Shown here in pieces: positions 1 through 43,115 of a DNA stretch of 43,115 nucleotides. Within the stretch, counting starts at the first letter, position 1; the number at the start of each line of letters is the position of its first letter. The notes beneath the pieces are model-generated. The model saw nothing but the letters and a program-made list of their open reading frames with translations, was not told where the DNA came from and made no database searches. This DNA is from Myxococcales bacterium (lineage in GTDB: Bacteria; Myxococcota_A; UBA9042): contig JAGSHB010000029.1 in the NCBI GenBank assembly GCA_023954815.1, positions 1 to 43,115 on the forward strand, written 5' to 3'. The translations under genes and the position numbers were made by a program.

Positions 1-6
1 ACAGCC

Positions 7-117
7 GGGATGGGGAAGTCGCGGCTTGCCGCGACTGGGGGCGCTCTTAGCCCCCCCAAAGATGAAGAAAAGGAGCCGTGTGCTGCGACAGTAATCTTGA
101 TTACGCAGCACACGGCT
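7..117 (-). repeat. Three-hairpin intergenic repeat, copy 1
   Basis: This is a 111-bp element with a second copy at 18173-18283. Read on the minus strand it starts with a long hairpin (74-117), whose arms AGCCGTGTGCTGC and GCAGCACACGGCT pair perfectly and which has an inner GTAAT/ATTAC stem. A T-rich stretch follows, then a GGGGGC/GCCCCC hairpin and an AGTCGCGG/CCGCGACT hairpin. Positions 7-57 are nearly identical to copy 2, with two substitutions. The first hairpin includes two bases of the TAG stop of the lipoprotein gene ending at 116 and is followed by a T-rich tract, so it probably also works as its transcription terminator. Mobility is inferred only from the duplication. The window starts at the element, so its left boundary is uncertain. 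Confidence 0.85.
74..117 (-). terminator. Stop-codon-overlapping hairpin terminator
   Basis: On the minus strand this is a 13-bp perfect stem with a 4-nt bulge, a further 5-bp stem and a 4-nt loop, followed by CCTTTTCTTCATCTTT. It begins inside the TAG stop codon (116-118) of the upstream lipoprotein gene. The strong stem plus T-rich tail fits an intrinsic terminator. It is the distal hairpin of the repeat at 7-117. Confidence 0.6.
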
Positions 118-766
118 ACCGATTGCCGGGCGTATGGCGGATGAGCACCATCTCGCTGAGGGGTTTTCCGGCCTTTTCCAAGAGATGGCGAATCGGCGCA
201 CCGGGTAGCGCAGTGGCGAACCAAGCGGTGACGGTATGGCCGTCTGCATGTCGCACCAGATACTTCCGGCACTTAAACGTACCCGCCGGCACGGTCAGCG
301 TCGCTTCCGTGATGGTGGTCTTGCGCTTGGGCCACGTCGCGTGCTGAACCAGATCAGTCCAAATAAAGGGCCGATGGCTCGCCGCACCGCGGGGCTTGCC
401 ATCGGTCGTCAGCGTCGCGTTGGTCAGCATCCCGCCCTTGGCATGTACGTGGGTAAAGCGCAGCTGTCTCAGGACCGGTTTCGGCAGCTTCGCCGGCACC
501 GATAGACGGAAGAGGTAGGTGCGCCCAGGCTTCGTGGCGGCCTGAATCTGCGCCGCGCTAAAGGGCGGAGGCGCCATCTCCACGGTCGATGCCGTCGCCG
601 TCACCTGCGGTCCAGACGAGGCTTTGATGGCTGATTTATCAGGAGATTTGCTGATTTTCGGCTTGGCGTCTTCCGTTTGGGCCTCGCCGCTCTTGGCAGG
701 CGCACCACCGCAGGCAGCGATGAAAAAGCAGATCAAACCAGTCGTCACAAGGGAGCGTGTATTCAT
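116..766 (-). CDS. Putative lipoprotein, function unknown
   Basis: A 216-residue protein with a type II signal peptide (lipobox IAAC, Cys19). A low-complexity Ala/Lys/Ser linker follows to about residue 65. The C-terminal domain (about 75-216) has the pattern V-P-A-G-T-F-x-C followed by W-x-x-x-x-L-P-G-x-P. This recalls the barrel-like DUF3108/LolA-like folds, where PAGTF-type strands precede a vPG turn, but I cannot assign a family firmly. It is probably anchored in the outer or inner membrane and faces the periplasm. It is divergent from the NIF3-family gene (start 897), with a 130-bp shared upstream region. Its stop lies in the hairpin of the repeat at 7-117. There is no strong Shine-Dalgarno sequence before the ATG. 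Confidence 0.75.
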   Translation of the reverse strand: MNTRSLVTTGLICFFIAACGGAPAKSGEAQTEDAKPKISKSPDKSAIKASSGPQVTATASTVEMAPPPFSAAQIQAATKPGRTYLFRLSVPAKLPKPVLRQLRFTHVHAKGGMLTNATLTTDGKPRGAASHRPFIWTDLVQHATWPKRKTTITEATLTVPAGTFKCRKYLVRHADGHTVTAWFATALPGAPIRHLLEKAGKPLSEMVLIRHTPGNR

Positions 767-896
767 CGCACCAGCCTAGCAAAACAACCGCCGTCGCGTC
801 GCCCGCAGCCGCATCCCGCCATGACAAGCGGCAGCGGCCATGCCATAGGAACAGGGCGGGCAGCCGACCGTTTGCCCACGCCATCACGGAGCCACC

Positions 897-1718
897 ATGA
901 ACCACACCGACTTCTTTGCGCTGCTCGACGGTCTCTCGCCGACCCACCTCGCTGATTCATGGGACAACGTAGGGCTGCTGCTGGAACCACCGCCTGTCAG
1001 GCCATCTGTGGCGCGCGTGCTCGTCGCGATCGATCTGACCGAACAGGTGCTTGAGGAGGCCTTGGCCTTCGATGCAGACGTCATTGTCGCCTACCACCCG
1101 GCGATCTTCTCTGGTCTCAAGCGGCTGACCCAGGCTGTGCCGTTGAGCCGTCGTATCCTCAAGCTCGCCTCCGCCGGCATCTCCCTCTGGTCACCCCACA
1201 CCGCCCTCGACGCGGTGCCTGGCGGCATGAACGACTGGTTGGCATCCGGTGTGGGACAAGCGACTGCGGTCACGCCACTGCAGCCCTGCGCCGCAGCACC
1301 CGAGCTCGCCGGTGCAGGTCTCGGCAGGCGCGTCACGCTGCGCGAGGCTCAGACGTTAGCGGTCCTGGTCAGTCGCCTGAAGACGCACCTGGGGATCGCA
1401 CACGTCCGCGTCGCCATGGCGCCAGACCACAAGGATCAGAGGCTCTCAGACATCGCGCTGTGTCCAGGCGCGGGCGGCTCGCTCTTTGCGCCCTTGCCAG
1501 GACCCACCGATGGCGGACCACAGCTCTATGTGACGGGGGAATGGGGCCACCACGACGTGCTTGCGAAGGTGGCTTCGGGCGCCAGTGTCATCTTGACGGA
1601 GCACAGCAACACAGAGCGCGGCTTCCTACCGACCTATGCGGCACGAATTGCGGCGGCAGCGCCTAGCATCGAGGTACGGGTATCGCAGACAGACGCCGAC
1701 CCGCTGACCGTGTGGTGA
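897..1718 (+). CDS. NIF3/DUF34 dinuclear-metal protein
   Basis: A 273-residue protein with the full NIF3 pattern: ADSWDNVGLLLE (19-30), AYHPAIFSGLKRLT (65-78), SPHTALDAVPGG (99-110), and a C-terminal GHHDVL followed by HSNTERG. Members bind two metal ions; a proposed hydrolase role is unresolved. Bacterial YbgI-type proteins usually carry a His-His pair in the first metal motif, whereas here it is Tyr-His (66-67). Tyr-His and HSNTERG are the forms seen in eukaryotic NIF3L1. The remaining ligands (H67, H101, D105 and the C-terminal His and Glu) are present. GGAG seven bases before the ATG supports the start. The gene converges on the PPC-domain gene. Confidence 0.9.
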   Translation: MNHTDFFALLDGLSPTHLADSWDNVGLLLEPPPVRPSVARVLVAIDLTEQVLEEALAFDADVIVAYHPAIFSGLKRLTQAVPLSRRILKLASAGISLWSPHTALDAVPGGMNDWLASGVGQATAVTPLQPCAAAPELAGAGLGRRVTLREAQTLAVLVSRLKTHLGIAHVRVAMAPDHKDQRLSDIALCPGAGGSLFAPLPGPTDGGPQLYVTGEWGHHDVLAKVASGASVILTEHSNTERGFLPTYAARIAAAAPSIEVRVSQTDADPLTVW

Positions 1719-1751
1719 AGCCAGTTCGACGAAAAAAGCCTGAATTATCGG

Positions 1752-1777
1752 GTAAATCGCTCGCAGCTAGCGATTAC
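1752..1777. terminator. Hairpin between convergent genes
   Basis: GTAAATCGCT (1752-1761) pairs with AGCGATTAC (1769-1777), with one bulged A and a 7-nt loop. It lies 33 bp after the NIF3 stop and overlaps the TAG stop of the convergent gene (1767-1769). It may terminate both genes. There is no contiguous T-run directly behind it, so this is a moderate call. Confidence 0.4.
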
Positions 1778-2495
1778 GTCGTCTTATATGGACGTGGTAC
1801 ACCATCCGGCCCTTGCGCCGCTCACCGCGGCTCAGACTCAGCAGTCCCAGGTGCAGCTGTGCGACCTTGCCCGTCGACATGCGAATCGACACGCGGTCGT
1901 CGTCGATGACCTTGACCACCTCGCACTGACCGAGGCGCGGATGCTGCAGGTAGTCGCCCACCTTCAGTTGCGGCATCTCATTGGGCTCGAGCAAGCGGGA
2001 GGGCATCGCCTCCATCGCCACGCGGCCGCTCTTGACCACTTCGGTCGTCGACTCGGTCACGTTCACGGACACGTCGAGCCAGCGCGCGTTTTCGATTTGG
2101 CTGTCGTGGTAGCGCCGCAGCGTGATGTCGTCGTAGGTCTGGCAGGCGAGCTCGACCGAGGCGCTGATGCCTTCTTCGAGCAGGCCGGCGACTTGGTGAC
2201 CGTCCGTCCGGTGCAGGAGCACACGCACGGTGACGTCCGGCTCGTCCCCCCGGCGTGAGATGGGGGCCTCGAGCGAGACGACCAGGAAGTGCCCGGGGTG
2301 GGCCTCAGGCTCGCCGAACCCGCCGTCTTCGAGCAGGGGGCGCACTAGCGGATCGCGCATGTAGCCGCTGCCACGGAACCAACCCGACGAGATGCTGTAG
2401 TCCTCGACGATCGAGCGAATGCCGGTCACGACGGGCATGCCGGGGTCGAGCTCTCCAACGAATCGGCGCCCTTCTCTCGTCTCGGTGAAGATCAT
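1767..2495 (-). CDS. PPC/DUF296 protein with C-terminal CarD-like/DUF3553-like segment
   Basis: A 242-residue protein. Residues about 10-125 match the PPC (plant and prokaryote conserved, DUF296) domain: LDPGMPVVTGIRSIVEDYSI, a GSGYM turn, and TDGHQVAGLLEEG, equivalent to the family's dG-x-x-x-GHL motif. PPC domains form trimers. In plants they sit in AT-hook DNA-binding proteins, and their bacterial role is poorly known. After a linker, residues 176-222 form a small beta-rich segment (VGDYLQHPRLGQCEVVKV) like the 'vGd.V.Hp.fG.G.V' start of CarD-like or DUF3553 domains. A basic tail rich in Arg follows. This points to nucleic-acid or polymerase contact, but only by inference. The start is the ATG at 2495, eight bases after GGAG; a GTG at 2504 lies inside that SD. 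Confidence 0.8.
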   Translation of the reverse strand: MIFTETREGRRFVGELDPGMPVVTGIRSIVEDYSISSGWFRGSGYMRDPLVRPLLEDGGFGEPEAHPGHFLVVSLEAPISRRGDEPDVTVRVLLHRTDGHQVAGLLEEGISASVELACQTYDDITLRRYHDSQIENARWLDVSVNVTESTTEVVKSGRVAMEAMPSRLLEPNEMPQLKVGDYLQHPRLGQCEVVKVIDDDRVSIRMSTGKVAQLHLGLLSLSRGERRKGRMVYHVHIRRRNR

Positions 2496-2754
2496 GACAG
2501 ACACTCCAAGTTACAGCGGGCAGGTCGGGCGGCGCAGCGACCGCAAGTCGTCCAGACGTGTGTGGCGCGAGTGACCAGAGACGGTCGGCGTGGGTCCGCT
2601 CTGAGCAAGGTGGCTGCACGGATCGCTCGGTAGCTTGGCCGCTGGGCGGGGGTGTGTCAACGTCGAGCGCTGGGGGCCTGGCTCGTGTTTGTCGTCAGCG
2701 CGCGCGCCATCAGTGCTGCACTGGGCCCCCACAACCCGCAAAATCGAGCCGCTC

Positions 2755-4119
2755 GTGATCGAAAACGCCTACAAACCGAGTTCAGCAAGCGATGAGACGA
2801 TCGTTGCGCCCGCGACCGCCGATCAGGCCGCAGGCGTGGCCATTGTGCGGCTTTCCGGCCCCCGGGCTATCGCGATCGGCCAGCAGATCGCCAAGCGTAG
2901 GCAGTTGCCCCACGCACGCATGTGTTTCGGCGGCTTGCACAGCCAGACCGAGCGCATCGACCAGGGTTATGTGGTGGCGTTCGTCGGCCCCAAGAGCTTC
3001 ACCGGCGAGGATGTGGTCGAGATTCATAGTCACGGCAGCCCCGCGGTGGTGCGTGCGCTCTGTGATGCAGCGGTCGACTTTGGCGCCCGACCGGCTCGGC
3101 CTGGCGAATTCACCCGTCGGGCTTGGCTGGCGGGCAAGCTGGATCTCATGCAGGCCGAAGCGCTGATGGATCTGGTCTCCGCCCGCAGCGAGGCCGGCCG
3201 TAAGCAGGCGCTGGCTCACCTCGATGGCCGTGCCAGTGACGCCCTGGCGGGGCTGCGGCTGCCGCTCATCGACGCGATCGCCGACTTGGAGGCCCGCCTC
3301 GACTTTGCGACCCAAGAGGACGTCGACGATCTCGATCGCCAAGCCGCGGTGGGTCGCCTGCAAGCCCTGGCCGCGCAAATGGCCCGCCTTTCCGGCTCCG
3401 CCCGCGCCGGCCAGCTTCGCATTCACGGCGCTCGCGTCGCCCTGTATGGCGCCCCCAATGCCGGCAAATCGACGATGTTCAACGCCCTGCTCGGAGCCGA
3501 TCGTGCGCTTGTGCACGACCAGCCCGGCACGACGAGAGATGTGGTCGAAGCCCAAGGCGTTGTCGAAGACCTGCAGGTGACCTGGGTCGACACCGCTGGC
3601 GTGCGCGATGCATCGGGCGTTGTCGAAGCCGCAGGGATCGAACGGGCCCACGCTGCCGCCGCTGCTGCGGATGTGGTGCTCTGGCTCACAGATAGCAACC
3701 AATCCGAAGCGGCTCCGTTGCCTGCTCTGCCGTTACCTCCTGAGGGGCCGGTGGTCGTTCGGTTGTGGACCAAGGCGGACCTACTCACATCGCCCTCGCC
3801 AGCTACGCCCGCGGCCATCTCAGCATTGCGACCAGGCGATGTGCAGCAGGTACTTGCCCGCGTGGCGACGGCGCTGCGCGATCTACAAGCGACCCGCGCT
3901 GACGATCTTGTCCTGACCCGCGCCCGCCAAGCGACCGGTCTGCGCGCTGCCGCGGAGGCGACGACTCGCGGGGCGCAGGCCCTGGAGATCGGCGAGCCGT
4001 TGGAGCTGCCGGTCGCCGACTTGCGAGATGCGGTGGATGCGCTCGATGAGGTCACCGGCCGAATCGCCCCGGACGAGGTGCTACAAGCCATCTTTTCGCG
4101 TTTCTGTGTCGGAAAATAG
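2755..4119 (+). CDS. mnmE: tRNA modification GTPase MnmE (TrmE)
   Basis: MnmE works with MnmG to install 5-carboxymethylaminomethyl groups on U34 of tRNAs, in the cytoplasm. The N-terminal folate-binding domain begins at ETIVAPAT and AGVAIVRLSGPRA (about 14-38). The helical domain is split by the G domain: G1 GAPNAGKST (232-240), G2 TTRD (259-262), G3 DTAG (279-282), G4 TKAD (339-342). The protein ends in the canonical FCVGK, whose Cys is conserved. I chose the GTG at 2755, which gives 454 residues, close to the usual 450. The frame is open upstream to 2635 but that part is not MnmE-like. The SD before the GTG is weak. mnmG is not in the window. Confidence 0.95.
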   Translation: MIENAYKPSSASDETIVAPATADQAAGVAIVRLSGPRAIAIGQQIAKRRQLPHARMCFGGLHSQTERIDQGYVVAFVGPKSFTGEDVVEIHSHGSPAVVRALCDAAVDFGARPARPGEFTRRAWLAGKLDLMQAEALMDLVSARSEAGRKQALAHLDGRASDALAGLRLPLIDAIADLEARLDFATQEDVDDLDRQAAVGRLQALAAQMARLSGSARAGQLRIHGARVALYGAPNAGKSTMFNALLGADRALVHDQPGTTRDVVEAQGVVEDLQVTWVDTAGVRDASGVVEAAGIERAHAAAAAADVVLWLTDSNQSEAAPLPALPLPPEGPVVVRLWTKADLLTSPSPATPAAISALRPGDVQQVLARVATALRDLQATRADDLVLTRARQATGLRAAAEATTRGAQALEIGEPLELPVADLRDAVDALDEVTGRIAPDEVLQAIFSRFCVGK

Positions 4120-4216
4120 CAGCGCATTTTCGGTTCTTGGCCTGATTTATCCGGGCGATTAGGGGACACTTGGCTTGCACGCACCCCGCCGCCCTACGCC
4201 GCCCTGCAGGAGATTC

Positions 4217-5200
4217 ATGCGCCACATGCCGCTCATCGCAACGCTGCTGGGATTGAGTCTGCTCGGGTGCACCCAGAAGCCGCCCGGCCCCAGACAAGCG
4301 ACGGCGCCGACCGCCCCGCCTGTGACCCCCGCCACGCGGACGATTTCAGGTCTGCCCGTGGCTGCGACGCCCACGTCACTGGGCTGCGGGAAATACGCGC
4401 GAGCGGAGCGCCTCGGCAAGCTGCCCAAGCGCGTGCGAGAGGCGAGCGGGCTCGTGGTCAGTCGGCGAGATCCATCTGTGCTGTGGACCCACAACGATGG
4501 AACCCAGGGGCGTCTTTTTGGGGTCGAGGTGCCCAGCGGCAAGCTCAGGGCCGTCGTGCGTTTTCCCACCCTGCGACCCCGGGCACTGGACTGGGAGGAG
4601 CTGAGCGCCGCGCCCTGCGCTGCCGGGGCACCGTCAAGTCGCTGCCTGATGGTCGGCGATACGGGAGACAACGACGACACCCGCCTGACCATCGCCTTTC
4701 ATCGCTTCGCCGAGCCCAACCCGCGGGGCGGCAAGCAGCGCGTGACGCAGGTCGAAACCATGATCGCCCACTACCCTAAGCGCGCGTCACACAACAGCGA
4801 GGCATTCGTGGTCGACGGCAAAGGCGTGGTTTGGTTATGGACCAAGGCCAAGGGCCACACGGCGCTCTATCGGGCACCATTTCGGCGCGGCCAGGCGGTC
4901 TTGCACCACGTCGCTCGGATCGACACCAAGCCCATCATGGTTGGCAGCGAGGGGGCGCGTCGCCGACTGACCGCAGCGACCTGGGACGACCGCGCCGGCC
5001 GGTTACTTCTGCGGAGCTACGGCGCTGCCTGGGAGCTCTGCTTGGGTCAACAAGGGCTCGGCGCCATGCCGCAGGCAAAGTGGCATCGGGTCACGGTCGC
5101 ACACGAGCGCAAAGGGGAGGCCGTCGCCTACGGAGCCGGCGGATTTTACCATGTCGCCGAGGGCAAACGCCGCCATCTCTACCGGCTCGTCCGCCAGTAA
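4217..5200 (+). CDS. Putative lipoprotein with propeller-like repeats
   Basis: A 327-residue protein with a lipoprotein signal (LSLLGC). CAGGAG lies four bases before the ATG at 4217; in-frame upstream codons would spoil the signal peptide. The mature part carries EASGLVVSRRDPSVLWTHND, then LDWEELS, then VGDTGDN, followed by NSEAFVVDGKG. These recur in a family of secreted beta-propeller-like proteins where 'DWEdia' and 'GDiGDN' mark successive blades. The enzymatic role, if any, is unknown to me. It lies 97 bp downstream of mnmE on the same strand and converges on the HEAT-repeat gene. Confidence 0.75.
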   Translation: MRHMPLIATLLGLSLLGCTQKPPGPRQATAPTAPPVTPATRTISGLPVAATPTSLGCGKYARAERLGKLPKRVREASGLVVSRRDPSVLWTHNDGTQGRLFGVEVPSGKLRAVVRFPTLRPRALDWEELSAAPCAAGAPSSRCLMVGDTGDNDDTRLTIAFHRFAEPNPRGGKQRVTQVETMIAHYPKRASHNSEAFVVDGKGVVWLWTKAKGHTALYRAPFRRGQAVLHHVARIDTKPIMVGSEGARRRLTAATWDDRAGRLLLRSYGAAWELCLGQQGLGAMPQAKWHRVTVAHERKGEAVAYGAGGFYHVAEGKRRHLYRLVRQ

Positions 5201-5333
5201 GCGTGTTGGCCAAGCGATGAGTCAGCGAGCCAGATCGCAGCGCAGGGACCGGAATTGCGGGCCAAACGCTCAGGTTCCGCTCGATGTAGGTGGCAAGCGG
5301 TAGGAGGGAGTCGGTAGGGCGGAACTGGCGCTC

Positions 5334-7667
5334 CTACTTGATCTTCTTGGCCTTGGCGATCAACGCCTTGGGCTGACCGGGCGTTCCGATGAAGTCCTTC
5401 ACGTAGCGCTTTTTCTTGGCGGCCCACGAGCCGGGGGCGGGCACGGACGCGAGCCCGTCCAGCGCGGCTTCCCGTACCTTCATGTTGGCGTCGGCGAACC
5501 AGAGCGCGAGCACCTCCAGCGCCTCGGGCAGCTTGCTCTTGGCGAGCACAGCGATAGCCGACAACTTGACCTCTTTGCTCTTGTCGAAGCTAGCCTGACG
5601 CAGGGCGTCGATGTCAGCGGCGACCGTGCGATCGGACAGCGCCTGAATGCACACCAGCCGAACGGCCGAGTCGCGGGTCTCCATGCCCTTGCGGAACTTC
5701 ATCCGCAGCGCCTGGGCGTTGGCGGGGGTACGCAAGGCCAGCAGGGCAGCAAAGACAGCGCGCTTGATCTTCGGGTCGGGGTAGTTGACCAGGCGCATGA
5801 GCGGGCCGAAAGCGCCGCTTTCTTTCCGCAGCGCGATGCCGTCGATGGCGGCCACACGCACCGTCTTTTCACGATCGCGCATCATCTCCATCAGCAGCTT
5901 ACCCGCCTCAGCGAAGCGCTCCGTGGCGCGGCCCAGGGCATAGGCGACTCGCACGCGGATGCCGGTGTCGGGATCTTTGGTCAGCTTGCTCAGGTCGCGG
6001 GCGATGCCGTCGTCCCGAATATCGGCAAGGGCGTACACCGCAGCGCGTTTGATCGTCGGATCAGGGTCTTTCAGCGCGTCCATCAGCAGGGCGACGACCG
6101 ACGGGTTGGGACGCGAACCCTGGGCAAATCCAGCCAGCGAGCGGATGGCCATCTGGCGGATCGTCAGGTTGCGGCTCTTCACCAGACGCTTGACCTGGCT
6201 GAGGCTCAGCGTCTTCAGAATCGATTCCGCCGCCCGCATCATGTACTCCTCGTCGCGGCGCCGCGCCTGGGCAGCATCCGCGAGAGGCACGATGGCGCGC
6301 TCGTCTTTGATCAGGCCCAGCGCCTCGGCGGCGGTCTGGCGAACCATGGGCGACTGGTGCTTCAGTGCGGCGATGAGCAGCGGCGTGGCGGCCTTGGAAC
6401 CGCGCTTGCCGTACGTCTGCGCGGCGAAGATGGCGCCGTCAGCCGACCCCTTGGTGATGAGGTAGTTCAAGCTCTCGTCACGCGCGACATCGCCGCCCTT
6501 GGCAACGAGGGTTTTTGCGATCTGCTCTTTCATGTCGGCAGCCAGATCGCCGCTCGGCAGCGCCTTGTGCAGCAGCTCAAACTGCGCCATCGCCACCAGT
6601 CCCTTGAACGCAGCGTTGCGCACGCTTTCGTCACGATGGGTCAGCGCGCTGACGAGCGCAGGAGCCGCGATCTTGGCCTGCTTGCTCTTGGCCAGCGTCC
6701 GAACGGCGGACAAGGCCTCGGCTGGCGTACCCGAGCGCAGCTTCTCAGCCTGCAGGAGATCGTTGTACTTGCTCACGCCCGCCTTGCTCAGGGCTTTCAC
6801 CGCGCGCAACTTCAGGTCGGTGTCACTGTCGTTTTCAACGATCTTCTCCAGGCCGCTTAACACCGCCGCGTTGCGCTTGGCACCAGCGGAAATGCAGGCA
6901 TCCAGGGCCGCAGACCGCACCGCGAGCGAGCGATCGCTGAGCGCCGGCACCAACAGGTCGATCTTCAGGTTGTACGCCTTGCGCACCGCAGGTTTGGCCA
7001 CCCCATTGATGACGGCCATCTTCGCCCGCTTGCTCTTGGCCGACACCGCCGCGCTCAGCAGCCCCCGCAGTTTCGGACCGTGCAGCTTCTTGGCGCCAGT
7101 CGCCATACCGCGAGCCGCGTCACGGGCCGGAACCGGCACACCGTCCAAGATCACCCAAGCCTGCTGCGGGATTTGATCGCGGCGTGCAAAAGACAACAGA
7201 TCGAAGGGCGACAGCATCAGGGCGTGCGCGCCGTACGTCAGCTGATCGAGTTTGACGTTGCCCTGGATGAACGGCGGCGCGCTCAAATCGGTTACGCCCA
7301 TGGACGCCAGCGTCCAGAACACCTCGGCAACGACCAGATCAGCGTTGGCGCCGTTTCCGATCACCAGCGTGGCCTTCGACGCCGAGTCGATGCGGAGGCT
7401 GCTGTTGCCATAGGCTTCGGAACTCCGGGCTTTTAGCGCAGAGAAAGCGCGCGAAGGCCGCAAAGTCACACTCGAATCGGCCAGGCCAGGCTCGGCGAGT
7501 GGCACGATCAATTGTACCGGTGCACCGCCGAGATCGACGTCTTGCACGACGTAGAGCATGGCCTTGGCTCTATCCGCAAAGGCCGTCAGCGGCGCGAGGG
7601 ACAACAAGACAGTTGTAGCGAGGGCCGTCAGCGCGACGGATGCGCGGAGCGAGCTGCGCAACTTCAT
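5334..7667 (-). CDS. Exported HEAT-repeat protein
   Basis: A 777-residue protein with a Sec signal peptide (MKLRSSLRA, hydrophobic core, AFA-D cleavage). After a unique N-terminal domain of about 200 residues the rest is a solenoid of HEAT/PBS-lyase-type repeats. Typical units read 'D(P)D..(V/I)R.AA..AL..I.D..A(I/V)..L', for example DPDPTIKRAAVYALADIRD and HQSPMVRQTAAEALGLIKD. The protein is a periplasmic or surface scaffold by inference. GGAGG (complement of 7675-7680) precedes the ATG at 7667. No catalytic motif is visible. Confidence 0.85.
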   Translation of the reverse strand: MKLRSSLRASVALTALATTVLLSLAPLTAFADRAKAMLYVVQDVDLGGAPVQLIVPLAEPGLADSSVTLRPSRAFSALKARSSEAYGNSSLRIDSASKATLVIGNGANADLVVAEVFWTLASMGVTDLSAPPFIQGNVKLDQLTYGAHALMLSPFDLLSFARRDQIPQQAWVILDGVPVPARDAARGMATGAKKLHGPKLRGLLSAAVSAKSKRAKMAVINGVAKPAVRKAYNLKIDLLVPALSDRSLAVRSAALDACISAGAKRNAAVLSGLEKIVENDSDTDLKLRAVKALSKAGVSKYNDLLQAEKLRSGTPAEALSAVRTLAKSKQAKIAAPALVSALTHRDESVRNAAFKGLVAMAQFELLHKALPSGDLAADMKEQIAKTLVAKGGDVARDESLNYLITKGSADGAIFAAQTYGKRGSKAATPLLIAALKHQSPMVRQTAAEALGLIKDERAIVPLADAAQARRRDEEYMMRAAESILKTLSLSQVKRLVKSRNLTIRQMAIRSLAGFAQGSRPNPSVVALLMDALKDPDPTIKRAAVYALADIRDDGIARDLSKLTKDPDTGIRVRVAYALGRATERFAEAGKLLMEMMRDREKTVRVAAIDGIALRKESGAFGPLMRLVNYPDPKIKRAVFAALLALRTPANAQALRMKFRKGMETRDSAVRLVCIQALSDRTVAADIDALRQASFDKSKEVKLSAIAVLAKSKLPEALEVLALWFADANMKVREAALDGLASVPAPGSWAAKKKRYVKDFIGTPGQPKALIAKAKKIK

Positions 7668-8008
7668 GGGATCGACCTCCAGATGGCTCGGTGGCAACAA
7701 CGGCGCAATGCGCACGGCTCACCGGCGGCGGGGGTGATGGCACAAGTCCGCACCCCGATCAAGACTCTACTCGGAACAGAAGGCGTGCAAGATCCATGGA
7801 CTCGACACCCCGGCGAGGCAAGAACTGCCTCACCGTCACCTCTCTCAACGCAGCTCCCCCGGCATTTCATTCAAACATCCATGGGATGCTACGCCTAGAG
7901 GGCCGAATCCTGAGCATACGGCGCTAGTCGGGCTCTGCCAATCCGTGAGATGCCGGTTTCCTGCGTTAGGCACTGCAGTGCGCGACTTACATGTGTTGTT
8001 CACGGGTT
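7668..8008. other. 341-bp intergenic region
   Basis: This lies between two minus-strand genes. It holds the Shine-Dalgarno sequence of the HEAT-repeat gene (complement of 7675-7680) and must carry its promoter unless it is co-transcribed from the barrel gene. I see no convincing -35/-10 pair, no sigma-54 motif, no repeat and no coding sequence in it. Confidence 0.5.
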
Positions 8009-9364
8009 TTACCAGGCCCACCGAGCGCCCACGCCCATGGCCGCGTCCACCGTGAGCGCGTAGGCTCCCTCGTCTGCGTGCCAGATGCGTTGGCTATTGA
8101 TCCAGGCGTGCCATGGGCCTTCGCTCTGCCAGCGCATAGACGCCGCGAAGGTTTGTTGGCCGATCCCGGGGCGCATGGCCCACGCCAGGGTCGCCTGAGC
8201 GCCGCGCCACACCGGTGTGGTCAGGCGGGCGCTGGCCGTGTCATCTGGGCGATCGTCCGCTGCATGCCACAGCTCCCAACTCGCACCGACTTGCCAGCCA
8301 GCGGGCGTCTGGAACTGGGCCTCGAGCAGATGACTCCAATGGCGTTGACCCGATCGCGCGGCCCAAGCCGCAGCCTTGGTTGTGCCAACCGACCCCAATT
8401 GCGTCCGCTCCAATGCGTAGAACCCATCGATCCAGCCGGGTCGATAGCTGCCTTGGCTGCGCCGCGCCTCCCACCGAAAGCGCACCGTGTTGGCCCCCTG
8501 ATAGGCCCACCAGAGGCCAGCATGCAGCCCCACGCCGCCGCCGCCATTCGTACTGGCGAGGTTGAGATCTGCATACGGCACGAGATGCTGCCGCCTGCCA
8601 ATGGCCAAGGGCAGACCGAGATCGACTCCGGCGAGCACCAGGGGGCTCGTGGTGACGACCGGACGGCCATTGGCGTGATGGCGAAGGCTGCCATCGGGGT
8701 TGGTGGCCACATCCAGCGGCGCTTGCCGGTCAGCCGCGGCGCTGATGCCGACTGTAAACCCGCGTAGTGAGCGCAACAGACCACGCCGCTTGCGGCCGCG
8801 GGACAGCGGCCTGGAAAACAGGCGCAGCGCAACCAGATCGAAGCGCGCGACGTCACCAGTCATGAGCTGCAACCCCACCGCATCGCCGTCGAGCTCAACC
8901 CTCAGCCCCGATTGAAAGTGATCGGGCAGCAGGGCGGAGCGATAGCCGCGGATAAGGGTGCCGTGACCGAGGGTCGCGCCTGCTGTGGGCGCCACCACGA
9001 TCGACAGACTCGTCAATTGGCCTGCCGCCGTGGGGCGCTGCCAGGCGATCTTGGGAACGAGTCGCATCCACTCGCCCACGTCATCCCAATCGCGGCTTCG
9101 CAAGCGCTCTGGGGTCCGGGCAGAGGTTCTCAGCGGTGCGCGCAGCGATAGATCGAACGCGGATTTCCGAACCCTGGCGCCCGCGGTCAGTTGGCCCCAC
9201 GTTCCGCCGCCGACTTGGGCCAAGCCCGCGCTGCCATTGACTTGAATTTCGAGTGCGCTCACGCCCCCACAGATACCGAGCACGGCGCTGCCGGTCACAA
9301 GCGCAACGAGCGCAAACCTGCTGTTTATTCGGACTGCTTTGCCCCAAAGGCGCGCGCCGTTCAT
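8009..9364 (-). CDS. Predicted outer-membrane beta-barrel protein
   Basis: A 451-residue protein with an N-terminal hydrophobic signal (FALVALVTGSAVLGICGGVSA) followed by alternating hydrophobic/polar strands. These include many W/Y/R girdle residues and end in GVGARWAW, with a terminal aromatic residue as in outer-membrane barrels. The start ATG (9364-9362) overlaps the TGA stop of xerC by ATGA, and AAGGAGAG lies six bases before it inside xerC. The barrel is therefore translationally coupled to xerC. No substrate is suggested by the sequence. Confidence 0.75.
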   Translation of the reverse strand: MNGARLWGKAVRINSRFALVALVTGSAVLGICGGVSALEIQVNGSAGLAQVGGGTWGQLTAGARVRKSAFDLSLRAPLRTSARTPERLRSRDWDDVGEWMRLVPKIAWQRPTAAGQLTSLSIVVAPTAGATLGHGTLIRGYRSALLPDHFQSGLRVELDGDAVGLQLMTGDVARFDLVALRLFSRPLSRGRKRRGLLRSLRGFTVGISAAADRQAPLDVATNPDGSLRHHANGRPVVTTSPLVLAGVDLGLPLAIGRRQHLVPYADLNLASTNGGGGVGLHAGLWWAYQGANTVRFRWEARRSQGSYRPGWIDGFYALERTQLGSVGTTKAAAWAARSGQRHWSHLLEAQFQTPAGWQVGASWELWHAADDRPDDTASARLTTPVWRGAQATLAWAMRPGIGQQTFAASMRWQSEGPWHAWINSQRIWHADEGAYALTVDAAMGVGARWAW

Positions 9365-10353
9365 GGCGACTCTCCTTTCGAGACCCGGGCGACGGCGGGC
9401 CTCGGCGCGCGGCCCTTTGATTTGTCCGTCTTGGCGCGCGGGTGGGCTGCGTCGTAGGACTTCATCAACCCGGCCAGCGAGGTGTGCGTATACCGTTGCG
9501 TGGTCGACAGGCGGCTGTGGCCCAGGAGCTCCTGTACCTCGCGAATGTCGGCTTCGCCATCGAGCAGATGCGTGGCAAAACCATGGCGTAGACCGTGGGG
9601 CGATACCGGCCGCAGCAGCCCGGCCCCTTCGCATCGGGTGTCCATCACCCGGCGCACCGAGCGGGCCGACAGCCGACCGCCGCGGAAATTGACGAACAGC
9701 GCAAGCTCGTCTGGTTTGCGCTTGGCGTGCAGCAGCTCGAGTCGCGCGGGTAACCACGCCGCCAATGCGGACAGGGCGTGTCGACCAAAGGGCACGATGC
9801 GCTGCTTCCGACCCTTTCCCAGCACCCGCACTTGTGGGGTCGTGTGATCGACGGAGGCGAGATCCAGCCCGACCAACTCGCTCACGCGGAGCCCGGCGCC
9901 GTACAGCAGCTCAACGATGGCGAGGTCACGGAGCTCCAGCACAGGATCAGCACCGAGCACACTGTGCCTGAGGAGTTGCAGGGTCTCATCGACCGAGAGA
10001 AATCGCGGCAGGGTCGTGTCCTGTTTCGGGGTACGCAGCCCCAGCGCCGGATCGGCCTCGATCAGCTCAAGACGGCGCGCAAACGAAAACAGCCGCCGCA
10101 CCGAAGCGAGCTTTCTCGCCACCGAAGCCGGCGCGTAGTTGCCGTGCAAGCTCGCCGCCCAAGCCCGCAAATCTGGCCTTTTGGCGGCAGCGAGACTCGC
10201 GATGTCTCGTTCGGAAGCGAGCCATTTCGCGCAGGCCGTCACGTCTGTTTGGTAGGCGCGAAGGGTGTGCGGGCTGACGTTGCGCTCAAAACGCAGGTGC
10301 TCGAGCCACAGCTCCAGGACAGGACGATCTCCATCGGTAGACGAATCGCTCAC
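9361..10353 (-). CDS. xerC: Tyrosine recombinase XerC/XerD-like
   Basis: A 330-residue protein with the SAM-like core-binding domain (about 12-100) and the catalytic domain. R156 (GAGLRVSEL), K180 (GKGRKQRIVP), H253-x-x-R256 (SPHGLRHGFATHLL), H279 (LLGHS) and the nucleophile Y288 (TTQRYTH) are all present. This is the expected set for resolving chromosome dimers at dif with its partner Xer protein. The start is a GTG at 10353 with a poorly spaced SD. The Lys/Arg/Pro-rich C-terminal tail beyond residue 305 is longer than usual. It is coupled to the downstream barrel gene. XerC rather than XerD is a best guess. Confidence 0.92.
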   Translation of the reverse strand: MSDSSTDGDRPVLELWLEHLRFERNVSPHTLRAYQTDVTACAKWLASERDIASLAAAKRPDLRAWAASLHGNYAPASVARKLASVRRLFSFARRLELIEADPALGLRTPKQDTTLPRFLSVDETLQLLRHSVLGADPVLELRDLAIVELLYGAGLRVSELVGLDLASVDHTTPQVRVLGKGRKQRIVPFGRHALSALAAWLPARLELLHAKRKPDELALFVNFRGGRLSARSVRRVMDTRCEGAGLLRPVSPHGLRHGFATHLLDGEADIREVQELLGHSRLSTTQRYTHTSLAGLMKSYDAAHPRAKTDKSKGRAPRPAVARVSKGESP

Positions 10354-10422
10354 CCTCGTAGCGTGCCGTGCGCTGGCATGCTGTCGAGTTTTCCAAGGCG
10401 TGGACGGCGTGAACTTGAGCGG

Positions 10423-12471
10423 CTACCCCCCGCGAAGAATCACCGCCGTACCAACAAATCTTGGGTCCAGCGCCGCACCCGGGACCAGCCCACCCAACTC
10501 GCTATCGAGTCTGTCGAGCGTCCGCCCGAGGAAACTATCCAGCGGGGCCAACTCTTCATCGCTCAGGGCCGGATTCGACAGCAGCGCACGACTCAAGGCC
10601 GCGCGCAGGCTTCGCTTGATTCGGCGCGCACCACCGCTGCTATCAAAGGCCTCGCGCACGAACTGCTGGGCGCTTTCGGCGGGCAGGGCTTCGAGCCTCG
10701 GCTCGCCATCCACCACGGTCCACGCGATGGCCGTCGCCAGGAGGGAGCTCAACTCAATATCGTGGTCCGTACCGGGCGCCATATCGAGCGACAAACGAGC
10801 GATCGCGCCTTTGATACCACCCTCATCGAGGCGTTCGACAACGCTCACAGCTGCCTCGATCCCGGCCAACACCGCGCGGGTGTTCTCAAGCTCACCCAGG
10901 CGCTCGTAGGGTTCGAACTGCGCCTTGTGTGCGCCTTCGTCTTCGCCATCGGCGAGCAGGTCTGCGTGCAGATCTTGCGCTTCCTTGAGCGGACGCGGGA
11001 TGACGCGGCCTGGCAGCGGCTTACACAGCCCCTCCAGCAACAGCCCCAACTCGGCCCCGGCCACCGCCGTCGCTCCACCGAGACGTCGCCGCAACCGGAC
11101 CGCGCGATGGTGCAGCAGCGTCACCAGGCTGTGACCGACGGAAAATAGCTCGCTCAGTGGCATAAGGCCGAGCAGCGCCGCACCGCGCTCGACATCGCCG
11201 CCTGACAAGGTCTCCAGGCCCATGTCGGCCGTGAGCAGAGCGTGCCGGGACCACTTCGCCAATTCGTCTGTCTCCGACGCACGACGCGCTCTGGCGGCTT
11301 GGAGCGTATAGGCCAACCGCACCATGGCGAGCTGCAGCCGCTCTCCTTCCTCTGGATTGCAACGGGCTACAGCTTGGGCCAAAAACGGCGCACGACCGAG
11401 GCCGTGCAAAGCCAGATCAGCGCGAACACTCAGGGATTCCGGGATGAAAGGCAGCGCTTGGCCTGGCTCCGCGCCTTCGCCAGCGAGCAGCGCATCTGCC
11501 CGCGCCTTGGCCTCAGCGGGGGCGATAAACCTGTAGACATCGCGCGCCCGCTCCTGCGACGGGAAGCCATGATCGGCGGTGCGCTTGTTGCGGGTTTCGT
11601 AGAGATCTTCCGCCATGGAGGTCTGCAGCTCCCAGCGCGTCGCCCGCAAGATCCGCCGACCGCGAACGATGTCGATGCGATAGACCGACTCCAGCATCAC
11701 GCGAATCGGCGCCAGCGCGGTGTCGTCCATCGGAATACCGACCACCATGGTGCCGTCGGGGGAGATGAAGCTCTCCCAGCCATCGGGAAGCAGCTGGTCT
11801 GCCTCTTCGGCATCTTCGTACACTTGCGCCGAGTGACTGAGGAACATGCACAGCAGCCCATCTTCCTGGGACGCGAGGAAGCGGTCGACCGTCTCTTGGC
11901 CAGCGGTGACTGCCACGGCGAGCAGGTGGGCGAACCGGGGCCGATCGATCTCGTCACCCTGCCAGACATCCAAATCCACGAGGGTCTGCAGCTGATGGGG
12001 CGACGCGAGGGAGAGGAGCGCAGCGCTGTCTGACAAACCGATGTTCTTCGCCAGAAAGACGAACTCCTCGGCCGGCAAGGCCTGGAGCGTGAGGCCTGGA
12101 TCGGGCAAGTCGAGCAGGTAGTCGAGCTTGGCGGTGCCGGTCAGCCGGTGAAAGTCCGGCGGCATGCGGCTGAGACCGAAGCTCTGTTGCGACTGAGCGA
12201 GCAACGGCGCAAGGGCCTCGGCGCGCTCGTGGGCGAACCCCTCAAAAGGATCGGGGGCGACGTAGGTCTGGCGCACGATGACGCCCACACGCTCGGGCTG
12301 GGCCAACTCACCGCGGGCGGCGTCGAGCGTGTCCGCAGACACCAACTCGCCAGAGGCACCCACGAGCAGCGGCATGTCGTCGTCTGTTGTGGTCTCTGCC
12401 AGTGTGTTGAGCGCCTCGCTGCGTTTTTGGAGCGCTTGCTGCGCGCGGCGAAACTTGTCTTCTGTCGACAT
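10423..12471 (-). CDS. DUF6178-family protein
   Basis: A 682-residue, acidic, largely helical, soluble protein without a signal peptide. Its markers are LTGTAKLDYLLDLPDPGLTLQALPAEEFVFLAKNIG, a region describing 'LLPDGWESFISPDGTMVVGIP', and long Ala/Leu-rich helices. I recognise this as the DUF6178 type found in delta-proteobacterial lineages; its function is not known. The start at 12471 has CAGGAG eight bases upstream. The open frame extends further upstream but without family features. It sits 69 bp before xerC on the same strand and may share its transcript. Confidence 0.8.
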   Translation of the reverse strand: MSTEDKFRRAQQALQKRSEALNTLAETTTDDDMPLLVGASGELVSADTLDAARGELAQPERVGVIVRQTYVAPDPFEGFAHERAEALAPLLAQSQQSFGLSRMPPDFHRLTGTAKLDYLLDLPDPGLTLQALPAEEFVFLAKNIGLSDSAALLSLASPHQLQTLVDLDVWQGDEIDRPRFAHLLAVAVTAGQETVDRFLASQEDGLLCMFLSHSAQVYEDAEEADQLLPDGWESFISPDGTMVVGIPMDDTALAPIRVMLESVYRIDIVRGRRILRATRWELQTSMAEDLYETRNKRTADHGFPSQERARDVYRFIAPAEAKARADALLAGEGAEPGQALPFIPESLSVRADLALHGLGRAPFLAQAVARCNPEEGERLQLAMVRLAYTLQAARARRASETDELAKWSRHALLTADMGLETLSGGDVERGAALLGLMPLSELFSVGHSLVTLLHHRAVRLRRRLGGATAVAGAELGLLLEGLCKPLPGRVIPRPLKEAQDLHADLLADGEDEGAHKAQFEPYERLGELENTRAVLAGIEAAVSVVERLDEGGIKGAIARLSLDMAPGTDHDIELSSLLATAIAWTVVDGEPRLEALPAESAQQFVREAFDSSGGARRIKRSLRAALSRALLSNPALSDEELAPLDSFLGRTLDRLDSELGGLVPGAALDPRFVGTAVILRGG

Positions 12472-12743
12472 GGTCGTCTCCTGCTCATCGGTCGTGAGCG
12501 GGGCAAAGGTCTGCCGAAAGTGAGCCGTAGCGGCGCAGTTCGGAGGTGTACTCCCAGGGGAATATTCGTCTTTCACCCTGAGTTTTTGGGCCAAGAGACA
12601 GATTCGCTCGGGTAGCGAGCCAATTTCCCATCGCATGAGCAGTGAGGAATCAGCCCCCAAAGGAAGCACGAGCAACGGCTGGTGCAAGGGGGATTTTTCC
12701 GGTCAGCACCAACGCCGGCCGAGCCCTCGTTTAATGCGTAATT

Positions 12744-13697
12744 CTAGGTGATTGGAAATCCACCGCAGGCGCCAATCGCGGTGACGGCGCGCGCGCCTGC
12801 CTGCCCCGCACGCTCGCCCAAGGCTTGGAGGTCTTCGGGGGTGAGCGCGTCGATGCCATCGAGATCGAGTCTACGCTCGCTGATCCACGCCAGCGCCGCG
12901 CCCATGAATGCGTCGCCAGCGCCGGTGGTGTCGACCGTCTGGGCCCGCGGCGGCGCGACCTCGATACGGTGGTGGCGGGTGGCGATCACAAACGGCCGAT
13001 GGGCATCTGTGAGCAACACGAGGCGGGCACCCAGACCGAGCAACGCCGACACGTAGCCGCCTTCCGGTGTGCCATCGAACAACACCTCGGCCTCGTCGAG
13101 ACTCGCCTTGACGATGTCCGCTTCGAGCACGGCGTTTCGTGCGCGTTGATAGAGCACGCCCGGGTCCTGAAACATCTTGGGCCGCAGGTTGACGTCGATG
13201 GAGACCGGCACCCCAGCTTCCCGCGCGATCGTGACCGCCCGGCGGTTGGTGGTCGCGACCGGATCGACCCGCAGCGTCACCGTGCCGTGGTGGAGGATGG
13301 CTGCGCTGGCGATCGCTTCGGTCGGCAGGTCTTCCGGGCGCATCTGCTCGTCGGCTGATCCCTCACGCCACGGATGAAAGTGCCGCTCTCCTTCTCCGTC
13401 GATCTCGATGAGAATGAGGCCTGTGCGGGTGCCTGGTTTGCGCAACACGTGCTCGGTTCCGACCCCTCGGGCGCTCAGCAGACACTCGATACGATCGCTG
13501 ATGGGGTCGAGACCCACGGCGCTGATCATCTCGACTGGCCAACCCTGCCAGGCCACCTGTGCGGCCACATTGGCGGGGGCGCCGCCGATATGCGGCACGA
13601 AAACTGGCGCCGTCTTGAGCGGAATTCCGGGCTCTGGCGAGAACATGTCGCACAGAACTTCCCCAAAGATAAATACGGGCTTGCGGGTGTCGGTCAC
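12744..13697 (-). CDS. PfkB-family sugar kinase, fructokinase-like
   Basis: A 317-residue ribokinase-fold kinase. FGEVLCDMF (11-19) is the fructokinase-type start, GGAPANVA (38-45) binds the sugar, and DTTGAGDAF (256-264) is the anion hole with catalytic D262. It phosphorylates a sugar with ATP; fructose is the likeliest substrate from the N-terminal motif, but adenosine or 2-keto-sugars cannot be excluded. The start is the GTG at 13697, preceded by GGGAG seven bases away. No sugar transporter or regulator accompanies it. Confidence 0.88.
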   Translation of the reverse strand: MTDTRKPVFIFGEVLCDMFSPEPGIPLKTAPVFVPHIGGAPANVAAQVAWQGWPVEMISAVGLDPISDRIECLLSARGVGTEHVLRKPGTRTGLILIEIDGEGERHFHPWREGSADEQMRPEDLPTEAIASAAILHHGTVTLRVDPVATTNRRAVTIAREAGVPVSIDVNLRPKMFQDPGVLYQRARNAVLEADIVKASLDEAEVLFDGTPEGGYVSALLGLGARLVLLTDAHRPFVIATRHHRIEVAPPRAQTVDTTGAGDAFMGAALAWISERRLDLDGIDALTPEDLQALGERAGQAGARAVTAIGACGGFPIT

Positions 13698-13855
13698 ACA
13701 AAACTCCCGGCGATGAGGCGACACGGCAACGGTTGCGTCCTGAAGGCTCAGCGGCCGGCGGGCAGTTCCAACTCCCCTGCGGCCTACGCCGGGCCAATGA
13801 ATCACAGGTCGACGCCAAGCGCCACTGCACCGTCAGGTTCCCCGAGCAGACCGGG

Positions 13856-14854
13856 TCATTTGGCGGCCTCCGGCATCAGCACATAGTTCCCTTTTTTGTC
13901 GATCCAGGCGTGTCGTCCGCCGATCTGGACGCGGGCCAGGTCATGCTCAAAGCCAAATCCGACGTCGAATCTCGGGCGGATGGCCCACTTGCCGCGCTTG
14001 TCGAGATAGCCCGTGCGATCGCCCTCGCGCGCGACGGCCAGGCCCCCTTGAAATGGGCCCACGCGCGAAAAGCGAGGAGGGATGACCAATTGGCCATTAT
14101 TGTCGACAAACCCCCAGCCTTTCGGGCTTTTCACTGCAGCCAAGCCTTCCGAAAATGGCTTCGCTCCTTGCCAGGCGGCAGGCACAGCCATGCGTCCGCT
14201 GCTGTCGACAAACCCCCAGCGTCCATCGACCCAGACGGCCGCCCGATCGCTGTGAAAATCGCCTGCTTGGTCGAAGCAGGTAGGGAGCGCCTTGGTGCCG
14301 GTGTTGTTGATGAAGCACATGTGCTCGCCGGTATCGACTCGCGCGATGCCTTCGTTGAAGTGCCACACGTCGTAGTAGGTAGGGCGAATCACCCACGCGC
14401 CCGTTGTGTCGACGAACCCCCACTGCTCGCCAGACCCTGCCGGAGCTAGGCCCTCGTTGAAGCTGCGCAGTCCTTTGAATACAGGGCTAATCCGAACTGT
14501 ACCGTCGATGGCGATAGCGCCGTACTTGCCGCCTCGGCTGACGACTGCGAACCCCTCCGCGAAGGCGTACGCATCGTCCCACACTGGTGCGACGATCTCC
14601 TGGCCGGCTGGGTCGATGAATCCCCAGCGATCGCCCGAACGCACGGCGGCTCGACCCTCGGAAAAGTCACCCACTTCGTCATATCGGGATGGGATCGCGA
14701 GTTGGCCCTGGGGCGTCGCAAATCCCCAGAGGCCACCGCGCTGAACGGCGACGAGTACGGGAGGGGCTTTGGGCGGGGCGCCGCTACAGCCTGGAGAGGT
14801 CACCGCAGGCACCATGGACAGCCCCACAAGAAGTAGCCGTAGAAATGACTGCAC
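13856..14854 (-). CDS. WG-repeat lipoprotein
   Basis: About 332 residues. The N-terminus has a lipoprotein-like signal ending in SPGC (atypical lipobox), followed by eight to nine WG repeats. The repeats run GLWGF, DRWGF, GKYGA, EQWGF, (EHMCF), GRWGF, KGWGF, DRTGY and RHAWI, each followed about ten residues later by 'I.P.(Y/F)D.(V/A).(D/P)F.EG.A.V'. WG (KWG) repeats form small beta-hairpin units of unknown ligand. The start is uncertain: GTG at 14854 gives a sensible signal peptide but has no clear SD, and the frame stays open to a TTG at 14962. It is the nearest gene downstream of the Tae4-like amidase. Confidence 0.8.
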   Translation of the reverse strand: MQSFLRLLLVGLSMVPAVTSPGCSGAPPKAPPVLVAVQRGGLWGFATPQGQLAIPSRYDEVGDFSEGRAAVRSGDRWGFIDPAGQEIVAPVWDDAYAFAEGFAVVSRGGKYGAIAIDGTVRISPVFKGLRSFNEGLAPAGSGEQWGFVDTTGAWVIRPTYYDVWHFNEGIARVDTGEHMCFINNTGTKALPTCFDQAGDFHSDRAAVWVDGRWGFVDSSGRMAVPAAWQGAKPFSEGLAAVKSPKGWGFVDNNGQLVIPPRFSRVGPFQGGLAVAREGDRTGYLDKRGKWAIRPRFDVGFGFEHDLARVQIGGRHAWIDKKGNYVLMPEAAK

Positions 14855-14982
14855 CGAAGCGGGCAGGCGACAGCGCACATGCGGAGCGCCGGGCAAGTCG
14901 CGACGACGCTTCCACGGTCGATGGTCAGGCACAAGGGGCAGTCCAGCAGACTGGCAGCCCAATAGACCGGTAGCCCGGTAGC

Positions 14983-15978
14983 CTAGATGTACCAGACCTT
15001 GAGCTGCTTGCAGGGGTACCAGCTGTCGGCATCGGACAGGTTCATGCCATCGAATACGTCGACGTGACCCGTGCCGCTGTAGCCGAAGATCTTGTTGAAC
15101 GCCACGATGCCTTTGCGGCCGCTGACCTTCTCTTCGGCGTCTTTCTTGAAGCCCTCATCGAACTTGTTGGCGCTGGAGTAGTAACCACGGCGCGGCCACT
15201 CGTCGTGCGGCTTACCGCCCCAGTGCTCCATGTACAGCCACATCTCGCGAGCGGACAGGATGTAGTACCAGCCAGTCTTGCGGCTGTAGGGCAAACGGCG
15301 GCGATCGAGACCAGCGGCCTCGGCCTTGTCCCGCGTGAGTTTGAACTTGCCGCCCAGCTTGTTGAACATCACGGACAGGCGAATCGCGCAGGTATTGCTG
15401 TACTGATGGGGATCCCAGCCCTGCTCTTCCTGCAGGTCGTCGCTGGCCGTGTTCTGGCTGGCGTCGTCCTGGTAGTTGTGCGGATGTGCGTCCCACGCGG
15501 CCTCGAAGTCCTTCGGGATCTGGCTACCGGAGCCCTGCGGCCCGCTGGTGTTCGAGCTGTTGTGCTGCGATGGGGGCGGCGGCGTCACGGTCTTGCCGGA
15601 ATCCATCAAGCCGAGCGTACCTGCGCCGACGACTCCGTCCGAGGAGATACCAGCACCCGCCTGCCAGGCCTTGACTGCCGTGGTCGTCATGCGACCCCAG
15701 TGACCATCCGCACCCGCCGATCCAAGGTTAAACCCTTGCTTGATGAGGAATTCCTGGATCGCCCGTGCTGCCGGTCCCTTGGCGCCATGCTTGAGGACGC
15801 CTCGGCCACCAGCGATGCGCTCGAGCACGTGATCGCCCGAAAACAAGGGGTTTTGGAGCGCGCCGCCACCTGGAGATTGTGGCCGCTGAGGCGTCTGCGC
15901 AGGGCTTGTATTCGTATCTTGGTCGTTTGTTGGCTGACCAGGGCGTGTGCCGGGACGATTCTGCGGACCCCAAACCAT
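14983..15978 (-). CDS. PG-binding protein with Tae4-type amidase domain
   Basis: A 331-residue protein with no signal peptide. Residues 1-45 are a Pro/Thr/Gln-rich linker. Residues about 60-126 are a PG_binding_1 domain (GAKGPAARAIQEFLIKQGF, GADGHWGRMTTTAVKAWQ, DGVVGAGTLGLMD). After a Ser/Gly/Pro linker, residues about 185-331 match the Tae4 NlpC/P60-like fold: SNTCAIRLSVMFNKLGG with catalytic C197, and GIVAFNKIFGYSGTGHVDVFDG with H305, followed by acidic residues. Tae4 enzymes are type VI secretion effectors that cut the D-Glu/mDAP bond of peptidoglycan. Lack of a signal peptide fits export by a secretion machine or phage-like device, but no T6SS gene is in the window. A strong SD (GAGGAGG) precedes the ATG. 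Confidence 0.85.
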   Translation of the reverse strand: MVWGPQNRPGTRPGQPTNDQDTNTSPAQTPQRPQSPGGGALQNPLFSGDHVLERIAGGRGVLKHGAKGPAARAIQEFLIKQGFNLGSAGADGHWGRMTTTAVKAWQAGAGISSDGVVGAGTLGLMDSGKTVTPPPPSQHNSSNTSGPQGSGSQIPKDFEAAWDAHPHNYQDDASQNTASDDLQEEQGWDPHQYSNTCAIRLSVMFNKLGGKFKLTRDKAEAAGLDRRRLPYSRKTGWYYILSAREMWLYMEHWGGKPHDEWPRRGYYSSANKFDEGFKKDAEEKVSGRKGIVAFNKIFGYSGTGHVDVFDGMNLSDADSWYPCKQLKVWYI

Positions 15979-16172
15979 GACTTCCTCCTCAAAGCGGCCA
16001 CGACAGCAAGTGTGACCTCCGCCAAGATGCGCTCAGAACGGCCGAAGCGCCACTATTGTTCGCTTCGGGCCGCCACAAGTGAGGCCTGCGCACCCCATTT
16101 TCGGTGGTTCGATCGAGTTCGAATTAGTCCGCTCACTGCCGAGATTTGGCAGCAACGGCTCAGCGCAGTGTG

Positions 16173-16721
16173 CTATCGGCGGCCATGAATCAGCTGCATG
16201 AGCTCGCTGCGGGTCGAGGCATCTTCTCGAAATTGACCGTACATTGAGCTCGTTACGGTCATCGCGTTGGCCTTTTGCACACCCCGCACGACCATGCACA
16301 GGTGGGTGGCCTCCATAATTACAGCGACGCCAGCGGGGGCGAGGGCCTCCTGCAAGGCGTCGGCGATCTCGGTGGTCAGTCGCTCCTGCACCTGCAGGCG
16401 CCGGGCGAAGGTCTCGACCACCCGGGCCAACTTGCTGAGCCCAACCACCTTGCCGCGGGGCAGGTAGGCGATGTGGGCCCGGCCCATGAACGGCAGCATG
16501 TGGTGCTCGCACATGGACGAAAAGTCGATGTCCCGCACCAAGACGATCTCTTCGTTGTCGACCGTGAACAGGGCGGACTGCAAGATCTCGATCGGATCTT
16601 GGTCGTAGCCGCGCGTCATGAAGCGCAGGGCCTTGGCGACCCGTGCTGGAGTCTTGAGGAGGCCTTCACGCTCTGGATCTTCGCCGATTTCGATCAACTG
16701 CTGCCGAATCAAGTCTTCCAT
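16173..16721 (-). CDS. folE: GTP cyclohydrolase I
   Basis: A 182-residue FolE. It converts GTP to 7,8-dihydroneopterin triphosphate, the first step of folate synthesis. The zinc ligands C71, H74 ([11 protein letters not shown]) and C142 (HLCMVVRG) have the same spacing as in E. coli Fol[14 protein letters not shown] (about 90-102) and [18 protein letters not shown] (14-31) are also typical. The ATG at 16721 is preceded by AGGA; the frame runs further up to 16808 without family similarity. It lies 156 bp downstream of the DUF5522 gene. Confidence 0.97.
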
Positions 16722-16858
16722 GGAGGTGTCCTGCCTGATGAGGGGGCTGTGCGAACCATGCCCAGCGTCGATTGGGGGCGGACCATGCCGAAAATAGCCC
16801 GATCGCACCAGGGGCAGTACGACAAACCCAGCGGAGTCACAGCCAACACCTGCGCAGC

Positions 16859-16876
16859 GTGGTTCGTGTGGTTCGT
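16859..16876. repeat. 9-bp tandem duplication
   Basis: GTGGTTCGT occurs twice in tandem, just after the stop codon of the DUF5522 gene (16878-16880 on the minus strand). It is non-coding. It could be replication slippage; no function is suggested. Confidence 0.6.
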
Positions 16877-16877
16877 G

Positions 16878-17135
16878 TCATCCGATGAGTAAGTCGGGCG
16901 CGACCTCGGCCATGAGTTCCAGCGAGACCGGTAGCGGCGCTGTTCGATCCTTGGGCATGTCCGAAAACGGCACACTGGCCCACTCAAAAGGGCAATGACG
17001 ACAAGCCTCACCACAGCAATAGCCGCGCTTCAGGTGACCGATCACGCTGGTGACCCGAAAGCCCGTCTCCGGGTCGACATAACCGGGCTTGCGGTCTCGA
17101 ACCGCCTCTTCATGACGCCGTGCTTGCTCGTCCAT
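16878..17135 (-). CDS. DUF5522-type small Cys-rich protein
   Basis: An 85-residue cytosolic protein. The core HLKRGYCCGEACRHCPFEW (34-52) is the DUF5522 signature, R-G-x-C-C-G-x-x-C-R-H-C-P-[YF]. Four Cys in a CCx3CxxC layout suggest a metal site, zinc or Fe-S, but this is inference. Its ATG overlaps the menB stop as TGATG, so it is translationally coupled to menB. The coupling may mean a role with menaquinone or CoA chemistry, which I cannot prove from sequence. Confidence 0.85.
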   Translation of the reverse strand: MDEQARRHEEAVRDRKPGYVDPETGFRVTSVIGHLKRGYCCGEACRHCPFEWASVPFSDMPKDRTAPLPVSLELMAEVAPDLLIG

Positions 17136-18061
17136 CAGAAATGCCAGGGTGTGCTGGAGAAATCCTGTGGCCGCTTTTCGATGAAGGCGTCGCGGCCCTC
17201 CTGCGCCTCATCGGTGCCGTAAGCGAGCCGTGTCGCCTCGCCGGCGAAGAGCTGCTGGCCGACCAAGCCATCGTCGACGAGGTTGAATGCAAACTTGAGC
17301 ATACGCTGGGCTGTTGGGCTCTTGGCGCAGATGCGACGTCCCCAATCCAGCGCGACCTCTTCCAGCTCTGCATGGGGCACGGAGCGATTGACCATGCCCA
17401 TCGCAAAGGCTTCGTCCGCGCTGTAGTTGAGACCCAAGAAGAAGATCTCCCGTGCGCGCTTTTGGCCCACCATCTTCGCCAAATAGGCCGATCCGAAGCC
17501 GCCATCGAAGCTCGCGACGTCTGCGTCGGTCTGCTTGAAGATCGCGTGCTCTTTGCTCGCCAAGGTCATGTCACAGACCACGTGCAGGCTGTGCCCGCCG
17601 CCCACCGCCCAACCCGGTACCACGCAGATGACGACCTTCGGCATGAAGCGAATGAGGCGCTGCACTTCGAGAATGTGAAGCCGACCCAGACGCGATGGGT
17701 CGATGGCCTCGGCCGTGTCGCCATCGGTTGTGTATTTGTAGCCGTCTTTACCGCGAATTCGCTGATCACCACCGGAGCAAAAGGCCCAGCCGCCGTCTTT
17801 GAGAGACGGCCCATTACCGGTCAGCAGCACGCAACCGACGCTGGCGGTCATTCGCGCGTGATCGAGGGCCCGGTACAGCTCGTCGACCGTCTGCGGGCGG
17901 AAGGCGTTGCGGACTTCGGGGCGATCAAAAGCGATGCGAACGACGCCCTCTAGCTTGCCTGTCCCGTCGATGGCGCGGTGATACGTGATGTCTTTGAACG
18001 AAAAGCCGGGAACTTCGCGCCAGCGCTCAGGCCGGAAGGGGCTGTTTTCAGTCGGGCTCAT
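17135..18061 (-). CDS. menB: 1,4-dihydroxy-2-naphthoyl-CoA synthase
   Basis: A 308-residue crotonase-fold enzyme that closes the naphthoquinone ring from o-succinylbenzoyl-CoA in menaquinone synthesis. MenB-specific blocks are present: RPEVRNAFRPQTVDEL, FCSGGDQRIRGKDGYKY, VPGWAVGGGHSLHVVCD and DADVASFDGGFGSAYLA. The C-terminal extension ends in STPWHF. The start is the ATG at 18061 with GGAG about eleven bases upstream; the frame runs further upstream through non-coding repeat sequence. No other men gene is in the window. DUF5522 follows with overlapping stop/start. A copy of the three-hairpin repeat lies in its leader region. Confidence 0.96.
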   Translation of the reverse strand: MSPTENSPFRPERWREVPGFSFKDITYHRAIDGTGKLEGVVRIAFDRPEVRNAFRPQTVDELYRALDHARMTASVGCVLLTGNGPSLKDGGWAFCSGGDQRIRGKDGYKYTTDGDTAEAIDPSRLGRLHILEVQRLIRFMPKVVICVVPGWAVGGGHSLHVVCDMTLASKEHAIFKQTDADVASFDGGFGSAYLAKMVGQKRAREIFFLGLNYSADEAFAMGMVNRSVPHAELEEVALDWGRRICAKSPTAQRMLKFAFNLVDDGLVGQQLFAGEATRLAYGTDEAQEGRDAFIEKRPQDFSSTPWHF

Positions 18062-18172
18062 GGGGACGTTCTCCAAGTCTGGGAGCCCGCCGCGCGGCAG
18101 AGAACTGCTGCTAGCAGACTGCGCTTTTTCTCGTGTTCGCTGCCCAGGAACGCCTTGGAAGCGCTGTCTGCT

Positions 18173-18283
18173 GGGATGGGGAAGTCGCGGCTTGCCGCGG
18201 CTGGGGGCGCTCGTAGCCCCCCCAAAGATAAGAAGACTAGCAGCGTGCTGCGACAGTAATGGAATTACGCCGCGCGCTGCTAG
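18173..18283 (-). repeat. Three-hairpin intergenic repeat, copy 2
   Basis: This is the second copy of the element at 7-117, in the same orientation. The first 51 bases match with only two substitutions. The terminal hairpin (18237-18283) keeps the inner GTGCTGCGACAGTAAT core, but its outer arms are CTAGCAGC/GCTGCTAG instead of AGCCGT/ACGGCT, so pairing is kept by different bases. One T-C mismatch and one T-G wobble occur in the stem. The TAG stop of the preceding minus-strand gene (18280-18282) lies inside the arm. The element lies between that gene and menB, 112 bp from the menB start, so it may also separate the two transcripts. Confidence 0.85.
18237..18283 (-). terminator. Stop-codon-overlapping hairpin terminator
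   Basis: On the minus strand this is a 15-pair stem with one mismatch and one non-Watson-Crick pair, an inner GTAAT/ATTAC stem and a 3-nt loop, followed by TCTTCTTATCTTT. The stop codon of the TPR-protein gene is inside its 5' arm. Probably an intrinsic terminator. Confidence 0.55.
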
Positions 18284-19119
18284 AGCCCCATTGCCACCCG
18301 CGCATCTGCGGCGGCCTTCACCGCAGCCATACGCACCTTTGGATTGAGTCGCAAGGCCTCTTTGTAGGCGCCGATAGCTTCGTTGGCGTATCCCATCTCC
18401 ACAGCGACCGCGCCGCGCAGCGCCCAACGCAGCGCCTGCTCGGCTTTGGAAACCGTCTTGTCTGTCGTTGCTGCCTGGCTCGCTCGCCACGCATCATCAT
18501 AACGCCAGCCACTCAGCAGATGGGCGATGTGCGCTCGTGCTTGGCCCTTTTCCTTGGCCTCGTTTGCGAGACCGTCCCGGTGACGCCACTCGATCACACC
18601 AAAGTGCGCGGTCTTACCGCTTTTGCGTTCCGTTTGCGGCCACCGTCGACAGTGTAAAATGCGCCAACCGAGCTCGCTGAGCCACAGCTCGTACTCCTCC
18701 CGAAGGGTGATGGCGTAGGTAGGATCGATGATCTGCGTGGTGAATGAAAACTGCGCTTGGCTGCCGGTGATCTTGGTTTGGGCTTCGGAAAATCGCAGCA
18801 TCCGACCGAGGGTCGGCGTACCGAAATAGCGATTCATCGTGCGCTCGACCATGCGATCCCGATTCAGCACCAGGTCGTGAGGTTGCTTGTCTTTGTCACG
18901 GGCCAGCGTCAGCGTACTGTTGGTCGCCCACGGCCGCAGGGCCGGCCCCATGTGGTGCCGCAACAGACCCGCGCGCCGTGCATACACGACCGTGCCCATG
19001 ATCTTGCCTTCTTCCCGACGCTGCGCCTTGCTCAGCGTCGGGTTGACGACCTCGATGGGGCCGCATGCGGCAGCTGCGGCGGTCGTCACGAGCGTGGTTA
19101 GGAAGTGTCGACGATCCAC
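18280..19119 (-). CDS. Exported protein with twin-Arg-like signal and C-terminal TPR
   Basis: A 279-residue protein. Its N-terminus (VDRRHFLTTLVTTAAAAACG) has an RR motif, a hydrophobic stretch and a possible lipobox (AAAC), so it may be a Tat-exported lipoprotein. The middle has aromatic-rich strands with no family I recognise. Residues about 235-279 form a tetratricopeptide-type helical hairpin (ALRGAVAVEMGYANEAIGAYKEALRLNP). The GTG start at 19119 is chosen because GGAG lies six bases upstream and the signal then starts at once. It is divergent from the hexomutase gene and its stop lies within repeat copy 2. Confidence 0.75.
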   Translation of the reverse strand: MDRRHFLTTLVTTAAAAACGPIEVVNPTLSKAQRREEGKIMGTVVYARRAGLLRHHMGPALRPWATNSTLTLARDKDKQPHDLVLNRDRMVERTMNRYFGTPTLGRMLRFSEAQTKITGSQAQFSFTTQIIDPTYAITLREEYELWLSELGWRILHCRRWPQTERKSGKTAHFGVIEWRHRDGLANEAKEKGQARAHIAHLLSGWRYDDAWRASQAATTDKTVSKAEQALRWALRGAVAVEMGYANEAIGAYKEALRLNPKVRMAAVKAAADARVAMGL

Positions 19120-19446
19120 GAAAAACTCCGATGTGGTGGCGATTTCGGCACCAGCATGCCGCTGGTTTGGTGCCGTGCCAAGAAAGCGCATTTGGCGAGC
19201 CGATCGTGCGCAATGGCCTTGAATTTTGGGTCTCGACGGTCGGTTTTGAGCGCAGCAACTTGCCCGTTTTGGCAGGTCCTTTCCATCTCAGGACGCTGGG
19301 TCCCCGAGACCCTGACAGGCTGGATGACGGTCGCTCGCCGGCCATGTCCCGGGTGACTCGGCTCCGGGATCGCGCCCCATCCGGGCCGTTGCCGCGGCTG
19401 CCTTCGTGGTGGTATGCACCGCCCGACCCCAGCCCCGGAGTGATCA
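19120..19446. other. 327-bp divergent intergenic region
   Basis: This region separates the start codons of the exported TPR protein (minus) and the phosphohexomutase (plus) and must hold both promoters. I see GGAG signals for both genes and a small GGGTC/GACCC hairpin at 19298-19312. I found no clear -35/-10 pair and no gene. Frames are open on both strands here, but none has an SD or recognisable product. Confidence 0.5.
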
Positions 19447-21219
19447 ATGACCGCCCTTTCAGATCTCATCGCCCAGGCCCACAACTTTGCCGCGCAAGAT
19501 CCTGAACGCGACTCGGCAAACGAGCTGCTCGCCGTGATCGAGCGCGCGCAGGCTGGCGATGGCGCCGCGGCTGATGATCTCGCCGAACGGTTCGCCGATC
19601 GCCTGCGTTTTGGCACAGCAGGGCTTCGAGGCCGCATTGAGGGCGGCACCAACCGCATGAACCGCGTCGTGGTCATGCAGGCTGCCTGGGGATTGGGCCA
19701 GTACATTAAGGCAGGCGGCATGGGGGTCGACGCGGCGCAGGGCGTTGTGATCGCCTTTGATGGTCGTCGTCTCTCTCGGCAATTTGCCGAAGACACCGCC
19801 GCTGTTCTCGCGGCCATGGGCGTGCCGAGTCACCTCTTTCCGGAGGTCGCTCCAACACCTGTCTGTGCCTATGCCGTGCGCCATCTGGGGGCCGCAGCGG
19901 GCGTCATGGTCACCGCGAGCCACAATCCGCCAGACGACAACGGCTACAAGGTCTACCAAGCCACGGGTGGGCAGATCATCGCGCCGCACGACACCGGAAT
20001 CTCGGAGTGGATCGAAAAAGCGCCAGCCATCGGAGAGCTGCCCCGCGTGCTGCCCTTTGACGCCGCCCAGGCGGGCTTGCGACACATCGTCGGCGATGAG
20101 GTCGTCGCCGCCTATTTCGACGGCGTCGCCGCTGGGTGCGTGCATCCTGGTGCGACGGCTGCCCACCCCATGTCGCTGGTCTACACGGCCATGCATGGGG
20201 TCGGTCACGGGCCGGTCGAGCGAGCGTTGCGCCAGGCTGGTGTGCACGGCCTCGCCGTCGTTCCGAGTCAGACCGAGCCCGACGGTGCGTTTCCCACGGT
20301 CGCTTTCCCCAATCCCGAAGAGCCCGGCGCCATGGACCGGGCGCTCGAATTGGCCGCCGAAGTGCGCGCTGAGCTCATTTTGGCCAACGATCCCGACGCC
20401 GACCGCCTCGCTGTTGGTGTCCCCGATGGTGATGGCTATCGGATGCTCAGCGGCAATGACGTCGGTGCGCTGCTCGGCCACGACGCCATCGCGTTTGCCG
20501 ACACCCAAGGAAAAACCAAGCTCGCCGTGACCACGATCGTCTCCTCTTCCATGCTCGGGCGTATCGCCGGTGACCTCGGCGCCGCCTACGCCGAGACGCT
20601 GACGGGTTTCAAGTGGCTCGCCCACGCCGGCATCACCCGGTTGGCCGAACGGGACGAGCACTTCGTCTTCGGTTTCGAAGAAGCCCTGGGCTACAGCGTG
20701 GGGCCGCTGGTCAAGGACAAGGACGGCGTCAGCGCGGTGGTCCGTCTCGTGGAGCTCGCTTGTTGGCTCAAAGGGCAGGGGCGCACGCTGACCGACGAAC
20801 TCGATCGCCTGGCGCTGACCCACGGTCTGTCTGTGGGCGCGCAGTGGTCTGTGCGGATGCCTGGGCAGCAGGGGCGTGCGCAGATCGACAAAGCCATGGC
20901 CGCCTTGCGACAAGAAGCGCCGGCTCAACTCGCGGGGCTGGACGTGGTCGAGTGGGTCGATCTGGCAGATGGCAGCGGTTGGGCGGCTTCGGACGCACCG
21001 CGCGATCTGGACCTGCCCTCGGCCGACGTGCTCACGTACTACGACGCCGAGGGCACGCGCCTGGTGGTGCGCCCCAGCGGTACCGAGCCCAAGATCAAGT
21101 TCTACTTGGAGAGTGTCGGCTGGCCTAAAGAGCGCAGCGATATCGACGGTGTTCGCGCCGAGCGAGAGCAGCGACTTTCCGCCATTCGTGCCGATATTAT
21201 GGGTGTTTTAGGGCTGTAG
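19447..21219 (+). CDS. Phosphoglucomutase/phosphomannomutase family protein
   Basis: A 590-residue alpha-D-phosphohexomutase. FGTAGLRGRIEGGTNRMN (55-72) is the N-terminal motif. The phosphoserine loop is TASHNPPDDNGYKVY with S158, the metal loop is DPDADR (315-320), the sugar-binding loop is GFEEALGYSVG (about 400), and the phosphate-binding loop is RPSGTEPKIKFY near the C-terminus. The length and GFEEALGY fit the larger bacterial PgcA-type enzymes that interconvert glucose 1- and 6-phosphate. GGAG seven bases before the ATG supports the start. It converges on the barrel gene at 21289. Confidence 0.94.
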   Translation: MTALSDLIAQAHNFAAQDPERDSANELLAVIERAQAGDGAAADDLAERFADRLRFGTAGLRGRIEGGTNRMNRVVVMQAAWGLGQYIKAGGMGVDAAQGVVIAFDGRRLSRQFAEDTAAVLAAMGVPSHLFPEVAPTPVCAYAVRHLGAAAGVMVTASHNPPDDNGYKVYQATGGQIIAPHDTGISEWIEKAPAIGELPRVLPFDAAQAGLRHIVGDEVVAAYFDGVAAGCVHPGATAAHPMSLVYTAMHGVGHGPVERALRQAGVHGLAVVPSQTEPDGAFPTVAFPNPEEPGAMDRALELAAEVRAELILANDPDADRLAVGVPDGDGYRMLSGNDVGALLGHDAIAFADTQGKTKLAVTTIVSSSMLGRIAGDLGAAYAETLTGFKWLAHAGITRLAERDEHFVFGFEEALGYSVGPLVKDKDGVSAVVRLVELACWLKGQGRTLTDELDRLALTHGLSVGAQWSVRMPGQQGRAQIDKAMAALRQEAPAQLAGLDVVEWVDLADGSGWAASDAPRDLDLPSADVLTYYDAEGTRLVVRPSGTEPKIKFYLESVGWPKERSDIDGVRAEREQRLSAIRADIMGVLGL

Positions 21220-21288
21220 CGGCTTGAAAGTGGACTGCGCCGGCACACCGGGGTCGGCCACGCAGGACTGGGCGCGAAACCTGCTCGT

Positions 21289-22512
21289 CTACCAGAACTT
21301 CAGCAGCAGCCGCATACCGACCGTCACCGCATTGGCCGGGCGCATGTTCTTACCGGGCAGAATGTCGAGCGAGCGTCCACGCACGTACAGCATCATCGGC
21401 GCACCGACCCGCAGCAGACTCAGGGTCGCCTGGGCAGCGAAGATGTGCTTGTAACCGGCGCCCCAGAACTCGGCCTGCTTGACGCTCCAGATATCGTAGT
21501 TGCTCTCCCACACACTGGGCTGCAGGTTCACGAAACTGTACTGCACCAACAGGGACAGCAGCGGCGGGAATTTGCGGGCTTTCTCTACAGAGCCTTGGGT
21601 CATCCAGGTGCCCAGCGTCGGCCCAATAATCGGCGCCCACTCGATCTGCACACGTCCGACCTGCCAGTCGCCGCCGTTGATCTTGTAGGTCTCACCGACG
21701 TACGGCGCTTGGGTCAGCAGCAGAGGATGCCGGGAGCCGGTCGCTGCATCGTAGGTCCGCGTCCGCAGCCACGCGTAGTAGCCCTCGGCACTCAATGTCA
21801 GCCGCGCGACATCGCCAGTCCACCAGGGGCGCCAATCGATCGACAGATGGGCCTCGGCATCGCCATAGTTGTGCAGCCACCACGCGGTGTTACCGATCTC
21901 TAGCAAGGCTTCGGGGTTCTTGTCGCGACCGGTCGGCAGCGCGCCTTGCAGGGTCATGCCGAGGCTGATGTTGTTTGCGAGCATCCACTCGGTCGACGGC
22001 AGCCGATAGCGCAACGCCACGACGGTGTCGCCCCAAGCGTTCTTGTTGCTGACAGCCCGATTGACCGGCTTCCTTTGGCCCATGGAGCCAGCCCATTCCC
22101 AGAAATCCTGCTCGGAATAGGGCCGCCCGAGGCTCGCCTGATAGTCGCCCGGCTCCCAGGCCAGGTTGGCTTGGATGACCGTCTCCAGGCTCAGCGGGTT
22201 GGCAAAGGCGATGGTGAGCCGGTCGGTGATGCCGTAGAGCACGCGCAGGGCAAAAATCTTTTGCTGCACGCTTGGCGTCGCCCGGATGATGCCCTGCAAG
22301 CCGGCGCCGGCCTCGTACCGCTCGGTCGGTGCCAGCAGCGGAACGCTTTTGCCGTTGCGATCGAATTGCCGCGATGTGGTCGCGTAAATGTAGGCAGCGT
22401 CGATGAGAAACGTGCCACGGGGCAAACTATCGCCCAATCCAGCGTGGGCCTGAGGCAGGGCGATGACGGTGCAGGCCAAAGCTGCCGCGGCTGCGAGATG
22501 ACGGAATCCCAT
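21289..22512 (-). CDS. Predicted outer-membrane barrel protein
   Basis: A 407-residue protein with a Sec signal (ALACTVIALPQAHA-G) and barrel-like alternation. Conserved-looking turns include GITDRLTIAFANPLS, NISLGMTLQGALPTGRDKN and AEAHLSIDWRPWW. It ends MRLLLKFW, an outer-membrane-type C-terminus. It resembles 'transporter-like' barrels related to the FadL/DUF3187 range, but I cannot name a family. Its ATG overlaps the stop of the C45-like gene (TAATG), so the two are translationally coupled. Confidence 0.75.
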   Translation of the reverse strand: MGFRHLAAAAALACTVIALPQAHAGLGDSLPRGTFLIDAAYIYATTSRQFDRNGKSVPLLAPTERYEAGAGLQGIIRATPSVQQKIFALRVLYGITDRLTIAFANPLSLETVIQANLAWEPGDYQASLGRPYSEQDFWEWAGSMGQRKPVNRAVSNKNAWGDTVVALRYRLPSTEWMLANNISLGMTLQGALPTGRDKNPEALLEIGNTAWWLHNYGDAEAHLSIDWRPWWTGDVARLTLSAEGYYAWLRTRTYDAATGSRHPLLLTQAPYVGETYKINGGDWQVGRVQIEWAPIIGPTLGTWMTQGSVEKARKFPPLLSLLVQYSFVNLQPSVWESNYDIWSVKQAEFWGAGYKHIFAAQATLSLLRVGAPMMLYVRGRSLDILPGKNMRPANAVTVGMRLLLKFW

Positions 22513-24482
22513 TACTGGCCTCCATCAGCGAAAGAGAAGGTCTCCCACGGCGCATCGGTGGCGGGTACGGCCCCCATGGCGTGGTGAATTTTCCCGGTCG
22601 CGGGCTCAAAGACCACCGCGTTCATGCTGTCGCTTTTGTCGACTAGTCTCGGATCGCTCAAAATAGCTTGCGCCGCCGGCACATCGAGCTTGCCGTGCTG
22701 TTCGGTCAAGATTGTGCCGAGTGTATGGAACACCAGCAGGCTCTTGAAGAAGTAGGTGCTCACCACACGCTGACTGTCGATGGTGACTTTGACCCCCGCA
22801 TTGCCGAGCAGCGCGGTCGCCAGGGCAGTGATCAGTGGATCGACATCGACCGTCTTCTCGACGTAGTGCACACCCGCTCGCAGGTCGTCTTCCGTGTTGC
22901 TCGCGGGCGAGTTCTCCGGGCTACCGTTCCATTTCACGACCGTCACGCCCTCGGGCAGATTGTCGTCGATGGGCTCAGCGTCGGCGTCGATCTCAGCGAG
23001 CCGCAGTTTGCCGTCTTTGTCCGCCACCATGCAGACCCAGCCCATGAGGTGCTGGTACTTGACCAGCTGGGTCATCGCAGCGTCGCTGTCGGTGGCCTCA
23101 CGCGAGATTTCGCGCATCGCCAGACCAATAGGCCAGCCTTTGCTTGTTAATTTCGCCTTGTCGAGCCCGCCGGTCAGCTGGCCGAGCAGGTCCTTCAGGA
23201 TGGCGTTGTCGAGCGTGTCTGAGAAGTTGCAGGCCCAGGCGACGCCGCGTTTGCTCATGCCCGAAAAGCCCCAGGTGAGCCCGGCCCACGACAGGTAGGC
23301 ATGGTCGGATTTACCGCTGCCCTCTTCGGCGTGGTGCACGAACAGGGTCGTGCCTTCGTGAGCGGCGCCAGCGTCGAGCAGCGCGAAGTGCTGAGCCAAG
23401 ATCGGCGCGCCGTCTTTGGTGGCGCTGCCTTTGACGGCGAAGGCGATGGGCGGGGGCCGCGTACGACCGTCATCGATCCCCTTATTGGGGACTTCCGCCG
23501 CTTTCTTGCCGTAGCCCTTGGTCGTGAATGTCAGGGTCTCTGGGCGGCCAAATCGGGCGTGGGCGGGCGGTGGGTCGGCCAAGATCGTGGTGTCCGCGGC
23601 GGAGATCATGACGGCTTGCACCGAGGCCGCCGCGAGGGGCTCCGTGGGCGTCAGGATCACCTCCAACTCCTTCGGCTCTCCTTCCTTCGTTGTCAGCTGT
23701 TTCATCGCTAAACCCGCATCACCATGGACATAAAGCGTTGAATTGAGCTGCACGCGCACCGTCTTTGGATCGACACCGTCTGCATCGCTCAGCACCAGCC
23801 TGATCTGGGCGTCGGTCGGGATTTCGACCGCTTGGGCAGTAGCGAGCGCGTTGTATTTCTTCTCTTTGGCCGGCTCCCCTTTGGCGTTCTTCAGCCCTTT
23901 GACCTCCCAGCGCACCAAAGACGGTCCGCCGGAGTAGCGCAACGTCGCCGCGATGGCGCGCACAGCAAGGACGGTGTCGGGGAAGGTGTTGAGCAACAAG
24001 ATCTGGTCGTAACTCAGCCCGCAGCCATCAGCGATACCGCGCATCTCTTCTTTGTAGTGTTCGGGTAGCTGCGTTTCGACCGATTGGGCCATCTCGAGCA
24101 GCAGCTGGTAGCTGAACTTACCGTCCGCGTAGGCATCCCCCTGGTAGTGGGTCAGAAATCCGGCGATGGAGGGCTGCTCCCGGTTGAGGTTGGGCAGCAG
24201 CGCCGTGCTCAGCACCTGCGTATAGAAGGCGCGAATCCGATGACGCAGGCGCTTGCCGTGGTCCAGGCCTCGGGCATAGGGCGCACCGCGCAGGTGAATG
24301 GTCTCACGATAAACACCCACGGGTTCCTCGACGCAACCTGAGGTGGCGACGATGACAAGGAGCGCAAGCCACACAAGATGAGCCAGTGGCGATCGGCGTA
24401 ACGGTAGCGATCGACGAAATTGCAGCGGTGCCAAGGGTTGTTCCAAAGATGGGCCGACGGGCGGCGGGGGTGGTCTGGGCAC
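22512..24482 (-). CDS. C45/acyl-CoA:6-APA acyltransferase-like lipoprotein, Cys missing
   Basis: A 656-residue protein with a lipobox (ATSGC, C50 counting from the GTG at 24482; this start is tentative and lacks an SD). The family features are GAPYARGLDHGKRL (66-79), LPEHYKEEMRGIADGCGLSYDQILLLNTFPD (139-169), GSATKDGAPILAQHF (352-366) and SWAGLTWGFSGMSKRGVAWACNFSD (398-422). These are the hallmarks of C45 autoproteolytic amidohydrolases. The nucleophilic Cys normally sits just before the 'T.DG' block. Here that site reads RPPPIAF, and no Cys occurs between C154 and C418. About 180 extra residues are inserted before this block. It may be a non-catalytic relative. It is coupled to a barrel gene. 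Confidence 0.75.
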   Translation of the reverse strand: MPRPPPPPVGPSLEQPLAPLQFRRSLPLRRSPLAHLVWLALLVIVATSGCVEEPVGVYRETIHLRGAPYARGLDHGKRLRHRIRAFYTQVLSTALLPNLNREQPSIAGFLTHYQGDAYADGKFSYQLLLEMAQSVETQLPEHYKEEMRGIADGCGLSYDQILLLNTFPDTVLAVRAIAATLRYSGGPSLVRWEVKGLKNAKGEPAKEKKYNALATAQAVEIPTDAQIRLVLSDADGVDPKTVRVQLNSTLYVHGDAGLAMKQLTTKEGEPKELEVILTPTEPLAAASVQAVMISAADTTILADPPPAHARFGRPETLTFTTKGYGKKAAEVPNKGIDDGRTRPPPIAFAVKGSATKDGAPILAQHFALLDAGAAHEGTTLFVHHAEEGSGKSDHAYLSWAGLTWGFSGMSKRGVAWACNFSDTLDNAILKDLLGQLTGGLDKAKLTSKGWPIGLAMREISREATDSDAAMTQLVKYQHLMGWVCMVADKDGKLRLAEIDADAEPIDDNLPEGVTVVKWNGSPENSPASNTEDDLRAGVHYVEKTVDVDPLITALATALLGNAGVKVTIDSQRVVSTYFFKSLLVFHTLGTILTEQHGKLDVPAAQAILSDPRLVDKSDSMNAVVFEPATGKIHHAMGAVPATDAPWETFSFADGGQ

Positions 24483-24596
24483 CTTGGGCCACGCCCTGCC
24501 TCAGCGTCAAGCAAACGCCGGGCCAGTTCGCTGCGGTGGCGCGCGGTTGGCTTCCCTCCCAGAGCGCCGATTGGGCGCCCCCGCAGCCGAGCCGAC

Positions 24597-25376
24597 TCAC
24601 GCTGCGACGCGGGACTGCCAGGCTGCCTGGGCCGCCAACCCGCGCCGCTCCAAGCCCGGCACAATCACCGTCGAAACGGTCTCGTAAAACAACGACCGCG
24701 CTTCATTGCCATCACATACGCCGACTTCCGCAGCTTGCTGTGACGGCGCGGGACCAGCGGGCAACTCCCGCAATTCATGAGCTTCCAGGTGGCCAAACGC
24801 CAGCCGCAGCCAGGCGCTCAGCCGCTTTTTGCGCACAGGTCCCAGCTTGGGCGCCAGCTCGTCGAGCAGCCGCCAGCCAAAGCGCGCGTGGCCCACTTCG
24901 TCCGCCAAAATCAGGCGCAGGGTCCGCTCCAGCTCCCGCGGGCCGCTCTCCAGCCGCTCGCTGTTGATCAGCGCCACTGCCACGGTTTCAGACAGACAGG
25001 AGACGCTCAGCACGTTGCGCATGAGGCCCTCGAGCGCGCATGTATCGCCGTGGGTCGGGACCGGTGGCAGGTCGGGCAACGTCTGTCGCGCCTCGCCGCC
25101 GAGGGCCACGACCGCAGCGGCACATTGGGTACCGTGGCGATATTCATCGGCCTCAAACCGCGCCAATTTGTCCCGCCACGCCGAACTGAGCCCAGCATCG
25201 GCGGCCTGAAGCTGTAGATCTTTGAAGATCCGTGCAGATACCCACTCATTGACCATTCGCCCCTGCCAAGTGGCGATCGCGCTGCGCCGATCTCGCTCGG
25301 TCAACGTCGGTGCATCGACCAAGTACAAGGGCCGCTTGGCCGCCTCACCCATCAGATCCAATAGTTGCCCACTCAT
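24597..25376 (-). CDS. Ferritin-like diiron protein
   Basis: A 259-residue helical protein with two E...ExxH sets: E44 with E78-YR-H81, and E130 with E160-VG-H163. This is the arrangement of a four-helix diiron site as in ferritin-like oxidases and hydroxylases. There is no signal peptide, so it is cytoplasmic. The substrate is unknown. The ATG (25376) overlaps the TGA of the preceding lipoprotein gene by four bases (ATGA), and GGAGG lies inside that gene. It is thus made from the same transcript as an exported protein. Confidence 0.85.
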   Translation of the reverse strand: MSGQLLDLMGEAAKRPLYLVDAPTLTERDRRSAIATWQGRMVNEWVSARIFKDLQLQAADAGLSSAWRDKLARFEADEYRHGTQCAAAVVALGGEARQTLPDLPPVPTHGDTCALEGLMRNVLSVSCLSETVAVALINSERLESGPRELERTLRLILADEVGHARFGWRLLDELAPKLGPVRKKRLSAWLRLAFGHLEAHELRELPAGPAPSQQAAEVGVCDGNEARSLFYETVSTVIVPGLERRGLAAQAAWQSRVAA

Positions 25377-26011
25377 GCCCGCACCTCCACGCCGAACGCG
25401 CTCATGAGCCCCGCGAGTTGACCCGCAGACAGCGTGGGTGGCGCTGGCGGACCCCAAGCCATGCAGCCCTTGTTCCAGTCCCAGCCGTTGGCGTCACAGC
25501 AGTGCTTGTAGGTCGCCCAGTCGCCCTTGGAGTCGCAGACGAGGTCAGGCTTCGGCCGGGTGCGATTGGCGTCGTCCCCCAGGCCAGCATCTGCCTGAAC
25601 GCCCGCGTCCGAGCTCGGCGTCCCTGCGTCCAGGGAGCCGGTGTCCGCAACCTGGCTATCCGTCTTGGTCCCACCGCCATCACCTGCCCCGGCGTCGCCG
25701 GTTTGGGCCAGGGCGTCACCGAGATGTGGACTGCGGGGCGCAGTGTCGGCTTGCGCAAAACCAGCATCGGCCCCCGAAAGATCAGCCCCTTTGTCCGGAT
25801 AGCGCGGCTGCGCGCGGCCGCCACCGTCGAGTGCGCCGCCGCCGTCATGGCTGACGTCCGCAAAGACGGTCCCGGCTACGGGCATGTCCGCCGAACCGCA
25901 TCCAGCGCCCAGGGCCGCGCCGACTGCGACGGCTGTCGCTGCACGTAGGGAACGCCGTCGAATCTCGCGTCGCTGCAATCGTTTGGGGGTGTGAATCAGT
26001 ACGTCTCGCAT
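25373..26011 (-). CDS. Low-complexity lipoprotein with Cys-rich C-terminus
   Basis: A 212-residue protein. An Arg-rich start and hydrophobic stretch end in a lipobox (LGAGC). An Asp/Ala/Gly-rich linker with repeated 'DAG' units spans about 45-155; these are common in myxobacterial surface lipoproteins. The C-terminal module (about 158-212) has CDSKGDWATYKHCCDANGWDW and GCMAWGPPAPP, with four Cys that could form disulfides. AAGGAGG before the ATG at 26011 sets the start. It is coupled to the ferritin-like gene and divergent from the LysR regulator. Confidence 0.78.
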   Translation of the reverse strand: MRDVLIHTPKRLQRREIRRRSLRAATAVAVGAALGAGCGSADMPVAGTVFADVSHDGGGALDGGGRAQPRYPDKGADLSGADAGFAQADTAPRSPHLGDALAQTGDAGAGDGGGTKTDSQVADTGSLDAGTPSSDAGVQADAGLGDDANRTRPKPDLVCDSKGDWATYKHCCDANGWDWNKGCMAWGPPAPPTLSAGQLAGLMSAFGVEVRA

Positions 26012-26136
26012 GGTGCCTCCTTGACCTGATTGGCCCTGCCAGCCAACCGCCATTGCACTGTGCGAAAACCCCGCTATCTTGTGAATCAGCATGATCAGTA
26101 TGGGTGTGTTCGGAATAACAATACAATGGTGGGGCC

Positions 26137-27018
26137 ATGGACTTGGACAATCTTCGTTGCTTCGCTGCGGGCGCTCGGCACCTGTCGTTTCGCCGTGCTG
26201 CGCGGCAGGTTCACCTGTCTCCTGCGGCCTACAGTGATCGCATCTCTAGGCTGGAGGCGGCCCTAGGCACGCGTCTGTTTGAGCGAACGACCCGCCACGT
26301 CGCCCTGACCCCTGCCGGAGAACGCCTGCTCCCTGCCGCCCAGCGCATCCTGGCCAACGTCGATGACCTGCCAGCCCTGGTGAAGGATGATGGCCTGCCG
26401 CCGCCCGTGACCCTGACGCTGGGCACCCGTCACGAGCTGGGGCTCAGTTGGCTGCTGCCGTCCATCGAGGCGATCGCGGCGCCCCATCGCACCGTGCATC
26501 TGCGTTTTTCAGACAGCCACGCCCTGCTCGAGGCCTTGAAAGCCGGCACCCTCGACGCGGTCTTGACCAGTTTTCGACTGACCGCGCCTGGCCTGGCCTA
26601 CGCAACCTTATTCGAGGAGCAGTACGTCTTCGTGGGCCAACCCGCGCTCCTCGCTGCCCAGCCGCTTGCCGGCCCCAGTAACAGCACCGCACACACCCTC
26701 CTCGATGCCCACGGTGATCTGCCGCTGTTTCGCTACTTCCTCGACGCCTGTCAGGGACCGCAAGCGTGGTCCTTCGGTCATACGCGGTGGGTCGGGACCA
26801 TCGCCGCGATTCGTCAGCTGGTTGTGGCGGGCAAGGGGGTCGCTGTCCTGCCGCGTTACTACGCCCAGCCCGACATCGATGCCGGCCATTTGCAGGTGAT
26901 CATGCCAGACACGGAGCCGGTCATCGACTGGTTCAGGTTGGTCTGGCGGCGCGACAGTGGCCGGGCGCCGGCGCTCGTGGAGTTGGCCAATGAGCTGCGC
27001 GTATTTCCGTTGGCTTAG
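26137..27018 (+). CDS. LysR-family transcriptional regulator
   Basis: A 293-residue LTTR. The winged helix-turn-helix lies in residues 1-62 (LSFRRAARQVHLSPAAYSDRISRLEAALGTRLFER), and the effector-binding periplasmic-binding-protein-like domain runs from about 88. It is divergent from the lipoprotein/ferritin-like pair with 125 bp between starts, the usual geometry for an LTTR and its target. It therefore probably controls that pair, though this is inference. The effector cannot be told from sequence. Confidence 0.92.
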   Translation: MDLDNLRCFAAGARHLSFRRAARQVHLSPAAYSDRISRLEAALGTRLFERTTRHVALTPAGERLLPAAQRILANVDDLPALVKDDGLPPPVTLTLGTRHELGLSWLLPSIEAIAAPHRTVHLRFSDSHALLEALKAGTLDAVLTSFRLTAPGLAYATLFEEQYVFVGQPALLAAQPLAGPSNSTAHTLLDAHGDLPLFRYFLDACQGPQAWSFGHTRWVGTIAAIRQLVVAGKGVAVLPRYYAQPDIDAGHLQVIMPDTEPVIDWFRLVWRRDSGRAPALVELANELRVFPLA

Positions 27019-27132
27019 TCGCAGTCGCGCGTCACGGGTTCGACCGGCTTCACTCACCGGTGATATCACAGGCAATCGCCAGTCAAAATCACGCTAAAAC
27101 CCTGAAAAGTAAGACAAATAGTCCGGGTTTCG

Positions 27133-28239
27133 CTACAGAATTGCAGATCCACGGCGCTCATAGCCCAGATGGCCATGCACGTTCAGATCGACCTCGGATG
27201 CCGGCAGGCCAGCGATGCGCGTGGTCACCTCGGCGAGCAAGCCAGTCACCGTCGCTTGGCGCAGCGCGTGGCGCAGCTGCAGTTCGGGTGACACAGCCCT
27301 GGCGGTGTACGTCAGCCATTCCTTTAGCTTGCCAATGACGAGGCGCTCGGCGGGGTAGACGGCGAGGTAGTGTTCGGCCACGTCGTGGAGCAGGGCGACC
27401 AGATCGTCCCCTGCCGGCTCGCGCGGCGTTTTGCCCGCCGCTAGGTCGGCGATTTGCTCGAATATCCAGGGATTTCTGAGCGACGGTCGGCCGAGCATCA
27501 CCGCGTCACAGCCGGTCTCTTTACGCATGCGAAAAGCGTCGGCGGCGTACCAGACGTCGCCGTTGCCAACCACGGGGATGTCGAGCTCGTCTTTTAAAGC
27601 ACGGATGATCCGCCAGTCGGCCACGTTTTGATAGAAGTCAGCGCTCCGCCGGGGATGTACCGTGATGAAGTCGACGCCTGCATTTTGCAGCACCCGCCCG
27701 ACGGCGAGGAAGTGATCAGCGCGCTCGATACCCGCTCTAATTTTTGCGCTCAGCACCCCAGGCACGGCCGCTCGCATGGCGCTCAGGACTCGCTCAAGCA
27801 GGCCCAAATCACCGAGCATGGCTGCACCGACCCCCTTCTTGACAACCCTCGGCGAGGGGCACCCCAGGTTGATGTCGACCACATCCGCGCCGAGATTGGC
27901 CATGAGTCCGGCTGCGTCAGCCATATGCTGCACGCTGTTGCCCATGACCTGCACGCTGAGCGGCATCCCCGGCTGTTTGACCACCTCGCGGGCCAGGGCT
28001 CTGGGGTTGATGCGCTGGTCGGTGATCCGCACAAATTCCGTACACAGCATGCCGATGCCCCCGCGCTCCGCCATGAGCTTGCGGAAGGTGGGGTGGCTGA
28101 CGCCTTCCATCGGCGCGAGCAGGGTCGGATGGGCCCACGGGAAGGGGTGGGTGTGCCAGCCGCTGGTGTCGATCGGCCCAGAGCGCGGCTGAGCATGATC
28201 GGCCGATAGCGGCGTGGGCTGGTGGAGGGGGTGGTTCAT
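27133..28239 (-). CDS. tRNA-dihydrouridine synthase, DusC-like
   Basis: A 368-residue flavoenzyme reducing uridine to dihydrouridine in tRNA. The FMN-barrel start is LLAPMEGVSHPTFRKL (40-55), the catalytic Cys is C127 in DINLGCPSPRVV, and FITVHPR and GNGDVWYAADAF are phosphate-binding strands. LLAPMEG, CTEFVRITDQR and IGKLKEWLTY resemble DusC more than DusA or DusB, but subtype assignment by eye is only moderate. An N-terminal extension of about 35 residues is unusual. It is the last gene of the ridA-BNR-dus operon (19 bp from the BNR stop). Confidence 0.92.
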   Translation of the reverse strand: MNHPLHQPTPLSADHAQPRSGPIDTSGWHTHPFPWAHPTLLAPMEGVSHPTFRKLMAERGGIGMLCTEFVRITDQRINPRALAREVVKQPGMPLSVQVMGNSVQHMADAAGLMANLGADVVDINLGCPSPRVVKKGVGAAMLGDLGLLERVLSAMRAAVPGVLSAKIRAGIERADHFLAVGRVLQNAGVDFITVHPRRSADFYQNVADWRIIRALKDELDIPVVGNGDVWYAADAFRMRKETGCDAVMLGRPSLRNPWIFEQIADLAAGKTPREPAGDDLVALLHDVAEHYLAVYPAERLVIGKLKEWLTYTARAVSPELQLRHALRQATVTGLLAEVTTRIAGLPASEVDLNVHGHLGYERRGSAIL

Positions 28240-28258
28240 CGCAAGGTCTTAGGTGATC

Positions 28259-29341
28259 TCAAGGTTGGCTTGGCGCCGTCGTTCGCGCGATTTCGAGGGT
28301 CAGCACATCTCCGGCGAGCACGCCACGAAGGCCCAACCACATGTGTTCCTGCTGCGGGTGGCCATCGGCGAAGTGCCCGATGGCGTATTGCCCACGGAGG
28401 GGTTGTAGCCCCCGAGCGAAGCTGGCGACTTCGGTCCATGAGTGGCCGCCGCGGCCGTGCCACACGTGAACGCGGCTGTCGTGCTCATTGGCGCCGCCTT
28501 CGACGCCGGTAGCGAGCCAGACGTCGCCATCTGGGGCCACGCCGATACCATGGGCCGGCCCTTGCAACCAGCACAATTGTTGCGGCTGCCCACCGCTGCG
28601 CTCGAGGCGTATGATCTGGTTGCGCACGTGGCCAGCGTCCCGACCTGCGTCGGTGCCCCAGACGATGGCATCGGGCAAAAACGCCAAACCCACAGCGCGA
28701 AAGTGTTGCGACCCGCCATGAACGAGCCCCCACGAGGCCCCGGCGTCCGTGCTGCGATAGAGCCCGCACTCCGCGTCGTTGTCGCCGGTACCGAGCCACA
28801 GGTCGCCGGTGAATGGATCACGCTGGATGAAGTGGATATGGCGTATTTTTCCGGGCGAAAAGCGGAAGATCGACTCGAAGTGACGGCCGCCATCATCGCT
28901 GCGCCACAACCGAATCGGCCGCGTTCGCCGGGGGTTTCGGGCGTATTCTGTGAGCCAAACCCGCTCGCCGTGGACCAGTAGCCCCCGCCGTGTCGTGTGG
29001 CTTGCCGCATCGAAGGGCAGCACGCATGACCAGCGTATCGGTTCGCCGGGACTTGTCTGTCCGCGCCAGCAGCCTTTTTGCGTCGCGGCGATGATCGCGT
29101 CATCACCCAGCGCCCGGGCGGTCTGAATTCCGAGTCGAAGCGCCGGTCCCACCCACGGCAGTCGCGCCACGTGGCGGTTCGGCGTCGGCAGCCCGGCGAT
29201 CGGCAGCGCGCCGCCATCGGTCAGCCAGTGGAGTGTGGTCCCACGACTCGCCAACAGACCGCGCGCGGTCACCTCGTGGGGATGAAAGCCGCGGTGAATC
29301 GCCCGCACTTCGAGCCCCGGGCACTGGGCGCCGAGCAACAT
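28259..29341 (-). CDS. BNR/Asp-box beta-propeller protein
   Basis: A 360-residue protein without a signal peptide. Asp boxes SDDGGRHFE and STDAGASWG, with blades such as GDLWLGTGDNDAECGLYRST and GVAPDGDVWLATGV, indicate a sialidase-like or WD-type propeller. No glycosidase active-site set is evident, so a binding role is as likely as a catalytic one. It starts 15 bp after the ridA stop with GGGGGAG before the ATG, and ends 19 bp before dus. Confidence 0.75.
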   Translation of the reverse strand: MLLGAQCPGLEVRAIHRGFHPHEVTARGLLASRGTTLHWLTDGGALPIAGLPTPNRHVARLPWVGPALRLGIQTARALGDDAIIAATQKGCWRGQTSPGEPIRWSCVLPFDAASHTTRRGLLVHGERVWLTEYARNPRRTRPIRLWRSDDGGRHFESIFRFSPGKIRHIHFIQRDPFTGDLWLGTGDNDAECGLYRSTDAGASWGLVHGGSQHFRAVGLAFLPDAIVWGTDAGRDAGHVRNQIIRLERSGGQPQQLCWLQGPAHGIGVAPDGDVWLATGVEGGANEHDSRVHVWHGRGGHSWTEVASFARGLQPLRGQYAIGHFADGHPQQEHMWLGLRGVLAGDVLTLEIARTTAPSQP

Positions 29342-29356
29342 GGCGTCTCCCCCCGA

Positions 29357-29782
29357 TTAGGCCGCAGGGACGATGACGCCGATGCCTTCGATCTCCACCA
29401 GCGCATCCATGGGCAGCCGCCCGACCTCCACCGTCGCTCGCGCGGGATAAGGTTGCTCAAGGTAGCTGGCATAGATCGCGTTGACGGTCGCGAAATCTTC
29501 CAGGTTCTTTAGGAAGATAGTGACCTTGACCAAGCTCTTGAGGTCGCCCCCGGCCGCTTGCAACACCGCCCTGAGGTTGTGCATCACCTGCTTGGTCTGC
29601 TCAGCGACACCACCGCGGATCATTTTGCCCGTCGTTGGCTCGATGCCGATTTGGCCACTGGTGAAGATAAATCGGCCGCCGCTCGCAGTAAAAGCCTGAG
29701 AATACGGGCCAATAGCGCGCGGGGCCGCCTCTGTTGAGATGGCTGTGAACTCGCTGGTGTCGTCTGTGCGCCTCTGGGTCAT
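29357..29782 (-). CDS. ridA: RidA-family enamine/imine deaminase
   Basis: A 141-residue protein of the YjgF/YER057c/UK114 family. Members hydrolyse reactive enamine/imine intermediates released by PLP enzymes. The catalytic Arg is in PARATVEVGRLP (R115), with IGPYSQA (24-30), TSGQIG (41-46) and VKVTIFLKNL (85-94) as family marks. An extra 12-15 N-terminal residues are unusual. GCAGGAG before the ATG at 29782 supports this start. It is first in an operon with the BNR and dus genes and divergent from the DUF4856 lipoprotein. Confidence 0.94.
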   Translation of the reverse strand: MTQRRTDDTSEFTAISTEAAPRAIGPYSQAFTASGGRFIFTSGQIGIEPTTGKMIRGGVAEQTKQVMHNLRAVLQAAGGDLKSLVKVTIFLKNLEDFATVNAIYASYLEQPYPARATVEVGRLPMDALVEIEGIGVIVPAA

Positions 29783-29895
29783 CGCTCGCTCCTGCGTGGG
29801 TAACGCGCAGGATTCCAGCTTGGCAACGACGGCGCAACAGCCTCGCTCTTTCCTGTTTGCCGGAAGAAAATGCGGCGAACACAAGTTTTATTGAT

Positions 29896-29914
29896 ATTGA
29901 ATGTTGATTTCAAT
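29896..29914. promoter_or_regulatory. Fur-like inverted repeat operator candidate
   Basis: ATTGAA (29896-29901) and TTCAAT (29909-29914) form a 6-7-6 inverted repeat in an AT-rich island, overlapping the -35 element of the promoter at 29904-29931. Its 19-bp length and position suit a Fur-type repressor, and it precedes a DUF4856 gene and a FecA-like receptor. The match to the E. coli Fur consensus is only partial. Confidence 0.4.
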
Positions 29915-29931
29915 TGGCGGATGCCTATGCT
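29904..29931 (+). promoter_or_regulatory. Sigma-70-like promoter for the DUF4856 lipoprotein gene
   Basis: The -35 TTGATT (29904-29909) and -10 TATGCT (29926-29931) are 16 bp apart, in an AT-rich patch 38 bp upstream of the ATG. It is one of the few plausible sigma-70 promoters in this GC-rich window. Confidence 0.45.
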
Positions 29932-29968
29932 GCCTCCGCGCCCAAGTCGGCGTCTCAAGGAGACCTCC

Positions 29969-31405
29969 ATGTCACGGACTCAGACCCAGCTCTTGCTATG
30001 GCCCTGCGCTGCGTTGCTTTGCTTCAGCCTCGTTGGCTGCGGCAGCGATGCCGACGAGGACGAGGCAACCAAGGCGCCGCCGGCGACCTACGCCTTCGAT
30101 AGCCGTTTCGGCGATGGCGCCGGGGTGTCCTACAGCGGTCAGACCCATCGGCAGGTCCTGATGGTGGAGCTCGGCACCTGGATCGGCGGGCTGACGGCGG
30201 AGATCGACGGCGGCAAGGCCATGAACAAGGGCGACGTCGAGGCGGGCTGCGATTTTTACTACGCCTACGACGCGGCTGTGGGCGCGGAGGTGGTGCTCGC
30301 GATGACCACGACGCCGGGCGCCAAGCAGACCAAGTTTGGGCAGCTCTCGTCGAAGAACCTCAAGGGCAAGTTCGCGGGCAATGACCCTGTGGGCCAGCAC
30401 AAAGATTGGAAAAAGGACTTGGTTGGCTGGCCGAGTCAGCCGGCAGCGGAAGGGCTCCTGCGCGCTTGGATCACCGAGCTCGATGATGCGGCAGTCCAGC
30501 GCTCGGCAGGCAAGGCGGGTAAGGCGCCGGATGGCTCCGACCTCAAGCACGTCTTTGTCACCGAAAAAGGCCACGACTTGCAGCAGCTGATCACCAAGTT
30601 CTTGGGCGTTGCGGTGTCGTTTAGCCAGGCTGCTGACGACTACATGGACGATAGCGTTGAAGGAAAGGGGTTGCTCGCGGACAACACCAAGCCGGAAGCT
30701 GAAGGCAAGGGCTACACCGCCCTGGAGCATGCTTGGGACGAGGCGTGGGGCTACTTTGGCGCCGCGCGTGACTACGCCGACTACACAGACCACGAAATCG
30801 CGGGCAAGAGCGGTCGCGACGGGTACAAGCACGGCTATCACGACACCGATGGCGACGGAAAAATAGACCTGTTGAGCGAGAAGAACTTCGGGCATTCGGT
30901 CAACGCGGCCAAGCGGGATCGCGGCGCGCCGACAGATTTCACCAAGGCAGCTTTTGACGCCATGGTCGCCGGTCGTCACCTCATCACCACGGCGGGCGGC
31001 GCGCTCTCAGCCGCGCAGTTGACCGAACTGAAAAGCTACCGGGACGCCGCGGTTAAGGCCTGGGAGTCGGCGATCGCCGCCACGGTGGTGCACTACATCA
31101 ACGAGGTGTTGGTCGATGTGCACGCCATGGGCACGAAGGATTACGATTTCTACGACGCGGCCAAGCACTGGAGCGAGCTGAAGGGCTTTGCGCTCGGCTT
31201 TCAGTTCAACCCGCGGTCGCCCCTGTCAGCTATCGATTTTGCCAAGCTGCACAAGCTCATCGGCGCCGCTCCCGTGTTGCCGCCGGCGAACGCGGGCACC
31301 ACGGCGTACGCAAAGAAGCTCGTCGAGGCCCGCGCACTCATCGCAAAGGCGTACGGGTTCGAGACCGAATGGCTCGGTGACGACAAGGGCGCTGGCGGAT
31401 GGTGA
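29969..31405 (+). CDS. DUF4856-family lipoprotein
   Basis: A 478-residue lipoprotein (LVGC, C24). The mature part begins YAFDSRFGDGAGVSYSGQTHRQVLMVEL, the DUF4856 start. It contains LEHAWDEAWGYFGAARDY (252-269) and a Ca-binding-type loop D292-x-D294-x-D296-G-x-x-D300. DUF4856 proteins are mostly known from Bacteroidota, near imelysins and TonB receptors, so a role in iron handling at the cell surface is a reasonable inference. AAGGAG before the ATG at 29969 sets the start. It is followed 88 bp later by the TonB-dependent receptor. The promoter region shows an operator-like repeat. Confidence 0.82.
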   Translation: MSRTQTQLLLWPCAALLCFSLVGCGSDADEDEATKAPPATYAFDSRFGDGAGVSYSGQTHRQVLMVELGTWIGGLTAEIDGGKAMNKGDVEAGCDFYYAYDAAVGAEVVLAMTTTPGAKQTKFGQLSSKNLKGKFAGNDPVGQHKDWKKDLVGWPSQPAAEGLLRAWITELDDAAVQRSAGKAGKAPDGSDLKHVFVTEKGHDLQQLITKFLGVAVSFSQAADDYMDDSVEGKGLLADNTKPEAEGKGYTALEHAWDEAWGYFGAARDYADYTDHEIAGKSGRDGYKHGYHDTDGDGKIDLLSEKNFGHSVNAAKRDRGAPTDFTKAAFDAMVAGRHLITTAGGALSAAQLTELKSYRDAAVKAWESAIAATVVHYINEVLVDVHAMGTKDYDFYDAAKHWSELKGFALGFQFNPRSPLSAIDFAKLHKLIGAAPVLPPANAGTTAYAKKLVEARALIAKAYGFETEWLGDDKGAGGW

Positions 31406-31493
31406 TTCCAACCCTAACTTAGCGTCGGACATGCGGCGTTCTGCGCCCCATGTCTTCGGTACTTTTGGCGCCACGCAAACCTGACGAGATCAT

Positions 31494-33878
31494 ATGAAAC
31501 GCCCAGCAAAGATGTCGCCCACCTTCCCGGCCGTATGGCTCACCGCTGCGTGTGTTCTTTGCACGTCAAGCGCATTGGCGCAGCCAGAAGTGACCGCGCC
31601 TGCCACTGCCACGCGTGCCACCGCCGCGGTGCCGGCGCCTGCAGCGGTGACGCCGACGACCGCACCGCCCGCACCGGCCGCAGCGAATAAGCGTCGCGAA
31701 AAACGCTTCAAGACTCGCCGCAAGACCCGCCGCAAGCGTCGCCGTCGTCGTCGTCATGAGACCGGCGCGGTGCGGGTGTTGGGGCGGCGAGCGAAACGCG
31801 CAAAAGTGCCTGGAAGTGCCCATTTAGTAGGGGAAAAGCAGCTGAGCCGCTACGAGCATGACGATATTCACCGCGACTTGGCTGAGGTGCCAGGTGTCTA
31901 TGTGCGCGAGGAGGACGGCTACGGTTTGCGTCCCAATATCGGCATGCGCGGTGCCGCTGCTGAGCGCAGCGCCAAGGTGACCCTGATGGAGGATGGCGTC
32001 CTCATCGCACCTGGCCCGTACGCTGCCCCGGCTGCCTACTACTTCCCCTTGGTGACCCGCATGACCGGCCTTGAGGTGGTCAAGGGACCTGCTGCGATTC
32101 GCTTCGGCCCGTCGACAGTGGGTGGCGCGCTCAATCTGGTCAGCGCGCCCATTCCCAACAAACGAACGCTGCTGGTCGATTTGGCCGCCGGCAATACGAT
32201 GTACGGCAAGGCCCACTTGGCCTACGGCGACCGCACCAAACACGTCGGCTGGTGGCTGGAGGGCGTCGGCCTGCGCTCAGATGGGTTCAAGGAGCTCGAC
32301 GGCGGTGGACCGACGGGATTTACCAAGTGGGAGGGCGTCGCCAAGTTGAGCCTGAACACCGATGAGACCCGCAAGGTCAGCCACGCCCTGCACCTGCGCT
32401 TTGACGCCTCCAACGAGGAGAGCTCGGAGACCTACACCGGCCTATCCGATGCCGATTTTAAAGCGAACCCGTGGCGCCGCTACCTGGGCACCAAGGACGA
32501 CCTGCTCACTTGGAATCGCCAGAGCGCGCGGGCGCATTATGCGCTGCGTCTGGGCCAAGACACCCGCGTCAACGTCACGGCGTACCGGCATCAATTCGAG
32601 CGAACATGGACGAAACTGGCGCGTTTTGCCGCCGGTAAGGACATCGACGAGGTGCTCCACAAGCCGACCGCGGGTAGCAACGCCGTATTATACGGTGTGC
32701 TGACCGGTGCTGCAGACAGCACGGACGTATCCGAAGGGCTCGTGCTCGGGACCAACGCGCGCACCTACCTATCGCAGGGGGTGCAAGCTGAAGTGGATCA
32801 GAAGCTGACGACGGGGCAGGTGGGCGACAATCCGGTGACCCACGAAATCACGGCGGGGGTGCGCCTGCACTCCGATACTGTCGGCAGGAAGGCCACTGAA
32901 TCTGTGCGTCTCATGACCTCCGGTGAGCTGACAAAGTCGCAGACGCCAGATAAGACCGCACGGGACGCGACGGCTGAAGCCCTGGCGCTTGCCGTGTGGG
33001 CACAAGACACCGTGACCCTCGGTCGCTTGCGGCTGAGCGCTGGCGTTCGCATGGAGCATGTGCGCACGGGCTGGACGGATCATCAAGAGGACGATGCGGA
33101 GTCCAATGGCAGCTTTACAGCCGTGATTCCGGGCTTTGCAGCGCTGTACTCGCCGATGAAAGGGCTCGGGCTGCTCGCTGGCGTACACAAGGGATTTAGC
33201 CCGGTATCGCCAGGACAACCGGAAGGCACAAAGCCGGAGGAGAGCCTGAATTTCGAGGCCGGCGCGCGGTATCACGGCAAGAGAGTGCGCGCCGAGGTCA
33301 TTGGTTTTTTCAACAACTACAGCAATCTGAAAGGCACATGCACGTTCTCGTCGGGTTGTGGCGTGGGCGCCGTGGGCCAAGAGTTCAACGGCGGGCAGGT
33401 GTGGATCTACGGTGCTGAGGCGACCGCGGGTGTGCTGTGGGGCGGTCGCAAGGCCCTCAAGGTGCCGGTCAGCCTGACGTACACGCTGACGCAGAGCGAG
33501 TTCCAGGCGGGCTTTGAGTCCAGCAATCCGCAGTGGGGCAAGGTCAGCGTTGGCGATGCGCTCCCTTACGTACCCGTGCACCAACTCGCGCTCCATACCG
33601 GCGTGCGCGGCAAGCGGTGGGAGTTGGCCCTCAGTGGCCGCTATGCCTCGGCCATGCGGAACACCGCTGGGCAGGGGCCGGAGACGGACGACGATCGGCA
33701 CACCGACGCGACCCTCATCTTCGACGCCGCCGCTCACGTGCGCATCGGTAAGGTTGGCAAGCTCTACCTGACCGCCAAGAACCTCGCCGACAGCGCTCAG
33801 GTCGTGAGCTACCGGCCCTTTGGCGCCCGACCTGGTATGCGGCGGCTCGTGATGGTCGGCTTCAAGAAGCGATTTTAG
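31494..33878 (+). CDS. TonB-dependent receptor, FecA-like
   Basis: A 794-residue outer-membrane receptor. A signal peptide ends near ALA-Q (29-30). The plug (about 100-230) has REEDGYGLRPNIGMRGA, KVTLMEDGVLIAPGPYAAPAAYYFP and GPAAIRFGPSTVGGALNLV, as in Fe(III)-dicitrate receptors. The barrel follows and ends GFKKRF. Residues 31-65 are Ala/Pro/Thr-rich, and 66-88 contain about 18 Lys/Arg/His in 23 positions, which is very unusual before a plug. There is no FecA-type N-terminal signalling domain. Only a weak SD precedes the ATG. It probably imports a ferric chelate and is co-transcribed with the DUF4856 gene. Confidence 0.93.
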   Translation: MKRPAKMSPTFPAVWLTAACVLCTSSALAQPEVTAPATATRATAAVPAPAAVTPTTAPPAPAAANKRREKRFKTRRKTRRKRRRRRRHETGAVRVLGRRAKRAKVPGSAHLVGEKQLSRYEHDDIHRDLAEVPGVYVREEDGYGLRPNIGMRGAAAERSAKVTLMEDGVLIAPGPYAAPAAYYFPLVTRMTGLEVVKGPAAIRFGPSTVGGALNLVSAPIPNKRTLLVDLAAGNTMYGKAHLAYGDRTKHVGWWLEGVGLRSDGFKELDGGGPTGFTKWEGVAKLSLNTDETRKVSHALHLRFDASNEESSETYTGLSDADFKANPWRRYLGTKDDLLTWNRQSARAHYALRLGQDTRVNVTAYRHQFERTWTKLARFAAGKDIDEVLHKPTAGSNAVLYGVLTGAADSTDVSEGLVLGTNARTYLSQGVQAEVDQKLTTGQVGDNPVTHEITAGVRLHSDTVGRKATESVRLMTSGELTKSQTPDKTARDATAEALALAVWAQDTVTLGRLRLSAGVRMEHVRTGWTDHQEDDAESNGSFTAVIPGFAALYSPMKGLGLLAGVHKGFSPVSPGQPEGTKPEESLNFEAGARYHGKRVRAEVIGFFNNYSNLKGTCTFSSGCGVGAVGQEFNGGQVWIYGAEATAGVLWGGRKALKVPVSLTYTLTQSEFQAGFESSNPQWGKVSVGDALPYVPVHQLALHTGVRGKRWELALSGRYASAMRNTAGQGPETDDDRHTDATLIFDAAAHVRIGKVGKLYLTAKNLADSAQVVSYRPFGARPGMRRLVMVGFKKRF

Positions 33879-33940
33879 CGAGTCGACCAACAGTGGTCAT
33901 TGCGCTGCCACATGGGCGAGTGGTGAGGAATTCATCAAAC

Positions 33941-33980
33941 ACCAGTCGTTGTTGTGTATTTATACAACACAACCCTGGTT
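33941..33980. promoter_or_regulatory. Imperfect 40-bp inverted repeat
   Basis: ACCAG ends the left arm and CTGGT the right arm. The arms run inward as GTTGTTGTGTA and TACAACACAAC around a TTTA centre, with a few mismatches. It could be a terminator for the receptor gene or a distal activator site for the sigma-54 promoter about 200 bp downstream. The latter is speculative. Confidence 0.4.
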
Positions 33981-34031
33981 CCGCTGTCATGGCGCAGGTG
34001 CGGTCAGCGGCGTGTCGATGAGCGTAGAGCT

Positions 34032-34050
34032 CGATTTCTCAGGGAAATCG
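34032..34050. promoter_or_regulatory. Palindrome, candidate enhancer-binding-protein site
   Basis: CGATTTC (34032-34038) and GAAATCG (34044-34050) are perfect inverted repeats around TCAGG. The centre lies about 143 bp upstream of the predicted start of the sigma-54 transcript, within the usual distance for a bacterial enhancer-binding protein. Function is inferred from position only. Confidence 0.5.
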
Positions 34051-34157
34051 CGACGCATCGCACACGGACGTTTTCCTACATCATGACAGAGAGTTAGGCT
34101 TGGTGTGGTGCTCAGATGACGGGCCGGCGTCACCTTCGAACCGTCGGAGCGAGCCGC

Positions 34158-34173
34158 TGGCACGACCCTTGCT
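34158..34173 (+). promoter_or_regulatory. Sigma-54 (RpoN) -24/-12 promoter
   Basis: TGGCACGACCCTTGCT fits the TGGCACG-N4-TTGCW consensus at every defined base, with the invariant GG and GC at the right 12-bp distance. Transcription should start near 34184, giving a leader of about 90 nt for the Kazal lipoprotein gene at 34275. Expression then depends on an ATP-driven activator that is not encoded in this window. Confidence 0.85.
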
Positions 34174-34274
34174 TTATATAGCTATCGAAGGCAGACCGGC
34201 GCGCGGCCGGCTCAGCGCTATCGCTGACTGCCACAGCACACGGGCCCGGTTGGGTCGATGCTCAGGAGTCTCCC

Positions 34275-35675
34275 ATGAAGAAGCACCTCTCTATCCTCCT
34301 GCTGAGCGCGCTCGGGCTCGCAGCTTGCGGCACGCCGACAACCGATGCGGCGCCGACGGATACGGGTTCGCAAGCCGATGGCACGAGCGCTGACGGCACG
34401 AGCGCTGACAGCACGGCGACTGATGGCAACACTAGCGACGGGACCTCCTCGGACGCCGTCTCCTCAGATGCTGCGGCTTCCGATGCGGTGGCCACGGACG
34501 CCGGGACGGCAGATGCGGGCGCTGGTGGGGACAATTGTCAGTTGGGTGGCAGCTCTTCCGGCGACAAAGCGCCCTGCCCGACCGATAGCTTTTGCAAGCT
34601 CTCCGCCACAAATTCCTGTGGCGGCGCAGGCAAGTGCACTCCCAAACCATCCATGTGTACCAAGGAGCTCGCCAAGGTGTGCGGTTGTGATGGCAAGGAC
34701 TACGACAATGCCTGCAAGGCCAGTGCAGCTGGCTCAAACATCGCCCACACTGGAGGCTGCGCGGGGGCGTGCACCGTGCCCAGTGCGGCTGCGAGTGGCG
34801 ACGCTAAGCAGGGCACCACGTGCGCAGACAAGCAGTACTGCGGGGGCGCCTGCGGCAAGCCCGGCGCGTGCAAAATGAAGCCCACCGCTTGCGCGAAGAT
34901 CTATGCGCCGGTCTGTGGCTGCGACGGCAAGACCTACGAGAACGAGTGCAGTGCCAACAGCGCCGGCGTCTCGATGGACTACACCGGCAAATGTAAACCC
35001 AAGGGCACCGAGTGCGCGGTCGGGACCGCTGCGGTTGGTTGCGCGAAAGGGCAGTTCTGTGCGCTGCCGTCTGACAGTTGTTCAGGCAAGGGTGTTTGTA
35101 CCGAAATCTCGACCAATACGCCGTGTGATGCCCAATACAAGCCCGTCTGTGGCTGCGATGGCAAGACCTACGGCAACGCTTGTTCGGCGAAGGTCGCCGG
35201 CATCAACGTGGCCGCTCAGGGTGAGTGTAAGGAGCCGAAAGGCTGCTGCACCACCGCCAAGGACTGTGGCGTCGGTGCGAGCTGCATCGGCCCGGCGGGC
35301 AAAGCGGTCTGCAAAGGCCTCGGCAATCCGACCACTGGCGCGTGCTGGGGCGACTCCCAGTGCCCGACCGGCAGCACCTGCGAGGGCGAACAGGTCTGCC
35401 CGTGCGGCGTGAGTTGCCTCGTTCCCGACAAGCAGGGCACCTGCAAGAAGACGTTGAAACCCAAAGGTTGTGACGCCTGCACGGCAAGCGAGTACTGCAA
35501 GTACGTCACACCTAATACGTGCAGCGGCGCCGGCACCTGCACCACCAAGCCTGGGTTATGTGCGGGCATCTACAAGCCGGTCTGCGGCTGTGATGGCAAG
35601 ACGTATAGCAATGCCTGTGGAGCCGCCGCGGCCGGTAGGAATGTGGCGAGTGAGGGCGGGTGCAAGGCACCGTAG
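34275..35675 (+). CDS. Lipoprotein with four Kazal-type modules
   Basis: A 466-residue protein with a lipoprotein signal (LAAC, C18) and a Thr/Ser/Asp/Ala linker with short repeats (25-85). Four Kazal-like domains lie at 128-162, 206-240, 284-318 and 429-463, each 'C..(I/Y)..VCGCDGK.Y.N.C...(A)G........C'. Each is preceded by a short Cys-rich segment (C...(F/Y)C...G.C). Units 1-3 repeat every 78 residues; an extra Cys-rich block (about 324-390) separates 3 and 4. Kazal domains inhibit serine proteases. A tethered array could shield the cell or act on other cells, which is inference. CAGGAG lies eight bases before the ATG. Confidence 0.9.
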   Translation: MKKHLSILLLSALGLAACGTPTTDAAPTDTGSQADGTSADGTSADSTATDGNTSDGTSSDAVSSDAAASDAVATDAGTADAGAGGDNCQLGGSSSGDKAPCPTDSFCKLSATNSCGGAGKCTPKPSMCTKELAKVCGCDGKDYDNACKASAAGSNIAHTGGCAGACTVPSAAASGDAKQGTTCADKQYCGGACGKPGACKMKPTACAKIYAPVCGCDGKTYENECSANSAGVSMDYTGKCKPKGTECAVGTAAVGCAKGQFCALPSDSCSGKGVCTEISTNTPCDAQYKPVCGCDGKTYGNACSAKVAGINVAAQGECKEPKGCCTTAKDCGVGASCIGPAGKAVCKGLGNPTTGACWGDSQCPTGSTCEGEQVCPCGVSCLVPDKQGTCKKTLKPKGCDACTASEYCKYVTPNTCSGAGTCTTKPGLCAGIYKPVCGCDGKTYSNACGAAAAGRNVASEGGCKAP

Positions 35676-35710
35676 CCTCCGGCACGAACGCGCGGTGACC
35701 CCTGCCATAA

Positions 35711-35724
35711 AAAGTTTGAACTTT
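35711..35724. promoter_or_regulatory. AT-rich palindrome upstream of a lipoprotein gene
   Basis: AAAGTT-TG-AACTTT is an almost contiguous palindrome that runs into TTGACA (35723-35728) in the 100-bp gap before the gene at 35777. TTGACA has TATGAT 22 bp downstream, too far for a normal promoter. It could be an operator or part of a promoter for the lipoprotein-cytochrome pair. Confidence 0.3.
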
Positions 35725-35776
35725 GACAACACATGCCGTTTGCGAACACCTATGATGGCCCAAACGGAGTGACTTC

Positions 35777-36328
35777 ATGGGCCCGCTCGCCACCACACCG
35801 ATGCTGACACGACACCTCGCGGCGCTGTTGTTGGTCGGTGCGTTGTGGGGGTTGCCGAGCTGCGGCACGGAGATCTTGTACGTCGACCCGCCCTTTTCCT
35901 ATGACGTTTCACACACCGGCTGCGGCGGCGAATTAGCCGTGTTCATGGGGATGTACGAGGAGCAGATCTACAATGACTTCACCGAGGTCGCCGAGCTTTC
36001 TATCGTCGACGGCTTACAAGGTGGCACGTGGTGCATGCCCGCCATACGTACCTGGGGCTTGAAAAACCCGGTGCGCCTCAAAGCGACCGTGACCACGTCA
36101 GAAGGTGAGCAGGTCGGGTTGACGGTGCTGCAGAACCTGCGTCTGATCTTGTCCCCCGACGGGGCGTGTGAGGTGCTGGCCCTGCCGATCCCGATCACCC
36201 ACCCATCTAATCCCACCGCAGAGATCGACGATCTCTTCGGCAAGGAGGCGCGGATCGAGGTGGAAATTCGCGATGCGGATGGCGTGGTGGGCAAGCATGC
36301 CGCCGACATCAAACTGGTTCAGGGATGA
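35777..36328 (+). CDS. Small putative lipoprotein
   Basis: A 183-residue protein with a lipoprotein signal (LPSC). The mature part has CGGELAVFMG and an Ig-like run of strands (NPVRLKATVTTSEGEQVGLTVLQNLRL, EARIEVEIRDADG). I do not recognise a family. GGAG eight bases before the ATG at 35777 supports the start; an inner ATG at 35801 is possible. It ends 12 bp before the multihaem lipoprotein and is likely co-transcribed with it, so it may be a partner subunit. Confidence 0.72.
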   Translation: MGPLATTPMLTRHLAALLLVGALWGLPSCGTEILYVDPPFSYDVSHTGCGGELAVFMGMYEEQIYNDFTEVAELSIVDGLQGGTWCMPAIRTWGLKNPVRLKATVTTSEGEQVGLTVLQNLRLILSPDGACEVLALPIPITHPSNPTAEIDDLFGKEARIEVEIRDADGVVGKHAADIKLVQG

Positions 36329-36340
36329 GGAGGCGGTGAC

Positions 36341-38365
36341 GTGACTTGTCCGCGCGGTGGCGCCAAAACCCTTGAAAATCAGCATTTTCGCGCTGTTCGG
36401 TCGAGATTTGCGTCGCGGCGACTCGTCGGTTTGGTGGCCCTGATCGCGCTGTCTGTCCTGCTAACGCTGGGTTGTACCCGTGTCGAAGAGCGGGTGTTGG
36501 AGCGCCCGTCCTGTGAGGTGTGCCATAGCCCGCTCAACAAGAAGGGCCATCCGGTCGGCATCGAACAGGCGCACCCATGGAAGGAGCTGGCCTGCGTCGC
36601 CTGTCACGGCGGTAATCCGGACTCTCTGATCAAGGAAGAAGCCCACGTTCCACCGAGCAAGGCGCCGTTCATCGAGAAGACCTACCTGAAGAACCTAAAA
36701 TCCGCTGAGCTCGACAAGGTCGATCCGGCCTACCTGCAGTTCATCAATCCCGGCGACTTGCGCGTGGCGGCCAAGAGCTGCGGCGGCGAGGGCTGTCATG
36801 CCGAGACGGTGGACAAGGTCAAGCGCTCGATGATGGCGCACACCTCCGGCGAGGTGACGGTCGCGCGCTATCGGGCCGGTGCCCAGAAGACGCCATATGG
36901 CTATCTCGGTGCCATGCCGCTGGTCGATCCCGATCCAGATCTAGGCCTGCCGACCACGGTGACCTCCATCGGTCGGTTTGATCCCAAGCCGCTGACGAAA
37001 GACGCCACATTTGGCGACTACCAAGACCACTACATGATCAAGAGTTGCTTTCGCTGCCACATCAACGATTTTGGCGAGAACAAATTCCAGGCGGATTACC
37101 GGTCGAGCGGCTGCACGGCCTGCCACATGGTCTACGGCGACGAGGGTCTGTCGGAGTCCAAAGATCCGACCATCAACAAGGACGCGCCGCCCCACCCGCT
37201 CAAGCACAAGCTGACCAGCGCCATCCCGACCAATCAGTGCATGCATTGCCACTACCGCGGTGCGCGTATCGGCATTAGCTACCTCGGCTTCAGAGAGAGT
37301 GGCGGTAACGGCTTTAACCCCAAGAATCCGGGCGTTTTGGGCAAAGCGATCCACGGCCACGACGCCACGTACTATGTGCAAGACGAGGACACGACCAACA
37401 ACTGGGACGAGACGCCGCCGGACATTCACGCCGAAAAGGGCATGCACTGCATCGACTGTCACACGAAACACGACGTGCACGGCGATGGTCACCTCTACAG
37501 CGACACCCTCAACCAGATCGAGGTGCGGTGTGAGGATTGCCATGGCGACCACAAGACTGAGACCAGCCTGCTGACCTCGCAAAACCGCAAGTTCGACCAC
37601 ATGTGGAAGGACAAGGACGGCAAGGTGTGGCTCAAAGGCAAGATCGACGGGAAGGTTCACCCCGTCACTCAGGTCAAGCGGCTCATCGACAAGAACAGTC
37701 CGGAGTACAGCGAAGGTGCGGACAAGGCGATGGGATTCGACAAGAACGGCTTTTCCCACCTCGACAAGCTCGAGTGCTACACCTGCCACTCGGACTGGAT
37801 GCAGAGCTGCTACGGTTGCCACGTTACCCTGGATCTGAGCCGCGACGCCCCGGCGCTGACCACAGGCCAGATCACCCCAGGCAAGCCCAGCGGTAAGCGC
37901 AAATGGGTCGCGATCAACGACCTGACGTTGATGTGGGGCGTGCGCGGCAAGATCACGCCGTCCATGCCGTCAGAGCGCTTTTTCCTCACGGTCATCGACA
38001 AAGACGGCAAGACCAAGCTCATGGACAATCAGCCGCGCATGGGCGCCGGTGGGATTCCTGGCAAGAGCGGTATGGGGGCGAGGGCGGTCAACCCACACAC
38101 CACCCGCAGCTTTGGGCGCTTTTCTATCTGCAAGAAATGTCACTTGAAAAAGGACGGCAGTAACAAGAAAGAGGTCGAGGCGACCTGGGGGTTTGGCAGC
38201 GATAAGTACTTGTTCAAAGACGGCAACGGCAAGACGTGGCGCCAAGATCAGCTCATCACCTACGACTACAAGTCTCAGGTGACCACGGGCCACGACGATC
38301 CGGAGCCGTCCCGGCCGCTCGACAAGAAGACCATCGAGAAGCTGAAAACGATCCTTGTCCCCTGA
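36341..38365 (+). CDS. Eleven-haem c-type cytochrome lipoprotein
   Basis: A 674-residue protein starting at a GTG eight bases after AGGAGG. A long N-terminal segment leads to a lipobox (LTLGC, C45). Ten CXXCH haem motifs begin at C58, C85, C236, C258, C300, C370, C397, C479, C490 and C596. One CX4CH (C147-H153) is a likely eleventh. Many other His residues could serve as distal ligands. It should be matured by the cytochrome c biogenesis system and sit on the periplasmic or outer face of the outer membrane, passing electrons. The electron donor and acceptor are not evident. No quinol dehydrogenase or porin partner is adjacent. The small lipoprotein upstream is the only operon partner. Confidence 0.93.
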   Translation: MTCPRGGAKTLENQHFRAVRSRFASRRLVGLVALIALSVLLTLGCTRVEERVLERPSCEVCHSPLNKKGHPVGIEQAHPWKELACVACHGGNPDSLIKEEAHVPPSKAPFIEKTYLKNLKSAELDKVDPAYLQFINPGDLRVAAKSCGGEGCHAETVDKVKRSMMAHTSGEVTVARYRAGAQKTPYGYLGAMPLVDPDPDLGLPTTVTSIGRFDPKPLTKDATFGDYQDHYMIKSCFRCHINDFGENKFQADYRSSGCTACHMVYGDEGLSESKDPTINKDAPPHPLKHKLTSAIPTNQCMHCHYRGARIGISYLGFRESGGNGFNPKNPGVLGKAIHGHDATYYVQDEDTTNNWDETPPDIHAEKGMHCIDCHTKHDVHGDGHLYSDTLNQIEVRCEDCHGDHKTETSLLTSQNRKFDHMWKDKDGKVWLKGKIDGKVHPVTQVKRLIDKNSPEYSEGADKAMGFDKNGFSHLDKLECYTCHSDWMQSCYGCHVTLDLSRDAPALTTGQITPGKPSGKRKWVAINDLTLMWGVRGKITPSMPSERFFLTVIDKDGKTKLMDNQPRMGAGGIPGKSGMGARAVNPHTTRSFGRFSICKKCHLKKDGSNKKEVEATWGFGSDKYLFKDGNGKTWRQDQLITYDYKSQVTTGHDDPEPSRPLDKKTIEKLKTILVP

Positions 38366-38401
38366 TTTATCAGTCGGTTTTCGGCGTTGCAGCTACATTT
38401 T

Positions 38402-40105
38402 CTACCGCACGCAGCGCAGCGCGAACCCCATGGCGCTGGCGAGGGCGCGGTCGGTCCTGGCGATGGGAGCCAACCAAGCCGGCGGATGGGTCTCGACCCG
38501 TTGCAAACAGGCACGCAGCCGCGCGGAGCGCTTGGACGTGGGCCCCTTTCGCAACTTTGGATCGCCTTGGACTGTCGACAGGGCGCCGGTGAAGTTCGAC
38601 TCCCGAAAACCGCCGCGTTTGACGCTCGCCAACGGCACGTCCGGCGTCACCCCGCGAGCCTGCACGCTGCCGCCATCCGGGCCGTGATACCGGGCGATGG
38701 TAATCAGCAGCGACCACTTGCCACGCTCGGCCTCAAACACCCCCTGGACCGTGCCCTTTCCGTAGGTCGGCGCACCGATGACGAGCGCGCGACCGTGGGC
38801 CTGCAGGGCGTCGGTAAGCAACTCACAACTTGAGCGGCAGGCGCTATCGACCAACACCACCAGCGGCACGCGCACATCTGACTTGGCGCGTTTGGCGGTG
38901 TGGATCTCGTCTGGCTCGCCGCGCATGCGCACCCGAACGATCTCGCCGGCGGCCAGGAACAGATCGGCGATCCCCACCGCCTCATTGACCCAACCACCGG
39001 TATTACCGCGTAGATCCAGCACATGAACCTGAGTTCGCCTCTTCGATGACTTGGCGAGCTGCCCGACGAGCGCGCGCATGTCGTTCGCCGCCCCCGAGGC
39101 AAAGACCGGCAGTCGCAGCACGCCGACTGCATCCTTCGGACCATGCCGCCGCCCGGTCACCGTCGATCGCCGCACCGCCGCACGGATCAGCGTGACCTGC
39201 CAGCGCTTGCTGCGCCGCCGGATCGTCAACCGTACTTTGGTCCCCGCTTTTCCAGCCAAAGCAGCGTCGATCTGCCCGCTTTTCTGGCCTTTGAGCGGCT
39301 TTCCCGCTAGCGCCAACAGCTGGTCGCCCGGCCGCAGGCCCGCTTTGTCTGCCGGCCCGCCCGTGTGCACGCGCACCAGCGTCGCCACGCCGCGCACAAT
39401 CGCGACCTCAACGCCGATACCGACGCGCCGCACACCGCCCGATTCGTCGTCGAGCTGCTCCAGGAGCTTGTTGGGGACGATGACCGCGTGGGGATCCATC
39501 CCTTTGAGCAGGTGATTGGTCGCCAGCCGCCAAGCGCGTTTTTGTTGGGTCACCGTCTCCGTTGCCGCGGCCGGCAAGCCTGTGACCTGGGGCAGCCGGC
39601 GGGTGACCTCAGCCATGACGCAATCGAGGCCCTTGCGACCGAATGGGATCCGCCCCAGAGCCTTGCGCTCCGCCGCGCGCAGTGTCCGCCGTGCCGCCCG
39701 CAGACGCCGAAGCGCCGCCGTCGAATCGGGTCGTTTGCGCTTGCCGCCCCCCAGCAACACAAGCCGCTTGTCCAAGCATTTGAGCCGTTCGATTTTGCCG
39801 TCGAGCAGCGTCCGCGTCGCGTGATCATCCAACAGCACCCGGGCGGTCAGGCGGACCCGGGGTCGCAGCACCCGGAGCGCACCATTGGCCGCTTTGATCC
39901 AAGCGACCTTCGGCATCTTGCCGGTCAGGTGCACCTCTTTGGCCAACGAGACGATCTCCTCGAAGCCCTGTTCGTCGTAGGCGAGATCAGCCCACGCAGC
40001 TTCGATGCTGACGGGCAATAGCGCCGCCGCCGGCCGTGTGACGAGCAGGACACAAGCCGCCAGGACGCCGGCCACAACCGTCGCTATGGCGTTCGAGTCG
40101 TGCAT
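38402..40105 (-). CDS. S41-family C-terminal processing protease with PDZ domain
   Basis: A 567-residue exported protein (hydrophobic signal at residues 7-28). Residues 50-200 are a basic helical region. A PDZ domain spans about 220-308 (GIGVEVAIVRG, GPADKAGLRPGDQLLALAGKPL). The tail protease domain has LDLRGNTGGWVNEAV (363-377) and the Ser-Lys dyad S425 and K450 (GAPTYGKGTVQ), spaced 25 residues apart as in E. coli Prc. Ser is in SACRSSCE rather than the common SASASE, with two Cys flanking the active site. Such proteases trim periplasmic proteins, including murein hydrolases. Its ATG overlaps the stop of the Lys-rich protein gene (TGATG). Confidence 0.9.
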   Translation of the reverse strand: MHDSNAIATVVAGVLAACVLLVTRPAAALLPVSIEAAWADLAYDEQGFEEIVSLAKEVHLTGKMPKVAWIKAANGALRVLRPRVRLTARVLLDDHATRTLLDGKIERLKCLDKRLVLLGGGKRKRPDSTAALRRLRAARRTLRAAERKALGRIPFGRKGLDCVMAEVTRRLPQVTGLPAAATETVTQQKRAWRLATNHLLKGMDPHAVIVPNKLLEQLDDESGGVRRVGIGVEVAIVRGVATLVRVHTGGPADKAGLRPGDQLLALAGKPLKGQKSGQIDAALAGKAGTKVRLTIRRRSKRWQVTLIRAAVRRSTVTGRRHGPKDAVGVLRLPVFASGAANDMRALVGQLAKSSKRRTQVHVLDLRGNTGGWVNEAVGIADLFLAAGEIVRVRMRGEPDEIHTAKRAKSDVRVPLVVLVDSACRSSCELLTDALQAHGRALVIGAPTYGKGTVQGVFEAERGKWSLLITIARYHGPDGGSVQARGVTPDVPLASVKRGGFRESNFTGALSTVQGDPKLRKGPTSKRSARLRACLQRVETHPPAWLAPIARTDRALASAMGFALRCVR

Positions 40106-40824
40106 CAGCGCGCGCCACCGGTCATCTGCTTGGCAAAGGTCTCGACCGCCGTCCGGTAGCCTTCCAGCGCCGCATCGAAGACCAGCGGATCACCCCCCTT
40201 CGCCCAGGTCGTGAGGGCTTTCGCAGTCGCTGAGCCACGCTGAGATAGCGCTGAAAGGGCGGAAAATGCGGCTGCAAGTTGGCCCAGGGCTTTGTGCTGA
40301 GACAGGGCCGTGAAGGTCGACTGGCTCCGCGCCAGGTTACGTGCCATGTCCTCCGCCATCGCGCTGACCTCGGCCTTGGGCATCGCGCCTTTGTGCAACG
40401 CTCGACCCAGCGCCGCGAGGGCGTAGTGGCTGTGGAGGGTCTGATTGAACGCGCTCTGCAGCACCCCCGTCAGGAGCAGCGAGGCGAGGTTCGACGGCTT
40501 CTTCGCTTTTTGGGCAGCGGTCAGTTGCGCCTGCAACCACGCCAGCGCGTGACGTACGTCGCCAGCCTTCTTGCCAGCCTTCTTGCCAGCCTTCTTGCCC
40601 GTATCCGCCCCTCGGCGCGCGGCCTTCCGTTTGCCCTTGTGAGCTGGTGGTCGGCGCTTGCTCGCCTTTGACACTTGTTTGTCGCCCGCTCGGGTCTTGC
40701 TTGAAGCCGCCTCTGCAGGCGCCGCAACCAGCATCAGCGCTGCGCACAAGGCGATGGCAGTGCTACAGCTGGCAATACTACAGGTGACAGCGCGGTGGGC
40801 AGTAGAAGTCTTTGGCTGCGGCAT
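40105..40824 (-). CDS. Exported Lys-rich helical protein
   Basis: A 239-residue protein with a signal peptide (cleavage near AEA-A) and a strongly basic linker (about 42-90) containing three KKAG repeats. The C-terminal Ala/Leu-rich helical domain is about 145 residues. No known family is evident. It is translationally coupled to the S41 protease and could be its adaptor (compare NlpI with Prc) or substrate; this is inference from linkage. The SD is weak (AAGGATC). It is divergent from miaE. Confidence 0.7.
   Translation of the reverse strand: MPQPKTSTAHRAVTCSIASCSTAIALCAALMLVAAPAEAASSKTRAGDKQVSKASKRRPPAHKGKRKAARRGADTGKKAGKKAGKKAGDVRHALAWLQAQLTAAQKAKKPSNLASLLLTGVLQSAFNQTLHSHYALAALGRALHKGAMPKAEVSAMAEDMARNLARSQSTFTALSQHKALGQLAAAFSALSALSQRGSATAKALTTWAKGGDPLVFDAALEGYRTAVETFAKQMTGGAR
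40564..40599. repeat. 12-bp tandem repeat, three units
   Basis: Three perfect tandem copies of AGCCTTCTTGCC lie within the Lys-rich protein gene. They encode KKAG x3 on the minus strand. Identical units suggest recent slippage, so the linker length may vary among strains. Confidence 0.9.
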
Positions 40825-40939
40825 GGGGGCTGATCCTTGCCCACAGGTGGGCAGACGGCTATGGGAGGACGCGGCCAGCATAGCGCGGCCGCGATCATTG
40901 GACGAGGCAGACGGCCCGTCGATTCATGGGGAGGGAGCG

Positions 40940-41515
40940 ATGCTCTGTCTGAAAAGCAAGACCGAAGACGCGTGGTTGGCCCGCGCGATCGCCGATACGC
41001 CAGCTTTGCTCATCGACCACGCCCACTGCGAGCGCAAGGCAGCGAGTCAGGCCTTGGCGCTGCTGTCGGCTTATCCCGGGCACCCCGAATTGATCGCCCC
41101 CGTGGTCACCATCGCCCACGAGGAATTGGAGCATTTTACCCTGATTTGCGGCATTTTAGCTGCGCGTGGGCTGGTGATTGAAGCCCAGGGACCGACCGGT
41201 TATCAGGCCGGTTTGTTTAAGAAAGTACGCAAGGAAGAGCCCGGCCGGCTCATCGACAAACTGCTCGTGGCGGCGCTGATCGAGGCGCGATCGTGCGAGC
41301 GCTTCAAGCTCCTCAGCCAGCATCACCCTGATCCCGAATTACGGCAGATTTTTGGCGACCTGTTGGCGAGCGAGGCGCGTCACCACGCCGACTTTGTGCG
41401 GCTCGCCGAGCTGCAGGCGGACCGCGGCGAGATTCACGACAGGCTGCGCCACCTCGCCGAAGTAGAAGTGCGTGCGATCGAGCGGGCCAAACCGCTGCCG
41501 CGCATTCATTCGTAG
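40940..41515 (+). CDS. miaE: tRNA-(ms2io6A37) hydroxylase MiaE
   Basis: A 191-residue diiron monooxygenase that hydroxylates the isopentenyl group of ms2i6A at tRNA position 37. Iron ligands are E31 (DHAHCERKA), E62-x-x-H65 (HEELEHF), E115 (IEARSCERF) and E145-x-x-H148 (SEARHH), the full MiaE set. The ATG at 40940 follows GGGAG; the frame extends upstream to 40658 but overlaps the divergent gene and lacks family similarity. MiaE needs MiaA and MiaB, which are not in the window. Confidence 0.94.
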   Translation: MLCLKSKTEDAWLARAIADTPALLIDHAHCERKAASQALALLSAYPGHPELIAPVVTIAHEELEHFTLICGILAARGLVIEAQGPTGYQAGLFKKVRKEEPGRLIDKLLVAALIEARSCERFKLLSQHHPDPELRQIFGDLLASEARHHADFVRLAELQADRGEIHDRLRHLAEVEVRAIERAKPLPRIHS

Positions 41516-41769
41516 AACAGAGAGTGCTTGGCGCTGAGGTGGGGGACCCGCCGCCCACCCCCGTCTTGCTGGGGGAATAGGGGATCACCCGGAGGGGGCG
41601 GCGTAGCGCCAGGTCGCATTCGCGCCGGCACACCTCATGGACGCGGCGGCCGATAAACTCTGACACCTGTATTATATTCATCGGTTGTGAACGCATCTGT
41701 GTGACATACAGCAAATTTGCGTGGCGCGGCATCGCAGTCGATGCTTGCGGCAGCAAACTGGGAGGCGGT

Positions 41770-43083
41770 GTGACACGGAGCGGTATTGGATGGATCTTGG
41801 CGACGGCGCTGGTGCTTTTTGCTTCCGGCGAGGCCACCGCGCGTCGCGCCCGCATCTATCCACCCACGGTTCACTGCACCACCGCGGGTCAAAGCCCGAA
41901 GAAGATCGCGCGCATGTACGGCGTCCGCGTCAAAGACCTCGCCCGGGGCAGCGGCGCTGTCCAGCGCTTGCAGGCTGAAAACCGGCAGATTCGCAATGGC
42001 AACAAGCGGCGGAAGGCTCTCGCCAAGCGGCGCCTGAAGATGGCGCGGCGCAATTGGAAGAAGAACAAACGCCGGGGCAAACGTCCCAAACTGCGCTTTA
42101 CCGCCAAGAAGATGAAGGTCTTTGGCGAGCACGTGGCCGTGCGCGTGGTGCGTCCGCGCAAATTCATCGAGCGTCGCGACGCGGTGTTGCGGCTGCAGCG
42201 CGGCGCCAGCGTGAAGTGGGTGGCCAAGACCTTTGGCATCTCGCAGTCGCTGGTTCGCTGCGTCAACACGCTGAAAAAACGCACCATCGGCGTCGGCTGT
42301 CGGCGCAAACGGCTGCCCGGAAAGCGTCGCGGTCTACCGCGCTACCGCTACACCTGCGACGGGGGGCACAAATGGCTGACGGTGCGACTGCCGAAGCCAA
42401 AATCCAAGGCGCGGTCCACCGGCAGCCCCAATGGTGGTCGTTTGCGGCGGGGTGAGCTTTTTCCCCGAATTCCTGGGCTAATCGCCAAACAGAAGCAGCT
42501 GACTTACGCGTCCAATCACATGGTTACGCGCATCATTGATGCCGTCGGGATGGTCAACAAGCAGTTCGCCGAGACGCCCGATTTGGTGCTCGGCGACATC
42601 TCCAAGAAGGGCGGCGGGCGGCTCAAGCCTCACAAGAGTCACCAAAACGGGCTGGATGCGGACATCGGCTACTACCATATCGGCAAGACGCGGACCGATC
42701 GCTTTACGGTGGCCACGGCCAAGAACTTCGACCGCCGGCGGACCTGGGCGTTGGTCAAGCGGCTGCTGGAGAGCGGCGAGGTGCAGTACATCTTCATGTC
42801 GACCAGCGTGCAGAAGCTGCTGCGGGCGTATGTGTTGAAGCGGCGGCGTGCCGATGGCGCTTGGTGTCTGCGGTTTTTGCGGGTGCTCGCCGATCGGCGC
42901 TATGGCAAGACCTCTCGTCGGCGTGGGCGCGGCGCGGCTGGCTGGGAGCGCTGTGTCCTGCGGGCGTTTTCGTTGCGCGGGCATTCCCGGGCGCTCATCC
43001 GCCACGCCAAGGGGCACGACAATCACCTGCACGTCCGTCTCTTTCCCCGCGGGAAACGTGCGCGACGCGGCGGTGCGCCGTAG
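41770..43083 (+). CDS. LysM / MepA-type (M74) murein endopeptidase
   Basis: A 437-residue exported protein (signal to about ATA-R, 24). It has two LysM-like segments (about 33-62, VHCTTAGQSPKKIARMYGVRVKDL; about 138-166, AVLRLQRGASVKWVAKTFGIS). A very basic linker lies between them. The C-terminal peptidase has KPHKSHQNGLDADIGYY (287-302), with H291 and D298 as likely zinc ligands, and GHDNHLHVRL (415-424). This is the M74 MepA pattern, cutting D-Ala-mDAP cross-links in peptidoglycan. The GTG at 41770 is chosen for the GGGAGG upstream and the signal peptide; a GTG at 41701 is possible. An AT-rich patch at 41660-41690 may hold its promoter. Confidence 0.85.
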   Translation: MTRSGIGWILATALVLFASGEATARRARIYPPTVHCTTAGQSPKKIARMYGVRVKDLARGSGAVQRLQAENRQIRNGNKRRKALAKRRLKMARRNWKKNKRRGKRPKLRFTAKKMKVFGEHVAVRVVRPRKFIERRDAVLRLQRGASVKWVAKTFGISQSLVRCVNTLKKRTIGVGCRRKRLPGKRRGLPRYRYTCDGGHKWLTVRLPKPKSKARSTGSPNGGRLRRGELFPRIPGLIAKQKQLTYASNHMVTRIIDAVGMVNKQFAETPDLVLGDISKKGGGRLKPHKSHQNGLDADIGYYHIGKTRTDRFTVATAKNFDRRRTWALVKRLLESGEVQYIFMSTSVQKLLRAYVLKRRRADGAWCLRFLRVLADRRYGKTSRRRGRGAAGWERCVLRAFSLRGHSRALIRHAKGHDNHLHVRLFPRGKRARRGGAP

Positions 43084-43115
43084 CTCAGCCATTTTTCCAA
43101 CCCAGCCTTGTACAG

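Follow-up and report, generated by a model that had tools for sequence, protein, structure and literature searches.

The window, 43,115 nucleotides long, makes up contig C165 of a genome (G000) that comprises 6.44 Mb in 314 contigs. It contains an intergenic gap between a gene for a TonB-dependent receptor and a gene for a 466-aa lipoprotein. The gap and its surroundings hold the following features.

31494 to 33878, plus strand: TonB-dependent receptor, the conserved anchor gene upstream (profile match, genus-wide presence)
About 33941 to 33980, unstranded: weak imperfect inverted repeat or hairpin after the receptor gene (fold, shuffles)
34032 to 34050, unstranded: 7-5-7 palindrome CGATTTCTCAGGGAAATCG, proposed as an activator site, a role that is unsupported
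34158 to 34173, plus strand: sigma-54 -24/-12 promoter core TGGCACGACCCTTGCT (sequence, conservation and spacing in a relative)
34184, plus strand: predicted transcription start, placed from the -24/-12 positions
34264 to 34268, plus strand: ribosome-binding site AGGAG, 6 nt before the ATG
34275 to 35675, plus strand: lipoprotein with four Kazal domains and a stalk rich in D, T, S and A (Pfam; lipobox read by eye)
35777 to 36328, plus strand: p183, lipoprotein-like and possibly co-transcribed (also follows the Kazal gene in a relative)
36341 to 38365, plus strand: lipoprotein-like cytochrome with ten CxxCH motifs, possibly co-transcribed (sequence)

The sigma-54 consensus of Myxococcus xanthus has been given as TGGCACG-4N-TTGC(T/A) (PMC7910581), and the intergenic core TGGCACGACCCTTGCT matches this pattern, TGGCACG-N4-TTGC(T/A), without a mismatch, whereas 100 dinucleotide shuffles of the window contained on average 0.03 exact cores. 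The GG lies at 34159-34160 and the GC at 34171-34172, positions that agree with the start near 34184 predicted in the first-pass annotation, and the first base of the site is 117 nt from the lipoprotein ATG. The machinery that such a promoter would require is encoded in the same genome: RpoN is present, and the sigma-54 activator profile PF00158 has 23 matches (19 above 90 bits and four marginal), none of them on the window contig.

Is the site retained in relatives? The TonB receptor occurs in all four genomes of the genus, including our own. In G003, whose receptor is 77% identical to that of the window, the same gap contains TGGCACGGCCCTTGCT, followed by a lipoprotein start whose ATG is again 117 nt from the first base of the site. 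No other 18-mer of the two gaps is as well conserved as the one around the site, with 17 of 18 matches against 13-15 in six shuffles, and the remainder of the gap aligns poorly. The G003 contig (C493) ends within the stalk, and the Kazal C-terminus, p183, the cytochrome and an S41 peptidase lie on C86; because of this gene order, we infer that the two fragments belong to one gene. The promoter is thus conserved in the one relative with a start of the orthologous gene (1/1), this being the single known relative with both gene and site and its gene being split between two contigs. In G002, the S41 gene directly follows the receptor, with neither Kazal gene nor site there, and in G001, a genome 67% complete, the receptor is followed by different genes and both are likewise absent at that place. 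Next to the TonB receptor, therefore, the site and the Kazal gene travel together, the site being present in both genomes with the gene and absent from both without it.

A search of the four genus genomes with the relaxed pattern TGGCAYR-N4-TTGCW gave 46 matches against nine for the reversed control (16 v 3 in G000, 5 v 0 in G001, 8 v 1 in G002 and 17 v 5 in G003). The three reversed matches in G000 imply that a few of its 16 sites must be due to chance, and they lend some weight to the reading that 34158-34173 is itself a chance match without promoter function. We regard that reading as very improbable, in view of the conserved site and spacing in G003, the intergenic position and the low number of exact cores expected per window. 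Because a related bacterium has the site at the same position, the promoter is very probably genuine, and the exact RpoN-type site that the first-pass annotation had recognized is borne out. That the Kazal lipoprotein gene is under sigma-54 control is, as a prediction, well supported by the site, its conservation in G003, rpoN and the activator genes, and we conclude with considerable confidence that 34158-34173 is a working sigma-54 promoter of this gene. RpoN-RNA polymerase would form a closed complex at the -24/-12 site, and transcription would start near 34184 only after remodelling by an ATP-hydrolysing enhancer-binding protein bound at another site.

Where might such a protein bind? An enhancer role had been suggested for two upstream palindromes, both of which are present but neither of which is supported in that role. 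The distance of the 7-5-7 palindrome CGATTTCTCAGGGAAATCG, which is centred at about -143, is usual for activator-binding sites, and its perfect 7-bp arms are what a binding site of the cognate activator could look like. In addition, of the 46 stretches that precede sigma-54-like sites, 11 contain a perfect-arm repeat, where 100 shuffled sets averaged 5.83 and the best of them reached 12; this excess is weak, and the repeat sequence differs at each promoter. Against this reading, CGATTTC-N5-GAAATCG occurs once in the 6.44-Mb genome, so that a search for it at other sigma-54 promoters, proposed with the original claim, yields no second copy; the palindrome is absent from the gap of G003, the one relative with the promoter, a lack of conservation that the first-pass annotation had itself named as counter-evidence; and one or more perfect repeats with 7-bp arms and a loop of up to 10 turn up in 15.6% of shuffled versions of the region. 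We therefore consider it unlikely that the cognate activator binds at 34032-34050. No gapped word recurred across a set of 18 representative upstream regions more widely than in five shuffled sets, and on this result, together with the single genomic occurrence, we reject the palindrome as an operator common to these promoters.

The imperfect inverted repeat of 40 bp is found at about 33941-33980, as described, and 12 of its 20 ungapped positions pair; since 41% of shuffles reach that number, it is ruled out as a significant palindrome. The segment folds as RNA into a hairpin of modest stability (-12.7 kcal/mol, z -2.3) about 60-100 nt after the stop codon of the TonB-receptor gene. An equivalent hairpin ending the receptor transcript of G003 was ruled out, the fold there being no better than in shuffles.

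The product of the gene was correctly anticipated as a lipoprotein with modules resembling protease inhibitors. Pfam Kazal_1 matches four stretches (E 2e-26) and Kazal_2 also matches (1.5e-15), with domain cores at residues 128, 206, 284 and 429, and a signal peptide with a lipobox, LAAC-G (MKKHLSILLLSALGLAAC-G), was read by eye. Among proteins in the PDB, its sequence relatives are ovomucoid, leech tryptase inhibitor, infestin and SPINK1. The residue two positions after the first Cys of the motif, which we take to be P1 by Kazal numbering, is K, K, A and G in the four domains; the two domains present in the G003 fragment have K and M there. The product would be anchored by lipid, probably in the outer membrane, and would present its four Kazal modules on a flexible stalk; its probable role is to inhibit serine proteases at the cell surface or outside it.

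The promoter might also drive a longer transcript that continues from the Kazal lipoprotein through p183 (no Pfam match) to the decahaem cytochrome, in which case the locus would serve extracytoplasmic redox or metal handling with the Kazal protein as one surface component. The three genes are co-oriented, all encode predicted envelope proteins and stand in the same order in G003; no terminator-like site was found in 33700-35900, only 12 nt separate p183 from the cytochrome gene, and a TonB receptor lies upstream. However, a 101-nt gap precedes p183, and G002 has p183 and the cytochrome together, at a place away from the receptor, without a Kazal gene or an upstream sigma-54-like site, so that the pair can be expressed otherwise. 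On balance, we hold the longer transcript to be a real possibility, with chances somewhat short of even. The cytochrome is distantly similar to ExtM of selenite and tellurite reduction operons, its score of 197 bits falling short of the 800-bit cut-off. Among 22 genomes of the order it occurs, paired with p183, in three, and all three belong to this genus. On the other side of the gap, a DUF4856 lipoprotein-like protein (29870-31405), conserved in G003, is encoded just before the TonB receptor, with which it perhaps forms a metal-uptake pair.

The sigma-54 site is not a general feature of the Kazal loci examined. Kazal matches were found in 35 of the 36 genomes searched in the class (own included), and none of 19 other Kazal loci from relatives had a strict sigma-54 site; these loci extend no more than 1.5 kb past the match, so that some may miss the gene start, and they include the G003 fragment, the start of which is on another contig. 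The contigs carrying our genome's own Kazal paralogues (C5, C171, C173 and C264) are not among the 16 site-bearing contigs. On the basis of these loci and contigs, we reject a Kazal-wide sigma-54 regulon.

The other sigma-54-like sites of the genus suggest, at most, an envelope or stress theme among the predicted targets; no result singles out development, starvation or contact with other cells, the conditions of induction suggested in the first-pass annotation. In G000, where gene names are a reading of translations rather than the result of a family search, five sites precede lipoprotein genes (L029, L031, L032, L034 and L039), and others precede gspC (L038), rpoH (L030), comM (L033), the gene for a small membrane protein (L035) and, doubtfully, feoAB (L028). 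The remaining six have no close coding start (L026, L027, L036, L037, L040 and L041, the last before msrA). The site accompanies gspC in all four genus genomes (L038, L070, L063 and L062), rpoH in three (L030, L078 and L051) and a beta-propeller lipoprotein gene also in three; the Kazal gene, a WD-like lipoprotein gene, comM and msrA have it in two genomes each.

Unexpectedly, several of these sites stand before conserved, structured non-coding RNAs, the conserved sequence ending in a T-run. The segments concerned are as follows.

L037, L055 and L060, each 1205-1490, minus strand: family A RNA (alignment covariation)
L041, 1527-1775, and L075, 1527-1790, plus strand: family D, about 250 nt, non-coding (conservation)
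L026 and L027, each 1302-1490, minus strand, and L072, 258-446, plus strand: a further conserved non-coding family with a T-run end
L036 and L071, after the site: another conserved non-coding family with a T-run end

Family A directly follows the site, is about 240-270 nt long and has a closing helix, internal hairpins and a strong terminator; a paralogue follows the site in L040. Across three sequences, 23 of its 71 consensus pairs are changed on both sides, a count that none of 500 shuffles and no slid version came near, the structure being derived from the same alignment as the count. By blastn, it occurs in three of 36 genomes (own included), and we propose it as a candidate new small-RNA family. 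Covariation in family B is weaker (7 of 56 pairs). Family D, which is 84% identical between G000 and G003 and was found in two of 36 genomes (own included), lies between the sigma-54-like site and msrA and could be either a leader or a separate RNA. Rfam, tRNA and tmRNA searches of the RNA-bearing loci gave nothing at curated thresholds; two matches, at E 0.04 and 0.4, are far below the cut-offs of their families.

We speculate that sigma-54 governs an envelope programme in the genus, coupling the Kazal inhibitor and other lipoproteins to gspC (type II secretion) and rpoH and including several undescribed structured small RNAs with their own sigma-54 promoters and terminators; this broad scheme is tentative, and we think it rather improbable as a whole. 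For the locus itself, a bacterial Kazal lipoprotein gains a defined, signal-gated promoter that is kept in a relative, so that a specific activator and signal could be connected with its expression. At the level of the genus, genome comparison sketches the sigma-54 targets of an uncultured lineage, new candidate RNAs among them. Within the literature searched, both this kind of promoter and the association of sigma-54 with the cell exterior are already in print, and what is new is this target and the RNAs, the latter being a fresher lead than the promoter. Literature searches (open literature; result listings) retrieved no study of a bacterial Kazal lipoprotein, and a search of the open literature found no paper with both Kazal and rpoN; the literature naming Kazal and myxobacteria together is, from the portions available, about pacifastins and lung cancer.

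How does this locus compare with known systems? The Kazal modules share the cysteine pattern, the core motif and detectable sequence similarity with ovomucoid, leech tryptase inhibitor, infestin and SPINK1; unlike those inhibitors, they stand in tandem on a bacterial lipoprotein and have an extra Cys in the VCGCDG core, and their inhibition is predicted. Sigma-54 has been described as a controller of the bacterial exterior (PMC3162934), and an association of sigma-54 with the type II secretion system, the COGs of which are enriched in Myxococcia, has been reported (PMC12316311). The lipoproteins, gspC and small RNAs among the predicted targets in this genus resemble the themes of these two papers, but no Kazal protein is named in the parts of either that were accessible, and the term 'protease inhibitor' has no occurrence in the available text of PMC3162934. 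A further parallel is with the promoters of Myxococcus xanthus (PMC7910581, as far as its text was available), where mutational tests covered the activator as well as its sites, whereas the promoter of the window is predicted from sequence; the two systems have an identical consensus and many activators in the genome, and relatives of the window are assigned to the Myxococcales.
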